In this document: positions 1 through 64,000 of the stretch, one piece after another
How positions within the stretch are numbered: position 1 is the stretch's first letter
Layout of the letters: each line of letters begins with the position of its first letter
Assembly: GCA_001636495.1 (NCBI GenBank)
Contig: KV440964.1
Coordinates: 2,124,666 to 2,188,665, forward strand
Length of the DNA: 64,000 nt
Source of the DNA: Sutcliffiella horikoshii
GTDB taxonomy: Bacteria; Bacillota; Bacilli; Bacillales; Bacillaceae_I
Direction of reading: 5' to 3'
Translations under genes and position numbers: made by a program
Notes under the pieces: model-generated
The model's database searches: none
Seen by the model: only the letters and a program-made list of their open reading frames with translations
What the model was told of the DNA's origin: nothing

Positions 1-200
1 ACTTATTGGTACTTATATTTGGAAAAAAGGAAATAAGAAAGAACCATTTTGGGAATCTCTATTTGAAGTAATCGGAAATATATTTGTGTGGGAAATTGCC
101 TGCTTTCTTTACATTAAGGGCGTGGGCAGTGTTTTTGTGGTTGATTGGAATTATTCTGATGATAATCTTTTTAATTGCTAAAATTAGTACTTGGTTTTGA
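1..200 (+). pseudogene. 3' remnant of a membrane protein gene, frameshifted
   Basis: The window opens inside an open frame (positions 2-181) that reads LIGTYIWKKG..., a basic, Trp-rich stretch followed by hydrophobic residues. That frame ends in a non-membrane tail. The next frame gives a typical C-terminal membrane helix (FLWLIGIILMIIFLIA) ending with TGA at 198-200. The switch falls near a run of five T at about 131-136, so a one-base change probably broke the gene. The product is not recognised, and the 5' part lies outside the window. Confidence 0.4.
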
Positions 201-418
201 TTCTTATTAAAGGGTTTTTACTCAACTATCGGGAGCATTTCTTGAGTAAGAAAATGTGCCTTCTGCATGAAAAGGGCCAGATTGTGGAGTAACTTCTTTA
301 AAGAAAATTAGATCTCTTCCCTAAATTTAAAAGTGATTGTGAAATTATAAACTTAAAGTAATCCTGTCTTAAAGACGATATAATAGCTTCTATAGAGTAG
401 TGTAATGTTTGGATTCGT

Positions 419-426
419 AAAAGGAG
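419..426 (+). promoter_or_regulatory. Ribosome binding site fixing a TTG start
   Basis: AAAAGGAGG-type Shine-Dalgarno sequence lies about 8 nt before TTG 435 and downstream of the first in-frame ATG at 405. It therefore favours the TTG, which also puts the Rossmann motif at the N-terminus. Confidence 0.7.
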
Positions 427-434
427 GTTTGTTC

Positions 435-1055
435 TTGAATATTTTAGTTTTAGGTGCAACTGGACGAGTTGGAAGTCAAATAGTTACTTGTGCCCTTCAT
501 GACAGACATCATGTTACTGTACTGGTTCGCACTCCAGAGAAGCTTCAAATAAATCATGAAAATTTAACAATTATTCAAGGAAATGTTTTAAATAAAGATG
601 ATATCGTACATGCAATGCATGGAATTGATGTCGTTATTAGTGCACTTAATACAGATGGGGCAACCACTCTATCTGAAAGCATGCCGTTTATTATCGAAGC
701 AATGGAAAATGAAGGCATACAACGAATTATTACTATAGGAACTGCTGGGATCCTGCAAAGTAGAATTACCCCCAATTTATTACGTTATCAATCAAGTGAA
801 TCAAAGCGCAAGTCAGTCCGTGCAGCCGAAGAACATCATAAAATTTACGATATGCTTAAACAATCAAAACTAGAATGGACGATTGTCTGTCCCACATATT
901 TGCCGGATGGAGAAAGGATAGGTAACTATCGAACAGAAAGTGATTTTTTGCCAGAGGGTGGTATTAAAATTTCAGTGCCGGATACAGCAGAATTTGCATT
1001 TAGCCAAATAAAAAGTAACGATTATATAAATACACGTGTAGGTATCACCTACTAA
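435..1055 (+). CDS. NAD(P)H-binding SDR/NmrA-like protein
   Basis: A 206-residue atypical short-chain dehydrogenase/NmrA-like protein. The N-terminus after the chosen TTG start is MNILVLGATGRVGSQ, with the GxTGxxG dinucleotide-binding loop at residues 7-13. A VLVR segment follows beta-2, and an ISAL segment matches the usual cofactor-side loop of this family. The family includes small NAD(P)-binding oxidoreductases and redox sensors such as B. subtilis YwnB. The substrate cannot be told from sequence. The gene stands alone, with no obvious operon partner, next to decayed genes. The annotation could begin at ATG 405, but the strong ribosome binding site lies inside that extension. Confidence 0.8.
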   Translation: MNILVLGATGRVGSQIVTCALHDRHHVTVLVRTPEKLQINHENLTIIQGNVLNKDDIVHAMHGIDVVISALNTDGATTLSESMPFIIEAMENEGIQRIITIGTAGILQSRITPNLLRYQSSESKRKSVRAAEEHHKIYDMLKQSKLEWTIVCPTYLPDGERIGNYRTESDFLPEGGIKISVPDTAEFAFSQIKSNDYINTRVGITY

Positions 1056-1138
1056 TAATATTCTCTTACACTACTTACTTATCGGGCTAAACCGTTAGTT
1101 GAATAATCAAAGGAGTTGCTGCTACAACCTCCTCACTT

Positions 1139-1157
1139 TACTAAAGGGTAGCTTTAG
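1139..1157. terminator. Hairpin after the NAD(P)-binding gene
   Basis: ACTAAAG and CTTTAGT form a 7-bp stem with a GGTAG loop. Only a weak A/T-rich tail follows, so its action as a terminator is an inference. Confidence 0.35.
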
Positions 1158-1213
1158 TGTAAAAGAATAATTAATTTTTAGAATGAGAAATGATATTTAG
1201 TTATTCCAGGATA

Positions 1214-1244
1214 GGGCGCGATCCAGTAACAAGGAGCTGCGCTC
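1214..1244. repeat. Short dispersed hairpin repeat, family B copy 1
   Basis: GGGCGC...GCGCTC ends enclose a core CCAGTAACAAGGAGC. Similar elements occur at 1621-1651 and 11708-11737. All lie in intergenic DNA next to small or decayed genes. Confidence 0.45.
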
Positions 1245-1321
1245 GTTTTATTTTTCCCAGGGTGACTAAAAAATGGAAAGTAAAAAAAGGAAGTTTTATC
1301 AGCGAAAAAATAAAATAAAAA

Positions 1322-1345
1322 GGCGATGAAGTCATCGCCAAATTT
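1322..1345 (-). terminator. Terminator of the 49-aa membrane protein gene
   Basis: GGCGATGA and TCATCGCC (1322-1339) form a perfect stem. On the minus strand a T-rich tract follows it, directly after the stop codon of the small gene. Confidence 0.75.
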
Positions 1346-1493
1346 AAGCGTCTTTATTAGAGCGTTCCTGATGATATATATAATCAACCCGTTCTTTAGT
1401 TTTCATAAGTAGTGAAGCTAAAATAGCAGTGTAAATAGATGTTAAAAGAATTGCAATCATTCCTACACCAAACAAATTATTATTGCCATTCAT
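1344..1493 (-). CDS. Small single-pass membrane protein, 49 aa
   Basis: A minus-strand frame begins at ATG 1493, just after a strong GGTGGTGG ribosome binding site, and ends at TAA 1344, immediately before a rho-independent terminator. The peptide starts MNGNNNLFGVGMIAIL. It has one hydrophobic helix at about residues 8-30 and a charged tail (KTKERVDYIYHQERSNKDA). Complete expression signals make a real gene likely. The function is unknown. A nearly overlapping 4-nt alternative ATG at 1489 is out of frame. Confidence 0.6.
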   Translation of the reverse strand: MNGNNNLFGVGMIAILLTSIYTAILASLLMKTKERVDYIYHQERSNKDA

Positions 1494-1827
1494 TGGTACC
1501 ACCACCTTTTTTTAATGTTGCAACAATATTTTGCACTTGGAACTTATTTTTATTCAAAAAAATTAAGGAATTGTCCGCAGTTCGACCATACTATTCAATA
1601 GAAAGTGGATATTAAACAAACGGGCGCTATCAGTACCAAGGGTCAGCGCTCTTTATTAATAACTCCAGATTGTGAAATAACATGTTAAATAAAATAGTGA
1701 AGGCGATGTACTTAAACTTAAGAGCTGGTTATTGTAAACGCTGATAACACTAATAAGCTAAAGAAAAACAGTTTTACGTGGTAAGATAATAAATAAATTA
1801 TTCAGACCTTTAAGAGAGGCGATTAAA
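1494..1827. other. Gap with one short hairpin repeat
   Basis: Apart from the family B hairpin at 1621-1651, this A/T-rich stretch shows no open frame with a ribosome binding site and no clear RNA structure. GAGAGGCG just before ATG 1828 is the ribosome binding site of the next, decayed gene. Confidence 0.5.
1621..1651. repeat. Short dispersed hairpin repeat, family B copy 2
   Basis: CGGGCGCTATC...GTCAGCGCTC resembles the copies at 1214 and 11708, with GGCGCT/AGCGCT ends able to pair. Confidence 0.45.
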
Positions 1828-2390
1828 ATGAAAATGGAAATATGTTTCCCTGCCGAACACACTTATCCTTTTGAGATTTACGGTGAGTCAAAGAGTATCA
1901 TTGAGTTTTCTTGCTATATTGATGGTGCTTATACAGATGCCCATGAAGAATTCTTTTGCAACTGGATGGAGAACCCGGTTTATTACCCTATTTATTCACT
2001 TGCGGAAATCTTTGATTACCAACAAGCAGAGTACGACGAACTGTTTAAGATGCAGAATAAATATAGAGTTCAATTATATGAAGGGGAGTCGTAAAGATAC
2101 GTTCTTTGTAAAGGCAATTATCTGCAGTCCTCAGCAATTTAAAGAATATTATCCTTATTTGCACGGGAATGGAAGCATGCTGAATTTATCATAACTTATG
2201 AAATTTGTGAAATCTGCTTTTCTTTTGGGAAGATGACGATATACAATTTAATGATCCTCCTGATTATGAAGGTGATGCAAATGAATCTTCCTTTCGGCAA
2301 TATCAAAAAGATTTCCTAAAACGGCGCTTATTTAATCGGAAAATTAGTGAGAAAGATGAACATAATCCAAATTGGAAACCATTAAAATAA
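1828..2390 (+). pseudogene. Decayed gene with a CPCC-type cysteine-rich C-terminus
   Basis: The first frame (1828-2094, MKMEICFPAEHTYPFEIYGE...) is 88 aa and unrecognised. Further frames, broken by stops, follow. Near 2205-2245 the reading switches frame from CEICFSF to FWEDDDIQFNDPPDYEGDAN, and the frame stays open to TAA 2388-2390. The C-[EP]-x-CFxWEDDxxQxxDPDYxGGAN pattern matches the C-terminal half of CPCC-family cysteine-rich domain proteins. One missing T in a T-run near 2222 would explain the switch. The N-terminal frame may be a separate small gene next to the remnant. Confidence 0.45.
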
Positions 2391-2705
2391 TCTAAAGTAA
2401 TGTGATACAACGATCTTCTTTAATATAGGAGAAAGATTTGGACAATGAGAGATTGCTACGGCGATCTCTTTTTTCTTCTAATATTACTCGTTAATTCGTA
2501 AGGGGTTATTTGGGAATGATTATTCTAGTAAGAAAAGCGGACATTATATAATACAAACTTAATTCTTTTGGTGAATGGGGGTAGTTATATCTGTACCTTA
2601 TTTGGTTTTTTTGATTAATTTATTCTTTTTTTTACATTTGGCGGACTTTACGGGTATAAGTGTTACATAGAGATATAGCTCTCTACATAATTATCAGGAG
2701 GTGTT

Positions 2706-2963
2706 TTGGAAGTGGAAGATGAGTCTTGGGAAGGATTTTTAAATATTATTGGATTAACAGACGAGGAGAAGAAGTTCGCCAAGCTAGAAGAATTTAAACA
2801 GCTTCATAATGAACAGCCCAGTGATTCTCTTCTATATGAACTTTCAAATAACATATATGGAGATTTAGTTGATGAGGTTTATTTGCTTTGGTTTGTAGTA
2901 TATGTCCCTAAGACCCACTTATGCCGATCATCTGCAATGGATCGACTCTCATCTTGCAATTGA
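2706..2963 (+). CDS. Hypothetical acidic protein fused into a decayed gene
   Basis: TTG 2706 follows a perfect AGGAGGTG ribosome binding site. The frame gives an acidic, soluble peptide (EDESWEGFLNIIGLTDEEKK...). The first ~62 residues look like genuine coding sequence but match no family I know. The last ~20 residues are out-of-frame translation of the phosphotransferase remnant that follows. The original gene may have been joined to that remnant by deletion, so the reading frame is probably not a functional full-length gene. Confidence 0.35.
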   Translation: MEVEDESWEGFLNIIGLTDEEKKFAKLEEFKQLHNEQPSDSLLYELSNNIYGDLVDEVYLLWFVVYVPKTHLCRSSAMDRLSSCN

Positions 2964-3431
2964 TGATCTACATGCAAGCGAAGAAATGTTCAGAATAAAA
3001 GAATGGACCGGTTCACTCCTGAGAAATTCGGTATCATCCATTTTGATTTTGAAGTTGACAATCTACGCTGGAATGAGGTTTTGATTGGGGCCTTTGACTT
3101 TGAAGAAAGTGCAGGGTATTAGTATGTGGGAGATAATGTATTTGCGTTACGAGATGTTCTTGCGAATAAGAAAGATATCAAGTAGCCACAAGTGAAAAAC
3201 TTCATAAGAGGGTATAGGACGGTAACCAATCTGGATGAAAATTACCTTCAACAAATCGAGGGGTTTCTAAGAATGCATCAACTGTATTCGTATACGAGAA
3301 TCCTTCGTTCAATAGATATCCTTGAATCAGAAAAGCATCCTGAATGGCTAAGAAACCTTCGGGAGAAATTTGTTATAAAGTTATCCTACTACCGGCAAAT
3401 TTTTAGAACGCTTGATGATATAGGATAAGTT
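2890..3431 (+). pseudogene. Remnant of an aminoglycoside-phosphotransferase-fold enzyme
   Basis: Three frame-switched or stop-split pieces line up as the C-terminal two thirds of an APH/choline kinase-type phosphotransferase. The first is RPTYADHLQWIDSHL, in a shifted frame at about 2905-3000. The second is [15 protein letters not shown], in a second frame, with the HxDxxxxN catalytic loop; FDFEES follows as the metal-binding Asp. An in-frame TAG at 3120 comes next, then YVGDNVFALRDVL and a second TAG at 3183. The last is IRGYRTVTNLDENYLQQIEGF...YSYTRILRS to the stop at 3429-3431. One frameshift and two nonsense codons are present and the N-lobe is absent, so the enzyme cannot be functional. 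Confidence 0.75.
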
Positions 3432-3450
3432 TTTTTTGAACTGTTTAATG

Positions 3451-3485
3451 GAAAAGAGCCGGATCATGACAGCCCGGCTCTTTTC
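3451..3485. terminator. Bidirectional terminator
   Basis: GAAAAGAGCCGG (3451-3462) pairs perfectly with CCGGCTCTTTTC (3474-3485). It separates the plus-strand remnant from the convergent SIS gene and would serve both strands. Confidence 0.8.
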
Positions 3486-3511
3486 CTATTGCACCCGAAG
3501 TGGTGGTACTT

Positions 3512-4246
3512 TTAAAAGAATTCAATTCTCTTTCCATACTTATTTATTAATTCGTTATTGTGCTCCTCAGACCCGTCAACATTTCCGCTTTTAAATATAG
3601 GAATCTCCATTCCTTTTTTAATAAGAAGTTCAACGGAATTAACAATTATTTGATTCAGGATGGTTGCATTTATGATAGTGGACCCTGGTCCTATACTATT
3701 GGTTGAATGATGATTATGTAATGTTATCAAGGCATCTCCTATAGGGATAAGGTTATCAAGAGCAATATCAGCTGCAGCCGCTAAATGTAAACCGGTAGAA
3801 TGACGAGAAGAAAGGGTGTGGTATGCATGAGATGATATAGTCACAATCCTCAGTCCCATCTTTTTCCCATACTGTGCAACATCTATTGGAACAGGATTTC
3901 TTCCAGATGTGGAGACAACCAATAATACATCATTTGGTTGGAATGGTTGTGAGGGGAGAAAGGTTTTTGCGAACAAGGGATCTTTCTCTAAATCAGAGGA
4001 ACGTAGAGCCCCCTTATGCAGCATGAGATCTTCCACAAATAAAGGTCTGATTGGGACAATTCCACCTGCTCTATAAAATACTTCTTCGGCGATCATGTGG
4101 GAGTGGCCGCATCCAAAAACATGTAGAATACCTTCATTTCCAAAGCAGTCAGCAAGGAGAGAGGATGACTGCTCTATCTCTATACTGTTTTTTTCCTCCA
4201 CTTTTGTCAGGAGCTGTTGAACAGCTGATAAATAACTCGTATCCAT
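3512..4246 (-). CDS. SIS-domain sugar-phosphate binding protein (UPF0309 type)
   Basis: A 244-residue SIS (sugar isomerase) domain protein. VFGCGHSH near residue 43 is the phosphate-binding first strand and turn, and LLVVSTSGRNPVPID near residues 107-121 is the second SIS motif. Similar proteins are annotated UPF0309 and are often found beside N-acetylglucosamine or N-acetylmuramic acid genes. It is the last gene of the nagA-nagB-nagR cluster, 15 nt after nagR, which suggests an amino-sugar phosphate ligand. Whether it is an enzyme (isomerase or etherase) or a binding protein cannot be decided here. MurQ-type etherases are longer. Confidence 0.8.
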   Translation of the reverse strand: MDTSYLSAVQQLLTKVEEKNSIEIEQSSSLLADCFGNEGILHVFGCGHSHMIAEEVFYRAGGIVPIRPLFVEDLMLHKGALRSSDLEKDPLFAKTFLPSQPFQPNDVLLVVSTSGRNPVPIDVAQYGKKMGLRIVTISSHAYHTLSSRHSTGLHLAAAADIALDNLIPIGDALITLHNHHSTNSIGPGSTIINATILNQIIVNSVELLIKKGMEIPIFKSGNVDGSEEHNNELINKYGKRIEFF

Positions 4247-4261
4247 GAAACCTCTCCCTTA

Positions 4262-4990
4262 CTATTTGAATCTCTTCATTTTGATGTAGAATTTATATCG
4301 GTCACCCCTATAATGGGATTTTACTAGTTCCAGAGGAGTCCCATCTTGTAGAAATGTGTTTCGCTTAATGTATAACATTGGATGATCTTTATTAATTTTT
4401 AAAAGTTTGGCATCTTCACTGGAAGCTTGTATGGATTCAATCATCTGATCTGCATGGGCGATTTCAAGGTTTAGCTTCTCTTCGATATAAGCATAAATGG
4501 AAGTGTTTACTACTTCTTCCGTTAGTCCTTTGACTAAATTGGCAGAGAGGTAATTTGTCTCAAGTGCCATCGGTTCACCATCAGCCAAACGTATCCTTTT
4601 TATCTCATATACAGGTGCATGTTCCTTGATATGAAGTTCATCAGCTATATTAATGGAGGCTGGTACTATTTCAAAATGAATCAATTCACTTCTCGGGTTC
4701 ATCCCTCGTTTTTTCATATCCTCTGTAAAGGAGGTCAAGCCTTGAAGTGGCTGTTCGATTTTTTTATGTGCTACAAAAGTGCCGCTTCCTTTTTTACGAT
4801 AGAGAAGCCCCTCGGTCACCAGTGAATTAATGGCTTGCCTAACGGTCATCCTGCTTATTCCGTAAGCTTCGGCATATTCTCTCTCTGAAGGTATAGTATC
4901 TCCAGGAACAAGATTACCTGAATTAATTTGATCCTTAATGAAAGATTCTAGCTGGTAATAAAATGGTATGGGGGAACTTTTATCTATCAT
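4262..4990 (-). CDS. nagR: GntR/HutC-family repressor of amino-sugar use, NagR
   Basis: 242 residues: an N-terminal GntR winged helix (residues ~8-72, with PSEREYAEAYGISRMTVRQA as recognition region) and a C-terminal UTRA effector domain (residues ~90-235). This is the HutC subfamily layout of B. subtilis NagR (YvoA), which represses nag genes and is released by glucosamine-6-phosphate or N-acetylglucosamine-6-phosphate. The gene lies 19 nt after nagB in the same direction. Two inverted sites resembling the known NagR operator lie in the nagA/nagP promoter region, so it probably controls both transcripts. Confidence 0.9.
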   Translation of the reverse strand: MIDKSSPIPFYYQLESFIKDQINSGNLVPGDTIPSEREYAEAYGISRMTVRQAINSLVTEGLLYRKKGSGTFVAHKKIEQPLQGLTSFTEDMKKRGMNPRSELIHFEIVPASINIADELHIKEHAPVYEIKRIRLADGEPMALETNYLSANLVKGLTEEVVNTSIYAYIEEKLNLEIAHADQMIESIQASSEDAKLLKINKDHPMLYIKRNTFLQDGTPLELVKSHYRGDRYKFYIKMKRFK

Positions 4991-5009
4991 TTACCCTGTT
5001 TATCTCCCT

Positions 5010-5747
5010 TCAAGCAAAAATACTGGAGTTTTGAAGAACCGTATTGTCTGCAATAATTCTAACACAAGGATGCTTTTTTAGGATAGATGCAGGAAAGGAG
5101 TCTGAAAGGCTGCCATTCATCAGTTGTTCATAAGCTTTGGCTTTGTTTTTTCCAGAAACTAAAAGTAGTATTTCTTTCGCATTCATAATGGAATCTATAC
5201 CCATTGTGATAGCGTGAGAGGGAACATCTTCCATCGTTTCAAAAAAACGTGCATTCGCTTTTCTAGTCGATTCTGTAAGTTTTACAACATGAGTTCTGCT
5301 GTCAAAACGGGTTCCAGGTTCATTAAAACCAATATGTCCATTTTCTCCTAAACCTAAGATTTGGATATCTATAGGACCTTTGTTATGGAGTTTCTGTTCA
5401 TAATTTCTGCATTCTATTTCGAGATCTTCTGCTTTTCCGTTCGGAATATGAGTATTTTCTATACTGATGTTGATATGTTTGAATAAGTTTCTATTCATAT
5501 ATTCGTAATAACTGTTCGAATCATTTTTATCTAAACCAACATATTCATCCAGATTAAAAGTAGTTATACCTTGATAGGAGGTACCGTTTTCCTTATAGTC
5601 TTTTATCAAAAATTCGTAGAGTTTTGTTGGTGTGCTTCCTGTTGCCATTCCAATAACAAGGTTAGGATTCTGTTTAACTTTAGTTATAATAATTTCAGCA
5701 GCTACTTGACTTAGATCGTCATAAGTATTAGCGGTGATAATATCCAT
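5010..5747 (-). CDS. nagB: Glucosamine-6-phosphate deaminase
   Basis: A 245-residue enzyme converting glucosamine-6-phosphate to fructose-6-phosphate and ammonia, the step that links amino-sugar breakdown to glycolysis. It shows GMATGSTPTKLYEFL (phosphate loop), TFNLDEYVGL (catalytic Asp region) and LGLGENGHIGFNEPG (catalytic His/Glu loop), with the length of short bacterial NagB enzymes that lack the allosteric tail of the E. coli form. The start at 5747 lies 6 nt after the nagA stop, so translation is probably coupled. Confidence 0.95.
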   Translation of the reverse strand: MDIITANTYDDLSQVAAEIIITKVKQNPNLVIGMATGSTPTKLYEFLIKDYKENGTSYQGITTFNLDEYVGLDKNDSNSYYEYMNRNLFKHINISIENTHIPNGKAEDLEIECRNYEQKLHNKGPIDIQILGLGENGHIGFNEPGTRFDSRTHVVKLTESTRKANARFFETMEDVPSHAITMGIDSIMNAKEILLLVSGKNKAKAYEQLMNGSLSDSFPASILKKHPCVRIIADNTVLQNSSIFA

Positions 5748-5753
5748 TTGGCC

Positions 5754-6944
5754 TTACTCTCCTTTATAAACTAATTGACCCTTACAAAAGGTCATCAGGA
5801 CTTCGCAATTTTGATTCATGATTACAATATCAGCATCTTTCCCAACTTCGATGCTTCCTTTTCTTTCCCAAACATTAAGTCTTTTTGCAGGTGTGGAAGA
5901 AGCCATTCTGACGGCTTCTACTAGTGTACAGCCTGTGAATTTCTTCATATTTCTTAAGGCTTCATTCATTTTTAGAACACTCCCTGCAAGTGTTCCATTT
6001 TCAAGTAGGGCAGTATTGTTTGCCACTTCGACTTTTTGGCCACCCAATTCATATTCACCATCTTCGAGCCATTTCGCTCTCATGGAATCTGTTATTAAAA
6101 GAATTCTATCTGCTCCCTTGGCAAGATAAGTTGCTTTTACGACTGCAGGGTGAACGTGAATACCGTCAGCTATCATTTCGATGAACAGGTCATTATGGGC
6201 AAGTCCGGCACCTACAACACCCGGTTCACGATGATGGCTACCGCGCATCCCGTTGTAAAAATGTGTAACGTGTTCTGCACCTGCTTCCATAGCGTCGAGC
6301 ATTTCATCATAAACAGCATCAGAGTGTCCGATGGAAGTGATGACCTTATTTTTGGTTAGATGATGGACAAATTCTATCCCGTTAGGCTGTTCGGGCGCCA
6401 TGGTAACCACTTTGATTTGGTTTCCGGACTCAACCTGCCAGCTTGCAAATAATGAGATATCTGGATTCACAATATGTTCTAATGGCTGTGCACCTGCACG
6501 CTTCGGGGATATAAATGGACCCTCTAAATGTATTCCTAGTAATTCGCTGCCTATTAAATCATTCTTCTCTATTTTTAAATAGTTATTTACTGTGCGTAAG
6601 GCTGCTTCAATATCAGATCGCTCTTGCGTAATTGTTGTTGCTAAATAGCTAGTTGTACCTTCCTGTGGCAATGTTGCTGCCATTGTTTTCAATGACTCTT
6701 CAGAAGCATCCATCGTGTCAGCTCCGTTTAAACCGTGTATATGGATGTCTATGAAGCCTGGGGCAGCATACATATCGGAGGAAAATCGAATTTCCTGCAG
6801 ATTTTCAGTGTTTTGATAGTGATCCATAGCTCCGATTTCGAAAATTTTTCCTTCTTTAACTTTAATAAACCCAGTTTGTTGAATTGTTTTCTCTTTTATT
6901 AGATTGACGGAAAGCAGGGAATAACTATCTAAGAAAGTACTCAT
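5754..6944 (-). CDS. nagA: N-acetylglucosamine-6-phosphate deacetylase
   Basis: 396 residues, amidohydrolase superfamily. GFIDIHIHGLNGADTMDA carries the HxH metal motif region, HLEGPFISPKRAGAQ the catalytic-site Glu, and SIGHSDA and HVTHFYNGM further metal or substrate His residues. LLITDSMRA carries the catalytic Asp. It removes acetate from N-acetylglucosamine-6-phosphate, giving the substrate of NagB. It is the first gene of the minus-strand nag operon and is divergent from the PTS permease. Its promoter region contains a NagR-type operator. Confidence 0.95.
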   Translation of the reverse strand: MSTFLDSYSLLSVNLIKEKTIQQTGFIKVKEGKIFEIGAMDHYQNTENLQEIRFSSDMYAAPGFIDIHIHGLNGADTMDASEESLKTMAATLPQEGTTSYLATTITQERSDIEAALRTVNNYLKIEKNDLIGSELLGIHLEGPFISPKRAGAQPLEHIVNPDISLFASWQVESGNQIKVVTMAPEQPNGIEFVHHLTKNKVITSIGHSDAVYDEMLDAMEAGAEHVTHFYNGMRGSHHREPGVVGAGLAHNDLFIEMIADGIHVHPAVVKATYLAKGADRILLITDSMRAKWLEDGEYELGGQKVEVANNTALLENGTLAGSVLKMNEALRNMKKFTGCTLVEAVRMASSTPAKRLNVWERKGSIEVGKDADIVIMNQNCEVLMTFCKGQLVYKGE

Positions 6945-6992
6945 GTAAGTCTCCTTTCACGACTATTATATGTTAATTCTAACAGAAATATG

Positions 6993-7009
6993 TATAGTTG
7001 TATATACCA
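6993..7009 (-). promoter_or_regulatory. NagR-type operator upstream of nagA
   Basis: On the minus strand this reads TGGTATATACAACTATA. It differs by only two bases from the site at 7054-7070 in the opposite orientation. It resembles the published dre-type site bound by B. subtilis NagR. Confidence 0.7.
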
Positions 7010-7052
7010 CTTTTACTCTGTAGACCTTTGAATAAAGTGTTCTTTAGAAATA

Positions 7053-7070
7053 TTGGTATAGACAACTATT
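7053..7070 (+). promoter_or_regulatory. NagR-type operator upstream of nagP
   Basis: TTGGTATAGACAACTATT lies about 65 nt before the nagP start. It is the inverted partner of the site at 6993-7009, one operator for each divergent transcript. Confidence 0.75.
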
Positions 7071-7134
7071 TGTGAGATGTGCTAATATTACTTCGTTGCA
7101 AGCACTTACAAAAGATGAAGGAGGATTGACATAC

Positions 7135-8490
7135 ATGATTGGTTTTTTACAAAAAATCGGAAAATCACTAATGTTGCCGATTGCTGTGCTTCCCGCTGCA
7201 GCAATATTATTAAGAATTGGACAAGAGGACTTATTAGGTATTGAATTTATCGCAATTGCAGGGAACGCAGTATTTGCTAATCTTGCACTTATATTTGCTA
7301 TTGGGATAGCGATTGGTTTCGCCAAAGACAATAATGGATCTGCGGCCTTGGCTGCTGCTATAGGATATCTGGTATTAGTAAGTGGCACTCAAGCAATCAA
7401 TGAAGAGATTGATATGGCCATACTTGGCGGGATAATATCAGGGGTTGTAGCAGGATTACTTTACAACAGGTTTCATGATATTAAAATGCCTGATTGGCTT
7501 GGGTTTTTCGCAGGAAGAAGATTTGTTCCTATTATTACCGCTACTGTGATGGTAATCTTAGCGGGAATATTTGGTGTCATTTGGGCGCCAATCCAAGAAT
7601 TTATTTACAACATCGGTCAGTGGATAATAGATGCAGGAGCTGTAGGAGTTGGTATCTTCGGATTCTTGAACCGTCTTCTCATTCCAATAGGTTTGCATCA
7701 TGTACTCAATAGTTTAGTATGGTTTGTATTTGGAGAATATAATGGTGCTACTGGGGATTTAAATCGATTCTTTGCTGGTGACCCTTCAGCTGGTATTTTT
7801 ATGGCCGGTTTCTTCCCTGTCATGATGTTCGGTTTGCCTGCTGCAGCGCTAGCGATGGTTGCAACAGCAAAAAAACATCGCCGTAAAGCTGTATCAGGAA
7901 TGCTGATTGGAATTGCCTTTACTTCATTTTTAACGGGTATTACAGAGCCGATTGAGTTTACTTTCATGTTCCTGGCTCCGTTTTTATACGTCATACATGC
8001 ATTATTAACAGCAAGCTCCATGGTTATTGTTTACTTATTGGATATTAAGCATGGTTTCGGATTCTCTGCCGGCGCCATCGACTTTATCCTAAATTGGGGG
8101 ATAGCACAACAGCCCTTGTTACTTTTAATCATCGGGTTAGCTTACGGTGCAGTCTATTTCTTTGTTTTCTATTTTCTCATTAGGACCTTAAATCTAAAAA
8201 CACCTGGTCGGGAAGATGAAGAGAATATAATAGAAGAAACAGGAACAGGTGAAGATAAATATTCAGTAATGGCGCGTAATTTTATTGATGATATAGGTGG
8301 TAAGGAAAATATTGTTGGGGTTGACTACTGTACAACAAGACTCAGGTTAACGATCAAGGATATGGGTAAAGTACAAGAGAATTCATTAAAGCAGCATGGG
8401 GCAAAAGGGGTCATAAAAGTAAACCAATCAAATCTGCAAATAATTGTTGGAACAGATGTCCAATTTGTAGGGGATAAAATGAAAGGATAA
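7135..8490 (+). CDS. nagP: N-acetylglucosamine PTS transporter, EIICB
   Basis: A 451-residue sugar permease of the glucose/N-acetylglucosamine PTS family. An EIIC membrane domain of about ten hydrophobic segments (residues ~10-350) has the family signature LLIPIGLHHVLNS and the GITEPIEF substrate loop. A C-terminal EIIB domain contains VDYCTTRLRL, with the phosphorylated cysteine at residue 399. No EIIA domain is present, so phosphate must come from an EIIA supplied by another protein. The ATG at 7135 is preferred because AAGGAGG lies 8-14 nt upstream; the frame also extends to 7072. It imports and phosphorylates the substrate of NagA. Confidence 0.93.
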   Translation: MIGFLQKIGKSLMLPIAVLPAAAILLRIGQEDLLGIEFIAIAGNAVFANLALIFAIGIAIGFAKDNNGSAALAAAIGYLVLVSGTQAINEEIDMAILGGIISGVVAGLLYNRFHDIKMPDWLGFFAGRRFVPIITATVMVILAGIFGVIWAPIQEFIYNIGQWIIDAGAVGVGIFGFLNRLLIPIGLHHVLNSLVWFVFGEYNGATGDLNRFFAGDPSAGIFMAGFFPVMMFGLPAAALAMVATAKKHRRKAVSGMLIGIAFTSFLTGITEPIEFTFMFLAPFLYVIHALLTASSMVIVYLLDIKHGFGFSAGAIDFILNWGIAQQPLLLLIIGLAYGAVYFFVFYFLIRTLNLKTPGREDEENIIEETGTGEDKYSVMARNFIDDIGGKENIVGVDYCTTRLRLTIKDMGKVQENSLKQHGAKGVIKVNQSNLQIIVGTDVQFVGDKMKG

Positions 8491-8491
8491 G

Positions 8492-8519
8492 ACCAGTCTA
8501 GTATGGCTGGTTTTTTTTA
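8492..8519 (+). terminator. Terminator after nagP
   Basis: ACCAG/CTGGT hairpin (8492-8511) followed by eight T. Confidence 0.8.
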
Positions 8520-8593
8520 TCTATTCAGATTTGAAATGAAATTATATACTAAATAAAAGTAGAAAGCATAGAATACTAGAAAGGTGAATCATC

Positions 8594-8743
8594 ATGGAAA
8601 ACCTACAATTAGAAATCAGAAATGCAGAGGAAAAATCACGTTCAAATTTGAGCGTGATTTTTATATTGAATGAAAATAAAAGATTGAGTTTATCACTTGT
8701 TTTTGAAATAATTGGTATTAAGCAATCGGGCAGGATTGTTTAA
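8594..8743 (+). other. Possible 49-aa frame carrying a strong hairpin
   Basis: ATG 8594 follows AAGGTG at suitable distance. The frame runs to TAA 8743 (MENLQLEIRNAEEKSRSNLS...), with no recognised domain. A nearly perfect palindrome lies inside it (AAAAATCACG at 8631-8640, CGTGATTTTT at 8653-8662, plus TCAAATTTGA in the centre). This could instead be a free-standing terminator or small RNA hairpin. The rest of the gap 8520-8876 shows nothing else clear. Confidence 0.25.
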
Positions 8744-8876
8744 GATTGAATTACTAAAAAAGGAGGATTACACAAGGTTACTAAACTTTACATACTTAGT
8801 ATTGGAATAGCTCAAAGTTTAAATAAGCTGGAATAGTTTATTTACAGATTTGATATTAAAAATCCGGAGGCAAAAT

Positions 8877-9131
8877 ATGAAACTTTTAAAAAAAATTAAT
8901 TATATAATCGCTATCCTTGTATTAACTATGGCATTCACTCATTTTTTCATAAAAGACATTAATATGCCCACTTATAGCATACCTTCAATCTTATCAGTTT
9001 TTTTCTTACTAATAGGTATTGAAAAAGTTATGGAAGGTATGCAGGTTAAAAACGGCTATTTTTACATAGGTCTTGCGATTATCGGCTCATTAGTAGTAAT
9101 AAAAAATGTCTTGGGAAACATCTCTTTATAA
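8877..9131 (+). CDS. Small DUF3953-like membrane protein
   Basis: 84 residues starting MKLLKKINYIIAILVL, after a good CCGGAGG site, with about three hydrophobic helices (residues ~8-25, 35-52, 62-80). Layout and the IPSILSVFFLLIGIEKVMEGMQ centre resemble the YczI/DUF3953 family seen more clearly in the next gene. The two are probably diverged paralogues. The function of the family is unknown. It is the first of four small genes, each followed by the same hairpin repeat. Confidence 0.55.
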   Translation: MKLLKKINYIIAILVLTMAFTHFFIKDINMPTYSIPSILSVFFLLIGIEKVMEGMQVKNGYFYIGLAIIGSLVVIKNVLGNISL

Positions 9132-9141
9132 TTGCAAAAAT

Positions 9142-9190
9142 AGGAGCGATTGCAGCATAAGGGCTCGCTCCTTACATAAGAATTGGGATG
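9142..9190 (+). repeat. Small-gene hairpin repeat A, copy 1
   Basis: AGGAGCGATTGCAGCA then CTCGCTCCTTACATAAGAA. GGAGCGA and TCGCTCC pair as a stem. The element sits just after the first DUF3953-like gene. Confidence 0.65.
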
Positions 9191-9225
9191 AAGAGTTGAG
9201 CAAAGATTTTGTAGGGGGGAGAAAT

Positions 9226-9462
9226 TTGCTAAAAGTATTAAAATTAATCTTATCGATATTTGTTTTCACATTGGGAGGCTTTGCTTTAATAACTAAAAAT
9301 TTCGGTTTACTACCTTATTCGTTGTTTTTATTAGGTATCCTATCTTTTGTTATGGGGTTAATTGAACTTAAAAAAGACCGAACATCTTTTCAGGGATATG
9401 CAAACATTGGTGCTTCTCTATTTGTTGTTTTTGTTGTTGTATATACTTCAATATTCAACTAA
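9226..9462 (+). CDS. YczI-type DUF3953 membrane protein
   Basis: A 78-residue peptide with three hydrophobic segments. Its LLKVLKLILSIFVFTLGGFA start, NFGLLPYSLFLLGI and FVMGLIELKKDR motifs match the DUF3953 (YczI) family of small Bacillus membrane proteins. TTG 9226 is chosen because TAGGGGGGAG lies at proper spacing; the frame continues upstream through the hairpin repeat without a better start. The function is unknown. Hairpin repeats flank it on both sides. Confidence 0.7.
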   Translation: MLKVLKLILSIFVFTLGGFALITKNFGLLPYSLFLLGILSFVMGLIELKKDRTSFQGYANIGASLFVVFVVVYTSIFN

Positions 9463-9464
9463 AT

Positions 9465-9508
9465 AGGAGCGATTGCAGCACAATGGTTCGCTCCTTACAT
9501 AAGAACTG
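9465..9508 (+). repeat. Small-gene hairpin repeat A, copy 2
   Basis: Nearly identical to copy 1 (AGGAGCGATTGCAGCA...TTCGCTCCTTACATAAGAAC) and starts 2 nt after the stop of the DUF3953 gene. Confidence 0.65.
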
Positions 9509-9553
9509 AGCACTTTTAATGAAGTAAAATACAAAAAAAGGGGGGAGATTTAG

Positions 9554-10099
9554 ATGTTTAAAAATAAAGTCATTATTGGGGCTATTATTGCTGTGGTTGT
9601 ACTAATTTCTTTTTGGCTTTTCGCAGGAGGAGACGATAAGAAACAAATAGCAAGGGAAATTAATAAACATTGGAATGTCACTGACATAGACCACATTGAA
9701 GTAATTAATGATAATGAATCAGTAGCCTTTTTTAAAACAGTTGATGGTACTGAAATGGAAATGTATCTCGAAAAATCCTTATTCTCTTGGAACAAAAAAC
9801 GAGATTACTCTTTTTCCTCAGAAGGGATAAATAAGCCTATCCATCTTTCGTTTTTCGATTCTCCATATAGAAATGAAGAAGAGTATAACGCTATTTTACT
9901 TAGGATATTTGATGAAGAAATTGTTAGCGTGCAAATTGCCAAAGATGAGGATATTATTCATAATTTCAAGGTTCTTAGTAAGGATACAGGTGAGAGGTTT
10001 GGACTGTTTAGAACAGAAAATGACAGTATATATAATGCTGATTATGTTGCTTACAATATTAAAGGTGAAGTAGTTTATATTGATAAACTGTCACAATAA
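9554..10099 (+). CDS. Membrane-anchored hypothetical protein
   Basis: 181 residues after an AAAGGGGGGAG site. One N-terminal membrane anchor (residues ~5-25, VIIGAIIAVVVLISFWLFA) precedes a mixed alpha/beta extracellular or periplasm-facing part, with no cysteine lipobox. No domain is recognised. Alternating charged and hydrophobic residues such as HIEVINDNESVAFFKTVDG suggest a small beta-rich fold. It lies between repeat A copies 2 and 3 in the small-gene cluster, all in the same direction. Confidence 0.7.
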   Translation: MFKNKVIIGAIIAVVVLISFWLFAGGDDKKQIAREINKHWNVTDIDHIEVINDNESVAFFKTVDGTEMEMYLEKSLFSWNKKRDYSFSSEGINKPIHLSFFDSPYRNEEEYNAILLRIFDEEIVSVQIAKDEDIIHNFKVLSKDTGERFGLFRTENDSIYNADYVAYNIKGEVVYIDKLSQ

Positions 10100-10134
10100 T
10101 ACAGTACAGAAGACAATAACCTTATTCAACAATC

Positions 10135-10180
10135 TGGAGCGATTGCAGCATAGTGGGTCGCTCATACTTAAGAATGGGAT
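10135..10180 (+). repeat. Small-gene hairpin repeat A, copy 3
   Basis: TGGAGCGATTGCAGCATAGTGGGTCGCTC followed by ATACTTAAGAATGGG, with the same stem and flank as copies 1 and 2. The upstream flank TTCAACAATCTGG recurs at 10883. Confidence 0.6.
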
Positions 10181-10213
10181 AAGAGTTAAAAAGGGGTTAT
10201 TAAGGGGGGCAAA

Positions 10214-10405
10214 ATGGTTAATTTAATTATTGTACTTCCAATTGTTTCAGTTTTGGTAGGACTATATTTTCTAACATTGGGGCTATGGGAATTGAGACTA
10301 GGCGTAAATAGAAAACAATATATAAAGTATATGTTTACTGGCTTGTTTTTGCTGGTGGTTTTAATGCCTATGTTTTGGCTATTTGGTAGTAGCTTTTTAA
10401 AATGA
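10214..10405 (+). CDS. Small two-helix membrane protein
   Basis: 63 residues after a TTAAGGGGGG site. Two hydrophobic helices (residues ~3-25 and ~39-58) are joined by a basic loop (RLGVNRKQYIKY). It is not recognised. It fits the theme of this cluster: short hydrophobic proteins separated by hairpin repeats. Confidence 0.6.
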   Translation: MVNLIIVLPIVSVLVGLYFLTLGLWELRLGVNRKQYIKYMFTGLFLLVVLMPMFWLFGSSFLK

Positions 10406-10442
10406 ATGGGTTAAATGACTGGAAGAACTTTATTAAATTAAA

Positions 10443-10490
10443 TGGAGAAGATTACAGCATAATGGGTCGCTCGTTACATAAAAATTGGGT
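10443..10490 (+). repeat. Small-gene hairpin repeat A, copy 4 (degenerate)
   Basis: TGGAGAAGATTACAGCATAA then TGGGTCGCTCGTTACATAA. The left arm has drifted, so the stem is weaker than in copies 1-3. Confidence 0.5.
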
Positions 10491-10551
10491 ACTTACTTTA
10501 AAAAGCCCTCTAGAATAATAATAATTTAATATAAAAACTGGAGTGAATAAT

Positions 10552-10872
10552 GTGGGAGTGGAGAATACAAACCTAGTTGACATAATTGCAGTTAATAAAG
10601 AAACAGGTATTTGTACTCTTACGATAATCGATAGTCTTGATTGGAATAACGAAAATGAACATTTACTGCTGCTGCAAGAGAAGATTAATACATATCTTAG
10701 TTTTATTGAATCAGGAGAAATTCACTCGACTTACTCTCCGTCAATAGACAAAATCATTGAAATAAATATTAGCTTTAAAGATTCTATTACAGATAACTGT
10801 GAACGTTTTCTCGCACAAGTTTCTCAAATAGTATCTGATGCTGGTTTATTATTTAATTACTCTATTGAATAA
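10552..10872 (+). CDS. DUF6572-family protein
   Basis: A 106-residue soluble protein starting MGVENTNLVDIIAVNKETG. The pattern VDxIAxNKETGxxxLTIID...LDWxNENEHLLLLQEKINTYLSFIESGEI matches small DUF6572 proteins, which turn up in accessory regions of bacteria. GTG 10552 is preferred over GTG 10543, because the ACTGGAG ribosome binding site overlaps the latter. The biochemical role is not established. A partial repeat flank (TTCAACAATCTGGCGC) follows at 10883. Confidence 0.65.
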   Translation: MGVENTNLVDIIAVNKETGICTLTIIDSLDWNNENEHLLLLQEKINTYLSFIESGEIHSTYSPSIDKIIEINISFKDSITDNCERFLAQVSQIVSDAGLLFNYSIE

Positions 10873-11063
10873 GAAAAAATGTCTTCAACAATCTGGCGCA
10901 AAAATTGAATAGACTGTGATTTCTTGGGTGCTAGTGTAGTAAGCGAATTGATATTTTGTATATATATTTATCCTGTTGTGCTATTTTACTCCTTTTCATT
11001 CTGCTGCATAATTTAGGGTTTAATATGATAATTAAGCTATATATTTTTTAATGGGGGATATTT

Positions 11064-11654
11064 ATGGGTGAATTTCCAATCATAGAAACAGAAAGACTAA
11101 TATTGAGAGAAGTTGCAACAGAAGATGCTATTGACATGTATGAATACTTATCGGACAAGGATGTTGTCAAACATATGGGATTAGAACCATACAAGTCATC
11201 AAAAGAGGTTTTAAATGAAGAAATTAAATGGTACAAATCGATTGTGGAGGAAGGAACGGGGATTAGGTGGGTAATTACAAAAAAGGAAAGTAGTGTTGTT
11301 ATAGGTAGCTGTGGTTTCCTAAATATGAGTCCTAAGCATCATCGGGCGGAAATAGGTTTTGAATTACACAAAGAATATTGGGGGCAAGGAATAGCTAGTG
11401 AAGCAGTTGAAGCGGTTATTCACTACGGTTATAAGAACTTAAATTTAGAGAGAATTGAGGCTATAGTTGATCCTCCAAATTTTTTATCCCAAAAATTAAT
11501 GAAAAAGCAGGGTTTTAGAAAAGAAGGCTTATTGCGAAATTATGAATACAACTTCGGTAAATTTAATGATGTATATATGTATTCCATGATTAGAGAAGAT
11601 ATTAATCTGAAAAAGCATTTAAATATTGCTAGCTCCGCTAGAGCTAAAAGTTGA
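11064..11654 (+). CDS. GNAT N-acetyltransferase, RimJ/RimL type
   Basis: 196 residues. It opens with the ETERLILREV strand typical of RimJ/RimL-like acetyltransferases. GFELHKEYWGQGIASEAVEAVIHYG near residues 97-121 holds the acetyl-CoA pyrophosphate loop (Q/RxxGxA), and LNLERIEAIVDPPNFLSQKLMKKQGFRKEG forms the C-terminal core. The acceptor could be a ribosomal protein, an antibiotic or a metabolite, and sequence alone does not say. ATG 11064 has GGGGGATATTT upstream. It is probably monocistronic. Confidence 0.85.
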   Translation: MGEFPIIETERLILREVATEDAIDMYEYLSDKDVVKHMGLEPYKSSKEVLNEEIKWYKSIVEEGTGIRWVITKKESSVVIGSCGFLNMSPKHHRAEIGFELHKEYWGQGIASEAVEAVIHYGYKNLNLERIEAIVDPPNFLSQKLMKKQGFRKEGLLRNYEYNFGKFNDVYMYSMIREDINLKKHLNIASSARAKS

Positions 11655-12176
11655 ACTACTAAGAAGCGATTTAGCAAATCTTTCACATTTATTAATTTTC
11701 CGCTATTGGGCGCTTTCCTTGAACCAGGATCAGCGCCTATTTTCCATTTTAGGGGCATTTAATTGAATAAGACTGCGAATCTTCAGGAGTTAATTTGAGA
11801 ATATGAGATAGATCCAGAAGTCATTCAGTTTCTAGAGTTTGGATGAAGCTGGGTATATAGATGACCTAATGCAAGAAAATGTGATTTATATAACAGAATA
11901 TGTTTTAAATGAATATGTACAAAATTTTACCCAACAATCATTTGAAATTAAAGATGAACGAGCTACTAATGCACAGGATTGGTTTATCGCTTTTGATTCC
12001 TTTTTAGGCAAGCCACGCAAACGATGATGGATAGTGTAAATGAATTACGAGGAATGATTGATGAATGAATTGATAATACACCCTGAAAAAGTAATGAGGT
12101 TTACTTCAGTAAAATAAGGTATATTATATTTGTTGAATAGATTCTCTTTAAAAACAAGAAAAAGTAGGTGAACAAA
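11655..12176. other. Gap with hairpin repeat and a broken short frame
   Basis: Besides repeat B copy 3 (11708-11737), two short frames lie here in different phases: EIDPEVIQFLEFG near 11803-11844, then DEAGYIDDLMQENVIYITEY... ending at 12027. They may be pieces of one small acidic protein gene broken by a frameshift. No domain is recognised and the support is weak. Confidence 0.3.
11708..11737. repeat. Short dispersed hairpin repeat, family B copy 3
   Basis: GGGCGCTTTCC TTGAACCAGG ATCAGCGCC: GGCGCT pairs with AGCGCC. It is the best preserved of the three B copies. Confidence 0.55.
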
Positions 12177-12326
12177 GTGGGGAAATATCAATTGGATACC
12201 AAAGGTAAGGCAGCTGTGACAAAGTTTCATGAAAAACAGACGCCTGCTAAATTTGATAAAAAGCAGCAACTTGAAAAAATACGTGCGGAGTATTTGAAAA
12301 AGAAGCAAAAACAAACAGATAAATAA
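12177..12326 (+). CDS. Small basic protein, 49 aa
   Basis: GTG 12177 follows GTAGGTG at normal spacing. The frame encodes a soluble Lys/Gln-rich peptide (MGKYQLDTKGKAAVTKFHEK...) and ends LKKKQKQTDK. It is highly charged and probably helical, with no membrane segment or cysteine. It resembles short basic Bacillus proteins of unknown role and is too short for most automatic gene calls. It lies upstream of, and in the same direction as, the Rrf2 regulator. Confidence 0.5.
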   Translation: MGKYQLDTKGKAAVTKFHEKQTPAKFDKKQQLEKIRAEYLKKKQKQTDK

Positions 12327-12451
12327 TAGGAATGAAAACATAGGAAGACTAAATCTCCCTATGGTATCGCTCGTCACCTACCCACTTCCTAAACACTTTG
12401 ACTTTTTATGGGAGATGTTTCAGAATGAAAGGTAGATGAAGAGGTGAAACA

Positions 12452-12865
12452 ATGAGTGAAAAGGTAACGAGTACAAAGTGGTTTAGTATGGCGATTCAGG
12501 CACTCGTAGTGCTTGCTAATAATGAGGGCCGATGTCCGAGCGGAGAATTAGCAGAAAAGCTTAATTCTAAATCTGTCTTTTTAAGAAAGATATTAAGGCA
12601 TTTGGTTAAAACCGAATTAATACAGGCGAAAGAAGGACGTGACGGTGGCTATTTCCTTGTTAAAGATCCAAGTGAAATTAATTTATCTGATGTTTATGAT
12701 GCCATGAAAGCAGAAACATTTCCTAAAGGATTTTTTAATGTAGAAAGTAAAGAATGTTTTGCTCCCACTACCCGCGAGTCCCTCTGTTCACTTCGTGATG
12801 AAATGGAAGGCTGGGTCGTAGCCGGTTTAGAACAAAAGACCATAGCTGACTTAATGAAAAAGTGA
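12452..12865 (+). CDS. Rrf2-family transcriptional regulator
   Basis: 137 residues. An N-terminal winged helix (STKWFSMAIQALVVLANNEGRCPSGELAEKLNSKSVFLRKILR) and GRDGGYFLVKDPSEINLSDVY give the Rrf2 signature. The usual three-cysteine Fe-S cluster of IscR/NsrR is not present. Only Cys residues in the KECFAP and ESLCSL segments remain, so it may sense through thiols or not at all. The nitroreductase 110 nt downstream has a promoter overlapped by two nested dyads, the likely operator. Confidence 0.85.
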   Translation: MSEKVTSTKWFSMAIQALVVLANNEGRCPSGELAEKLNSKSVFLRKILRHLVKTELIQAKEGRDGGYFLVKDPSEINLSDVYDAMKAETFPKGFFNVESKECFAPTTRESLCSLRDEMEGWVVAGLEQKTIADLMKK

Positions 12866-12900
12866 AACATTGCTGTTTCGCTTTTTTATTTTGCGCTAGA

Positions 12901-12963
12901 TTAACTGTAGTTGACAAAGGAACAGTTAACAACCTATACTGTTCTTGTAGGAAATACAGTTAA
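12901..12963 (+). promoter_or_regulatory. Nitroreductase promoter with nested operator dyads
   Basis: TTGACA (12911-12916) and TATACT (12935-12940) with 18-nt spacing form a strong sigma-A promoter. Two inverted repeats cover it: GAACAGT/ACTGTTC (12920-12926, 12938-12944) and outer TTAACTGTA/TACAGTTAA (12901-12909, 12955-12963). The dyads would block the -10 box and are likely bound by the adjacent Rrf2 regulator. Confidence 0.7.
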
Positions 12964-12975
12964 AGGGGAATGAAT

Positions 12976-13686
12976 ATGTCTAAAAACACGATGAGTAAAG
13001 AAGAATATTTAAATAAAGTAAAAGAAATAGATACAACGAAAGAAGCTCCAAAGCAGTTAGAGAATACAGACTTTTTAACAGTCGCTAAAGAACGACGTTC
13101 AGTGCGTCAATATGATCCTGAATTCAAAATGGATAAAAGTGAAATCCTGGAGATTCTAGAAACAGCTACGCTTGCTCCATCATCTAGTAATCTTCAACCC
13201 TGGAGATTTCTAGTTATTGAAGATCAAAAAGAAAAAGAGCGTTTGTTGCCAATCGCCAATAATCAGCAACAAATTGTCGATGCTTCTGTCGTCATCGCTG
13301 TGCTTGGAGACAGAGAAGCATACAAAAATGCGGATCGTATCTATAGTGCAATCGCTGAAAAGGGAAGAATGCCAGAAGATGTGAAAGACATGTATGTAAA
13401 TAGCATTTTAGATGGTTACGGTTCTTTTACTAAAGAACGCTTAGCAAAAATTGCTCACATCGATGGTGGACTTGTCGCTATGCAATTAATGCTGGCAGCT
13501 AAGGCAAAAGGCTATGATACAGTTCCTATGGGTGGTTACGATGAAGCACAATTCATAAAAGAATTCGATGTACCAGAAAACTATGAGGCTATTATGTTAA
13601 TTTCTCTTGGTAAAGGAGCAAAGGCTGGCTTTGAGAAAACACGTCTTCCGCTTGATGAAGTTGTAAATTGGAATCGATTTGAATAA
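12976..13686 (+). CDS. Nitroreductase-family FMN enzyme
   Basis: A 236-residue FMN-dependent NAD(P)H oxidoreductase. ERRSVRQYDPEF supplies the phosphate-binding Arg residues; TATLAPSSSNLQPWRFLVIED is the family core that contacts FMN; and PMGGYDEAQFIKEF lies in the C-terminal half. Related Bacillus proteins (YdgI/YodC) reduce quinones or nitro compounds. The natural substrate is unknown. ATG 12976 fits the AAAGGGGA site better than ATG 12970, which is too close. Expression is probably controlled by the upstream Rrf2 protein through the dyads described. Confidence 0.85.
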   Translation: MSKNTMSKEEYLNKVKEIDTTKEAPKQLENTDFLTVAKERRSVRQYDPEFKMDKSEILEILETATLAPSSSNLQPWRFLVIEDQKEKERLLPIANNQQQIVDASVVIAVLGDREAYKNADRIYSAIAEKGRMPEDVKDMYVNSILDGYGSFTKERLAKIAHIDGGLVAMQLMLAAKAKGYDTVPMGGYDEAQFIKEFDVPENYEAIMLISLGKGAKAGFEKTRLPLDEVVNWNRFE

Positions 13687-13692
13687 AAAAGA

Positions 13693-13729
13693 GTAACGCA
13701 TTCTCTCTTCGGGGAATGCGTACTTTTTT
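13693..13729. terminator. Terminator after the nitroreductase gene
   Basis: ACGCATTC (13696-13703) pairs with GAATGCGT (13714-13721), followed by TAC and six T. Confidence 0.8.
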
Positions 13730-13749
13730 CTTGCCTTAATTCATGTCTT

Positions 13750-13923
13750 TTATTCGTTGATTTGTTGTTGAACTTGTTGGATTTTCTGTTGAGCCTTTAC
13801 AAGCTCGTCTATAGCAAAATAACATGCTTCTGACTCTGTAGCATTTGAACTGACTTGTTTTAAATGATGATGTGCTTTATGGATAATATCTTGAGCTTCT
13901 TGTAATTCACTTTTAAAGTTCAT
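13750..13923 (-). CDS. Small helical protein, 57 aa
   Basis: A minus-strand frame from ATG 13923, with AAGGGAC about 10 nt upstream, to TAA 13750. The peptide starts MNFKSELQEAQDIIHKAHHH and ends IQQVQQQINE. Heptad-like spacing of hydrophobics and many Gln/Glu/Lys suggest a short amphipathic helical hairpin. The function is unknown. The gene lies between the nitroreductase terminator and the BCCT transporter and runs in the transporter's direction, so it may be co-transcribed. Confidence 0.55.
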   Translation of the reverse strand: MNFKSELQEAQDIIHKAHHHLKQVSSNATESEACYFAIDELVKAQQKIQQVQQQINE

Positions 13924-13968
13924 AGTATTTTGTCCCTTCCATCAAATAGTTTACTTTATTTTACGTAT

Positions 13969-15474
13969 TTAACTCTCCTTGGTCTTTTTCAAAGGTACCT
14001 TCCCCTTAACCTCCAGTCGAAAGGCTTTAACAATTGCAAAGGCCATCATTAATATCACGAATGTAAGTGGGAAAGCACTCACAATGATAGCTGTCTGCAG
14101 ACCCTCCAATCCACCCGAATACATCAATACAACAGCTGAAGAAGAGAGAATTAATCCCCATGTTAACTTTACATAAAAAGGAGGATTTATATCTCCGTTA
14201 GTTGTCTGCATGCCCAAGACAAACGTAGCTGAATCGGCACTTGTGATAAAGAAGGTAGCAATCAATAGGATAGTGATAATGGATAATACTGTACCGAACG
14301 GCAACAGTTTATACACATAAAATAGTGCCGTCTCAAAGCCTTGGGCGGAAACTTGGGCACCCTCAAACAATTCCATATGGATGCCTGTCCCACCAAAGAC
14401 GCTGAACCAAAACGCACAAACTAGTGTTGGCACCAATAACACGGCAATCACAAATTCCCGAACAGTGCGCCCTTTTGACACCCTGGCAATAAATGTACCG
14501 ACAAAAGGGGACCAGGAGATCCACCATGCCCAATAGAAAATGGTCCATCCTTCAATCCATTCTGCATTCTCTTTATTGAATGGAGATAAGCGCAGTCCCA
14601 TGCTGGGTAGATTTTGAACATACTCACCTAACGTCGTTGTAAACAGGTTCAATAGAAAAGTGGTAGGGCCGAGAAACAGCATTGCAAATAGCAATAGGGT
14701 GGCTAAAATCATATTCGTGTTACTTAGATACTTGATTCCTTTTGACAATCCTGTTCCTGCAGAAATGAGGAATAAAACCGTCACGATCCCCATGATTATT
14801 AACTGAATGGCGAAATTGTTGGGGATGCCAAAGACGTAATTGAGTCCACCGTTTATTTGTTGTGCACCTAATCCTAAAGAAGCGCAAACACCGAAGACTG
14901 TGGCGAAAACAGCTATGATATCTACTATTTTTCCAAAGGTTCCATTCGTTCTTTCTCCAAAAAGCGGATACAAGGTAGCGCTCATCAACCCAGGTGCGTC
15001 TTTTCTAAACTTAAAGTAGGCGATGGACAGGGCAATGGTCGCATAGATGGCCCATGCGTGAAATCCCCAGTGTAAAAATGTATAACGAAGTCCGAGCTTT
15101 GCCGAAGCTGCCGTCCCGCCCTCTCCAAAAGGTGGAGTGGCAAAGTGGGAGATAGGTTCCGCAACCCCGTAGAATACAAGTCCAATCCCCATCCCTGCAC
15201 TGAATAACATCGCAAACCAAGTCAAGGTAGAATAATCCGGTAAATCCTTGTCTTTTCCAAGCTTTATTTTGCCATATTTGCTGAAGATCAGAAACAGAGC
15301 AAACAATAGGAAGAAAGTAGCTGTCAGCTGATAAAACCAGCCGAAAACCCCAAGAACGAAAGAGTTTGCCTGATCCATTGCTTCACTGAATGGAACAGGA
15401 AAGAACACGCCGATGAACACAAACAGCGCTGATATAATTACCGAAATCCAAAACACCTTACCGATACCTCTCAT
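13969..15474 (-). CDS. BCCT-family glycine betaine/choline-type transporter
   Basis: A 501-residue secondary transporter with about twelve hydrophobic segments. FSAGMGIGLVFYGVAEPISHF (helix 3, glycine-rich sodium-site stretch), FLHWGFHAWAIY and FYWAWWISWSPFVGTFIARVS, with its Trp/aromatic substrate cage, are diagnostic of BCCT carriers such as OpuD/BetP. It would import betaine-type osmolytes with Na+. ATG 15474 is chosen because GGAAAGGTG lies just upstream; the frame extends to 15519. The substrate is inferred from the family only. Confidence 0.9.
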   Translation of the reverse strand: MRGIGKVFWISVIISALFVFIGVFFPVPFSEAMDQANSFVLGVFGWFYQLTATFFLLFALFLIFSKYGKIKLGKDKDLPDYSTLTWFAMLFSAGMGIGLVFYGVAEPISHFATPPFGEGGTAASAKLGLRYTFLHWGFHAWAIYATIALSIAYFKFRKDAPGLMSATLYPLFGERTNGTFGKIVDIIAVFATVFGVCASLGLGAQQINGGLNYVFGIPNNFAIQLIIMGIVTVLFLISAGTGLSKGIKYLSNTNMILATLLLFAMLFLGPTTFLLNLFTTTLGEYVQNLPSMGLRLSPFNKENAEWIEGWTIFYWAWWISWSPFVGTFIARVSKGRTVREFVIAVLLVPTLVCAFWFSVFGGTGIHMELFEGAQVSAQGFETALFYVYKLLPFGTVLSIITILLIATFFITSADSATFVLGMQTTNGDINPPFYVKLTWGLILSSSAVVLMYSGGLEGLQTAIIVSAFPLTFVILMMAFAIVKAFRLEVKGKVPLKKTKES

Positions 15475-15627
15475 ACCACTCACACCTTTCCAAATTACTC
15501 CTTTGGCTAGCATTCCCAAAAACTCAACGTTCCTTTCAAACTAAATTTACTTCTTCTTTCTTTGCCCCCCGCATAGGTTGTACAAGACGTTTTAATTGTG
15601 CAACTGCAAGAGGGAGGACAAATATCA

Positions 15628-15909
15628 ATGAAAAAGATATTAAGCCATTTCGACCCGTCCGTTCTATCAATGGCTGGGATTCGAATTTTTTCTGGACTAT
15701 TAGAAATTACCGCTGCCATCATCATGCTAAGTTTGAATGATGTAAAAAAAGCGGTCGTGGTCAATTCCATGTTGGCGGTTGTAGGGCCGCTTATCTTCAT
15801 ATCTACTATGATGATTGGATTGATCAGCATGGCAGACGAAATATCCTTCTCCAAAATGATATACATCGCGATTGGATTGGGCTTTATTTTATTTGGTATC
15901 TATAAATGA
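15628..15909 (+). CDS. yqhV: YqhV, DUF2619 membrane protein
   Basis: 93 residues, with three hydrophobic helices (residues ~16-36, 43-66, 73-92). The start MKKILSHFDPSVLSMAGIRI follows a GAGGGAGG site. Sequence and position directly upstream of spoIIIAA match B. subtilis yqhV, a small membrane protein of unknown role (DUF2619). The frame reaches back to 15598, but the internal ATG has the proper ribosome binding site. Confidence 0.88.
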   Translation: MKKILSHFDPSVLSMAGIRIFSGLLEITAAIIMLSLNDVKKAVVVNSMLAVVGPLIFISTMMIGLISMADEISFSKMIYIAIGLGFILFGIYK

Positions 15910-15926
15910 TAAAATCCAAACCGTTT

Positions 15927-15955
15927 GTTATATATTGTCCAAGCGTGCATACATT
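15927..15955 (+). promoter_or_regulatory. Putative sigma-E promoter of the spoIIIA operon
   Basis: CATACATT (15948-15955) is a close match to the sigma-E -10 box. An A/T-rich GTTATAT lies 14 nt upstream as a weak -35. The placement 32 nt before spoIIIAA agrees with the known mother-cell control of this operon. Confidence 0.5.
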
Positions 15956-15987
15956 GTAAGTAACACAAGGACAAGAAGGGGATCTAT

Positions 15988-16920
15988 ATGCTCGCAAGTA
16001 TTACTGCCGTTTTGCCACCGGAAATATCCGGTGTAATCGATACACTCGCTGCACCTTTAAAAGAAAGAATGGAAGAAATCCGAGTTCGAGTGAATCGCCC
16101 ATTGGAACTGGTAATTGATGGAGATCCATTTTTTCCATCTTATATGGTGACTGCAACAGATGCGATTCATATATTGAACAAAATCAGTAAACATTCCATC
16201 TATGCCCTGGAAGAAGAACTCAAGCGTGGTTACATCACGATTACTGGAGGTCATCGGGTAGGACTAGCTGGGAAAGTAATCACAGAACAAGGGAAAGTGA
16301 AGGCGATACGGGATGTTTCTTCGTTTAATATCCGTATAGCCAAACAAAAAATCGGAGTGGCAACACCCTTACTGCCATATCTTTATGACAAAAACAGATG
16401 GCTCAGTACGATGGTGATAGGTCCACCGCAAACAGGTAAGACAACGCTTTTAAGAGATCTAGCCAGAATTATGAGCACAGGCTGTGAAACGAAACGTGTT
16501 GCATCTTGCAAGGTCGGGATAGTGGATGAACGGTCTGAAATTGCAGGTTGTGTTCACGGAATTCCTCAACACGAATTGGGCCAAAGGGTAGATGTGTTGG
16601 ACGGTTGTCCAAAAGCGGAAGGGATGATGATGATGATCCGCTCCATGAGTCCTGATGTCATCGTAGTAGATGAAATCGGGAGAATGGAAGATAGCGAGGC
16701 GGTCATGGAAGCGGTCAATGCAGGGGTGGGACTGCTTATGTCCGTACATGCTTTTTCATTTGATGAGTTGAAGAGCAGACCTAGTCTTCGAGAGATATTA
16801 TCCCTGCGTGCAGTGAAAAGATTCGTTGAATTAACCCGAAGCAACGGTCCCGGCTCCATCAAGAGAATTGTGAATGAAGCGGGAGAGGAGATATACCGGG
16901 AAGAGAGTGTGAGACGATGA
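15988..16920 (+). CDS. spoIIIAA: Stage III sporulation ATPase SpoIIIAA
   Basis: A 310-residue cytosolic ATPase of the type II/IV secretion ATPase group. The Walker A motif GPPQTGKTTLLRDLAR is near residues 151-166, and DVIVVDEIGR is the Walker B stretch near 224-233. It powers the SpoIIIA-SpoIIQ channel that links mother cell and forespore during engulfment. The stop overlaps the spoIIIAB start by 4 nt, which indicates translational coupling. Length and order match B. subtilis. Confidence 0.95.
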   Translation: MLASITAVLPPEISGVIDTLAAPLKERMEEIRVRVNRPLELVIDGDPFFPSYMVTATDAIHILNKISKHSIYALEEELKRGYITITGGHRVGLAGKVITEQGKVKAIRDVSSFNIRIAKQKIGVATPLLPYLYDKNRWLSTMVIGPPQTGKTTLLRDLARIMSTGCETKRVASCKVGIVDERSEIAGCVHGIPQHELGQRVDVLDGCPKAEGMMMMIRSMSPDVIVVDEIGRMEDSEAVMEAVNAGVGLLMSVHAFSFDELKSRPSLREILSLRAVKRFVELTRSNGPGSIKRIVNEAGEEIYREESVRR

Positions 16921-17432
16921 TCAAATTAATTGGGGCAGTTCTCATCATTGTGGCAACATCCTGGGCTGGCTTTGAAGCGGCAAGGCATCTCACAGAAAGG
17001 CCGAGACAATTGAGACAATTAAAGGTTGCACTGCAGTCGCTCGAAGCGGAAATCATGTATGGTCACACGCCTCTCTCTGACGCTGCGAAAAACATTGCCA
17101 AACAGTTGGAAAAACCTCTCTCTTGGTTCTTTGAAGGCTTCTCCTATAAATTGGACAAAGCCAATCTGACCGTAAAAGAGGCATGGCAGCAAAGCTTGGA
17201 AGATGTGTGGAATACCACCGCCTACAAAACTGCAGAACTTGAAATTATGAAACAATTCGGCGAAACACTTGGCCAACACGATCGCTACACCCAACAAAAG
17301 CACATCCAGCTTGCCCTAACACATCTAGAACGCGAAGAACTCGAAGCCCGCGACAAACAAATCCGCTACGAACGAATGGTCAAAAGCCTCGGAGTCCTCT
17401 CCGGATTACTGCTGGTTATTTTGTTGATTTAG
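16917..17432 (+). CDS. spoIIIAB: Stage III sporulation protein SpoIIIAB
   Basis: 171 residues. An N-terminal membrane segment (residues ~2-18), a helical middle (RPRQLRQLKVALQSLEAEIMYG...) and a C-terminal membrane segment (SLGVLSGLLLVILLI) are visible. The family resembles GspF-like platform proteins of secretion systems. It couples the SpoIIIAA ATPase to the membrane part of the channel. It is followed not by spoIIIAC directly, as usual, but by a 237-nt spacer holding a dispersed repeat. Confidence 0.93.
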   Translation: MIKLIGAVLIIVATSWAGFEAARHLTERPRQLRQLKVALQSLEAEIMYGHTPLSDAAKNIAKQLEKPLSWFFEGFSYKLDKANLTVKEAWQQSLEDVWNTTAYKTAELEIMKQFGETLGQHDRYTQQKHIQLALTHLEREELEARDKQIRYERMVKSLGVLSGLLLVILLI

Positions 17433-17465
17433 GTAATATGACGAAGTTGAATTATTTATAGAGGT

Positions 17466-17609
17466 TTCTAGCTGTGGATTGGAGCAAATGGTGGAGACTC
17501 CAGCGGGGGAGTAGCGACAATCTTGAGACCCCGCAGGGCGCTAGCCCGAGGAGGCTCAAGGTCGCCCCGCGGAAAGCGAAGCTATTTGCGGAAAGGAACA
17601 GCGGCGCAT
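17466..17609 (+). repeat. Dispersed imperfect-palindromic repeat C, copy 1, inside spoIIIA
   Basis: About 144 bp with the core GCGACAATCTTGAGACCCC and GAGGCTCAAGGTCGCCCCG, which fold on each other. The same core occurs at 47459-47583 and 51308-51441, and inverted at 51128-51251. It fills the spacer between spoIIIAB and spoIIIAC. Confidence 0.85.
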
Positions 17610-17669
17610 ACTAGAGCCAAAAAAAAGAGAAACGAACAAAGCAATTCGTAAAAAATAGGAGGAGCGTCC

Positions 17670-17873
17670 ATGGGCATTGAAGTAGACGTAATATTCAAAA
17701 TCGCCGGCATCGGAATCGTCGTAGCCTTCCTGCACACCGTGTTAAAACAACTCGGCAAAGAAGAATACGCACACTGGGTAACCCTACTCGGATTCATCTA
17801 CATTCTTTTTATGGTAGCAAGCATCGTCGACGATCTGTTCAAAAGAATTAAATCGGTATTCCTGTTCCAATGA
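17670..17873 (+). CDS. spoIIIAC: Stage III sporulation protein SpoIIIAC
   Basis: 67 residues with two membrane helices (residues ~7-26 and 35-58), starting MGIEVDVIFKIAGIGIVV after an AGGAGGAG site. Length and sequence match the B. subtilis 68-residue subunit of the feeding-channel complex. The stop at 17873 lies 16 nt before the apparent spoIIIAD start. Confidence 0.93.
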   Translation: MGIEVDVIFKIAGIGIVVAFLHTVLKQLGKEEYAHWVTLLGFIYILFMVASIVDDLFKRIKSVFLFQ

Positions 17874-17874
17874 T

Positions 17875-17892
17875 AAGGGGTGTTGACCTATC
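17875..17892 (+). promoter_or_regulatory. Ribosome binding site followed by an AUC start codon
   Basis: AAGGGGTG (17875-17882), a 7-nt spacer, then ATC at 17890-17892. In this frame a TGA lies six bases upstream of the ATC. No ATG, GTG or TTG exists between that stop and GTG 17947. Confidence 0.7.
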
Positions 17893-18279
17893 GAGATCCT
17901 TCAAATAGTAGGTCTTGGCTTAATCGCCACGTTTCTTGCATTAGTTGTGAAAGAGCAAAAGCCGACATTCGCATTCATGCTGGTTGTATTTGTCGGCTGT
18001 GCCATCTTCTTATTTTTAGTCGATCAAGTGTTTGAAGTCATCCGCATGCTTGAGAGAATCGCCATAAATGCCAATGTGAATCTTATTTATGTTGAGACCA
18101 TCTTGAAAATAGTCGGAATCGCCTATATCGCAGAGTTTGGTGCCCAGATTACAAAGGACGCCGGCCAGGGCGCCATCGCATCCAAAATCGAATTGGCCGG
18201 AAAAATACTAATATTGGCAATGGCAATTCCTATTCTGACCGTTATCATCGAAACCATTATTAATCTCATTCCTTCTTAA
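17890..18279 (+). CDS. spoIIIAD: Stage III sporulation protein SpoIIIAD, apparent AUC start
   Basis: 129 residues if started at ATC 17890, compared with 133 in B. subtilis. The first residues EILQIVGLGLIATFLALVVKEQ correspond to the conserved N-terminal helix of SpoIIIAD (IVQIVGLGLIATFLSLIVKEQ in B. subtilis). Starting at the only standard codon, GTG 17947, would delete that helix. A well-spaced AAGGGGTG supports ATC. The rest (ERIAINANVNLIYVETILKI, AEFGAQITKDAGQGAIASKI) is fully conserved. It is a membrane subunit of the SpoIIIA channel. A sequencing error in the start codon is the simplest alternative. Confidence 0.9.
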   Translation: MEILQIVGLGLIATFLALVVKEQKPTFAFMLVVFVGCAIFLFLVDQVFEVIRMLERIAINANVNLIYVETILKIVGIAYIAEFGAQITKDAGQGAIASKIELAGKILILAMAIPILTVIIETIINLIPS

Positions 18280-18308
18280 AAATGATACCTACAGAGGGGA
18301 GCATACCT

Positions 18309-19481
18309 ATGAAACTCATTCTTGCCATCATTGCAGCCTTGTTAATTCTACTGTTCATTCCATTCGAAGTTGTACAAGCCTCCCCCTCTTCTCCGTCAGA
18401 ACTAGTGACAGAGCAAATTGAAGGAGTCGACGTGGAGGAAATAAAGGCATACTGGGAAGAAATCATGCAGGAGTACGGCGGATTTTTGCCGGAAAGCCAA
18501 AAAGGGACCTTTATGGAATTTGTCAAAGGGGACAAGTCCTTTTCTATGAAAGAGTGGTCCAAAGGTTTCATCAAATATCTATTTCACGAACTTTTGGCAA
18601 ATGGAAAGCTTCTTGGCAGCCTTATTTTATTAACTATCTTTAGCATGTTCCTGCAAACGCTCCAAAACGCCTTTGAACAAAAGACAGTCAGTAAAGTGGC
18701 CTACAGTGTCGTTTTCATGGTCCTGATCATCATCGCACTCAACAGCTTCCACATCGTGATCTCTTATACCCAAGAAGCAATAACAGCCATGACCGGCTTC
18801 ATCATTGCACTTATACCATTGCTCATTGCCCTGATCGCATCTTCAGGTGGATTGGTCTCAGCAGCTTTCTTTCATCCTATTATTCTATTTTTAATGAACA
18901 CAAGCGGCCTGCTGATTCAATATATCGTATTACCACTATTGTTTCTATCGGCTATCCTGAGCATTGTCAGTACTCTTAGTGAACAATACAAAGTGACGCA
19001 GCTGGCACAGCTTTTACGAAACGTTAGTATCGGAATTCTCGGAATCTATTTGACGGTGTTTCTTGGAGTCATTTCCGTACAGGGGGCAACAGCAGCTGTG
19101 ACAGACGGGATAGCCATTCGGACCGCGAAATTCGTGACCGGAAACTTCATTCCGGTAATAGGAAGGATGTTCACCGATGCCACAGACACGGTCATTACAG
19201 CCTCTCTATTATTGAAAAATACGGTGGGAATCCTTGGTGTTGCCACCTTGATATTACTTGCAGCCTTTCCAGCGGTGAAAATACTATCCATTGCCATCAT
19301 CTATAAGCTCGCTGCAGCCCTACTCCAGCCATTGGGTGGCGGAACGGTCATTAAATGCCTGGACATCATCAGCAAAAGCATCATCTACATTTTTGCAGCG
19401 CTCGCGATTGTCTCATTTATGTTCTTCTTAAGCATAACGGTAATCATTGCAGCCGGTAATATCACCGTGATGGTCAGGTAA
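18309..19481 (+). CDS. spoIIIAE: Stage III sporulation protein SpoIIIAE
   Basis: 390 residues. A cleavable-type signal segment (MKLILAIIAALLILLFIPFEVVQA), an extracytoplasmic region to about residue 90, then about seven hydrophobic helices. ATG 18309 follows AGAGGGGAG; the frame also reaches ATG 18282, inside that ribosome binding site region. SpoIIIAE is the polytopic membrane subunit of the mother-cell channel, resembling transporter-like components. It starts 29 nt after spoIIIAD. Confidence 0.93.
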   Translation: MKLILAIIAALLILLFIPFEVVQASPSSPSELVTEQIEGVDVEEIKAYWEEIMQEYGGFLPESQKGTFMEFVKGDKSFSMKEWSKGFIKYLFHELLANGKLLGSLILLTIFSMFLQTLQNAFEQKTVSKVAYSVVFMVLIIIALNSFHIVISYTQEAITAMTGFIIALIPLLIALIASSGGLVSAAFFHPIILFLMNTSGLLIQYIVLPLLFLSAILSIVSTLSEQYKVTQLAQLLRNVSIGILGIYLTVFLGVISVQGATAAVTDGIAIRTAKFVTGNFIPVIGRMFTDATDTVITASLLLKNTVGILGVATLILLAAFPAVKILSIAIIYKLAAALLQPLGGGTVIKCLDIISKSIIYIFAALAIVSFMFFLSITVIIAAGNITVMVR

Positions 19482-19493
19482 GGAGGAGGAACG

Positions 19494-20117
19494 ATGAGTT
19501 ATTTAACCGACTGGATCACCAGTATCATTCTATTTATTCTTTTAGCGACAGTAGTAGAAATGTTGCTTCCGAATTCTTCCATGCAAAAATATACGAAGTT
19601 AGTGATTGGCCTTTTGTTGATCGTCGTCATTCTCACCCCCATCTTGAAGCTGCTTTCTACTGACATGGACGAGCTTTTTGCCAAAATAATGACCCATTCG
19701 TCCTACACTTCAGAAAAAAATACAGAAATTTTAATAGAAAAGAAGAAAAAAGAAATACAAGCCTCACATGCTGCATACATTTTAAATAAAGCGGCTGTCC
19801 TAATGAAAGAAGACGTGGAGGAGGAGTTGAGGGAAAGCTATGGTTTAACCGTAAAAGACCTGAAAGTTGTTGTGAAAAATGAGGACCAGCTTACAGAAAT
19901 TCCAATAGAAGAAAATATAGAATCCGTTGTGATTCTTCTCGAACAAGCCGAACAAAAGACAGCCATTCAAGTAGTAAAGCCTGTTCAAATTGACACCTCC
20001 AGACCAAAGGAACCAGCTCCTTCCTCGAAAGAAGAAGGGAAAATAGCAACTTTCCTAGCAGATCGATGGCAACTACAACCAACCAATATATCTGTAGCAG
20101 TCGAAGGGGGGGATTAG
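19494..20117 (+). CDS. spoIIIAF: Stage III sporulation protein SpoIIIAF
   Basis: 207 residues. Two N-terminal membrane helices (residues ~10-28 and ~37-54) precede an extracytoplasmic ring-building-motif-like domain and a Pro/Ser/Glu-rich stretch (VQIDTSRPKEPAPSSKEEGK) before a final amphipathic part. It is one of three ring-forming subunits facing the space between forespore membranes. AAGGAGGAGG precedes ATG 19494. Confidence 0.9.
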   Translation: MSYLTDWITSIILFILLATVVEMLLPNSSMQKYTKLVIGLLLIVVILTPILKLLSTDMDELFAKIMTHSSYTSEKNTEILIEKKKKEIQASHAAYILNKAAVLMKEDVEEELRESYGLTVKDLKVVVKNEDQLTEIPIEENIESVVILLEQAEQKTAIQVVKPVQIDTSRPKEPAPSSKEEGKIATFLADRWQLQPTNISVAVEGGD

Positions 20118-20123
20118 TACAAG

Positions 20124-20792
20124 GTGGAAAAGAAAAACCAAGCTTTCATTCCATGGCTAAAATCTCTGCTATCCAATCAGTCCAAGGACAAAAAAGCAAA
20201 ATATCAATACATGACAGTAGTTCTCATACTAGGTGTAGCATTCATGCTTTTTGGCACCCTGTTTTTCGGAGAAGACAGTGCAAACTCTCCAGGCGGTGGT
20301 GTGCTGCCTGCCATGAAACAGCAAGAAATCGAAGACGAAGAAGTTTTCGGACATAGTGATGATGCCAACGCACCTTCTACTATCTCTGATTATGAGGCAA
20401 GTTTTGAGAACCAGCTGAAAGATGCACTCGAAGGAATTATCGGTGTCAATGATGTGTCTGTAGTCGTAAATATCGATGCCTCCGAAAAGAAAATCTTTCA
20501 GACCAACAAAACCACATCCCAACAAACAACCGTCGAAACTGACAAGCAAGGTGGGGAGCGAAATGTGACAGACAGTTCACAAGACGAACAGGTTCTCGTA
20601 ATCAGGAAAAATGAACAAGAGATCCCGGTTGTTTCCGAAACGAAAAAGCCGGTCATCCGAGGTGTTCTGGTAGTCGCAAAGGGCGCTGAAAATATACATG
20701 TTAAACAAATGATTTTGGAAGCTGTCACAAGAGTGCTCGACGTACCGCAGCACAAAGTGGCCATACTTCCAAAAAAATCCGAGGGGGAATAA
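20124..20792 (+). CDS. spoIIIAG: Stage III sporulation protein SpoIIIAG
   Basis: 222 residues starting at GTG 20124 (MEKKNQAFIPWLKSLLSNQSK), with a membrane helix at ~30-49. After an acidic linker comes the ring-building domain (ENQLKDALEGIIGVNDVSVVVNIDASEKKIF) and the conserved end ILEAVTRVLDVPQHKVAILPKK. SpoIIIAG forms the large ring of the A-Q channel and resembles secretin/EscJ-type domains. The start is preceded by a very G-rich site. Confidence 0.93.
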   Translation: MEKKNQAFIPWLKSLLSNQSKDKKAKYQYMTVVLILGVAFMLFGTLFFGEDSANSPGGGVLPAMKQQEIEDEEVFGHSDDANAPSTISDYEASFENQLKDALEGIIGVNDVSVVVNIDASEKKIFQTNKTTSQQTTVETDKQGGERNVTDSSQDEQVLVIRKNEQEIPVVSETKKPVIRGVLVVAKGAENIHVKQMILEAVTRVLDVPQHKVAILPKKSEGE

Positions 20793-20795
20793 TCC

Positions 20796-21461
20796 ATGTT
20801 ATTAAAAAAACAAACAGTATGGTTACTGACCATGCTAAGTCTAGTTTTTGTACTATCCGCCTACTATTTCATCGGCGACCAACAAGCAGGTGAACAAATG
20901 GTAAACGATCAAGCAGAACAGCCGGCTGCAACAGAAACTGCCGAAAACCATGACGGTGAACACGGTAAAGCTGCTGGAACAGATGGAGAAGAAGGAACAG
21001 AAGGTGCTGAAGGAACAGATGGTGCTGAAGGTGTCGAAGGGGAAGAAGCTACAGAGGAAGACGGTAGCGCTGTTGTGAAATACATCTCCACGGATGAAAC
21101 GTTCGCCGAAATGCGCTATGAGCTTGAAAACCTTCGTAGCGTACACCGTGCAGAATTAAAAGATAGAATGGCAAGTACAGAAATTCCCGCTGAAGAGATC
21201 TCCAGAGCAGTCGACCAATACAATGAGCTTGCACAAATCTCGGAAAAAGAGCTGATTCTCGAATCCACCATCCGTTCCCGCAAGGACGTCGATGACGCAC
21301 TTGTCCGAGTAACAGACGGCAAAATCCGTGTAACAGTGAAAACCGAAGCACACTCACCACAAATGGCAAACGACATCTACCACATGGTCCGCCAAGAATT
21401 CACAGATGTACGCAACGAAAACATCGCCTTTGAATTCAGCACTGCGGATGCAAGTGAGTAA
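20796..21461 (+). CDS. spoIIIAH: Stage III sporulation protein SpoIIIAH
   Basis: 221 residues. The N-terminal anchor (residues ~8-25) is followed by an acidic, low-complexity linker rich in Glu, Gly and Ala (residues ~35-90, with repeated GTEGAEGTDGAEGVEGEE-like units). The C-terminal ring domain (residues ~105-215) binds SpoIIQ across the intermembrane space in B. subtilis. The linker composition is unlike the rest of the operon and looks expanded by short tandem duplication. It is the last gene of spoIIIA; a terminator follows. Confidence 0.92.
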   Translation: MLLKKQTVWLLTMLSLVFVLSAYYFIGDQQAGEQMVNDQAEQPAATETAENHDGEHGKAAGTDGEEGTEGAEGTDGAEGVEGEEATEEDGSAVVKYISTDETFAEMRYELENLRSVHRAELKDRMASTEIPAEEISRAVDQYNELAQISEKELILESTIRSRKDVDDALVRVTDGKIRVTVKTEAHSPQMANDIYHMVRQEFTDVRNENIAFEFSTADASE

Positions 21462-21480
21462 TATTTCATTGGATAGAAAA

Positions 21481-21518
21481 GACGCCGGGGTCCTGGGAAT
21501 GAGGGGGCTTCGGTGTTT
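21481..21518. terminator. Terminator of the spoIIIA operon
   Basis: ACGCCG...CGGTGT with inner G/C pairing, followed by TTTTTG. It lies between the convergent spoIIIAH and NERD genes. Confidence 0.55.
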
Positions 21519-21534
21519 TTGTTTGAGTACTAGA

Positions 21535-22515
21535 TTAAAGGATGTATCGCCGGTTTCTGGTAGAGCCGAGGTAGGGGAGGTTTGCGGAGGTTAATATCCT
21601 TAAGGCAGTACTTTCACACTTGATACCAAGAAACTCCCTGAAAGATTTATTAGTGATAGTAGAGCAAATCAATAATTTATAATCTTTCAATGCCTCTAAA
21701 TGTGCATCGAAGCATTTATAGTTACACTTCTCGCATACCCAACAACCTCTTCTTCTCTTCATGGAGAGGGTATCGCAAGATTTGCAAAGTACCCCATTTA
21801 AAATATCACTTCTTTTAATACCATACTTATTTAGCAAGTTCTTGAATAAAGAGGGTTCATTGTTTTTTAGAAGAATATTTTTAAATTTCTTGAATTCTTT
21901 TTTATCCCATTCTCCTATTCCATACTCAGAGATATACTCAACGATTCTATCGGAAATAGCAGTATTCCTTGTGACGAATTTTTGAACAATATTTGGATGA
22001 GATAGCGCCCTTAATTCAGAATTGGCATTAGCCATTATGACTAGGCATTCGCAGGGGAGGTTAGGAAGCTTGGCAGCTTTCAACCAAGATTTAAATTGTG
22101 ATAGTTGTATGTTTACTTGTTGGATAGGATCACGATGAGAAATTCTTTTTTCGTTTCCGTCTTCATTAATTATTTGTATTAGTTGTTGGAATGCAGGATC
22201 GAACTGAAGAGTTCCAATCATGTTTTTAACTTCTAATATGAGATAGAATGTAGGAGAAATAAGAAGGGTATCTATTTGAAAATACTTATTATTGCAGGGG
22301 AGCCTTAGATCATGAAATACTGTAATATCATGTTCCATTTCAGGTAAAATGCCTAAATAATAATCTATTGATTCCTCTCCTCTATAGCCGGCCATTGCCA
22401 TACCAAGATCTTTTTTAATAACAGGTAAAGAGGGGTGATTAGGTCTCAGCCTCCGAATAAGTGCCTGTAGCACTTGGATCTTCATTGAATATTCTCTTTC
22501 TTTTAATACAATCAA
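21535..22515 (-). CDS. NERD-domain protein with a zinc-ribbon-like C-terminus
   Basis: A 326-residue protein. The NERD (nuclease-related) domain spans residues ~35-165, with GYRGEESIDYYL and DTLLISPTFYLILEVKN, the D...ExK restriction-like core. A C-terminal module has paired cysteines CKSCD...CWVCEKCNYKC and a helix-turn-helix-like end (ITNKSFREFLGIKCESTALRILTSANLPY). TTG 22515 is preferred: AAAGGAAGTG lies 6 nt upstream, and the resulting MIVLKEREY start is typical of Bacillus NERD proteins. The physiological role is unknown. Confidence 0.85.
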   Translation of the reverse strand: MIVLKEREYSMKIQVLQALIRRLRPNHPSLPVIKKDLGMAMAGYRGEESIDYYLGILPEMEHDITVFHDLRLPCNNKYFQIDTLLISPTFYLILEVKNMIGTLQFDPAFQQLIQIINEDGNEKRISHRDPIQQVNIQLSQFKSWLKAAKLPNLPCECLVIMANANSELRALSHPNIVQKFVTRNTAISDRIVEYISEYGIGEWDKKEFKKFKNILLKNNEPSLFKNLLNKYGIKRSDILNGVLCKSCDTLSMKRRRGCWVCEKCNYKCFDAHLEALKDYKLLICSTITNKSFREFLGIKCESTALRILTSANLPYLGSTRNRRYIL

Positions 22516-22636
22516 CAAATCACTTCCTTTATTGGGGTTACTACTATATTTGCTAATAGTAGACAAAATCCTTCAAATATTAAGGAAATATCTAAAATAA
22601 TATTTTCTCGCGCATTTCACTTATATTAAGCCCAGT

Positions 22637-22939
22637 TTATAAGAAGTAAATATTCATTCCGTCACAACTATGACAAATCCCGTCACAACTGTATCTAATC
22701 CCTGCATTACAACTATCAAAACTGCCTCTTTGAATTTTAAGTGACAAAACCCAAGAGTCAATTCCGTCATATTGACACAGGATCCCGTCATAACGAAGCA
22801 ATATCCGCTCACAACTACGGAAAATCCCTTCACAACTCATTAAAATCCCGTCACAAGCCTTTTCAGTAGTAACTATATTGAAATCCCGATATTTCTTGGA
22901 CCATTTATAATGCATAGCACCCCTATCCACAACAACCAA
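22637..22939 (-). other. Frame encoding a C/Y-D-G-I heptapeptide repeat
   Basis: The minus strand of the 21-bp array is open for 100 codons (start near 22939). It reads as seven-residue units: CDGILMS, CEGIFRS, CERILLR, YDGILCQ, YDGIDSW..., ending CDGICHS-CDGMNIYFL. Because the repeat length is a multiple of three, the frame stays open through ten units, two of which have drifted. No convincing ribosome binding site is seen, so expression is uncertain. It could equally be an RNA or DNA repeat with a fortuitous frame. Confidence 0.3.
22656..22865. repeat. Tandem array, 21-bp unit, ten copies
   Basis: Units start every 21 bases from 22656: ATTCCGTCACAACTATGACA, ATCCCGTCACAACTGTATCT and so on. 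Seven or eight units keep the ATCCCGTCACAACT core; units 4 and 5 (22719-22760) have lost it but keep the phase. Confidence 0.9.
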
Positions 22940-23055
22940 ATTCCCCTATAATAAGAGATAAAGCGTTTTCATTCATCGTATCAGCACAACAAGCCCTGTA
23001 TCCCGCCCAACCACCCAATTTAGCACTAGGTAATAATATCTATTACTATTTTTAG

Positions 23056-23084
23056 TTGAATTTAAGGAACTTGTATCGTATGAT
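23056..23084 (+). promoter_or_regulatory. Sigma-A promoter of accB
   Basis: TTGAAT (23056-23061) and TATGAT (23079-23084) with 17-nt spacing, 84 nt before the accB start. Confidence 0.65.
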
Positions 23085-23167
23085 GAATATGAACTATTTT
23101 GTTAAAATGTACATAGTAACAGCTAAGCAGCAACTAATCATCAAAAGGACCGAGGAGTGAACGAAGT

Positions 23168-23671
23168 ATGTTAAAGATCCAAGAAATCAGAGAAATTATT
23201 AAGTTGATTGACCAATCCAATATAGATGAATTCACGTATGAAAATGAAGGTTCCAAAATTAAAATGAAAAAGCATGCGGCACAAACAGTTGTGAGCACAC
23301 AAGTAGCTGCACCAGCACTACAAGCGGCGCCTCAACAGGCTCAAGCATCACAAGCGCCTGCTCAGCAAGCTCAAACGCCAGCTGCAGAAACTAAACAAGA
23401 AACAGCGGCACCTAAACAAGAAGATGCGAACCTACATAAAATCACATCTCCGATGGTTGGAACATTTTATGCTTCGCCATCACCGGATCAAGCGGCATAC
23501 GTACAGGAAGGGGACAAAGTTGGCGAAAACTCTGTCGTTTGTATCGTAGAAGCAATGAAGCTATTCAATGAGATCGAGGCGGAAGTAAAAGGCGAGATCG
23601 TAGAGGTTCTGGTTGATAATGGCCAATTAGTCGAATATGGTCAACCTTTATTCCTTGTAAAAACAGTATAA
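23168..23671 (+). CDS. accB: Acetyl-CoA carboxylase biotin carboxyl carrier protein
   Basis: A 167-residue BCCP. The N-terminal part is followed by an Ala/Gln/Pro-rich flexible linker (residues ~38-85), then the biotinyl domain with [17 protein letters not shown]. Lys131 is the biotin-accepting residue. It carries carboxybiotin from AccC to the carboxyltransferase in malonyl-CoA synthesis. It pairs with accC, 16 nt downstream, as in all Bacillaceae. Confidence 0.96.
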
Positions 23672-23687
23672 GGAGGGGGAGACACTC

Positions 23688-25040
23688 ATGATAAAAAAAT
23701 TATTGATTGCCAATAGAGGAGAAATAGCAGTTCGTATCATTCGAGCTTGTAAAGAAATGAATATTGAGACGGTAGCGGTTTATTCAGAAGCCGATAAGGA
23801 ATCCCTTCACGTGCAGTTGGCAGATGAAGCATATTGTGTCGGCCCTACTGCTTCAAAAGACAGTTACCTTAATTTTACGAACATCATCAGTGTGGCAAAA
23901 TTGACGGCATCAGACGCCATTCATCCAGGGTATGGATTCCTTGCAGAGAATTCCGATTTTGCGGAGCTTTGCCGAGAGTGCAACATCACATTTGTAGGTC
24001 CAAGTCCTGAGGCCATCAGCAAGATGGGAACGAAGGATGTTGCGCGTGAAACGATGCGCAAAGCGGGAGTTCCAATCGTTCCAGGATCTCAAGGGATCAT
24101 CGAAAACATTAACGACGGCATGTCCATTGCCAATGACATAGGTTATCCTGTCATCATTAAAGCAACAGCAGGCGGAGGCGGTAAAGGGATCCGTGTTGCA
24201 AGAAATGAAGAGGAACTGAAAAAGGGAATTTCCATTACACAGCAGGAAGCGGCAACTGCCTTCGGTAATCCAGGCGTGTATTTAGAAAAATTTATTGAAG
24301 ACTTCCGTCATGTGGAAATTCAAGTAATGGCAGACGGTCATGGTAATACGATTCACCTTGGTGAACGTGATTGTTCCATTCAACGTCGCTTGCAGAAGCT
24401 CGTAGAAGAAACGCCTTCACCGGTTCTGGACGAAGAAATTCGTGCTCAAATGGGTGATGCTGCGGTAAAAGCTGCTGAAGCAGTGGACTATATGGGTGCA
24501 GGTACGATAGAATTTATATATGACTATCAGAATAAGAAGTTTTACTTCATGGAAATGAACACACGGATTCAGGTGGAGCATCCAGTTACGGAAATGGTGA
24601 CAGGGGTGGACCTGATCAAGGAAATGATTCGCGTGGCGTCTGGGGAAACTCTATCTATCAAGCAAGAAGATGTCGTTTTCAACGGATGGTCAATTGAGTG
24701 CCGTATCAACGCAGAAAACCCGGAAAAGAATTTCATGCCGTCTCCTGGAAAGATTGAGATGTATCTTCCACCAGGTGGGTTTGGTGTTCGAGTGGATTCA
24801 GCGGTCTACCCAGGCTACAGCATTCCACCATACTATGATTCCATGGTTGCGAAGTTGATTACTTATGGGGCAACACGTGAAGAGGCGGTTTCACGAATGA
24901 AGCGTGCGTTGAGCGAATTTGTTATTGAAGGCGTTCATACGACGATACCTTTCCATCTGAAACTGATGGATCACGAGAAGTTTAAAGATGGGGATTTTAA
25001 TACGAAATTCCTAGAAAAATATGATGTCATGAATTCTTAA
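23688..25040 (+). CDS. accC: Acetyl-CoA carboxylase biotin carboxylase subunit
   Basis: 450 residues with the ATP-grasp fold. [19 protein letters not shown] is the N-terminal signature. [12 protein letters not shown] (glycine-rich ATP loop near residue 160), [20 protein letters not shown] (catalytic Glu/Asn/Arg near residue 290) and the C-terminal domain to EKYDVMNS complete it. It carboxylates biotin on AccB with ATP and bicarbonate. AAGGAGGGGG precedes the ATG. Confidence 0.97.
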
Positions 25041-25062
25041 AATAAAAGTAGGAGGGTTAATT

Positions 25063-25467
25063 ATGAGCGAAAGAAATTTATTGGAAATGGAAAACAACAA
25101 TTCTCTTGGTAAAGTGGAAATTGCTCCAGAAGTAATTGAAGTCATTGCCGGTATTGCTGCTTCCGAAGTGGAAGGTGTCATGCAGATGCGCGGAAACTTC
25201 GCTGCTGGCGTGGTAGAGAGACTTGGGAAAAAGAACCACGGTAAAGGTGTGAAAGTGGATCTTAGTGAAGAAGGCATTAAAGTGGATGTTTTCTGTGTGA
25301 TGCAGTTTGGTATTTCCATTCCGACTGTTGCGCAAAAGGTACAGGATAATATCCGTCAAGCATTATTGAACATGACAGCTCTTGAAATTACGGAAGTGAA
25401 CATTCATGTAGTTGGAGTTCAGTTTGAAACGCAGAAGAATGAAGTAGAAGTAGAGCAAGAAATTTAA
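25063..25467 (+). CDS. yqhY: Asp23/Gls24-family protein YqhY
   Basis: 134 residues of the Asp23 family: GKVEIAPEVIEVIAGIAASEVEGVMQM and the C-terminal VAQKVQDNIRQALLNMTALEITEVNIHVVGV are diagnostic. In B. subtilis YqhY is conserved next to accBC and linked to control of acetyl-CoA carboxylase activity and lipid balance; its loss leads to suppressors in acc genes. The gene lies 22 nt after accC and before a strong terminator, so it belongs to the acc operon. Confidence 0.93.
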   Translation: MSERNLLEMENNNSLGKVEIAPEVIEVIAGIAASEVEGVMQMRGNFAAGVVERLGKKNHGKGVKVDLSEEGIKVDVFCVMQFGISIPTVAQKVQDNIRQALLNMTALEITEVNIHVVGVQFETQKNEVEVEQEI

Positions 25468-25480
25468 AAGAACGTTCACC

Positions 25481-25519
25481 TTGTAGGCACTCTCATCAAA
25501 AGGGTGCCTACAATTTTTT
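25481..25519 (+). terminator. Terminator of the accB-accC-yqhY operon
   Basis: TTGTAGGCAC (25481-25490) pairs perfectly with GTGCCTACAA (25504-25513), then a T tract. Confidence 0.9.
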
Positions 25520-25868
25520 TTGCTTTTCCATCATTCTTTTCGAAGCAATAATCACATAGGCCCTTCCTTAAAGTTTCCCTTGTGTTCGCCCCCGATATTA
25601 GGTACAATTTTAGTCGCTTTCTCTTTTAGAGGAAAAGTATAGTAGCGTGTGATGTAGGTAATGATGAAATGGATAGAAAAAAGAGTCTCATTATACGTTT
25701 TCAGCTCCCCCAGAGCGAAAATGAAAACGGTTAATTCCGAACATTTCGGACGATGATGTGAATTTTGTATGTGAATGACCGAAAAAACGGTCAAAAAACA
25801 TGTGTTTTTTTATAAAAATGTGCTATTATCTTTTTATACTAGTATAGGCACGATAAGGAGATCGAACA
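25520..25868. other. Gap before nusB
   Basis: No supported gene. A GACCGAAAAAACGGTC hairpin lies near 25776-25791, and an A/T-rich stretch with the palindrome TATACTAGTATA near 25836-25847 probably includes the nusB promoter. Confidence 0.45.
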
Positions 25869-26264
25869 ATGAAAAGAAGTAAATCAAGAGAAAAGGCGCT
25901 TCAAGCCATTTTTCAAATGGATATAAGTGATGTTGCACCAGATGAAGCAATTGAAAATGTATTGGAAGAAGGAGAGAGTGCGGACGACTTTTTGAGAAGC
26001 ATTGTGCTTGGCACAAAAGAGAATCAAGAAGAAATCGATTCCACGCTGAAAGCCCATTTGGAAAAGTGGTCACTGGATAGATTAGGTACAGTCGATCGCA
26101 CTATCCTTCGTATGTCTGTATTTGAAATGATGTACGTGGAAGAGATTCCAGCAAATGTGAGCATGAACGAAGCAATAGAGCTTGCGAAAACATTTGGCGA
26201 TGATAAATCAAGCGGATTTATTAACGCAGTCTTGTCCAAAGTCAAAACAACAATTGAAAAATAA
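25869..26264 (+). CDS. nusB: Transcription antitermination factor NusB
   Basis: 131 residues, all-helical. It starts MKRSKSREKALQAIFQMD, the basic arginine-rich RNA-binding end, and shows LDRLGTVDRTILRMSVFEMMY and the conserved end IPANVSMNEAIELAKTFGDDKSSGFINAVLSK. With NusE (S10) it binds boxA RNA and supports rRNA transcription. It begins the nusB-folD-xseA-xseB-ispA run. Confidence 0.96.
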   Translation: MKRSKSREKALQAIFQMDISDVAPDEAIENVLEEGESADDFLRSIVLGTKENQEEIDSTLKAHLEKWSLDRLGTVDRTILRMSVFEMMYVEEIPANVSMNEAIELAKTFGDDKSSGFINAVLSKVKTTIEK

Positions 26265-26294
26265 TGCATAAGTGAGTATAAGGGGGAGCTATTC

Positions 26295-27170
26295 ATGTCA
26301 GCAGTGATTGTATCAGGTAAAGAACTTGCAACCGAAAAAAGGGCTTTTATTAAAGAAAAGGTGTCAAAGCTACATACGGAAAAGAATATTCAACCAAGCT
26401 TGGCCGTGATTCTGGTAGGGGAAGACCCTGCATCTCAATCCTATGTGAGAGCGAAGCAAAAAGCTTGTGAAGAGGCGGGAATTCGTAGCATTTTGGAAGA
26501 GTATCCAAGCTCCATTACACAAAAGGAACTACTGGATAGAATCACTCACTTTAACCAAGATACCTCTGTTCACGGTATTCTGGTGCAGTTGCCTTTGCCT
26601 GATCATATCGATGAACTGGCTGTTATTGAACATATTTCCCCTAATAAAGATGTCGACGGGTTCCATCCTGTCAATGTCGGCAGAATGATGATTGATCAGA
26701 AATCCTTTCTCCCATGCACGCCTTATGGGATTGTAGAAATGATTAAATCGTTGAATGTTTCCATTTCAGGGAAGCATGTAGTAGTCATAGGAAGAAGCAA
26801 TATTGTCGGAAAGCCCGTCGGACAATTGCTATTGAAAGAAGATGCGACAGTTACGTATTGCCATTCGCGGACGAAGGACTTGGCCTCCATTACAAAGCAG
26901 GCGGATATACTGATTGCTGCTGTAGGTCGTGCGAAGCTAATTGGCCCAGATTATGTGAAAGATGGTGCGATCGTCATTGATGTTGGAGTAAACAGGCTTG
27001 AAACAGGAAAGTTATGTGGTGACGTTGATTTTGATACGGTAAAAGAAAAGGCAAGCTACATCACACCAGTTCCTGGAGGAGTCGGTCCGATGACTATTAC
27101 CATGCTCTTGCAGAATACGTTAGAATCGGCACAAAACGAAGCAAGTGAAAACAAGACGTTTTCCCGTTAA
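26295..27170 (+). CDS. folD: Methylenetetrahydrofolate dehydrogenase/cyclohydrolase
   Basis: A 291-residue bifunctional Fol[18 protein letters not shown] carries the catalytic Tyr/Lys, [10 protein letters not shown] and [15 protein letters not shown] are family signatures, and [18 protein letters not shown] is the NADP-binding segment. [15 protein letters not shown] ends the fold. It interconverts 5,10-methylene- and 10-formyl-tetrahydrofolate for purine, formyl-Met and thymidylate synthesis. AAGGGGGAG precedes the ATG. Confidence 0.96.
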
Positions 27171-27183
27171 TATGGTATCTTAG

Positions 27184-27220
27184 AAGATGGAAAGAACCTC
27201 ACGTTCTTCCGTCTTTTTTT
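27184..27220 (+). terminator. Hairpin between folD and xseA
   Basis: AAGATGGAAAGAAC (27184-27197) pairs imperfectly with GTTCTTCCGTCTT (27203-27215), followed by T residues. It may attenuate read-through into xseA. Confidence 0.7.
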
Positions 27221-27253
27221 CGTATAAGCAGACTCGAAAAAGGAGTTAATATT

Positions 27254-28609
27254 ATGAGTGAACGCAGATACTTAACTGTTACTGCACTGACAAAATACAT
27301 AAAACGAAAATTCGATGTGGACCCTCATATGCAGGATGTATGGCTAAAAGGGGAAATATCAAACTTTAAACAACATAGCAGAGGGCATATGTACTTCACG
27401 TTGAAAGACCAGAATGCACGATTATCTGTCGTCATGTTTGCCGGTCAAAACAGAAACCTTGTTTTCAAGCCCCAAGAAGGTATGAAAGTGCTGGTTCGTG
27501 GAGAAGTGACGGTCTATGAGGCAAGTGGATCCTACCAAATGTACATAAAAGAAATGCAGCCGGATGGTGTTGGTAGTCTCTTTTTGGCTTATGAAGAATT
27601 GAAAAAGAAACTTTCGCAAGAAGGGCTATTCTCAGCCGAACATAAACAGGCTCTGCCAAAATATCCACGTGCAGTTGGAGTAATCACATCTCCGACAGGT
27701 GCTGCGGTTAGAGATATCATCACAACCTTGAAAAGGAGGTATCCCCTAACCAAGATAATTGTGATTCCAGCCCTCGTTCAAGGGGTTAATGCTGCACCTT
27801 CCATCGTCAAGGCGATACAAATGGCCAATCAACTATCGGAATTGGATGTATTGATTGTGGGGCGTGGTGGCGGATCGATTGAGGAGTTGTGGGCTTTTAA
27901 CGAAGAGGTCGTTGCCAGAGAGATCTTCTCATCTAGGCTACCAATCATTTCAGCGGTAGGTCATGAAACCGACTTTACAATCGCCGACTTTGTGGCGGAT
28001 ATGCGTGCCCCGACTCCGACAGCAGCTGCAGAGCTTGCTGTCCCTCACATAAATGAATTGATGGAGCGGTTATCTGATCGTAAATTCCGCTTGCATAGGG
28101 CTTCTAATAAATTGATGCAACATTATAAAGATAGGTTGACCACCTTGCAAAAGTCTTACGCTTTCCGATTTCCGAAAAACCTATATGCACAAAAGCAACA
28201 GGACCTTGATCGGGTATTGGACGATCTAGATGTGTCCATGAAAAGAATGCTAGAGCGTAAACATGTTAAGTGGGAACAACTTTCTTCCCTGCTTGAACGT
28301 AACCATCCGAAAAAACAATGGGAGACCGAAAAGCTCACCCTTGAACAACGAACTACGATGTTGACAAAGCTGATGCAGCAGGCCTTGCAAAAGAAACAAT
28401 GGGAATTTCAACATAAATTAACCAAAATAGATGGACTAAGTCCTCTTAAAATCATGAACAGAGGGTACAGTTTAGCTTATCAACAAGACGGAACTATTTT
28501 AAAAAGTGTGGACCAGGCGGAAAAAGGAGAGACCATACAAGTGCATCTCCAAGATGGCCAATTAGCTTGTGAAATACAAGAAGTAAAGGAGAGAAAGAAC
28601 AATGAGTGA
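27254..28609 (+). CDS. xseA: Exodeoxyribonuclease VII large subunit
   Basis: 451 residues. An N-terminal OB-fold ([32 protein letters not shown]) is followed by the catalytic region with [31 protein letters not shown] and [29 protein letters not shown] long coiled coil (~290-400) follows. With XseB it degrades single-stranded DNA from both ends. It overlaps xseB by 8 nt. Confidence 0.96.
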
Positions 28610-28838
28610 AAAGAAACAAGTAACATTTGAAGAAGCAATGAAAGAACTGGAAACCATTGTAGAAAAGCTAGAAGAAGGGGATGTCCCATTGGAAGAGGCA
28701 ATCTCTTTTTACAAGGAAGGGATGAAATTGTCCAAGCTTTGTCATGACAAGCTGTCACATGTCGAGGGAGAGATGGAGAAAATCTTGAAAGAAAATGGGG
28801 AACTCGAGTCATTCCAAGTACAGGAGGATGAAGCTTAA
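28602..28838 (+). CDS. xseB: Exodeoxyribonuclease VII small subunit
   Basis: 78 residues forming a helical hairpin: [43 protein letters not shown] is the family signature. Several copies wrap the XseA coiled coil. It starts inside xseA, and its TAA abuts the ispA TTG start, so the three genes are translated as a chain. Confidence 0.95.
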
Positions 28839-29735
28839 TTGGCACAAGTGATGGATTTGCAAACCTTTATGAAGGAAAGAAAGAAACTAGTGGAAGATGC
28901 TCTTTTTTCGTATATGAATGATGTGGAAGCTCCACAAGTTTTAGTGGAATCCATGATTTATTCATTGAAAGCCGGAGGAAAGAGACTTCGTCCGCTACTG
29001 GTTTTGGCAACGTTGAACTCCTTTGGTAAGTCCGAAAAACTGGGCTTGCCAGTGGCTTGTGCTGTTGAAATGATTCATACGTATTCATTGATCCATGATG
29101 ACCTTCCAAGTATGGATGATGATGACTATAGACGAGGAAAACCAACGAATCACAAGGTGTATGGGGAAGCCATGGCTATCCTTGCAGGAGATGCGTTGCT
29201 GACATACAGCTTTGAAGTTATGGAAGACCTGTTAAACCAAGGTGTGTCACCTATTAAAGTGGTCACTTTGATGAAGGAGCTCTCCAAAGCCTCTGGGCCT
29301 ATAGGTATGGTCGGGGGACAAGTGGCGGATATGGAAGGGGAAGGAAAGGCACTAGCGCTTGAAGACTTGGAGTATATACATAGAAACAAAACAGGTAAGT
29401 TGCTTGGTTACAGCATAGTGGCAGGAGCTATCCTTGGAGATGCAACCGAGGAGCAGATTTCAAAGCTTTACGCGTTTGCCGATCACCTTGGGCTTGCTTT
29501 CCAAATCCGTGACGATATCCTTGATATTGAAGGGGACGCTGAGAAAATTGGGAAGCCTATTGGGTCTGATACGCTGAATGAAAAGGTTACCTACCCATCT
29601 TTGTTAACGATGGGTGGCGCCAAGGAAAAATTGGAATATCATATTTATGAGGCGAAACGCTTGCTTGCCGATATCCCTTTGGAATCCGACCTTTTGTCCC
29701 AACTTTGTGATCTAATTGCCAAAAGAGACCATTAA
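28839..29735 (+). CDS. ispA: Farnesyl diphosphate (polyprenyl) synthase
   Basis: 298 residues. Two aspartate-rich motifs bind Mg-diphosphate: DDLPSMDDDDYRRGKPT (first DDxxxxD, near residues 87-95) and QIRDDILDIEGD (second DDxxD, near residue 229). GGKRLRPLL is the N-terminal basic motif. It condenses IPP with DMAPP/GPP to farnesyl diphosphate. The TTG start at 28839 has AGGAGG 12 nt upstream, within xseB. Downstream lies the OLE RNA and then dxs, which supplies the same isoprenoid pathway. Confidence 0.95.
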   Translation: MAQVMDLQTFMKERKKLVEDALFSYMNDVEAPQVLVESMIYSLKAGGKRLRPLLVLATLNSFGKSEKLGLPVACAVEMIHTYSLIHDDLPSMDDDDYRRGKPTNHKVYGEAMAILAGDALLTYSFEVMEDLLNQGVSPIKVVTLMKELSKASGPIGMVGGQVADMEGEGKALALEDLEYIHRNKTGKLLGYSIVAGAILGDATEEQISKLYAFADHLGLAFQIRDDILDIEGDAEKIGKPIGSDTLNEKVTYPSLLTMGGAKEKLEYHIYEAKRLLADIPLESDLLSQLCDLIAKRDH

Positions 29736-29799
29736 TCGACAAAAACAGAGACGGAAATTGAGCATTTCCTCTTTTTGTGATATAGTATATGATACAAAT

Positions 29800-30400
29800 G
29801 GGTGGTGCAGTATTCTAGTCAGTCTACCTTTTCTGAAGGCGGGCCTAAAAATCCGCTAAAGGGCACATCGATGAAGTTCCTTGTGTCGGCTTGAGGCGCC
29901 CAGCCTTGGGTTGATGCTGGGAGTTAAGGTAGTAGGGCGATCCACAATGGCATGTGGGCGAAGACCCTACTTCCGTGGAGGCCCATTCTCATCCATGTTT
30001 ATCCCCTAGGGAAGCATGTGGTGGAATGGTGATAAACCTGCTATATGTCTGACTGGGTTGGACATATACAGCGTAGCCTGCCTTGAGTGGAGTTGGAGGG
30101 GATTATGGTATAGGATCTTTTCACTAGGCCAGTGAAACTATCTTTGTATTCCATATGAAATCTGCTCTGCAAAAGAGGCTAAGAACTGGTTAAAGGCTGT
30201 AGAGGAAAACTCCTAGACTGTTCTGATTCTAGACATGCATTGGGGATTATAGTGCGGACTAAGTGGTAATCCAGTCTAGCTGATGGCGACACAGCTAAGG
30301 CAGGTTTAATGGGAAACCGCCAGTATGGCGACATCTGGTACTTGCTTGGGAAAACCTACTGGACCTAAGCCGCAGTCTTTACCTAATGCATGACCACTCT
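29800..30400 (+). ncRNA. ole: OLE RNA (ornate, large, extremophilic)
   Basis: A non-coding, G-rich, highly structured region of about 600 nt between ispA and a membrane protein gene. OLE RNA occupies this place and has this length in Bacillus halodurans and relatives. The ends can pair as a closing stem: GGGTGGTGCAGTA at 29800-29812 with TAATGCATGACCACTC at 30384-30399. Several internal hairpins are visible, for example ATATGTC/GACATAT around 30042-30069 and the TTTTCACTAGG CCAGTGAAA arm near 30118-30130. The known OLE RNA forms a membrane-bound ribonucleoprotein with OapA and helps cells tolerate cold, short-chain alcohols and Mg2+ stress. Exact processing ends are inferred. The absence of a long frame here and the OapA gene downstream make another RNA class unlikely. 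Confidence 0.9.
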
Positions 30401-30495
30401 TACATATTAAAGTTTGGTGGATAAAAATTAAATGTCTATAATAAAATGTAGGATAACTACAAAAGCTTACTTATATAAAGTTAGGAAATTATACC

Positions 30496-31101
30496 ATGTT
30501 AAATAAATGGAAAGATGCAATAAATTGGAGTTTAGCTATCGCCGTTATCACACTCGTGTTAGCGGCTATTTTTTCAATCGTTTCCACCTATCTGCTTTCA
30601 GGTGTCACATGGGCGATAGGTATGGTCATCGTATTCATCATTGTGTTTATCGGTATTTTCTTTGATATGCTGGGTATTGCTGCAACGGCGGCAGATGAGA
30701 CGCCATTTCATGCCATGGCAGCCGAAAGGGTAAACGGTTCCAAGCAGAGCATTCAGATTGTCAGAAGTGCCGACCGCTTTGCAAGCTTTTGTAATGATGT
30801 AATAGGGGATATATCTGGAATCATCAGTGGAACGGCCTCGGCAATTGTGGTGATTTCGTTTACCATTTCCATGGGCCAAAGGGAAGATTCCTTATTTCAT
30901 TATATTGTTGCAGTGGTTTTTACAAGCGTCGTGGCTGCTGTGACAGTGGGAGGAAAAGCTTTCGGGAAATCAATGGCCATCCGCTATTCGACACCGATTC
31001 TTTTTCAAGTGGGCAAGCTGTTTTACATCTTAGAAGACAAGTTTAAAATCGTGGTTATGAAAGAAAACAAAAATAAACGTAAAAATAAGCGAAATCAGTA
31101 A
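30496..31101 (+). CDS. oapA: OLE-associated membrane protein OapA
   Basis: 201 residues. Four hydrophobic helices (residues ~12-33, 36-56, ~103-128 and ~133-155) flank a central polar loop (MLGIAATAADETPFHAMAAERVNGSKQSIQIVRSADRFASFCNDVIGDISG). A strongly basic tail (KIVVMKENKNKRKNKRNQ) suits RNA contact. In B. halodurans OapA is the protein partner that anchors OLE RNA at the membrane; its fold is related to the DUF21/CNNM magnesium-transport domain. Its position directly after OLE and before dxs is the conserved arrangement. It may be made from the same long transcript as ispA and OLE. Confidence 0.9.
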   Translation: MLNKWKDAINWSLAIAVITLVLAAIFSIVSTYLLSGVTWAIGMVIVFIIVFIGIFFDMLGIAATAADETPFHAMAAERVNGSKQSIQIVRSADRFASFCNDVIGDISGIISGTASAIVVISFTISMGQREDSLFHYIVAVVFTSVVAAVTVGGKAFGKSMAIRYSTPILFQVGKLFYILEDKFKIVVMKENKNKRKNKRNQ

Positions 31102-31120
31102 GGAAAGAGAGTGATCCCTT

Positions 31121-33013
31121 TTGGATCTTACAAAGATTGAAAACCCGCAGTTTTTAAAGAAAATGTCTATAGCTGAATTGGAGAGTTTGAGTGAAGATGT
31201 CAGGCGCTTTCTTATTGAGCAGCTGTCCACTTCAGGGGGACATATCGGACCAAACCTTGGTGTGGTGGAGCTTACGATAGCACTGCACAAGGTATTTGAC
31301 AGCCCGAAAGATAAGTTTCTATGGGATGTTGGCCATCAGGCTTATGTTCATAAGATCTTAACAGGAAGAGCCTGTGAATTTGGCACCTTAAGAAAATACA
31401 AAGGGCTATGTGGATTTCCGAAAAGGAATGAAAGCGAGCATGATGTCTGGGAGACGGGACACTCCTCGACCTCTCTTTCCGGTGCTATGGGAATGGCGGC
31501 TGCCAGAGACATTAAAGGAACGGACGAATATGTCATTCCGATCATCGGGGATGGAGCATTGACTGGTGGTATGGCCTTGGAAGCTCTAAATCATATCGGC
31601 CACGAAAAGAAGGACATGATTGTCATTTTGAATGATAATGAAATGTCCATCGCTCCGAATGTTGGTGCCCTGCACAGTGCCCTTGGAAGAATGCGTACTG
31701 CAGGTAAATACAATTGGGTCAAAGACGAACTGGAAGTGCTTCTCAAGAAAATACCTGCAGTTGGCGGGAAACTGGCGTCAACGGCTGAGCGCATCAAAGA
31801 CAGTTTGAAGTACCTAGTTGTCAGTGGCATGTTCTTTGAAGAAATGGGCTTTACGTACTTAGGTCCAATTGATGGACATAATTATAATGATTTAATTGAT
31901 AACCTAAACTATGCGAAAAAAACCGAAGGCCCTGTCCTTATCCATGTGGTCACCAAAAAAGGAAAAGGATATGAGCCTGCAGAACTTGATACGATTGGTA
32001 CATGGCATGGAACTGGACCGTATAAAATCGAAACAGGTGATTTCCTCAAGCCAGTTGGTGCACCACCAGCTTGGAGCAGTGTCGTCAGTGAAACAGTTAG
32101 GAAGCTTGCACGTGAAGATGAACGTATCGTTGCCCTGACACCAGCGATGCCTGTGGGGTCCAAGCTCGAGAATTTTGCCAAGGAATTCCCAGAAAGAATG
32201 TTTGATGTTGGAATCGCGGAGCAGCATGCTGTTACGATGGCTGCCGGCTTGGCGACGCAAGGGATGAAGCCGTTTTTGGCCATCTATTCTACTTTCTTGC
32301 AAAGAGGGTACGATCAGGTGGTTCACGATGTTTGCCGTCAAAATCTGAACGTCTTCTTCGGAATCGACCGTTCCGGTTTGGTTGGAGAGGACGGAGAGAC
32401 GCATCAGGGTGTATTTGATATTGCATTCCTTCGCCACCTTCCAAACATGGTCCTGATGATGCCGAAAGATGAAAATGAAGGCCAGCACATGGTATACACG
32501 GCAAACAAATATGACGCAGGTCCAATTGCTCTACGTTACCCACGCGGTAACGGATTGGGAGTGAAAATGGATGAAGAGCTAAAAGAACTTCCGATCGGAT
32601 CTTGGGAAGTGCTTAGAGAAGGAATGGATGCGGTTATCCTGACCTTCGGAACGACCATTGGAATGGCGCTTGAAGCGGCTGACTACTTGAAGAAAGAAAA
32701 TCTTTCTGTAAAAGTGGTCAATGCTCGATTCATTAAACCGATGGATGAAGCATTGCTGCACGACCTCTTCAAATCAGGCATTCCATTTGTAACGATAGAG
32801 GAAGCTGTCCTTCAAGGTGGATTTGGTAGTGCGGTCGCGGAATTTGCAAGCGATAATGGGTACACGAACCGAGTAATTAGAATGGGAATTCCAGATCGTT
32901 TCATTGAACATGGAAGCGTGAAGGAGCTGCTACAGGAAATAGATTTAACGAAAGAAAAAGTAGTGGAAAATGTTAAATTGATTGCAGCAAGAAGAAAACA
33001 AAAAAGGGCTTAA
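31121..33013 (+). CDS. dxs: 1-deoxy-D-xylulose-5-phosphate synthase
   Basis: A 630-residue thiamine diphosphate enzyme making DXP from pyruvate and glyceraldehyde-3-phosphate, the first step of the MEP isoprenoid pathway. [50 protein letters not shown] (GDG...N ThDP motif), and the transketolase-like half with [16 protein letters not shown] and [19 protein letters not shown] are all present. The start is TTG 31121 with GGAAAGAGAG upstream. It forms an isoprenoid cluster with ispA on the other side of OLE/oapA. Confidence 0.96.
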
Positions 33014-33019
33014 ATATAT

Positions 33020-33856
33020 ATGGCGAAAAAAGAAAGAGTAGATGTACTCCTTGTGGAGCGTGGGCTTGTGGAAACACGTGAGAAAGCAAAGCGCTCCATT
33101 ATGGCGGGACTTGTATATTCAAATGAACAAAGGCTAGACAAGCCTGGTGAAAAAGTAGCAACAGATGCACCGCTTACTGTAAAAGGGAATCTTATGCCTT
33201 ACGTTAGCCGTGGTGGATTGAAACTGGAGAAAGCGCTGGAAGTCTTTGACCTGGACGTGAAGGACAAAATCTTACTTGATATCGGTGCCTCCACAGGCGG
33301 GTTTACCGATTGTGCGTTGCAAAATGGTGCAAAGTTGAGCTATGCGCTTGATGTCGGTTATAACCAGTTGGCATGGAAACTAAGACAAGATGAGCGAGTT
33401 GTCGTGATGGAGCGGACCAATTTCCGATATGTCACACCGGTTGATCTGAACGAAGGGATGCCTGAATTTGCGAGCATTGACGTTTCCTTCATCTCCTTGA
33501 AATTGATTTTTCCTGTTTTAAAAACGCTACTTGTTCCAGGAAGTGATGTGGTAGCATTGGTGAAACCTCAATTTGAGGCGGGTCGGGAACAGGTTGGAAA
33601 GAAAGGGATCGTCAGGGATCCAAAGACCCATCAGGCGGTGATGGAGAAGATAATCGACTTTAGCTTGAAGGAAGGCTATGATGTGATGAATGCATCCTTC
33701 TCCCCTATAACGGGAGGAGAGGGGAACATTGAATTTCTCCTTCATCTGCAATGGAATGGGCATACAGAAGAAAGCTCAGAGAATAACCTCCAGGTAACCA
33801 TACCTGATTTAGTTGCAGATGCTCACCAACAATTGAAGGTTGAAAAAGGGGAATAA
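33020..33856 (+). CDS. TlyA-family rRNA methyltransferase/hemolysin-like protein
   Basis: 278 residues. An N-terminal S4 RNA-binding domain (RVDVLLVERGLVETREKAKRSIMAGLVY) precedes an FtsJ-type Rossmann methyltransferase domain (LLDIGASTGGFTDCALQNGAKLSYALDVG) with the catalytic-site KPQFEAGR segment. This is B. subtilis YqxC, of the TlyA 2'-O-methyltransferase family. It starts 6 nt after dxs and is co-transcribed with it. Target nucleotides in this organism are unknown. Confidence 0.9.
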   Translation: MAKKERVDVLLVERGLVETREKAKRSIMAGLVYSNEQRLDKPGEKVATDAPLTVKGNLMPYVSRGGLKLEKALEVFDLDVKDKILLDIGASTGGFTDCALQNGAKLSYALDVGYNQLAWKLRQDERVVVMERTNFRYVTPVDLNEGMPEFASIDVSFISLKLIFPVLKTLLVPGSDVVALVKPQFEAGREQVGKKGIVRDPKTHQAVMEKIIDFSLKEGYDVMNASFSPITGGEGNIEFLLHLQWNGHTEESSENNLQVTIPDLVADAHQQLKVEKGE

Positions 33857-33956
33857 CTGTATTTATGGTTGTTCCTTTTTTCTTGTACATATCAAAAGGT
33901 TTGAAATAACATAGAGCTAGGCAATAAAGGTTACATAGACAATAAGGGGTGCCAAC

Positions 33957-34406
33957 ATGACAAAGGGCCAAAGACATATAAAAATTAGAGAATTGATTAC
34001 AAATAGTGAGATTGAGACCCAAGACGAGCTAGTCGATCGCTTGAAAAGCTTAGGATTCAATGTGACCCAGGCAACGGTTTCTAGGGACATTAAGGAATTG
34101 CATCTTGTAAAGGTACCACTATTGGATGGCAGATATAAATATAGCCTCCCGGCGGATCAGCGTTTTAATCCGCTGCAAAAACTGAAGCGCTCCCTAATGG
34201 ATGCGTTTGTCAAAATAGATATCGCCGGTCACATGATTGTCATGAAAACCATGCCAGGTAATGCAAATGCCATTGGAGTACTCATTGATAATCTTGACTG
34301 GTCCGAAATACTCGGAACCATATGCGGGGATGATACATGCTTAATTATCTGCCGTACCCCAGAGGATGCGAAAGAATTATCTGACCGATTTATCAATATG
34401 CTATAA
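33957..34406 (+). CDS. argR: Arginine repressor/activator AhrC (ArgR)
   Basis: 149 residues. An N-terminal winged helix ([46 protein letters not shown]) and a C-terminal hexamerisation/arginine-binding domain ([46 protein letters not shown]). With arginine bound it represses arginine biosynthesis and activates catabolism. The tlyA-argR-recN order is the usual one in Bacillus. Confidence 0.96.
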
Positions 34407-34428
34407 AATCACGTGAGGATGTGATGGT

Positions 34429-36135
34429 ATGATTGCAGAGTTGACCATAAAGAATTTTGCTATTATTGAATCCCTTTCTGTCTCTTTTGACAAAGGGTTA
34501 ACGGTTTTAACAGGGGAAACTGGAGCGGGTAAATCCATTATCATCGATGCCATTCACTTGTTGGCAGGTGGGAGAGGCTCGCATGAATTTGTCCGTTTTG
34601 GTGAAAAAAGGGCAGAATTGGAGGGGTTATTCCTTCTTGAGGATGAAAAACACCCTGCCTATAAGGTTTGTCAGCAGCTTGGAATCGATATTGAAGATGA
34701 AATGGTAGTCTTGCGAAGAGAAATCCATGCCACAGGCAAAAGTGTCTGTCGTGTTAACGGAAAGCTTGTAACCATTGCCCTCTTAAGGGAAGTAGGGCAA
34801 ACATTGGTGGACATCCACGGGCAGCACGAACACCAAGAGTTAATGGATCCGGACCTTCACCTCTCCCTTTTAGATCAGTTTGGCGGACTAGCTGTTCAAA
34901 AGGAAATTCAAGCATATAGAGACGTTTTTAAATCCTACAAGGACGTAGAAAAAAGGCTACTGGAACTCACTGAAAACGAGCAAAAGGTTGCGCACCGTCT
35001 TGATTTGTTGCAATTCCAGGCAGAAGAGATTAGCAATGCAGAATTAAGCATGAATGAAGAGGATGAACTGCTCGAGGAACGGAATAAAATCAGCAACTTT
35101 GAACGCCTTTATCAATCCCTTAACAACTGTTATCATGCGATGCACGGCGAGCAAAAGGGGCTTGACTGGGTCGGCCAGGCCATGTCGGAGTCTGAAGGCT
35201 TAGGGGAAATAGATAAGAATTTAAAGGACGTCCATGAAATCATTTCAAATTCCTATTATCAATTAGAGGAACTATCTTATCGCATCCGAGACGAAATAGA
35301 TCAGCTTGAATTTGATCCGAACCGCCTTGATTTCATCGAGGGCAGATTGAATGAAATCAAGCAACTGAAACGAAAATATGGAGCTACGGTCGCGGAAGTT
35401 TTAGAATACGCGTCGAAAATAGAAGAGGAGCTAGAAACCCTGCAAAACCGTGATTCACACATTCACCAGCTTCAAGAATCGTTGGAATCGCTTAAGCAGG
35501 ATTTAGCACTAGAAGCGAAGTCTCTTACGGAGGCACGCAGAAAAGCATCCCAAAAGCTCATGAAGAGCATCCATAAAGAGCTAAAAGACCTCTATCTGGA
35601 AAAAGCAATTTTTGATGTAAATATGGATGTGAAAAAGGAAAAGGCATCAGGCAGTGTAGTGTATGGGAAAAACGGGGCGGATGTCGTGGAGTTCTATCTT
35701 ACGACAAACCCTGGTGAACCGTTAAAGCCAATGGCAAAGGTTGCTTCTGGTGGGGAACTTTCGAGAATCATGCTTGCATTGAAGAGTATTTTCTCAAGGC
35801 ATCAAGGAATCACTTCCATCATTTTTGATGAGGTGGATACAGGAGTCAGTGGCAGGGTGGCACAAGCTATCGCCGAGAAAATTTATCAAGTTTCCATTGA
35901 CTCTCAGGTGCTTTGCATCTCCCATTTACCTCAAGTCGCTGCCATGTCAGACACGCATCTGTTCATCAGCAAAGAAGTTTCCGGTGAACGAACGAAAACT
36001 AAGGTGCGCGGATTGAATCAGAATGAGAAGATACGTGAGATCGGTCGGATGATTTCCGGTGTGGAAATAACATCTTTGACGAAAGAGCATGCGCGCGAGT
36101 TATTGGAGATTGCCGGGAGTATTAAGCAAGGGTAA
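34429..36135 (+). CDS. recN: DNA repair protein RecN
   Basis: A 568-residue SMC-like ATPase with Walker A GETGAGKSIIID near residues 30-41, two coiled-coil arms (residues ~150-390) around a central hinge region, and the C-terminal signature KVASGGELSRIMLALKSIF with Walker B TSIIFDEVDTGVSGRVAQAIAEK. RecN gathers broken DNA ends during double-strand break repair. It lies 22 nt after argR. Confidence 0.96.
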   Translation: MIAELTIKNFAIIESLSVSFDKGLTVLTGETGAGKSIIIDAIHLLAGGRGSHEFVRFGEKRAELEGLFLLEDEKHPAYKVCQQLGIDIEDEMVVLRREIHATGKSVCRVNGKLVTIALLREVGQTLVDIHGQHEHQELMDPDLHLSLLDQFGGLAVQKEIQAYRDVFKSYKDVEKRLLELTENEQKVAHRLDLLQFQAEEISNAELSMNEEDELLEERNKISNFERLYQSLNNCYHAMHGEQKGLDWVGQAMSESEGLGEIDKNLKDVHEIISNSYYQLEELSYRIRDEIDQLEFDPNRLDFIEGRLNEIKQLKRKYGATVAEVLEYASKIEEELETLQNRDSHIHQLQESLESLKQDLALEAKSLTEARRKASQKLMKSIHKELKDLYLEKAIFDVNMDVKKEKASGSVVYGKNGADVVEFYLTTNPGEPLKPMAKVASGGELSRIMLALKSIFSRHQGITSIIFDEVDTGVSGRVAQAIAEKIYQVSIDSQVLCISHLPQVAAMSDTHLFISKEVSGERTKTKVRGLNQNEKIREIGRMISGVEITSLTKEHARELLEIAGSIKQG

Positions 36136-36149
36136 GGAATTAGAGTGGG

Positions 36150-36181
36150 CCGTTCACATTTGATGATGTGGACGGTTTTTT
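36150..36181 (+). terminator. Terminator after recN
   Basis: CCGTTCACAT (36150-36159) pairs with ATGTGGACGG (36166-36175) through one G-T pair, followed by six T. A second inverted pair, GGTTGAT/ATCAACC, follows at about 36184-36220. Confidence 0.85.
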
Positions 36182-36419
36182 GGTTGGTTGATCACGGAGC
36201 CGTTTTCCGGAAATCAACCACGGCTTATATCAGACCTTTTACATAAAACGCCACAATCTCACTTCCCCAATAATTATCCCCGTTCCCCCCATATAACATA
36301 ACTATCCATAATGGGTAGCATTTAAATTAATATCGTTGTTATAAATGTGGCCTGACAAGGCAAAATTATATAATGTAGCCATGAATGGTGTGGGATAGGA
36401 GCGAGGAGAGTGAAAATGT

Positions 36420-37715
36420 TTGAGAGAAGATAAAATCAGAAAAATTGTTGGTGTATTTCTCCTTGTTTCAGTCATGGTATTATGTGTAAGTCAACCATTT
36501 AAAGAGTATGTCCAAATCCCGAATAAAATAACGATGTTTGAAGGACAAGGGATACATTTCCAGTCTTCGGTTCCGGTCACTGCAAAAGTGAATGAAGATA
36601 CTTCCTCCTCTCTAGGGATTGAGACAGACCATAAAACGTTAGCATTAAAAGGAAAGCAATCAGGAGAAGGTCAGGTTGTGTTACAGCTTGCCGGTATCCC
36701 GGTCAAACAAGTAAATGTGGATGTCATACCGGAATATAAGGTGTATCCTGGTGGGCAATCCATTGGAGTAAAGTTAAACACTTTAGGTGTACTTGTAGTC
36801 GGCCATCATCAGGTCGATACTGACGAGGGTAAACAATCACCTGGAGAAATCGCGGGTATTCAAGTAGGCGACATTATAACAAAAATCAACGGCAAAACCA
36901 TCGAGCAGATGAGTGATGTTGCTCCATTTGTACAAGAGTCCGGCAAAACCGGAAGTCCCCTTGATGTTGTCATCACACGAGAAAAAGAGACAATTGAAAC
37001 AAAACTTATTCCTTTAAAAGACAAACAGGACAGTTCGTTCAGAATTGGACTATATATTAGAGATTCTGCCGCTGGAATCGGGACTATGACTTTCTATGAT
37101 CCGATTACAATGAAATACGGGGCATTGGGTCATGTGATTTCTGATATGGATACAAAAAAGCCGATCGTTGTCCAAGATGGTCAGATTGTTCGATCGACCG
37201 TCACATCCATTGATAAAGGAAGCAATGGAGTGCCGGGTGAAAAGCTTGCTAGGTTTTCAAACGACAGATCAGCAATCGGTGATATCTCAAGAAACAGTCC
37301 GTTCGGTATCTTCGGAACGCTTCACAATGATATTGTGAATGGCATTATCGACAATGCATTGCCAATTGCATTGTCAACAGAAGTAAAAGAAGGACCTGCT
37401 AAAATCTTGACCGTTGTGGATGGCGATAAAGTCGAGGAATTTGATGTAGAAGTTGTCAGCAGCATTCCTCAGAAATTTCCTGCCACTAAAGGGATGGTAA
37501 TTAAAATAACAGATCCAGTCCTTTTGGAAAAGACAGGTGGAATTGTGCAAGGGATGAGTGGAAGTCCAATCATTCAAAATGGCAAAGTGATTGGTGCCGT
37601 CACCCATGTATTTGTCAACGATCCTACAAGTGGTTATGGTGTTCATATTGAATGGATGCTGAACGAAGCAGGAATCGATATTTATCAAAAGGATAAAGAG
37701 AAGAAAGTGGGCTGA
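36420..37715 (+). CDS. spoIVB: Sporulation signalling serine protease SpoIVB
   Basis: A 431-residue S55-family protease. An N-terminal membrane anchor (residues ~7-25) precedes a PDZ domain ([27 protein letters not shown], residues ~145-205) and the protease domain, with the catalytic His in GALGHVISD and Ser in [11 protein letters not shown]. It is secreted from the forespore and cleaves SpoIVFA to trigger pro-sigma-K processing. The frame starts at TTG 36420, with GAGGAG about 12 nt upstream. ATG 36416 is out of frame and ends after seven codons. Confidence 0.95.
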
Positions 37716-37780
37716 TAACAGCTCGCTTTTTTTCTTTTATTTTTTGGTTAGATGAGTTATGATGGATAAAACAAAGATTA

Positions 37781-37919
37781 TTCGACAAAATTTACAGTAA
37801 ATGTAATTAATTGCGTATTCCGTCGAATATAAGAGTATTCTGGAGAAAAATAAAGAATTTATATTATTTTTAAGGTTTTTTAAAAATATTAAAGGAAAAC
37901 AGGTTGCATTGTCGAAATT
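37781..37919 (+). promoter_or_regulatory. spo0A control region: 0A boxes and sigma-H promoter
   Basis: TTCGACA (37781-37787), CGTCGAA (37821-37827) and TGTCGAA (37910-37916) match or nearly match the Spo0A box TGTCGAA on either strand. AAAGGAAAA (37891-37899), 11 nt, and GTCGAAATT (37911-37919) match the sigma-H consensus RNAGGAWWW/RNNGAATWW with one mismatch. This fits the known autoregulated sporulation promoter of spo0A. Confidence 0.7.
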
Positions 37920-37990
37920 AACATTTAGAATAAAATAAAAGGCTTAACTGCTTTAAAGAAAGTATAGGGACTGAGGAGGAAACTAGTTAT

Positions 37991-38779
37991 ATGAAAATTA
38001 AAGTATGTGTCGTTGATGACAACCGCGAGTTAGTTGGTCTATTGGAAGAGTACATTTCAGCGCAAGAGGACATGGAAGTTGTAGGGGTAGCTCACAATGG
38101 TCAAGAATGTCTTCAGTTGCTTCAAGATAAAAATCCTGATGTGTTAATACTTGATATCATCATGCCGCACCTTGATGGATTGGGAGTGCTTGAAAAAATG
38201 CGTTCCTTGAACTTGGAAAAATCGCCTAACGTTATCATGTTGACTGCTTTTGGACAGGAAGACGTGACAAAAAAGGCAGTGGACTTAGGTGCTTCCTACT
38301 TTATCCTAAAACCATTTGATATGGAAAATCTTGTTGGAAATATCCGTCAAGTGAGTGGAAAATCATCACCAATCCTTAAGAGATCCAGCTCATCCATCCG
38401 TTCCTCCAGCCCGGAAAACAAAGGTAGAAATCTTGATGCGAATATCACAAGTATCATTCACGAAATTGGTGTGCCTGCTCATATCAAAGGTTACCTATAC
38501 TTACGAGAAGCAATTTCCATGGTGTACAACGATATTGAATTATTGGGTTCCATCACAAAGGTCCTATATCCTGATATCGCTAAAAAATTCAACACCACAG
38601 CAAGCCGAGTAGAGCGTGCGATCCGCCATGCAATCGAAGTTGCTTGGTCCCGTGGGAATATCGACAGCATCTCTTCCCTATTCGGATATACGGTTTCCAT
38701 GACCAAGGCGAAGCCTACCAACAGTGAGTTCATTGCAATGGTTGCAGACAAGTTGCGATTGGAGCACAGAGCTTCCTGA
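37991..38779 (+). CDS. spo0A: Master sporulation regulator Spo0A
   Basis: 262 residues. The receiver domain (residues 1-125) has the acidic pocket [10 protein letters not shown], phosphorylated Asp in [13 protein letters not shown], and LTAFGQE/ILKPFD with the Thr and Lys switch residues. After a Ser-rich linker ([15 protein letters not shown]), the DNA-binding domain contains AREA-like [32 protein letters not shown], the recognition helix. The length is close to B. subtilis Spo0A (267). A terminator follows at 38812. Confidence 0.97.
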
Positions 38780-38811
38780 AAGGGTGAGGAATCAAATTAG
38801 GTGTAAAATAA

Positions 38812-38843
38812 AAACCCAACATGCGAACGTGTATGTTGGGTTT
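38812..38843. terminator. Bidirectional terminator after spo0A
   Basis: AAACCCAACAT (38812-38822) pairs perfectly with ATGTTGGGTTT (38833-38843). It serves both spo0A and the convergent yycC-like gene. Confidence 0.85.
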
Positions 38844-38880
38844 GTTATGGTTGCTTATAGGTTTCAATCAAGTCAAAGGA

Positions 38881-39033
38881 CTAATCCTCATTTCCGTCAT
38901 TTTCATTTCGCTCCATCTCCACAAGCTTCTGAATGAGAATATGTTGTGGTAAATGCATTACTTGTTCGATGGGTACATCCAAAGCTTTAGCAAGCTTTTG
39001 AGCGGTTTCGGCGGATATTTGTAGTGGACGCAT
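38881..39033 (-). CDS. YycC-like small protein, 50 aa
   Basis: A minus-strand frame from ATG 39033 (AGAGGTG upstream) to TAG 38881: MRPLQISAETAQKLAKALDV ... VMHLPQHILIQKLVEMERN. The pattern MRPLQIS..A.KL...L.VP.E..MH.PQHIL.QKL matches the short YycC family of Bacillus. The role is unknown; the N-terminus looks like a helix-turn-helix or ribbon fragment. It is too short for many gene finders but has a good ribosome binding site. Confidence 0.75.
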   Translation of the reverse strand: MRPLQISAETAQKLAKALDVPIEQVMHLPQHILIQKLVEMERNENDGNED

Positions 39034-39126
39034 TTCGGTTCACCTCTCTTCTCTTAAAGATTTTACTAAATACCAAGCAGGTTTACAATTTTTTCTGACA
39101 GGTGAAAAAGTGAAAGGTGTGAAAGA

Positions 39127-39852
39127 ATGACGAAGATTTTCGGCCATAGAGGTTCTGCCGGTACACATCCGGAAAATACAATGATCAGCTTTGAACAAGC
39201 ATACAAAGATGGGGCTGATGGAATAGAGCTTGATGTGCAACTAAGTAAAGATGGCATTCCTGTTGTCATTCATGATGAGAAAGTGAACAGAACGACTGAT
39301 GGCAAGGGATTGGTAAAAGACTTATCCTTGATGGAACTGAAAAAACTGAATGCGGTCCATAAATTTAAAAAACAATACAAGCATGCCGATATCCCTACTT
39401 TGGAAGAGGTGCTGGAATGGGCAAGTAAAAAGCAGACGATCGTAAATATCGAACTGAAAAATAGTATTGTCCCTTATGCAGGGATGGAAGAGAAAGTACT
39501 GGCATTGATTGATAAATACAAAATGGAGCATTTGATCATCTTTTCAAGCTTCAATCACTATAGCATAGCACGATTGCATACACTCGCTCCGGAAATGGAG
39601 AAGGCGGTATTGTATATGGAAGGAATTTATAAACCGTGGGACTACACGAAATGGGTGGGAGGAAAAGGGATACATCCGCACATTAAAGCAGCTACACCAA
39701 GCATCATCCAACGGGCGCAACATGCGGGCGTTCCCGTTCGTCCGTTTACAGTTAATGATGAAAAAACAATGAAAAGGCTTTTTGAAGAGGGATGTGCAGG
39801 GTTTTTTACGGATTATCCACAAAAAGCAGTTCAGTTAAAATACCAAAGCTAA
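39127..39852 (+). CDS. Glycerophosphodiester phosphodiesterase (YqiK type)
   Basis: A 241-residue cytosolic GDPD. FGHRGSAGTHPENTMISF holds the HR(G) and PENT metal/catalytic motifs, DGIELDVQLSKDGIPVVIHDEKVNRTTDG carries the ExD metal site and second catalytic His, and IELKN follows. It hydrolyses glycerophosphodiesters to glycerol-3-phosphate and an alcohol. There is no signal peptide. Position near spo0A matches B. subtilis yqiK. Confidence 0.92.
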   Translation: MTKIFGHRGSAGTHPENTMISFEQAYKDGADGIELDVQLSKDGIPVVIHDEKVNRTTDGKGLVKDLSLMELKKLNAVHKFKKQYKHADIPTLEEVLEWASKKQTIVNIELKNSIVPYAGMEEKVLALIDKYKMEHLIIFSSFNHYSIARLHTLAPEMEKAVLYMEGIYKPWDYTKWVGGKGIHPHIKAATPSIIQRAQHAGVPVRPFTVNDEKTMKRLFEEGCAGFFTDYPQKAVQLKYQS

Positions 39853-39880
39853 ACCGGCTGTTTGTACAGCTGGTTTTTTT
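39852..39880 (+). terminator. Terminator after the GDPD gene
   Basis: AACCGGCTG/CAGCTGGTT (39852-39875), one G-T pair, then T residues. Confidence 0.85.
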
Positions 39881-39886
39881 GCGTAG

Positions 39887-40002
39887 GCTCTTTTCTAAAA
39901 GATTGTTGCTAATCACTAGCAAAAAGTCGGCATTTGGACTTTTTGTCCTTTTACATATTCTAAAATAAGCAAGTAGACTATACAGTAAAACAGGAAAAGA
40001 GC
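39887..40002. mobile_element. Possible 116-bp non-autonomous element with short terminal inverted repeats
   Basis: GCTCTTTTC (39887-39895) is the exact inverse of GAAAAGAGC (39994-40002). The interior is A/T-rich and non-coding. The size and terminal repeats look MITE-like, but no target duplication is clear. Confidence 0.35.
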
Positions 40003-40082
40003 ACGACAGTAAGGTATATAGCGGTTAGTTTGTTAATTCGAAAAAGCAACAAATTTTACGAAAACAGCCTTAGCACTAAAAA

Positions 40083-40110
40083 AAGAAGAGCCATTAGCTC
40101 CTCTCAACAA
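40083..40110 (-). terminator. Terminator of yqzF
   Basis: On the minus strand a GAGAGGAGC-TAAT-GGCTCTTC hairpin is followed by a T tract, just after the yqzF stop. Confidence 0.7.
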
Positions 40111-40116
40111 CATCTG

Positions 40117-40359
40117 TTATTCTTCTTTTCTTTGGAATCTTTTCTGAACATTATTACGCTTCCGATCTCGGTGAAAAATAAATCCAGCCACAAACCACAA
40201 GCCTATTAGGAAAAATAGGAACCCGATAATAAACTGCAGAGTAAGGGACGGAATGAGAGGATGAGCGATGTTAAATACCATATCACGCATCAGCTTTATT
40301 CCATATACGGCAATGACTCCGGGAATCAATAAAATTATTAGAGCGACTATTCGTTGCAT
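40117..40359 (-). CDS. yqzF: YqzF, DUF2627 membrane protein
   Basis: 80 residues starting MQRIVALIILLIPGVIAVYG. Two membrane helices (residues ~4-22 and ~42-62), a short loop, and a basic end (HRDRKRNNVQKRFQRKEE). It matches B. subtilis YqzF (78 residues) and lies next to bkdR as there. The frame reaches TTG 40383, but the family start and spacing favour ATG 40359. The function is unknown. Confidence 0.88.
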   Translation of the reverse strand: MQRIVALIILLIPGVIAVYGIKLMRDMVFNIAHPLIPSLTLQFIIGFLFFLIGLWFVAGFIFHRDRKRNNVQKRFQRKEE

Positions 40360-40557
40360 ATCTTTTGTTGGCCTCACTTTCAAAGCTATCGACTTACATT
40401 ATATCAGAAATTGTCTTGCATAGAAGAGGGAAAAGAATTAAGATAAAAGTGTGCAAGAAATTTCACACCTTATAAAGAAGACTGTGAATTTTCTTTCAAT
40501 TTATAGCTTGATTAGATAGTGAGTTAAATGAATGTATCCGGTGTAGAGGGGTTTTAT

Positions 40558-42609
40558 ATGCAGACGGTATTGGTAGTTGGTGCTGGTAAAGGTGGCTCTG
40601 CGATTTTAAAAATGTTAACGCATTCAGGAATGTTTAATCTGCATGCTGTAGTGGATGTGAATCAGGCTGCACCTGGATTGACGTTGGCGAAAGAGATGGG
40701 GATAACGACAGGTCAGGATTGGCAGGAATTCCTGTCAGAGAAGATTGATATCATCATTGAAGCGACCGGGTCGGATGAAGTGTTTAAGGAAATCCGCGAT
40801 GCGAAGAACAAGAAAACGGTTCTTGTGCCAGGCACGGTAGCTCATATCACGGCAACATTGGTGGAAGAGAAAGAAGAATTGATTGCAAAAATGAAATACG
40901 AATCCCATAAGCGTGATCTAATCTTTAATCTATTACATGATGGATTGATGGTGGTAGATCAGGCAGGGAAAGTAATCATCTATAATAAAAGTGCGGAAAA
41001 GATTGTAGGGATAAAAAAGGCGCACATGCTTGGTCAGCACATTTTGGAAAACATTCCAACAAGCCGATTGCTAGAAGTGATACATACGCAAAAAGTGGAA
41101 AAAAATAAAGAAATGCTGCTTGAAAATGGCAAGAAAATCATTACAACGAGATCTCCTTTGATTGATGAGGATGGAATGGTAATCGGTGCTTTTGCGGTTT
41201 TTAAGGATATAACAGAGGTCATGAATCTAGCAGAGGAAGTTACGAACCTAAAAGGAATACAAACCATGCTAGAAGCGATTATCCAATCATCGGATGAAGC
41301 CATCTCAGTAGTGGACGAGTTCGGACGAGGGTTAATGATTAACCCTGCTTACTCCAGATTGACCGGGCTTGAAGAAAATCAAATCATCGGAAAACCAGCC
41401 ACGGCGGATATATCCGAAGGGGAAAGTATGCATATGCGGGTGCTCGAAACCAGACGTGCTGTTCGTGGGGTGAACCTAAAAGTAGGTCCTTCGAAAAAAG
41501 AGGTTATCGTTAATGTAGCTCCTATTATAGTAGATGGAAAACTTAAAGGCAGTGTAGGGGTTATCCATGATGTTTCTGAAATTCAGACCCTGACAACCGA
41601 GCTTGACCGTGCTAGACAAATTATCCGAACGCTTGAAGCGAAGTACTCTTTTGAGGATATTATCGGTTCATCTGAGGAGATGAGTCTTGCGATTGAGCAG
41701 GCAAAGCTTGGGGCCAAGACTCCGGCGACGGTTCTTTTGCGCGGAGAGTCTGGTACAGGAAAAGAGCTGTTTGCCCATGCTATTCATAATGCAAGTGATC
41801 GCAAGTATAACAAGTTCATCCGGGTGAATTGTGCGGCTTTATCTGAAACGTTGCTGGAAAGCGAGCTGTTTGGGTATGAGGAAGGTGCGTTTTCCGGTGC
41901 GAAGCGTGGCGGTAAAAAAGGACTTTTTGAAGAGGCTAATAACGGCAGTATCTTTCTTGATGAGATAGGGGAATTATCGGCCAATACTCAAGCAAAACTG
42001 TTAAGGGTTTTACAGGAAAGTGAAATCATCCGAGTGGGCGGCACGAAATCAATTTCGATAAATGTTCGCGTCATCGCGGCAACGAATGTCAATCTTGAAA
42101 AGGGGATAGCGAATGGGTCGTTTCGCGAAGATCTCTATTACAGGTTGAACAGGATGCCGATTCATATTCCTCCGCTTCGGAAAAGAAAAGAAGATATCGA
42201 AGCGTTAAGTGAGCACCTCATCCGAAAAATCAATCAGGATTACGGAAGAAATGTAGAGGGATTGACGCCGAGGGCGATCAATCATCTTGCGGCGTATGAC
42301 TGGCCAGGAAATGTGAGAGAACTTGAGAATGTCCTTGGTCGTGCAATTATCTTTATGAAATTCAATGAAGTGTTTATCGATACAGAACATATCCCGCCGC
42401 TTGCTACAAGCGGTGAAAAGGTATCTCAAGACTCCTCAGAAACAGTATCAAGTGATTATACGCTTGCTGAAATGCTTGAGGGATATGAAGCAAAAATAAT
42501 TCAAAAGACTTTGAAGAAGAATAAAGGGAACAAGACACGAACCGCCAAAGAGTTAGGGGTCTCCATCAGAAATCTTTATTATAAGATGGAAAAGTTTTCG
42601 ATTGAATGA
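40558..42609 (+). CDS. bkdR: Sigma-54-dependent activator of the bkd operon, BkdR
   Basis: 683 residues. An N-terminal Rossmann-like domain ([20 protein letters not shown]) precedes two PAS-type sensor regions (residues ~125-230 and ~245-350). A central AAA+ domain has [16 protein letters not shown] (Walker A), the sigma-54 contact loop [19 protein letters not shown] and [11 protein letters not shown] (Walker B). The C-terminal Fis-type helix-turn-helix is [21 protein letters not shown]. It activates the -24/-12 promoter of the genes just downstream, as in B. subtilis. ATG 40558 has AGAGGGG upstream; the frame extends to 40528. Confidence 0.95.
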
Positions 42610-42617
42610 TACTGCAT

Positions 42618-42648
42618 GCAAGTTATTGCAAAGTATGAAAAAACTTGC
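42618..42648 (+). promoter_or_regulatory. Candidate BkdR upstream activating site
   Basis: GCAAGTT (42618-42624) and AACTTGC (42642-42648) form an inverted repeat 45-75 nt upstream of the -24 box. A BkdR enhancer is expected in this place. Confidence 0.5.
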
Positions 42649-42666
42649 GTGTTGAATTATGTAGAA

Positions 42667-42680
42667 ATAAAGCGTTTTCA
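42667..42680 (+). promoter_or_regulatory. cre-like site upstream of ptb
   Basis: ATAAAGCGTTTTCA is close to the CcpA consensus TGNAANCGNWNNCA with one or two mismatches. It lies just upstream of the -24 box, so it could give catabolite repression. Confidence 0.4.
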
Positions 42681-42692
42681 CTATTATTAAGT

Positions 42693-42708
42693 TGGCACGC
42701 TTCTTGCA
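42693..42708 (+). promoter_or_regulatory. Sigma-54 (SigL) promoter of the bkd operon
   Basis: TGGCAC, 5 nt, TTGCA matches the -24/-12 consensus exactly. It lies 37 nt before the ptb start. Confidence 0.92.
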
Positions 42709-42744
42709 TAGTTAAAATTGGAGTAGAAAGGAAGGGTTGAGAAA

Positions 42745-43644
42745 ATGAAACTAGAGGAACTTATCACCAAAGCAACCCAGCTCACCTCGAAAGTGGTAGC
42801 GATTGCAGCTGCAGAAGATGAAGAAGTGATCGAAGCAGTTTCTCACGCCTTAAACAAACAGTTGGCTTCATTTATATTGTTTGGGAATGAGGAGAAAATA
42901 ATAACACTACTGAAGGAACACCATATCGAAGCATCCCATCAAGCGTTGGAAATAATAGCTGTGGATAGTGCAAAGAAAGCTTCAGAGCTTGCTGTGAAAG
43001 CTGTATCAAGCGGGAAGGCCGATGTCTTGATGAAAGGGAATGTGCCGACAGCAACTATTCTGAAAGAAGTATTGAATAAAGAATACGGTTTGCGTACAGG
43101 GAATGTCCTTTCGCACGTGGCGGCATTTGAGGTGCCAGGTTACGAGCAACTTATTTTTGTGACAGATGCAGCAATGAATGTGGAGCCGGACCTCAATCAA
43201 AAGCTTCAAATTTTACAAAACTCCGTCCAGGTTGCAAGAGCATTAGGGATTGAATTGCCGAAAGTTGCACCATTGGCAGCGGTGGAAGTAGTCAATCCTG
43301 CCATGCAAGCAACTGTGGATGCAGCTCTGCTTACCCAAATGAATCATAGAGGACAAATTAAAGACTGCATCGTTGATGGTCCTTTGGCGTTGGATAATGC
43401 CATTTCCGCACTTGCAGCTGAGCATAAAGGAATTCATAGTGAAGTGGCTGGACAAGCGGACATCCTGTTTGTGCCAACCATCGAAGTAGGAAATGTCCTA
43501 TATAAATCATTAATCTATTTTGCTAAAGCAAAAGTCGGTGCAATCATTGCCGGCGCAAAAGCACCAATCGTGTTAACATCCAGAGCCGATTCCGCCGAGA
43601 GTAAACTAAACTCCTTGGCACTAGCGGTCTGCTCTGTAAAATAA
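42745..43644 (+). CDS. ptb: Phosphate butyryltransferase
   Basis: A 299-residue enzyme of the phosphate acetyl/butyryl-transferase family: KADVLMKGNVPTATILKEVL and the C-terminal FVPTIEVGNVLYKSLIYFAKAKVGAIIAGAKAPIVLTSRADS are conserved. It exchanges CoA of (iso)butyryl- or isovaleryl-CoA for phosphate, which Buk then uses to make ATP. It is the first gene of the bkd operon. Confidence 0.94.
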   Translation: MKLEELITKATQLTSKVVAIAAAEDEEVIEAVSHALNKQLASFILFGNEEKIITLLKEHHIEASHQALEIIAVDSAKKASELAVKAVSSGKADVLMKGNVPTATILKEVLNKEYGLRTGNVLSHVAAFEVPGYEQLIFVTDAAMNVEPDLNQKLQILQNSVQVARALGIELPKVAPLAAVEVVNPAMQATVDAALLTQMNHRGQIKDCIVDGPLALDNAISALAAEHKGIHSEVAGQADILFVPTIEVGNVLYKSLIYFAKAKVGAIIAGAKAPIVLTSRADSAESKLNSLALAVCSVK

Positions 43645-43700
43645 ATATTTTTTTGTAAATCATACTAAAATTATTTACTATCTTGGGGAGGAATTTTATC

Positions 43701-44804
43701 ATGGAAATTTTCAAATATATGGAGACTTACGACTACGAGCAATTGGTGATCTGCCAAGACAAACAATCCGGACTAAAAGCAATTATTGCGATACATGATA
43801 CAACACTTGGGCCAGCACTTGGCGGAACACGCATGTGGACATATGCAAATGAAGATGCGGCGATTGAAGATGCACTTCGCCTTGCAAAAGGAATGACTTA
43901 CAAAAATGCTGCGGCTGGTTTAAATCTTGGAGGCGGAAAGACGGTTATTATCGGGGATCCACGTACAGACAAAAACGAAGAAATGTTCCGCGCTTTCGGC
44001 CGTTACATCCAAGGATTAAACGGACGCTACATCACTGCAGAAGATGTTGGAACAACTGTTGCTGACATGGACTTGATTTATGAAGAAACAGACTATGTAA
44101 CAGGCGTTTCTCCTGCATTCGGTTCTTCCGGTAACCCATCTCCTGTAACTGCATTCGGAGTGTACCGCGGAATGAAAGCGGCAGCGAAAGAAGCATTCGG
44201 AACTGATTCATTAGAAGGTAAAGTCGTAGCAGTACAAGGTGTAGGTAACGTGGCATACAACCTTTGCCGTCATCTTCACGAAGAAGGCGCGCAACTTATC
44301 GTAACAGATATCAATAAAGAAGCGGTTAACCGTGCAGTAGAAGAGTTCGGTGCAAGAGCAGTAGACATCAACGACATCTACAGTGTTGATTGCGATATTT
44401 ACGCACCATGTGCACTTGGAGCTACAATCAATGACGAGACGATTCCTCAATTAAAAGCAAAAGTTATTGCTGGTGCAGCAAACAACCAATTGCTTGATAC
44501 AAAACACGGCGATATCATCCATGAAATGGGTATCGTTTACGCACCAGACTATGTAATCAATGCTGGTGGAGTAATCAACGTTGCAGATGAGCTTTACGGC
44601 TACAACCGTGAGCGTGCAATGAAGAAAGTAGAAGGAATCTACGACAACATCGAGAGAGTTATCGAAATCGCAAAGCGTGACGGCATCCCAACTTACCGTG
44701 CAGCTGACCGTCTAGCAGAAGAGCGTATTGAAAGAATGAAAAACTCTCGCAGTCAATTTTTACAAAACGGCCATCATATTTTAAGCCGTCGTAACGGACG
44801 CTAA
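43701..44804 (+). CDS. bcd: Leucine (branched-chain amino acid) dehydrogenase
   Basis: A 367-residue NAD-dependent enzyme deaminating Leu, Val and Ile to 2-oxo acids. [38 protein letters not shown] (catalytic Lys region) and [19 protein letters not shown] (GxGNVA NAD-binding loop) are diagnostic. ATG 43701 follows GGGGAGG; an upstream in-frame start at 43683 precedes this site. It provides the substrates of the BkdAA/AB/B complex. Confidence 0.96.
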
Positions 44805-44826
44805 TATAAATAAATATTAAGTTTCT

Positions 44827-44879
44827 CAGAAGGGGCAAACGTGGTGAACCTGATTTTCGCTAAGTTTGCCGTCCGTCTG
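44827..44879 (+). promoter_or_regulatory. Stem-loop between bcd and buk
   Basis: GGCAAAC (44834-44840) pairs with GTTTGCC (44864-44870), extended by CAGA/TCTG at the base. There is no T tract, and the buk ribosome binding site (TGGAGG) starts right after. It may be a processing or stability element. Confidence 0.45.
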
Positions 44880-44896
44880 AAATGGAGGTTTCAACA

Positions 44897-46009
44897 GTGT
44901 TAGAAAAGGAATATCGCATACTTGTCATCAATCCAGGATCTACATCTACGAAAATCGGCGTATTTGATAATGAACGCTCTGTTTTTGAGAAAACATTACG
45001 TCACGATAGCGAAACGATCAATTCCTTTGCAAGTATTTACGATCAGTATGAATTTAGAAAGACAACCATTCTTGAGACATTAGATCAAGAAGGCATCAAT
45101 ATATCCAAGCTTAGTGCAGTGTGTGGCCGTGGTGGACTGCTTCGTCCTATCGAAGGCGGAACATACTCTGTAAACAAAGAAATGCTACATGATTTGAAAA
45201 TAGGTTATGCAGGACAGCATGCATCCAATCTTGGGGGAATCATCGCTTATGAAATTGCGACAGGATTAAATATCCCTTCCTTTATCGTAGACCCAGTGGT
45301 AGTGGATGAACTATCCGATATTGCTCGTATCACAGGATTCTCTCTGATTGAGCGCAAAAGTATTTTCCATGCATTGAATCAAAAAGCGGTTGCCCGAAGA
45401 GTTGCAAAAGACCTGGGCAAAAAATACGAAGATCTTAACCTGATTGTTACCCATATGGGTGGAGGAATCACGGTTGGTACTCACGTAGGCGGCCGTGTGG
45501 TAGATGTGAATAACGGACTTCATGGGGACGGCCCGTTCAGTCCGGAGCGTGCTGGAACGGTTCCTGCGGGTGACCTGGTGTCATTGTGCTTCTCCGGTGA
45601 CTATTACCGTGATGAAATCATGAAGAAACTAGTGGGACAAGGTGGACTTGTAGGATATCTTGGAACAAATGATGCCGTAAAAGTAGAACAGATGATTGAA
45701 TCAGGCGATGAAAACGCCGCTTTAGTATATGATGCGATGGCCTATCAGGTTGCCAAAGAAATCGGCTCAGCGAGTGCAGTTTTGGCAGGAAAAGTAGACG
45801 CCATCATTTTGACTGGTGGACTTGCTTATGGAAAAGGGTTTGTAAAACAGATCTCCGAGCGCATCAGTTGGATTGCGGACGTCATCGTACAACCAGGGGA
45901 AAATGAACTGCAAGCCCTGACAGAAGGGGCACTTCGTGTGTTACGCGGGGAAGAAACAGCAAAAGAATACCCTGGAACAGTTGTAGACACAAAAGTAGTA
46001 CAGAGCTAG
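44897..46009 (+). CDS. buk: Butyrate kinase
   Basis: A 370-residue acetokinase-family enzyme. [20 protein letters not shown] is the N-terminal phosphate-binding signature; [36 protein letters not shown] is the second family motif. It makes ATP and a branched-chain acid from the acyl phosphate produced by Ptb. GTG 44897 is favoured, because the TGGAGG at 44883-44888 lies inside the longer frame starting at ATG 44882. Confidence 0.94.
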
Positions 46010-46025
46010 AAGGGAGCAAGGAATA

Positions 46026-47450
46026 ATGGCACAAGAATATGATTTAGTCATCCTAGGTGGCGGAACAGGCGGGTATGTCGCGGCTATTCGTGCATCTCAA
46101 CTTGGCTTGAAAACAGCAGTAGTAGAAAAGAAAAAAATTGGTGGAACATGCCTGCATGCAGGTTGTATTCCAAGTAAAGCATTGCTTCGCAGTGCAGAGG
46201 TTTTTGCTCAAACAAAGAACAGCGAAGAGTTCGGTGTCATATCTGGTGACGTGAAATTGGATTTCTTCAAAGTGCAAGAGCGTAAACAGAAAATCATCGA
46301 CCAGCTTCACGGCGGCGTTCAGCATCTGATGAAGCAAGGGAAAATAGATGTATTTTACGGAACTGGCCGTATTTTAGGACCTTCCATCTTCTCTCCAATG
46401 CCAGGAACCATCTCTGTTGAGTTCGAAAATGGTGACGAGAATGAGATGTTAATCCCTAAAAACGTAATCGTGGCAACAGGATCTCGTCCACGTTCTCTAC
46501 CTGGACTTGAAATTGACGGTAGCCAAGTGATGACTTCGGATGAAGCACTATCCCTTGAAGAACTTCCTAAATCCATCATCATCGTTGGTGGAGGCGTAAT
46601 CGGTATCGAGTGGGCTTCCATGCTTGATGACTTTGGAGTGGAAGTAACTGTTCTCGAGTATGCTGATCGCGTGTTGCCTACAGAAGACAAAGAAGTTTCC
46701 AAAGAGATGCAACGTTTGCTGAAAAAACGCGGCATCAAAGTGGTGACAAGTGCGAAGGTTCTTCCTGAAACACTTGAAAAAGCAGACGGATCTGTAACGA
46801 TCAAAGCCGAGCACAAGGGAGAAGAAAAATCCTTTACTGCAGAAAAAATGTTGGTTTCCGTTGGCCGTCAAGCTAACGTCGAAGGCATTGGTATAGAAAA
46901 CACAGACATCCAAGTGGAAAAAGGCTTCATTACAACAAATGACCGTTTCCAAACAAAAGAGTCCCACATTTACGCAATCGGTGATGTAATCGGCGGCTTA
47001 CAGCTTGCACACGTTGCTTCTCACGAAGGAATTGTAGCAGTGGAGCATATAGCTAATGAAAATCCGGCACCAATCGACTATTCTATGATTTCTAAATGTG
47101 TGTACTCAAGCCCTGAAGTAGCTTCTGTTGGTTACACGGAAGAAGAAGCAAAAGAAAAAGGCTTCGACATTAAAACAGGCAAGTTCTCCTTCCGTGCAAT
47201 CGGAAAAGCCCTTGTATACGGCGAGTCCGACGGCTTTGTAAAACTAGTTGTAAACAAAGAAAACGATGACATCCTAGGCGTCCACATGATCGGACCACAT
47301 GTTACAGACATGATTTCTGAAGCTGGACTTGCACGCGTGCTTGACGCAACACCTTGGGAAATTGGTCACACCATCCACCCGCATCCATCCCTATCCGAAG
47401 CAATCGGCGAAGCAGCCCTAGCAGTAGATGGCAAAGCAATACATTCGTAA
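46026..47450 (+). CDS. lpdV: Dihydrolipoamide dehydrogenase of the branched-chain complex (E3)
   Basis: A 474-residue flavoprotein. It shows the N-terminal FAD loop GGGTGGYVAAIRA, redox-active disulphide GGTCLHAGCIPSKALLRS, second dinucleotide motif VGGGVIGIEWASML and the C-terminal dimer/His-Glu region HPHPSLSEAI. It reoxidises the lipoyl groups of BkdB. A repeat C copy separates it from bkdAA. Confidence 0.95.
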   Translation: MAQEYDLVILGGGTGGYVAAIRASQLGLKTAVVEKKKIGGTCLHAGCIPSKALLRSAEVFAQTKNSEEFGVISGDVKLDFFKVQERKQKIIDQLHGGVQHLMKQGKIDVFYGTGRILGPSIFSPMPGTISVEFENGDENEMLIPKNVIVATGSRPRSLPGLEIDGSQVMTSDEALSLEELPKSIIIVGGGVIGIEWASMLDDFGVEVTVLEYADRVLPTEDKEVSKEMQRLLKKRGIKVVTSAKVLPETLEKADGSVTIKAEHKGEEKSFTAEKMLVSVGRQANVEGIGIENTDIQVEKGFITTNDRFQTKESHIYAIGDVIGGLQLAHVASHEGIVAVEHIANENPAPIDYSMISKCVYSSPEVASVGYTEEEAKEKGFDIKTGKFSFRAIGKALVYGESDGFVKLVVNKENDDILGVHMIGPHVTDMISEAGLARVLDATPWEIGHTIHPHPSLSEAIGEAALAVDGKAIHS

Positions 47451-47458
47451 AAGGGAAC

Positions 47459-47583
47459 GTTGATTGAAGTGGAAGGCGCTTGACTCCAGCGGGGGATTAG
47501 CGACAATCTTGAGACCCCGCAGGCGAAGCCGAGGAGGCTCAAGGTCGCCCCGCGGAAAGCAAGCGACTGCAGCGTAAATCAAC
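47459..47583 (+). repeat. Dispersed imperfect-palindromic repeat C, copy 2, inside bkd
   Basis: 125 bp, bounded by GTTGATT and AATCAAC, with the same GCGACAATCTTGAGACCCC core as copy 1. It lies between lpdV and bkdAA. AGGAGGTAAAC before bkdAA is intact. Confidence 0.88.
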
Positions 47584-47664
47584 AGCAAAGATTGATACAG
47601 TTCTAAAAGGAAAAGGAGCGGTAAAAGCCGCTCCCAACTCTCTACATATAGGAGGTAAACTTAA

Positions 47665-48657
47665 ATGGCAGAAAATCGTCACCAAGCTCTCGGGCTTACA
47701 GATGAAAATGTATTAGAAATTTTTGAAACGATGTTACTTGCTCGCCGTATTGACGAGCGTATGTGGTTACTAAACCGTGCAGGAAAGATTCCTTTCGTTA
47801 TCTCTTGCCAAGGTCAAGAAGCGGCTCAAGTTGGAGCGGCATTCGCTCTAGACCGTGAAAAAGACTATGTACTACCATACTACCGTGACATGGGTGTTGT
47901 TCTTACATTCGGAATGACAGCTACTGAATTGATGCTTTCCGGTTTCGCGAAAGCAGAAGATCCAAACTCCGGTGGCCGTCAAATGCCTGGTCACTTTGGT
48001 CAAAAGAAAAACCGTATCGTAACTGGTTCTTCACCAGTAACTACACAAGTTCCACACGCAGTTGGAGTGGCACTTGGTGGCCGTTTAGAAGGAAAAGATC
48101 TTTGTACGTTCGTAACTTTTGGTGAAGGTTCTTCCAACCAAGGGGACTTCCATGAAGGCGCTAACTACGCAGCTGTACACAAGCTACCAGTTATCTTCAT
48201 GTGCGAGAACAATAAATATGCAATCTCTGTACCTTACGAGAAGCAAGTTGCATGTGAAAAGATCTCAGATCGTGCAATTGGTTATGGAATGCCTGGTATT
48301 ACTGTTGATGGGAACGACCCGCTTGAAGTGTATGCAGCAGTGAAAGAAGCGGCAGATCGTGGCCGACGTGGCGAAGGCCCTACTCTTGTTGAAGCAATCT
48401 CTTACCGCCTGACTCCTCACTCCAGTGATGATGATGACCGTGCATATCGTGAGCGTGACGAAGTAGCCGAAGCTAAAGCGAAAGACCCAATTGTCAGCTT
48501 TGCGGCATACTTGAAAGAAGTTGGCGTTCTTACAGATGAAAAAGAAAAAGAAATCAATGACAAAATCGCAAAAGAAGTTAACGACGCAACAGAATACGCA
48601 GAAAATGCTCCATATGCAGATGCAGAATCAGCAATGAAGCATGTATACGCAGAGTAA
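47665..48657 (+). CDS. bkdAA: Branched-chain 2-oxo acid dehydrogenase E1 alpha
   Basis: 330 residues. The ThDP-dependent alpha subunit has RIDERMWLLNRAGKIPFVISCQGQEAAQVG, RQMPGHFGQK, and the ThDP motif GEGSSNQGDFHEGANYAAVHKLPVIFMCENN. The phosphorylation-loop-like YRLTPHSSDDDDRAYR follows. With BkdAB it decarboxylates 3-methyl-2-oxobutanoate and related acids. Confidence 0.95.
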   Translation: MAENRHQALGLTDENVLEIFETMLLARRIDERMWLLNRAGKIPFVISCQGQEAAQVGAAFALDREKDYVLPYYRDMGVVLTFGMTATELMLSGFAKAEDPNSGGRQMPGHFGQKKNRIVTGSSPVTTQVPHAVGVALGGRLEGKDLCTFVTFGEGSSNQGDFHEGANYAAVHKLPVIFMCENNKYAISVPYEKQVACEKISDRAIGYGMPGITVDGNDPLEVYAAVKEAADRGRRGEGPTLVEAISYRLTPHSSDDDDRAYRERDEVAEAKAKDPIVSFAAYLKEVGVLTDEKEKEINDKIAKEVNDATEYAENAPYADAESAMKHVYAE

Positions 48658-48669
48658 GGGGGAACCATC

Positions 48670-49653
48670 ATGGCAGTTATTTCTTATATAGATGCAGTAA
48701 CAATGGCCATCCGTGAAGAGATGGAACGTGATTCAAAAGTATTCGTACTTGGGGAAGATGTTGGACTTAAAGGTGGGGTATTTAAAGCTACTACTGGCCT
48801 TTATGACCAATTTGGAGAAGATAAAGTAATCGACACACCTCTAGCAGAATCAGCAATTGCTGGTGTGGCAATCGGTGCGGCAATGTATGGGATGCGTCCA
48901 ATTGCAGAAATGCAGTTCGCGGACTTCATCATGCCTGCAGTCAACCAGATTATCTCGGAAGCTGCGAAAATCCGTTATCGCTCTAACAATGACTGGACTT
49001 GTCCACTTGTAGTTCGTGCCCCATACGGAGGAGGAGTTCACGGTGCACTTTACCACTCCCAATCCGTTGAGGCAGTGTTTGCGAACCAGCCTGGTCTGAA
49101 AATAGTCATGCCTTCTACTCCATATGATGTAAAAGGATTACTGAAAGCGGCAATCCGTGACGAAGATCCAGTATTATTCTTCGAGCACAAACGTGCATAC
49201 CGCTTAATCAAAGGCGAAGTGCCAACAGATGACTATGTACTACCAATTGGTAAAGCAGATGTGAAACGCGAAGGAGAAGACATCACGGTGATCACATATG
49301 GTCTATGCGTACACTTTGCACTACAAGCTGCAGAGCGTCTTGCACAAGATGGAATCTCAGCTCATATCCTTGATTTGCGTACAGTCTATCCTCTTGATAA
49401 AGAAGCAATTATGGAAGCTGCTTCTAAAACAGGAAAAGTACTTCTGCTTACAGAAGATACAAAAGAAGGAAGCATCATGAGTGAAGTATCTGCCATCATC
49501 GCAGAAAACTGCTTATTCGATCTTGACGCACCAATCATGCGCCTTGCTGGACCTGATGTACCTGCAATGCCATATGCACCAACTATGGAAAAATACTCCA
49601 TGGTTAACCCGGACAAAGTAGAAAAAGCGATGCGTGAGCTAGCTCAATACTAA
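48670..49653 (+). CDS. bkdAB: Branched-chain 2-oxo acid dehydrogenase E1 beta
   Basis: 327 residues, transketolase C-terminal fold: VFVLGEDVGLKGGVFKATTGL, DTPLAESAIAGVAIGAAMYGMRPIAEMQFADF and VRAPYGGGVHGALYHSQSVEA are conserved in 2-oxo acid E1 beta subunits. It starts 12 nt after bkdAA, after AAGGGGG. It forms the E1 heterotetramer with BkdAA. Confidence 0.95.
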   Translation: MAVISYIDAVTMAIREEMERDSKVFVLGEDVGLKGGVFKATTGLYDQFGEDKVIDTPLAESAIAGVAIGAAMYGMRPIAEMQFADFIMPAVNQIISEAAKIRYRSNNDWTCPLVVRAPYGGGVHGALYHSQSVEAVFANQPGLKIVMPSTPYDVKGLLKAAIRDEDPVLFFEHKRAYRLIKGEVPTDDYVLPIGKADVKREGEDITVITYGLCVHFALQAAERLAQDGISAHILDLRTVYPLDKEAIMEAASKTGKVLLLTEDTKEGSIMSEVSAIIAENCLFDLDAPIMRLAGPDVPAMPYAPTMEKYSMVNPDKVEKAMRELAQY

Positions 49654-49697
49654 TACCTGATTTTTAAGTGGAAGAGTGATTAAAGGAGGTTCTCATC

Positions 49698-51035
49698 ATG
49701 GCAGTAGAAAAAATTACAATGCCACAGCTTGGGGAAAGCGTAACTGAAGGAACAATCAGCCGCTGGATCGTAAGCGTAGGCGACAAAGTAAACAAATACG
49801 ATCCTCTAGCAGAGGTCATGACAGATAAAGTGAACGCAGAAATCCCATCTTCTTTTACAGGAACAATCAAAGAACTTGTAGCAGAAGACGGTGACACACT
49901 AGCAGTAGGAGAAATCATCTGCTATATCGAAACAGAAGGTGGCGGAACAGCAGAAGCAACTGCTGACGCACCGAAAGAAGAAAGCGCACCTGCAGCGAAG
50001 CCTGAAGCTCCAGCAACTTCAACAGCTCCAGCAGCTCAAGAGGATGCAGACGCACCTAACAAACGTCGCTACTCTCCAGCAGTTCTTCGACTTGCACAAG
50101 AAAACAATGTAGATCTTGAGCAAGTAAAAGGAAGCGGTGCAGGCGGACGTATTACAAGAAAAGACATCCAAGCGGTGATTGATTCCGGAAATATCCCAAC
50201 GGCAGATTCCAAACCGGCAGCGGCTCAAGCTCCTGCAGCGGAAGCTCCGAAAGCAGCACCAGCGGCTCCATCTGCACCGGCACCAGCAAGTGCGCCAAAA
50301 GCGGCTCAACCAGTGAACGTACCAATAGAAGCAGGCGACATCGAAATCCCTGTAACTGGCGTACGTAAAGCAATCGCTGCAAACATGCTTCGCAGCAAAC
50401 ACGAAGCGCCACATGCATGGACGATGATCGAAGTGGACGCTACAAACCTTGTAGAATACCGCAACTCTCTAAAAGGCGAATTCAAGAAAAAAGAAGGTTA
50501 CAACTTAACGTTCTTCGCTTTCTTCGTAAAAGCCGTTGCTCAAGCATTGAAAGAATTCCCACAAATCAACTCTATGTGGGCTGGCGATAAAATCGTTCAG
50601 AAGAAAGACATCAATATCTCTATCGCCGTTGCAACAGACGACGCACTTTATGTGCCGGTTATCCGCAACGCTGATGAAAAAACAATCAAAGGTATCGCAC
50701 GTGAAATCACAGAACTTGCAAACAAAGTTCGCGCTGGAAAATTAACATCTGCAGAGATGCAAGGTGGAACATTTACAGTGAACAACACTGGTTCATTCGG
50801 TTCTGTACAATCACAAGGTATTATCAACTATCCGCAAGCGGCAATCCTGCAAGTGGAATCCATCGTGAAACGTCCAGTTGTTATGGACCACGGAATGATC
50901 GCTGTTCGCGATATGGTGAACCTATGTATGTCTCTTGATCACCGAGTACTTGATGGCTTAGTGTGTGGTCGCTTCTTAGCTCGCGTTAAGGAAATCATCG
51001 AGAAAATGTCTAAAGAGAATACGTCGATTTATTAA
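49698..51035 (+). CDS. bkdB: Branched-chain 2-oxo acid dehydrogenase E2 (lipoyl acyltransferase)
   Basis: 445 residues. An N-terminal lipoyl domain (EVMTDKVNAEIPS, Lys near residue 44) is followed by an Ala/Pro-rich linker. Next come a peripheral-subunit-binding domain (RRYSPAVLRLAQENNVDLEQVKGSGAGGRITRKDIQ) and a second Ala/Pro linker, then the acyltransferase domain ending with LSLDHRVLDG-like CMSLDHRVLDGLVCGRFL (catalytic His/Asp). It transfers the branched acyl group to CoA. It is the last gene of the operon, followed by a terminator. Confidence 0.95.
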   Translation: MAVEKITMPQLGESVTEGTISRWIVSVGDKVNKYDPLAEVMTDKVNAEIPSSFTGTIKELVAEDGDTLAVGEIICYIETEGGGTAEATADAPKEESAPAAKPEAPATSTAPAAQEDADAPNKRRYSPAVLRLAQENNVDLEQVKGSGAGGRITRKDIQAVIDSGNIPTADSKPAAAQAPAAEAPKAAPAAPSAPAPASAPKAAQPVNVPIEAGDIEIPVTGVRKAIAANMLRSKHEAPHAWTMIEVDATNLVEYRNSLKGEFKKKEGYNLTFFAFFVKAVAQALKEFPQINSMWAGDKIVQKKDINISIAVATDDALYVPVIRNADEKTIKGIAREITELANKVRAGKLTSAEMQGGTFTVNNTGSFGSVQSQGIINYPQAAILQVESIVKRPVVMDHGMIAVRDMVNLCMSLDHRVLDGLVCGRFLARVKEIIEKMSKENTSIY

Positions 51036-51053
51036 TAGGTTAAATGTATGTAG

Positions 51054-51098
51054 AAACCGATAAGGTCCTTCTTAAGGGAAGGCTTTGTCGGTTTTTTG
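51054..51098 (+). terminator. Terminator of the bkd operon
   Basis: A long hairpin, AAACCGATAAGGTCCTTC with GGAAGGCTTTGTCGGTTT, followed by a T tract. Confidence 0.85.
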
Positions 51099-51127
51099 TG
51101 TTCAAAAGTAAGAAAGTATAAAATCCG

Positions 51128-51251
51128 GTTGATTTCCGTTCCAGGCGCTTCGCTTTCCAGTGGGCGGTCCGGGAGCCTCCTCGGCAAGCCTGCGGGGTCT
51201 CCCCTGTCCCTTCCTCCCACAGGAGTCTTCGCGCCTTCCACTCCAATCAAC
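51128..51251 (-). repeat. Dispersed imperfect-palindromic repeat C, copy 3 (inverted)
   Basis: 124 bp bounded by GTTGATT and AATCAAC, carrying the reverse-complement core GGGAGCCTCCTCGG...GCGGGGTCTCC. It is oriented opposite to copy 4, 56 nt away. Confidence 0.82.
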
Positions 51252-51307
51252 AAGGTGGTTTCATTCACCGAAAGGATAACCAATAACTATTTAATGAGAT
51301 GACTGAT

Positions 51308-51441
51308 TTCTAGCTGTGGATTGGAGCAAATAGTGTAGACTCCTACGGGGGAGTAGCGACAATCTTGAGACCCCACAACGGAGTGAGGAGGCTCAAGGTC
51401 GCCCCGTGGAAAGCGGAGCTATTTGCGGAAAGGAACAGCGC
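51308..51441 (+). repeat. Dispersed imperfect-palindromic repeat C, copy 4
   Basis: Very similar to copy 1, including the flanks TTCTAGCTGTGGATTGGAGC and GCTATTTGCGGAAAGGAACAGCG. A short ACCAGG/CCTGGT hairpin with T tract follows near 51480-51505. The remaining 51442-51669 shows no supported gene. Confidence 0.88.
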
Positions 51442-51669
51442 CGGTTAACCAAACAACTAATGATTTGTAGCTTAAAAAGGACCAGGCGGTTTTTCCTGGT
51501 TTTTCTTACCCGATTACTTGTGAGAAAACGCCCGAAAGTTTTGCACGCCATATTTGGCCGGACATTTTTTATTTTTAATTGTTCTACAGGCAGTTGGACG
51601 TATTTTCTTGTGAATCAACATACAATGATTGCAGGTAAATAAAAAACTGTTTTCCAGAGGAGGCAGCAA

Positions 51670-52638
51670 ATGAAAGCTGTTGTATATACCAAATATGGTC
51701 CACCAGAGGTACTTCAACTGAAAGAGGTCGATAAACCAGTACCAAAAGATAATGAAATTCTAGTTAAAATAGTCGCAACAGCTGTCAATGCAGCAGATTG
51801 GCGATTACGAAAAGCGGAGCCGGTTGCTGTTAAATTGTTCTTTGGGCTGACTCGTCCCAAAAAGACCATTCTAGGAGGTGTCCTCTCAGGTGTAGTTGAA
51901 TCTGTAGGTAGTGATGTTAAACGATTTAAAGCAGGGGACCAAGTCTTTGGATCTACAGGAATGAATTTCGGTGCTTATGCAGAGTACTTGTGTCTTCCAG
52001 AAAACGGAGTTATCGCACTAAAACCCCACAATCTAAGCTATGTTGAGGCGGCAACTGTTCCCTTCGGCGGGCACACTGCCATTCATTTTCTAAGAAAAGC
52101 AAACATACAACATCATCAAAAAATTCTCATCTACGGGGCATCAGGTGCAGTCGGAACAGCAGCGACTCAACTTGCCAAATTATACGGTGCGGAGGTTACA
52201 GGAGTATGTAGCACGGCAAATGTGGCAATGGTGAAGTCTTTAGGGGCAGATAAAGTAATTGACTATACAAAAGAAGAAATTGCTGGAGAAAATTATGATG
52301 TGATTTTTGATACAGTAGGAAAAATACCTTATGAAGCAGTCAAGAGAACTCTTAAGAAAAAAGGAACCTGGATTCTCGGGGGGGCAGGAGTTACTCAGAT
52401 GGTGCAGGGATATTGGAGTGGCGTGACACGAGGCTATAAAATAATAGCTGGTCTTGCATTGGAAAAAGAAGACGATATTAGATTTTTGAAAGAACTGATT
52501 GATAAGGGCAAATATAAAGCAGTTGTCGATAAAAGCTATCCGATGGAACAATTATCAATTGCTCACAGCTATGTGGAAAAGGGACATAAGAAAGGGAATG
52601 TTGGAGTTGTTATAGACGAAAGATTAGAAACGCTATAA
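51670..52638 (+). CDS. Zinc-type MDR oxidoreductase (quinone oxidoreductase-like)
   Basis: A 322-residue medium-chain dehydrogenase/reductase. [34 protein letters not shown] is the family start. [27 protein letters not shown] and the NADPH loop [30 protein letters not shown] (residues ~155-185) follow. Structural-zinc cysteines are absent, so it belongs to the zinc-independent quinone reductase-like branch, often annotated NAD(P)-dependent alcohol dehydrogenase. The substrate is unknown. A strong GAGGAGG site precedes ATG 51670. Confidence 0.88.
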
Positions 52639-52647
52639 GTAAATAAA

Positions 52648-52686
52648 AGAGTGTATGAAATCGCTATGTTTTCATACACTCTAATT
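52648..52686. terminator. Terminator after the MDR gene
   Basis: AGAGTGTATGAAA (52648-52660) pairs perfectly with TTTCATACACTCT (52670-52682). It probably also serves the convergent gene at 52704. Confidence 0.9.
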
Positions 52687-52703
52687 TTTCGCAGTTATTA
52701 TGT

Positions 52704-53132
52704 TTATTTGTTCGTCAAGAACATCGCATCCAACTCCCGCATTTTATCATAAGCATCGAGCAGATGATCAGGCACAACGGTCCTTCCAAACACCCACGCA
52801 TTTTTCTCAATTTGACGCATCATGATTACTTTTTCATCTTCTCCGCCATACATTAATATCCTCAAGTCATGCTTGTTCTTTTTAAAATCCAAGTAATAGC
52901 CGATTTCATGGAAGAGGATGAGTTTCACAAAGTTCTCATCAGTTTCTCTAATTTTATTGTTTATCTTGGCTTTGTACCCATTAATCTGTAAGTAATTAAA
53001 TTTGATGGTGTTAGTGGAAATGTTAAAACTCATAGGCGCTTTCAGATTATTGTCAAATTCAAAATTAATGTCTAAGTTAAGTTCCGTTAATGTTTCTTTG
53101 ATTATGTTTTCAATATTCCATATGTATAACAT
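52704..53132 (-). CDS. Metallopeptidase-like protein with degenerate HExxH motif
   Basis: 142 residues, soluble. The segment FVKLILFHEIGYYLDFKKNKHDL resembles the zinc-peptidase helix of small ImmA/IrrE-like proteins, where HExGH would be expected. Here the second histidine is Tyr (HEIGY). EKNAWVFGRTVVPDHLL downstream resembles the E...AW..GR..VP tract of such families and may hold the third ligand, Glu. It may bind no zinc and act only as a binding protein. Low GC and no partner gene suggest an accessory origin. Confidence 0.5.
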   Translation of the reverse strand: MLYIWNIENIIKETLTELNLDINFEFDNNLKAPMSFNISTNTIKFNYLQINGYKAKINNKIRETDENFVKLILFHEIGYYLDFKKNKHDLRILMYGGEDEKVIMMRQIEKNAWVFGRTVVPDHLLDAYDKMRELDAMFLTNK

Positions 53133-53296
53133 CGCTACAAATCACTACCTTTTTAAGAAACTATCATTTATATAGTAAGTATAGTTTTTTTGCCAAACGA
53201 ATACCACCGAAAAATAAGTAATTCCCATGCTTTCTTTATTTGCCGTGCTCCCATAACTATATTAAAATAAATATAAGAACTTTTTAAAAATTTAAA

Positions 53297-53314
53297 TTTG
53301 TAAGCGATTACGTA
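53297..53314 (+). promoter_or_regulatory. cre-like site upstream of mutA
   Basis: TTTGTAAGCGATTACGTA matches the CcpA site WWTGNAARCGNWWWCAWW at all but one base (CG for CA), 18 nt before the mutA start. It suggests catabolite repression of methylmalonyl-CoA mutase. Confidence 0.6.
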
Positions 53315-53331
53315 TATGAGGGAACGAGGGG

Positions 53332-55197
53332 ATGAAGATGAGTAGATTGAAAGAGATGAAGAACAATAGTTTCCCGAAAGTGACAATGGAAGAGTGGACG
53401 AGTCAGGCAGAGAAAGCTCTAAAGGGGAAGCCTGCCTCCAAACTTAACAGTAATACATATGAAGGAATTATACGAAATCCAGTCTATATAGAAGATGATA
53501 TAAAAGAAATCCAATCCAAAAAATATATTGAGCAGGCTGAATGGTTGGTAAGTCAACAGCTGTATGCATCTCCATCATTACAGGAGTTGAATGCTCAACT
53601 TAAACAAGAGATGGGAACCGGCTTGCAGTCCATTCATTTTACCACTTATCCGTCAATGGACCATAATGCTTTATCCATTAAAGATTATTCAGACCTTCAG
53701 GCATTATTCAGTGGAATACCAGTAAACAAAGTACATCTCCATATTCATGCAGGAACCAGCACAACAACGTTCATCAATGCGTTGATTGATAGCGGGATGG
53801 AAACGAAGAACTTGCAAGGAATAATTGGAGCGGATCCTATTGGTGAGCTTGCAGCAACAGGTATGCTGAATCAGCCATTGGAGGAGTACTATGGCGAAAT
53901 GAAATCCAATATAGAATGGAAAGAAAACAATGCCCCATCTCTGAAAACAGTATGGGTGCAGTCCAATGCTTATCACAATGGTGGAGCTAATGCAGTGCAG
54001 GAGCTTGCAATTGCCATGGCGACAGCAGTGGAATATGTGCAGGCGCTAGTGGACAGAGGATTGACCGTTAATGAAGCTTCCCAGGAAATAGCATTTACTT
54101 TCCCTATTGGTAGTGACTTTTTCATGGAACTCAGCAAGCTGAGAGCGGCAAGGATCTTATGGGCTAATATCGTAGAAGCGTTTGGTGGAGATGAAAAAGC
54201 GCAGAAGATGATTCTTCACGCGACAACCTCCATGTTTACGAAATCCAACCTTGATCCATATGTAAACATGCTACGTACGACAACAGAGGCATTTACTGCA
54301 GCGATAGGTGGGGCATACAGTATCAATGTGGACAGCTATCAACAAGGTGCAGATGCGTTCTCCAGAAGAATCGCGCGTAATACGCATTACATTTTAAAAG
54401 AAGAGAGTTTCCTTTCTAAAGTAGTCGATCCTGCTGCAGGCTCCTATTATGTGGAAAACCTGACAAATCAATTGGCTGATGAGGCATGGAAGCTGTTCCA
54501 AGAACTGGACAAGCTTGGTGGAATTGTGGAAGCTCTGCGGACGGGTTATCTTCAGGACGGCATTGCCGAGGTTAAAGAAAAGCGCATTAAGGATGTTCAA
54601 AGCAGGAAAAAAGTGTTGGTCGGTACCAATATGTATGCAAACCTTCAAGAGGAGTTAAAGTGCCAAATAAGCAACAAACGTAACGAAGGAAATGAACATG
54701 TTCCAGTAAAAGTACAGGTAATTCAACCTTTAAGATTATCAGAAGCCTTTGAAAGCTTGCGTTATCAAGGGAAGTTGTATCAGGAAAAGCAGGGGACAGC
54801 GCCAACAATTACTTTAATTAACCTTGGGCCACTAGCTACACACAAACCGCGGACTGACTTTGCATCGGGCTTTTTTCAGGTAGGAGGTCTTCAACCTGTC
54901 GTAAGTCCGAGCTTTGAAGATGCTAAAGGAATAGTGGAGTGGATGTCTGATCAAAACATCACAGGGTATGTCTGCATTTGTGGAAGTGATGACACCTATG
55001 AGGAGTTGTTAAATGCAGCGGTTATGGCTATTAATTCACCTAACCGAAAAGTATTGATTGCCGGATTACCGGGGGATGAACGCCAAAAAGAGTTACAGGA
55101 AATGGGAGTGTCCGATTTTATCCATTTGCGTTCCAACTGTTATGAGCAATTAGTAACGATACACCAAGAAATGGGGTTGACCGACAATGAAGCCTGA
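53332..55197 (+). CDS. mutA: Methylmalonyl-CoA mutase small subunit
   Basis: A 621-residue MutA. The TIM-barrel part is recognisable ([50 protein letters not shown]), and a C-terminal domain with the cobalamin fold follows. The histidine of the DxHxxG cobalamin motif is absent ([15 protein letters not shown] region), as expected for the non-catalytic subunit. The start is ATG 53332 or 53338, both after GAGGGG. It overlaps mutB by 11 nt. Confidence 0.93.
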
Positions 55198-57367
55198 TTT
55201 TTCAACGATTACTCTGAATAAACATGATACAACTACACAAACAGTGCCATTATCCAAGGAAACAGTGGAAGATATATTTTATGAAACAAATGAGCAGATA
55301 AAATTAAAGTCTAATTACACGCAGGCGGATTTGGATGGAGCCGACCATCTTGGAACACTTCCAGGTATTGCTCCGTATCTACGAGGACCTTACCCGACGA
55401 TGTATGTCAACCGACCTTGGACAATCCGTCAGTACGCGGGTTTCTCCACAGCGGAAGAGAGCAATGCCTTCTATAGGAGGAATCTGGAAATGGGGCAGAA
55501 GGGGCTGTCGGTTGCCTTTGACCTAGCGACACATCGTGGTTATGATTCCGACCATCCCAGAGTAGAAGGAGATGTTGGAAAAGCGGGTGTTGCCATTGAT
55601 TCCATTCTGGATATGAAGGTACTGTTCGATGGAATTCCATTGGATAAAATGTCCGTATCAATGACAATGAATGGTGCGGTTCTGCCGATCATGGCTTTTT
55701 ATATCGTTACAGCCGAGGAACAAGGGGTTAGTCCAGAGAAGCTTTCCGGAACGATCCAGAATGATATTCTAAAAGAATACATGGTTCGTAATACGTATAT
55801 ATATCCTCCTGATATGTCCATGAGAATCATAGGCGATATTTTTGCTTACACGTCTAAGCATATGCCGAAGTTCAATAGTATCAGTATTTCCGGCTATCAT
55901 ATGCAAGAAGCAGGAGCACCGGCGGATATTGAGCTTGCCTATACGCTTGCAGACGGTTTGGAATATGTGAGAACGGGACTTGAAGCTGGCATTGAAATAG
56001 ATAAATTTGCGCCGAGACTTTCGTTCTTTTGGGCAATTGGCATGAACTTTTTCATGGAAGTGGCGAAAATGCGGGCAGCTCGATTTATTTGGGCGAAGAT
56101 GATGAAGGAGTTTACTCCTCAAAATCCTAAGTCCATGGCTTTAAGGACTCATTCCCAAACATCGGGATGGAGCTTGACGGAACAGGATCCATTCAACAAT
56201 GTGACGCGTACTTGCATTGAGGCATTAGCGGCAGCAAATGGCCATACGCAATCCTTGCACACTAACGCATTAGATGAAGCTATTGCACTACCTACAGACT
56301 TTTCCGCCCGTATCGCCCGCAATACACAGTTGTATTTGCAGGAGGAAACAGAGATAACCAAGGTTATTGATCCATGGGCTGGTTCTTACTATGTAGAAAC
56401 ATTGACGAAGGAATTGATTGATAAAGCTTGGGCTCATATTGAAGAAATAGAAGAGCTTGGTGGCATGGCAAAAGCGATCGAAACAGGATTGCCGAAGATG
56501 AGAATTGAAGAAGCGTCAGCACGTCGTCAGGCAAAGATTGATTCAGGAAAAGAAGCAATCATTGGCGTGAACAAATTCCGTTTGGAAAAAGAAGATATGA
56601 GTATTGATGTTCTTGATATTGATAATGCCGAGGTTCGTAAAAAACAAATCCTCCGTTTGCAAGAGCTTCGTGAAAACAGAGATGAAACAGAAGTGGTATC
56701 TGCTCTTGAAGCACTGACAGATGCGGCTCGCACAGGGAAGGGTAATCTATTGGAGCTAGCTGTGGACGCTGCCCGTGCGCGTGCAAGTCTTGGTGAGATT
56801 TCAGATGCCATAGAAAAGGTAGCCAATCGTCATCGAGCTGTCATTCGTTCTATCAGCGGGGTGTATAGCAGTGAATTCTCCAATGAGGAGGAGATGAAGG
56901 CAGTGAAGGATAAAATTGAAGAATTCCTAGAGCTCGAAGGAAGAAGACCAAGGATCATGATTGCGAAAATGGGTCAGGATGGTCATGACAGAGGGGCAAA
57001 AGTCATTTCCACCGCATTCGCCGACCTTGGATTCGATGTGGATATCGGACCTCTTTTCCAAACACCAGCAGAAACAGCGCTCCAAGCAGTGGAAAATGAC
57101 GTACATGTTATCGGCATCAGTTCCCTTGCTGCCGGTCACAAAACTCTCTTACCACAATTAGTGGAAGAATTGAAAAAGTTGTACCGTGAAGACATCATTG
57201 TTGTGATTGGCGGAGTAATTCCTGCCCAGGATTATGATTTCCTTTACAATAATGGCGCTTCCGCCATCTTTGGACCTGGAACGGTCATTCCGCGTGCAGC
57301 CGAGAAAGTCCTAGAGGAAATCTACGAACGACTTGGCTATGAAGAAGTGGAAGAGACACATGACTAA
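55187..57367 (+). CDS. mutB: Methylmalonyl-CoA mutase large (catalytic) subunit
   Basis: 726 residues. TIM-barrel motifs ([61 protein letters not shown]) precede the cobalamin-binding domain [36 protein letters not shown], where the DGHDRG His ligates cobalt. It interconverts methylmalonyl-CoA and succinyl-CoA. It would channel propionyl-CoA from Val/Ile breakdown, connecting to the bkd operon nearby. Confidence 0.96.
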
Positions 57368-58382
57368 AGAACGGAAGCCTCGTAAAAAGGTGCTCCGGAA
57401 AGTCGAGCGGAGTACCGACGATATCATTGCAGGTATCCATGCAGGAGTTCGGTCCGATCTTGCTCAAGCTATTACTCTAGTGGAAAGCAATGCAACACGA
57501 CACTTTCATAAAAGTCAGGAAATCATCCAGGAGATTATGCCTTCAACAGGACGTTCCGTTCGGATTGGAATCAGTGGGGTGCCGGGTGCAGGGAAGAGTA
57601 CTTTTATTGAAGCGTTTGGATTGTATTTGTGCGAGCAGGGCCATAAAGTGGCTGTGCTGGCAGTCGATCCGAGCAGCTCCAAGACTGGTGGAAGTATCCT
57701 TGGAGATAAAACCAGGATGGAGCAGCTGGCAAGACATCCACAGGCGTTCATACGGCCGTCTCCTTCAAGTGGAACGCTTGGCGGTGTACACAGGAAAACG
57801 CGTGAGAGCATTCTTTTGTGTGAAGCGGCAGGGTATGATGTCATTTTGGTGGAGACAGTAGGTGTCGGTCAGAGCGAAGCCATAGTCCGTGATATGGTCG
57901 ATTTCTTTTTACTGCTTGTTCTAACGGGTGCAGGGGATGAGCTACAAGGAATGAAAAAGGGCATTATGGAGCTTGTGGATGCAATCGTTGTGAACAAAGC
58001 CGATGGAGACAATAAAGCAAGGGCAGAGAAAACTGCCCATGAGTACAAGCAAATCCTTCATTTCCTGCAATATGCAACAGAGGGGTGGGAAACGAAGGCA
58101 TTTACTTGCTCGTCGCTGCATAATGTGGACGTGGATAAAACGTGGAATATAGTTCAGGAGTTTGTGCATAGCACGAAAGAATCAGGTGTTTTTTGTAAGC
58201 GAAGGAATGCACAAAAGAAGACTTGGTTTTATACTTCGTTGAAGGATCAGATAGAGCGAATGTTTTTTGAGGATGAAATAGTGAAACAACAGTTGCCGGT
58301 TTTAGAGAAGCAAATTGGAGAAGATGAAGTTTCTGTTTCTATGGCGGTGGAGAAGTTAGTGGGAAGTTACAAACATAATTAG
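57360..58382 (+). CDS. meaB: MeaB/ArgK-type GTPase chaperone of methylmalonyl-CoA mutase
   Basis: A 340-residue G3E-family P-loop GTPase. [19 protein letters not shown] is Walker [22 protein letters not shown] and [11 protein letters not shown] are switch regions, and VVNKADGDN is the base-specificity NKxD. It protects and reactivates the mutase by gating cobalamin delivery. ATG 57360 overlaps the mutB stop by 8 nt. The frame reaches 57333, but the overlap suggests the internal start. Confidence 0.93.
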
Positions 58383-58396
58383 AGGGCACAAAAAAA

Positions 58397-58425
58397 GGAA
58401 AGTGAGCATATCACTTTCCTTCATC
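58397..58425. terminator. Hairpin after meaB
   Basis: GGAAAGTGA (58397-58405) pairs perfectly with TCACTTTCC (58411-58419). The T tail is short on the plus strand and better on the minus strand. Confidence 0.7.
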
Positions 58426-58560
58426 TAGGGAGTATAGGGGTATGGATATCTAGATGTTACAGTTATAATACCCGCTATAATAGAAAATAAACCTTTTTTG
58501 TTTTTTTATTTGAAAATAATTGGTATGATAAGAGTAGTTTAAAACTTGAGGTGATACAAC

Positions 58561-58998
58561 ATGAATATCGATTTTAATATGTTTATGAATGATGTTGTTC
58601 GCACTGCCAGAGAAGAAATGGATAACGCTGGCTATGAGCAACTTAGAACAGTTGAAGATGTAGAAGAAGCATTTGCACGCAAAGGGACGACACTTGTAAT
58701 GGTGAACTCTGTTTGTGGTTGTGCAGGTGGAATTGCTCGCCCAGCAGCAACCCATTCAGTACATTATGACAAGCGCCCGACTCACTTGGTTACAGTATTT
58801 GCTGGTCAGGATAAAGAAGCGACGGAGAAAGCACGTGAATATTTCGAAGGCTATCCGCCGTCCTCTCCTTCTTTTGCCTTACTCAAAGACGGGAAGATCG
58901 TTACGATGGTTGAAAGACACGAAATCGAAGGCCATGCGCCAATGTCTGTCATCACAAAGCTACAAGGTTATTTCGAAGAGCATTGTGAAGAGCTATAA
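58561..58998 (+). CDS. brxB: Bacilliredoxin BrxB (YqiW)
   Basis: A 145-residue thioredoxin-like protein of the YphP/YqiW family. [19 protein letters not shown] holds the CGC active site that removes bacillithiol from S-bacillithiolated proteins. [28 protein letters not shown] and [23 protein letters not shown] are conserved. A GAGGTG site precedes ATG 58561. Position near the bkd/mut region matches B. subtilis yqiW. Confidence 0.93.
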
Positions 58999-59008
58999 GA
59001 AAGCTTTA

Positions 59009-59046
59009 AAAAATGTCGATTCCAGTTATGGGATCGGCATTTTTTT
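59009..59046 (+). terminator. Terminator of brxB
   Basis: AAAAATGTCGAT (59009-59020) pairs with ATCGGCATTTTT (59033-59044) through one G-T pair, followed by T. Confidence 0.88.
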
Positions 59047-59097
59047 GTTGTGTAGGAGATTGGAGTAATCGTTAGGGTAAACCTAAATCCACGTGTT

Positions 59098-59220
59098 GAA
59101 GACCTCGGTTACGAGAAAAAGGGAGAAGAGAGGTCCTCATAGGGGTGATGAAGACTTCAGTGATGAGTAAAAAGGAGAAGAGAGGTCCTCATAGATGAGA
59201 TGAAGAGCTTGGTGACAATG
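59098..59220. repeat. Tandem 52-bp repeat, about 2.4 copies
   Basis: Units begin at 59098, 59150 and 59202. They share GAAGACCTCGGTTACGAG-like starts and GGAGAAGAGAGGTCCTCATA near the end. AGAGGTCCTC is partly palindromic. The rest of the gap 59047-59429 shows no supported gene. Confidence 0.75.
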
Positions 59221-59429
59221 ATTTATATTGGATCAGTCAAGAATGAAGCGTAAGGGCAAGATCCGGCCAATATTTCAAAACATCTGAGACCTTGATTACA
59301 TTTTGGCGGTTACCAGAGGGCAAGTGCTTTTTTGTTGTAGCATCTAAAGCTAATATTTACCGCTACTTCCTCTCCCCATAGCATATTAAAATAATAGTTA
59401 GGCAAGTTAATAGGAGGAAGTAACAGGAC

Positions 59430-60947
59430 ATGCAACTTAGACGGAAACTTACGTTTTTTCTTATGGCTCTCCTAGTTATAGTGAGTGCCATAACTATATA
59501 TTTAATAAATTCAACAAAGCCAGTATCAACTGATGCGAACCCAGAAAAGAAACCGGAAGTGGAGGAGGAACTAACTGACAACCCTCCTGAAATTATTCAT
59601 TTCACCCATACTTCTTCAGATAAGAAAGAAGATTCTGTAGTAAGTGGAGATGTAGAACTCCAATTAGAAGCAAAGGATGACAACTCAATCAGTAAGGTAG
59701 AATTTTATTCTAGCAATGGCGACTACTTAATTGGAGAAAAGGAACAAGCGCCGTACACAATCAACTGGTCTACCGATCCATGGGTAGAGAATGGGGAGCA
59801 GATACTAAAAGTCGTTGTATATGATAGCGCGGGTCAAAAGGCGGAAGCAACGAAAAAGGTAACAGTAGAAAATAAAGAGGAATCGGAAGCGGAGTACAAA
59901 ATGGTAGGTTATTATGCGGGATGGGCCAGCTATTCCGGTTTCCAGGTCACTGATATTGAAGCTAGTAAACTGACACATATCAACTATGCGTTTGCTAACA
60001 TATCAAACGATGGAGAAATTGTTGTAGGTGACCCAGCGAGCGACTATGAAAATTTCAAGCAGCTGCAACAACTAAAGAAGAAACACCCTCATCTGAAAAC
60101 AATGATTTCTGTTGGCGGATGGACTTGGTCGAAGAATTTTTCTGATGCAGCAACTACTAAAGATTCCAGAGCCAAATTTGCCGAAAGTGTTCGGCGCTTT
60201 ATTTTAGAAAATGGATTTGATGGGGTGGATTTAGATTGGGAGTACCCGGTGAGTGGGGGACATCCTAATAACGTGAACCGGCCTGAGGATAAGCAAAATT
60301 ACACACTTTTACTTAAAAAGATCAGGCAAACCTTGAACGACCAAGAAAAGAAGGATGGTAAAGAGTATTTGCTAACAATGGCAGCGGGAGCAAGTGAATC
60401 TCATGCTGTAAATATGGAATTATCAGAGTTGCATCAATATGTCGATTATATTCAGTTAATGACCTATGACATCAACGGGGAATGGGATGAATTGACCGGT
60501 TTGAATGCGCCATTGTATAAAGATTCTAATAGTGCGTTCAGTTGGCAGTGGAGTGTGCAAGACGGAATTGAAACCTATGTGAAAAGTGGTGTGCCGGCAG
60601 ATAAGCTGGTAATGGGAATGCCGTTCTACGGGAGGGTGTTCCATGAAGCGGGTGCGGCTAATAACGGCTTGTATCAGTCGTTCAATGGAGGTACATCATT
60701 TAGCTATGCCAAGCTTGATTCCGACTACATCAACAAGAACGGATTTGAGCGATATTGGTTAGAAGAGACAGAGGTACCAATCCTTTATGATGGCAAAACG
60801 TTCATCAGTTATGATGATGAAGAGTCGATCGTGAAGAAAACTGAATTACTGAAAGCTAATGGACTTGGTGGAGCGATGATGTGGGAGCTGAGTCAGGATC
60901 CTGATGGGATATTGCTGAATCCGATATATGAAGAATTGAATAGATGA
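59430..60947 (+). CDS. GH18 chitinase with N-terminal anchor and Ig-like domain
   Basis: 505 residues. An uncleaved-type membrane anchor or signal (residues ~6-26) is followed by an acidic stretch. An Ig-like/Big domain (residues ~50-150; ELQLEAKDDNSISKVEFYSSNGDYL) precedes a GH18 barrel (residues ~155-500). The catalytic motif DGVDLDWEYP, with Glu as the acid, and the substrate-binding SVGGWTWSKNF, MTYDINGEWD and MPFYGRVF motifs are all intact. It should hydrolyse chitin or related N-acetylglucosamine polymers. The product fits the nag operon at the other end of the window. AGGAGG precedes the ATG. Confidence 0.92.
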   Translation: MQLRRKLTFFLMALLVIVSAITIYLINSTKPVSTDANPEKKPEVEEELTDNPPEIIHFTHTSSDKKEDSVVSGDVELQLEAKDDNSISKVEFYSSNGDYLIGEKEQAPYTINWSTDPWVENGEQILKVVVYDSAGQKAEATKKVTVENKEESEAEYKMVGYYAGWASYSGFQVTDIEASKLTHINYAFANISNDGEIVVGDPASDYENFKQLQQLKKKHPHLKTMISVGGWTWSKNFSDAATTKDSRAKFAESVRRFILENGFDGVDLDWEYPVSGGHPNNVNRPEDKQNYTLLLKKIRQTLNDQEKKDGKEYLLTMAAGASESHAVNMELSELHQYVDYIQLMTYDINGEWDELTGLNAPLYKDSNSAFSWQWSVQDGIETYVKSGVPADKLVMGMPFYGRVFHEAGAANNGLYQSFNGGTSFSYAKLDSDYINKNGFERYWLEETEVPILYDGKTFISYDDEESIVKKTELLKANGLGGAMMWELSQDPDGILLNPIYEELNR

Positions 60948-60952
60948 TAGGA

Positions 60953-60986
60953 AAAGCACGCCAGTAAGAGGGCGTGCTTTAGTTTT
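60953..60986. terminator. Terminator after the chitinase gene
   Basis: AAAGCACGCC (60953-60962) pairs perfectly with GGCGTGCTTT (60971-60980), then AGTTTTGA. It faces the convergent DUF1672 array as well. Confidence 0.85.
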
Positions 60987-61002
60987 GACTATTTAATAAT
61001 CG

Positions 61003-61928
61003 TCATTCTTTGACTATATGGTCTGGATGAGCACGCATTAGTGAACTTTCCTTAAATCCTAATGCATTAGTGCTGTCAATTAGATTATCATTTAATATAA
61101 CGGAGTAATAACCTTTTGGGATATTTTCAAGGTTTTCGAGTTTCTGAACGATATCATTAAATATTTCTTCATTGGGTTGTGTATCAGGTTCTTCCATAAA
61201 TAGATAAAGAGTGAGAATGATACCTTTAGAGGGGTAATCATTTTTTGTAAAGAAAGATTTCCATTCTTTTTTTGTGGTATCAGGCTTTTCCAAATACTTT
61301 TCAAGGAGTCGTTTGAACATGGGATCACGGCTATTGATATAATAATAGGAATTACCGAAACCACCTGCACGAACATTTATCAAAGCTTTATCTGTTATGC
61401 CTACAACAGGATGTTCTTCTACAATATCATGAATAAATGCTTCATAATTATCTATTTATTGATCAAATATCATGGCAAAAATCCCTGTAATAATTGCATT
61501 TTCCACTTGCCCCTCTTGAGACCATACATTTTCACTATTTACTTCTTTCTGATCTACATCAATTGGAACAATGGCATATGTATAGAAGTGTGGTTCTCCA
61601 ACGGACTCTACAAACACGGTAGCCCCGTCAACGGCACCAACCATATTATGTACGATTACTTCTGTCTTGTATTTTTCCAAGAAGAACTTCTCCACAGCCT
61701 CTGTGATTTCTTCCTTATTTTTCTGAGCTATTTTATCGGTCTTGTTTCCATTTTTAAGAGTATAACCTTCGCCAGTATAGTCCTGTACTCGAACTAATCT
61801 ATCATCTTTATTGTTGTTTTCAGCCCTAGCATCATCTGGTTGATTATTTCCTGATTGGAAATTACTGCATCCAGGTAATAATAGTGAAAATCCTATACAA
61901 ATAATGAAAATTTATATATAGTATTCAT
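61003..61928 (-). pseudogene. Broken DUF1672 lipoprotein gene
   Basis: A third member of the tandem DUF1672 group, inactivated. From ATG 61928 (GGAGGAC upstream) the frame shifts after about six codons: MNTIYKF then a stop, while the next frame gives IFIICIGFSLLLPGCSNFQ, the lipoprotein signal and lipobox. Further on, a TAA at 61456-61458 interrupts ...IFAMIFDQ-stop-IDNYEAFIHD. Beyond it the frame stays open to 61003 (...PDHIVKE). Two lesions are enough to abolish the product, yet the rest is well conserved, so the loss is recent. Confidence 0.85.
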
Positions 61929-61946
61929 GTTTTAAGTCCTCCTATA

Positions 61947-62864
61947 TTACTCTTTGATAATTTTATTAGGAGTAGCCCGTTTTAACGAGTTGTCTTTATA
62001 TCCAATTCCAGATTTTTTATTGATTAAATTATCGTTCAAAATTACACTGTATGCAGCCTTTGGCAACTCTTCCATTTCCACAATGTCTGATAAAATTCTT
62101 TCAAACAGTTCATTATCCGGTTCTAAATTTTCTTCCTTCATGTAGAGGTAAATGGTAAAGGTGATACTGTTTGCTGTGTACATTTCAGATGTAAAAATAT
62201 TCTTTATTTCATTAGCACTAACATTCGGATTTTCGAGATAGTGGTCTAGTAAAATATCAAACTCATCTCCGGTTGTATTCGTGTAATAAAATGGGGTAGC
62301 ATAGCCTGCTGCGCTTACTCTTTTTAATGCCTCTTGCGTTCTACCTGTTATCGGTTCTGTCTTACTAAGTTCTTCTAAATATTTATCTAAAACTGCTATT
62401 TCCTTGTCGAAAACCATTGCAAATAAGGCAGTCTTAATGGCATTCTCAACTTGGCCTTCTTGAGACCATACCTTATCTGTATGGATTTTCTTCTGACTTA
62501 TATCGATAGGCACAATCGCAAAAGTATAAAAGTGGGGCTCGCCGATTGATTCAACATACACGCTGACACCACCAGAGGCACCAACCATGTTATGTACAAT
62601 TACTTCTGTTTTGTATTTTTCCAAGAAAAACTTCTCCACAGCCTCTGTGATTTCTTCCTTATTTTCTTGAGCTATTTTATCCGTTTTGTTTCCATCTCTA
62701 AGAGTATAACCTTCACCAGTATAGTCCTGCACACTAACTAATCTATCATCTTTATTGTTGTGTTCTGCCTTAGCACTATCAGGTTGACCATTTTCTGATT
62801 GTAGATTGCTGCATCCAGCTAAGAATAGGAAGAATGCTAAACATATTATAAAAACTCTTTCCAT
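61947..62864 (-). CDS. DUF1672-family lipoprotein, copy 2
   Basis: 305 residues with signal peptide and lipobox (MERVFIICLAFFLFLAGCSN; lipidated Cys18). After a polar linker comes the family core: VSVQDYTGEGYTLRDGN, VEKFFLEKYKTEVIVHNMVGA, WSQEGQVENAIKTALFAMVFD and the end YSVILNDNLINKKSGIGYKD. DUF1672 lipoproteins occur in Bacillus and Staphylococcus and have no known function. ATG 62864 has GGAGGT upstream. Confidence 0.88.
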   Translation of the reverse strand: MERVFIICLAFFLFLAGCSNLQSENGQPDSAKAEHNNKDDRLVSVQDYTGEGYTLRDGNKTDKIAQENKEEITEAVEKFFLEKYKTEVIVHNMVGASGGVSVYVESIGEPHFYTFAIVPIDISQKKIHTDKVWSQEGQVENAIKTALFAMVFDKEIAVLDKYLEELSKTEPITGRTQEALKRVSAAGYATPFYYTNTTGDEFDILLDHYLENPNVSANEIKNIFTSEMYTANSITFTIYLYMKEENLEPDNELFERILSDIVEMEELPKAAYSVILNDNLINKKSGIGYKDNSLKRATPNKIIKE

Positions 62865-62959
62865 GGGGTTTTAAACCTCCAGTCTCATAATTTCATTTAG
62901 ATAGTACTTAATTTCATTTTTAAATTCTCTAGAATATGTCTCAGATAAATAGCGGCATA

Positions 62960-63868
62960 TTATTCCTTAATAATATCGTTAGGATAAGAATGCTCTATAG
63001 AGTTGTCTTTTGCTCCGATCGCTGTTGTTTTATTGATCCAATTATCATTTAAGATGATGTTATATGCTCCTCTAGGAATACCCTTCATCTCTTCAATGTC
63101 TGATACAATTTGGTTGAGTATCTTTTCGTCGGGTTCAACATTTTCTTCCATATATAAAGATATACTAAATAATATGGAATCAGGGGAGTAGGGGTTTTGT
63201 TCAATTAGGTCTTTCCATTCTGATATGGAAATCTCCTGATCATTCATATATTCTTCAAAGAGGAAGTCTAAGGAGTCACCCATTGTACTAGAGTAATAAA
63301 AAGGAGTACTATATCCTGTGGCCCGAACATTTCTTAAAGCTTCTTCGGTTATTCCAGTTATTGCATAATCTTTAACTATATCTAGTAGATACTTTTCAAG
63401 TTTGGAAAACTCCTCATGAAAAATCATGGCATATAGAGCGGTTTTAATTGCATTCTCCACCTGACCTTCTTGAGACCATACATTTTCACTAACTACTTTT
63501 TTCTGATCTACATCAATTGGAACAATGGCATACGTATAGAAGTGAGGTTCGCCAACTGACTCTACAAACACGGTAGCTCCATCAGCCGCACCAACCATGT
63601 TATGTACCATTACTTCTGTTTTGTATTTTTCCAAGAAAAACATCTCCACAGCTTTCGTGATTGCTTCTTTATTTTCTTGAGCTATTTTATCCGACTTGTT
63701 TCCATTCCTAAGAGTATAGCCTTCACCAGTATAGTCCTGCACACGAACCAAAGTATCGTCTACTTTGTTGTTTTCTCCTTGAGTAGCGTTGGTATTTTTA
63801 CCATTCTGCTGATTGCAACCAGATAATAGCAATAGAATACCTGCGAAAACCACCAATAACCTAACCAA
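62960..63868 (-). CDS. DUF1672-family lipoprotein, copy 3
   Basis: 302 residues starting at TTG 63868 (MVRLLVVFAGILLLLSGCNQQ; lipidated Cys18), after AGGAG. It shares the core VRVQDYTGEGYTLRNGNKSDKIAQENKEAITKAVE, HNMVGAADGATVFVESVGEPHFYTYAIVPIDVDQKK and WSQEGQVENAIKTALYAM with its two neighbours. It is the upstream-most of the array and is probably transcribed from within the last 130 bases of the window. Confidence 0.88.
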   Translation of the reverse strand: MVRLLVVFAGILLLLSGCNQQNGKNTNATQGENNKVDDTLVRVQDYTGEGYTLRNGNKSDKIAQENKEAITKAVEMFFLEKYKTEVMVHNMVGAADGATVFVESVGEPHFYTYAIVPIDVDQKKVVSENVWSQEGQVENAIKTALYAMIFHEEFSKLEKYLLDIVKDYAITGITEEALRNVRATGYSTPFYYSSTMGDSLDFLFEEYMNDQEISISEWKDLIEQNPYSPDSILFSISLYMEENVEPDEKILNQIVSDIEEMKGIPRGAYNIILNDNWINKTTAIGAKDNSIEHSYPNDIIKE

Positions 63869-63896
63869 CGTAACAACTCCTATCTAAGATCATATT

Positions 63897-63956
63897 AATC
63901 TCTTGAAAACTAAAAATACACGTATTACTTATACGTGTACTTTAGTTTAAGAGATT
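63897..63956. repeat. Long imperfect inverted repeat near the window end
   Basis: AATCTCTTGAAAACTAAA...TACACGTAT and ATACGTGTAC...TTTAGTTTAAGAGATT pair over most of 60 nt with two small bulges. It may be a bidirectional terminator for a gene beyond the window. Confidence 0.6.
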
Positions 63957-64000
63957 GTTCCTCGTTCTACCTGTTCTTGTAGGATCCCCATGTTCTGTTT

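Follow-up and report, generated by a model that had tools for sequence, protein, structure and literature searches.

A conserved hairpin and U-tract inside oapA, between OLE RNA and dxs in Sutcliffiella horikoshii, as a candidate attenuator

The window analyzed here, a stretch of 64,000 nucleotides of Sutcliffiella horikoshii (assembly GCA_001636495.1, contig KV440964.1, positions 2,124,666 to 2,188,665 of the forward strand), contains an OLE RNA followed by oapA, the gene coding for OLE-associated membrane protein A. The upstream neighbour is ispA (farnesyl diphosphate synthase; 28839..29735, + strand; NF045485, 431.5 bits) and the downstream neighbour is dxs (31121..33013, + strand; TIGR00204, 985.7 bits), with xseB further upstream and tlyA further downstream according to profile matches; from their translations, we take the genes beyond these to be xseA on the upstream side and argR and recN on the downstream side. 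An initial annotation, made from the letters of the sequence, had placed an OLE RNA between ispA and dxs and named the Rfam OLE model as a check, and both the flanking genes and the RNA are as it proposed: the Rfam covariance scan gave a full-length match to RF01071 at 29786..30413 (+ strand; model positions 1-616 of 616; 534.7 bits, E 5.2e-154; gathering score 50). This match is the single one in the source genome, and none of 14 control genomes has any. The first model positions overlap the -10 box of a putative OLE promoter, and position 29800, from which the RNA had earlier been drawn, holds the G that opens the closing stem. The description of the region as G-rich holds only in a mild form, G amounting to 0.271 in OLE versus 0.224 on the + strand of the window. 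OLE RNA and OapA are already known, and the S. horikoshii locus is an ordinary member of the known OLE class. Among 66 named OapA loci, found via OapA peptides that do not overlap the hairpin codons described below, an adjoining OLE reaches the gathering score in 65, the exception being a locus (L066) with almost no sequence upstream of oapA.

The two ends of the RNA had been proposed to pair as a closing stem, and a lack of compensatory pairing among relatives had been named as grounds for rejecting the annotation. For the closing stem, formed by GGGUGGU (29800-29806) with ACCACUC (30393-30399) and thus spanning 29800..30399 on the + strand, such pairing is present, although this stem is absent from the Rfam structure line. 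Over the 59 of 66 loci that were usable (seven were dropped as the anchors failed), 92.6% of the cells are paired versus 82.3% (sd 1.6) in shuffled data, with 0/500 shuffles as high; there are 27 distinct end pairs, with G-C to A-U swaps at pairs 3 and 4, and two of the eight pairs (6 and 7) are invariant. The other OLE stems are those of the Rfam model. A GGCC kissing-loop tetranucleotide (L9.3) is described for the OLE RNA dimer (PMC12286853); a hairpin loop with CUAGGCCAG is present in the RF01071 alignment of the S. horikoshii OLE, and its identification with L9.3 is our own assignment.

Two further RNA families were observed in passing. Bacillaceae-1 RNA (RF01690, 39.4 bits) is located just upstream of OLE in Oceanobacillus salinisoli (L040, 2141-2241). 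In the window, the Listeria small RNA sbrA, which is SigB-dependent, has an Rfam match at 58390-58459 (- strand, 57.1 bits), between genes that we take to be meaB-like and BrxA-like, and upstream of it on the same strand, at 58492-58468, there is a GTTTA-N14-GGGTAT arrangement, which by its motif we presume to be a SigB promoter.

The oapA gene (30496..31101, + strand) codes for 201 amino acid residues. We identified four hydrophobic segments (at about 13-31, 41-59, 102-124 and 133-151), nine lysine or arginine residues among the 25 C-terminal ones, and a DxxxD motif (DVIGD, 101-105), in agreement with the four-helix membrane protein with a basic tail that had been recognized as OapA. Among named OapA proteins, the closest comes from Sutcliffiella horikoshii biET1 (99%). 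The only Pfam match is to CNNM, at 20.4 bits and thus below the cut-off of 28.4, and no NCBIfam match was obtained. Homologues of the other two partner proteins are also encoded in the genome, on the - strand of L149: OapB at 1593-1907 (PDB 7k9b, E 2.9e-34), presumably between map and infA, and OapC (YbxF) at 18883-19146 (PDB 4lck, E 2.8e-28), presumably next to rpsL. Residues D100 and D104 are concerned in the PM1 allele of Halalkalibacterium halodurans OapA, according to the part of PMC9723947 covered here.

In the source genome, three open frames of 426-446 amino acid residues match CNNM above the cut-off. An MpfA anticorrelation within the genus was also considered and proved of no use; CNNM proteins are present in all 16 genomes. 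The four best CNNM matches of the genus (L121/G002, L122/G009, L123/G001 and L124/G015) are all in genomes without OLE, one of which (G001) is 80% complete, and these proteins could include an MpfA-like replacement. A separate observation concerns the ribosome site of dxs (approximately GAAAGNGAGUGAUC, window 31101-31120), which is long, appears by eye to be alike in most of the dxs leaders examined and, in our understanding, resembles an extended complement of the 16S rRNA 3' end.

Directly before OLE there is a putative promoter of the sigma-A type (29758..29786, + strand), identified by a consensus scan and composed of a -35 box TTGAGC (29758-29763), a 17-nt spacer and a -10 box TATAGT (29781-29786), the start site being predicted. 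The promoter scan of the OLE region was overall near chance (6 found versus 5.2 expected); a match directly before OLE is nevertheless present in 62 of 66 OLE loci (0.94; shuffled 0.20). The OLE promoter is also kept, as judged by eye, in all five OLE-less congeners with a readable ispA-dxs interval, where it is now located upstream of dxs, and the proposed link of OLE to the isoprenoid genes thereby gains support. In H. halodurans, OLE is part of a large operon, has its own promoter too, is presumably processed and is seen at about 630 nt; the passage describing this names no terminator (PMC9723947). The single long transcript from which OLE is processed, as initially suggested for S. horikoshii, is probably only part of the picture, given the promoter before OLE and a terminator-like hairpin on its 3' side. 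The latter is located in oapA. A promoter-to-hairpin unit of about 780 nt could thus be transcribed and then trimmed to OLE, with oapA and dxs expressed through read-through.

This hairpin begins 128 nt past the end of the OLE model (61-135 nt in 50 named loci), with the start codon of oapA 45 nt upstream. It follows the 26-nt pattern GCCGUUA.CAC-NNNN-GUG.UAGCGGC (30541..30566, + strand; oapA codons 16-24), folding in the window as GCCGUUA-U-CAC, a loop of 4 and GUG-U-UAGCGGC, and is followed by the U-tract UAUUUUUUC (30567..30575, + strand; codons 24-27), so that the whole element occupies 30541-30575, with hairpin and U-tract in the direction of transcription. The fold has -14.3 kcal/mol (z -4.8 versus shuffles). 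Random synonymous recoding of the stretch gives a fold as good or better in 829 of 20000 trials and the exact motif in 3 of 20000. A U.U mismatch interrupts the stem, as A or C residues do the U-tract; a general terminator scan did not list the in-gene hairpin and found no excess (2 versus 1.8 expected). As to the identity of the element, a dispersed repeat was rejected, the exact hairpin having one copy in the source genome, and so was a known Rfam family: Rfam 15 has no family at the hairpin in the window and no family at all in 20 OLE-less loci, the rescan covering these 20 and leaving out five loci before dxs (L193, L203-L206).

The hairpin is under selection beyond its protein code. It is exact in 50 of the 66 named OapA loci, namely in all 50 from Bacilli and in none of the other 16 (Clostridia or unplaced Bacillota, by record title), and a hairpin covariance model gives the same division. 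Codons 16, 17, 18, 21, 23 and 26 of oapA are each a single codon in all 50 named Bacilli rows; codons 25 and 27 are so in every row that has the residue in question (48 and 47 rows), which leaves the U-tract with one codon each at positions 25-27. In contrast, none of 79 other degenerate oapA codons with more than 90% amino acid conservation is codon-invariant (mean same-codon 0.43). Among degenerate sites in these 50 loci, the paired positions are invariant and those in the loop, such as the third position of codon 19, and just past the stem vary. These synonymous counts refer to the named set, unselected for the hairpin, and leave out 29 loci picked by motif (L157-L186 without L184). In distant relatives the loop ranges from 3 to 6 nt (G079, G054), and both sides have changed at 3 of 10 stem pairs, in one sequence each (0/500 shuffles). 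The T-run after the stem has a mean of 6.7 of 9, not matched by the A-run before the stem (2.9 of 9), and at least five T in the 9 nt after the hairpin are present in all 31 OLE-less loci. The covariance model was built from 38 examples and also recognizes G317 and G357, OLE loci missed by the strict pattern; alignment A1 combines the window with 25 of the 31 hairpins from OLE-less loci and 12 of the 50 from named OLE-bearing ones, without five near-duplicates and the doubtful G063, and a few of its diverged rows were imperfectly placed by MAFFT.

We found the element, with up to two mismatches, in 271 of 397 genomes of the order and in 98 of 135 genera, usually once, with no match to a reversed-pattern control. 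OLE is present in 225 of the same genomes, under stricter filters that lose weak matches. OLE and element coexist in 214 genomes, OLE alone is present in 11, the element alone in 57 and neither in 115, so that the element accompanies 214 of 225 OLE-bearing and 57 of 172 OLE-less genomes. Of 398 genomes drawn across the class, 360 lie outside the order; 5 of these 360, from two families, have the element (one chance match, G710, to the reversed pattern in all 398). In four of the five the element is located within oapA, downstream of OLE; the fifth (G435) has the hairpin ahead of dxs, with no OLE found and oapA lost.

Within the genus, OLE is present in 10 of 16 genomes and was not found in six, one of them 80% complete; OapA is present in the same 10, with an additional 27-residue shred in G002. 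In four of the five readable OLE-less congeners, 40-45 nt from the start of oapA are kept nearly unchanged in surroundings that have drifted, the relic oapA frame being broken or without a start; in the fifth, G011, promoter and dxs are kept and the hairpin is absent. G005 is a partial exception among the four, since its relic frame is open across the hairpin stretch into dxs. It may be added that this frame (L151) runs from an ATG straight into dxs, and a membrane helix fused to Dxs is possible there.

Across the order, 29 of the 57 genomes with the element only were examined (the four congeners, 20 loci hand-chosen for spread rather than at random, and five further loci), and in 27 of them the hairpin is upstream of dxs without an intact oapA, one of these (G208) beginning at a contig end. 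As to the other two, the hairpin of G184, with two mismatches, is located elsewhere and probably is a chance match, and that of G218 is in oapA at a contig end, where the OLE status is unreadable. Since the 27 loci fall in nine families, a loss of OLE and oapA that spared the hairpin probably occurred on several occasions. The stem stays within its pattern among genomes whose dxs fourfold sites are 28-49% identical (11 pairs of element-only genomes or the window; pairs with G270, apparently out of register at a nucleotide identity of 0.51-0.52, were left out). Of 30 OLE-less loci, 27 have a promoter match between ispA and the hairpin (shuffled 0.30). The -10 box of G098 precedes the hairpin by 2 nt, and G063 has no fitting promoter upstream of the hairpin. 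A conserved leader peptide in OLE-less loci was considered and rejected, as the oapA frame lacks a start codon upstream of the hairpin in 18 of 31.

The sampling also extended to genomes that lack the strict element. Thirty of them gave 29 dxs loci (G160 had no dxs match), 19 of which are OLE-less, from 20 OLE-less genomes hand-chosen for spread and not random. These 19 comprise eight with a diverged hairpin (that of G063 doubtful), three with another hairpin and eight in which none was found. In an OLE-less locus, L237 (G053; 3762-3863, counted on the reverse strand), a 34-residue stretch between ispA and dxs resembles oapA at 50% identity and may be a remnant in decay. Ten of the 11 OLE-bearing genomes without the strict element were looked at (all except G382): two have a diverged hairpin, recognized by the covariance model (G317 and G357), five another terminator and three neither. 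In one of the two with a diverged hairpin, L236 (G317; 1759-2530), a re-paired hairpin and eight T separate OLE from dxs, and the interval contains no oapA. An unrelated terminator is thus present in the spacer between OLE and oapA in five of eight loci without the in-gene hairpin, from three genera, versus 0 of 50 with it (shuffled 2 and 1 of 200); G302, which has neither, shares its genus with one of the terminator-bearing loci.

The hairpin, then, is found upstream of dxs without an intact oapA, is kept as a single copy, and some OLE loci that lack it have unrelated terminators. We hypothesize, and consider probable, that the OLE transcription unit ends at a conserved attenuator inside oapA that gates oapA and dxs, with termination at the hairpin and partial or regulated read-through. 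RNA polymerase would start at the promoter just before OLE, transcribe OLE and the oapA leader and reach the hairpin and U-tract in codons 16-27. There a fraction of the transcripts would stop, giving an OLE precursor of about 780 nt that is trimmed later, and the remaining ones would continue into oapA and dxs, so that the same stretch would both encode the first membrane helix of OapA and set the amounts of oapA and dxs relative to OLE. In species with OLE, a ribosome entering oapA 45 nt upstream may open the hairpin and couple the output of OapA and Dxs to translation; under poor oapA translation, polymerase would stop at the hairpin and OLE alone would be made. After the loss of OLE and oapA, promoter and hairpin often remain and may gate dxs alone. 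The five-fold rise of OLE in ethanol described in the accessible passages of PMC9723947 would fit this attenuator model. Coupling through the leader frame is not general, since 18 of the 31 OLE-less loci have no start codon; in the OLE-less species, which have no common leader frame, the stem may have another reader, or the terminator may simply be partial. Counting against the attenuator are the general terminator scan that missed the hairpin, the synonymous recodings that fold equally well, the 16 of 31 OLE-less loci with a promoter match after the hairpin, G011, without the hairpin, G098 and G063, which misfit a promoter-to-hairpin unit, and the 115 of 172 OLE-less genomes in which the strict element is missing.

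Other explanations have to be weighed against the attenuator. The hairpin could be a plain boundary terminator that closes xseA-xseB-ispA (and ole where present), dxs having its own downstream promoter and no regulation being involved. We regard this as rather unlikely, even though a 9/12 promoter match lies between hairpin and dxs in 16 of 31 OLE-less loci, a TATAAT is present there in G071 and G335, and G098 and G063 fit better than under an attenuator; the promoter rate is little above background (0.52 versus 0.34 shuffled), and neither the kept sequence nor the position inside a gene would be needed. Moreover, G005, G009 and G310 have no promoter match in the 58-86 nt between hairpin and dxs, so that read-through seems to be needed for dxs in these genomes. 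The stem sequence is more frozen than terminator function needs, and since terminators can work with other sequences, the stem may have a further reader. A sequence-specific trans-acting factor, antiterminator or stabilizer, for which the stem would be the RNA site, would explain this and is compatible with the attenuator reading; we hold it as a tentative possibility of some weight, because the stem is identical across families even where it no longer codes for OapA, at dxs fourfold identities of 28-49%. Distant families alter the stem by compensation, which counts against such a factor.

Binding of the palindrome as double-stranded DNA by a dimeric transcription factor would account for arms that are near-perfect inverted repeats around a variable 4-nt centre in the genomes listed. 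We consider this very unlikely, since the half-site spacing would change with loops of 3 to 6 nt (G079, G054), only one side carries a T-run and the source genome has one exact copy. A processing or stability hairpin on the 3' side of the OLE precursor, rather than a terminator, is suggested by the distance of 61-135 nt from the end of the OLE model in the 50 named loci; it is unlikely too, because the hairpin is kept where OLE is gone, the U-tract is kept as well, and other terminators precede oapA in five of eight loci without the in-gene hairpin. That the element is a by-product of conserved membrane-helix codons of OapA, whose amino acids are indeed conserved in OLE-bearing Bacilli, has next to no probability left: the synonymous sites of the stem are frozen and those of the loop are not, and the element survives a broken frame or a missing start codon. 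In our view, protein constraint alone is already refuted by the OLE-less loci, as the frames are broken in congeners.

Going further than the attenuator itself, OLE in Bacilli might be a giant leader RNA between the dxs promoter and a dxs attenuator, in which OLE folding and OapA loading would decide on the passage of polymerase and ribosome; the ribonucleoprotein would thereby measure its own assembly and set dxs, and after OLE loss a bare promoter-hairpin module would run under the same trans-acting reader of the stem. We offer this as a speculation that is more probably wrong than right by a wide measure. The attenuator in oapA would itself offer an answer to how the 3' end of OLE is formed and why OLE is sited beside isoprenoid genes, and would constitute a testable control of ratio, with much OLE and little OapA and Dxs. 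If the hairpin controls dxs, this control is abolished by an oapA deletion, and altered dxs expression could account for some knock-out phenotypes. A 26-nt element present in most sampled genomes of the order, inside and outside a coding frame, is also a striking case of dual coding. The novelty is the hairpin and U-tract in oapA, not the OLE locus itself. Our search of the open full-text literature yielded no account of a terminator inside oapA or ahead of dxs; key older OLE papers lie outside that scope, and thus the hairpin may already be in print.

Among known systems, the OLE/OapA locus of H. halodurans is the closest, sharing with that of S. horikoshii the full-length covariance match, the adjoining oapA, the isoprenoid genes, the preceding promoter and homologues of OapB and OapC; we found no structural difference, and the in-gene hairpin is unmentioned in the literature passages covered. 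MpfA/CNNM magnesium transporters resemble OapA through its sub-threshold CNNM match, and differ in that OapA has 201 amino acid residues, whereas CBS and CorC parts are described for MpfA in the part of PMC12265935 covered. With the intrinsic terminators and attenuators of Bacillota, the element shares the stem, the U-tract, the orientation and the place between promoter and gene; unlike these, it has a stem that is frozen across families, usually occurs in one copy, also encodes part of a membrane protein and outlasts the loss of the gene for that protein.
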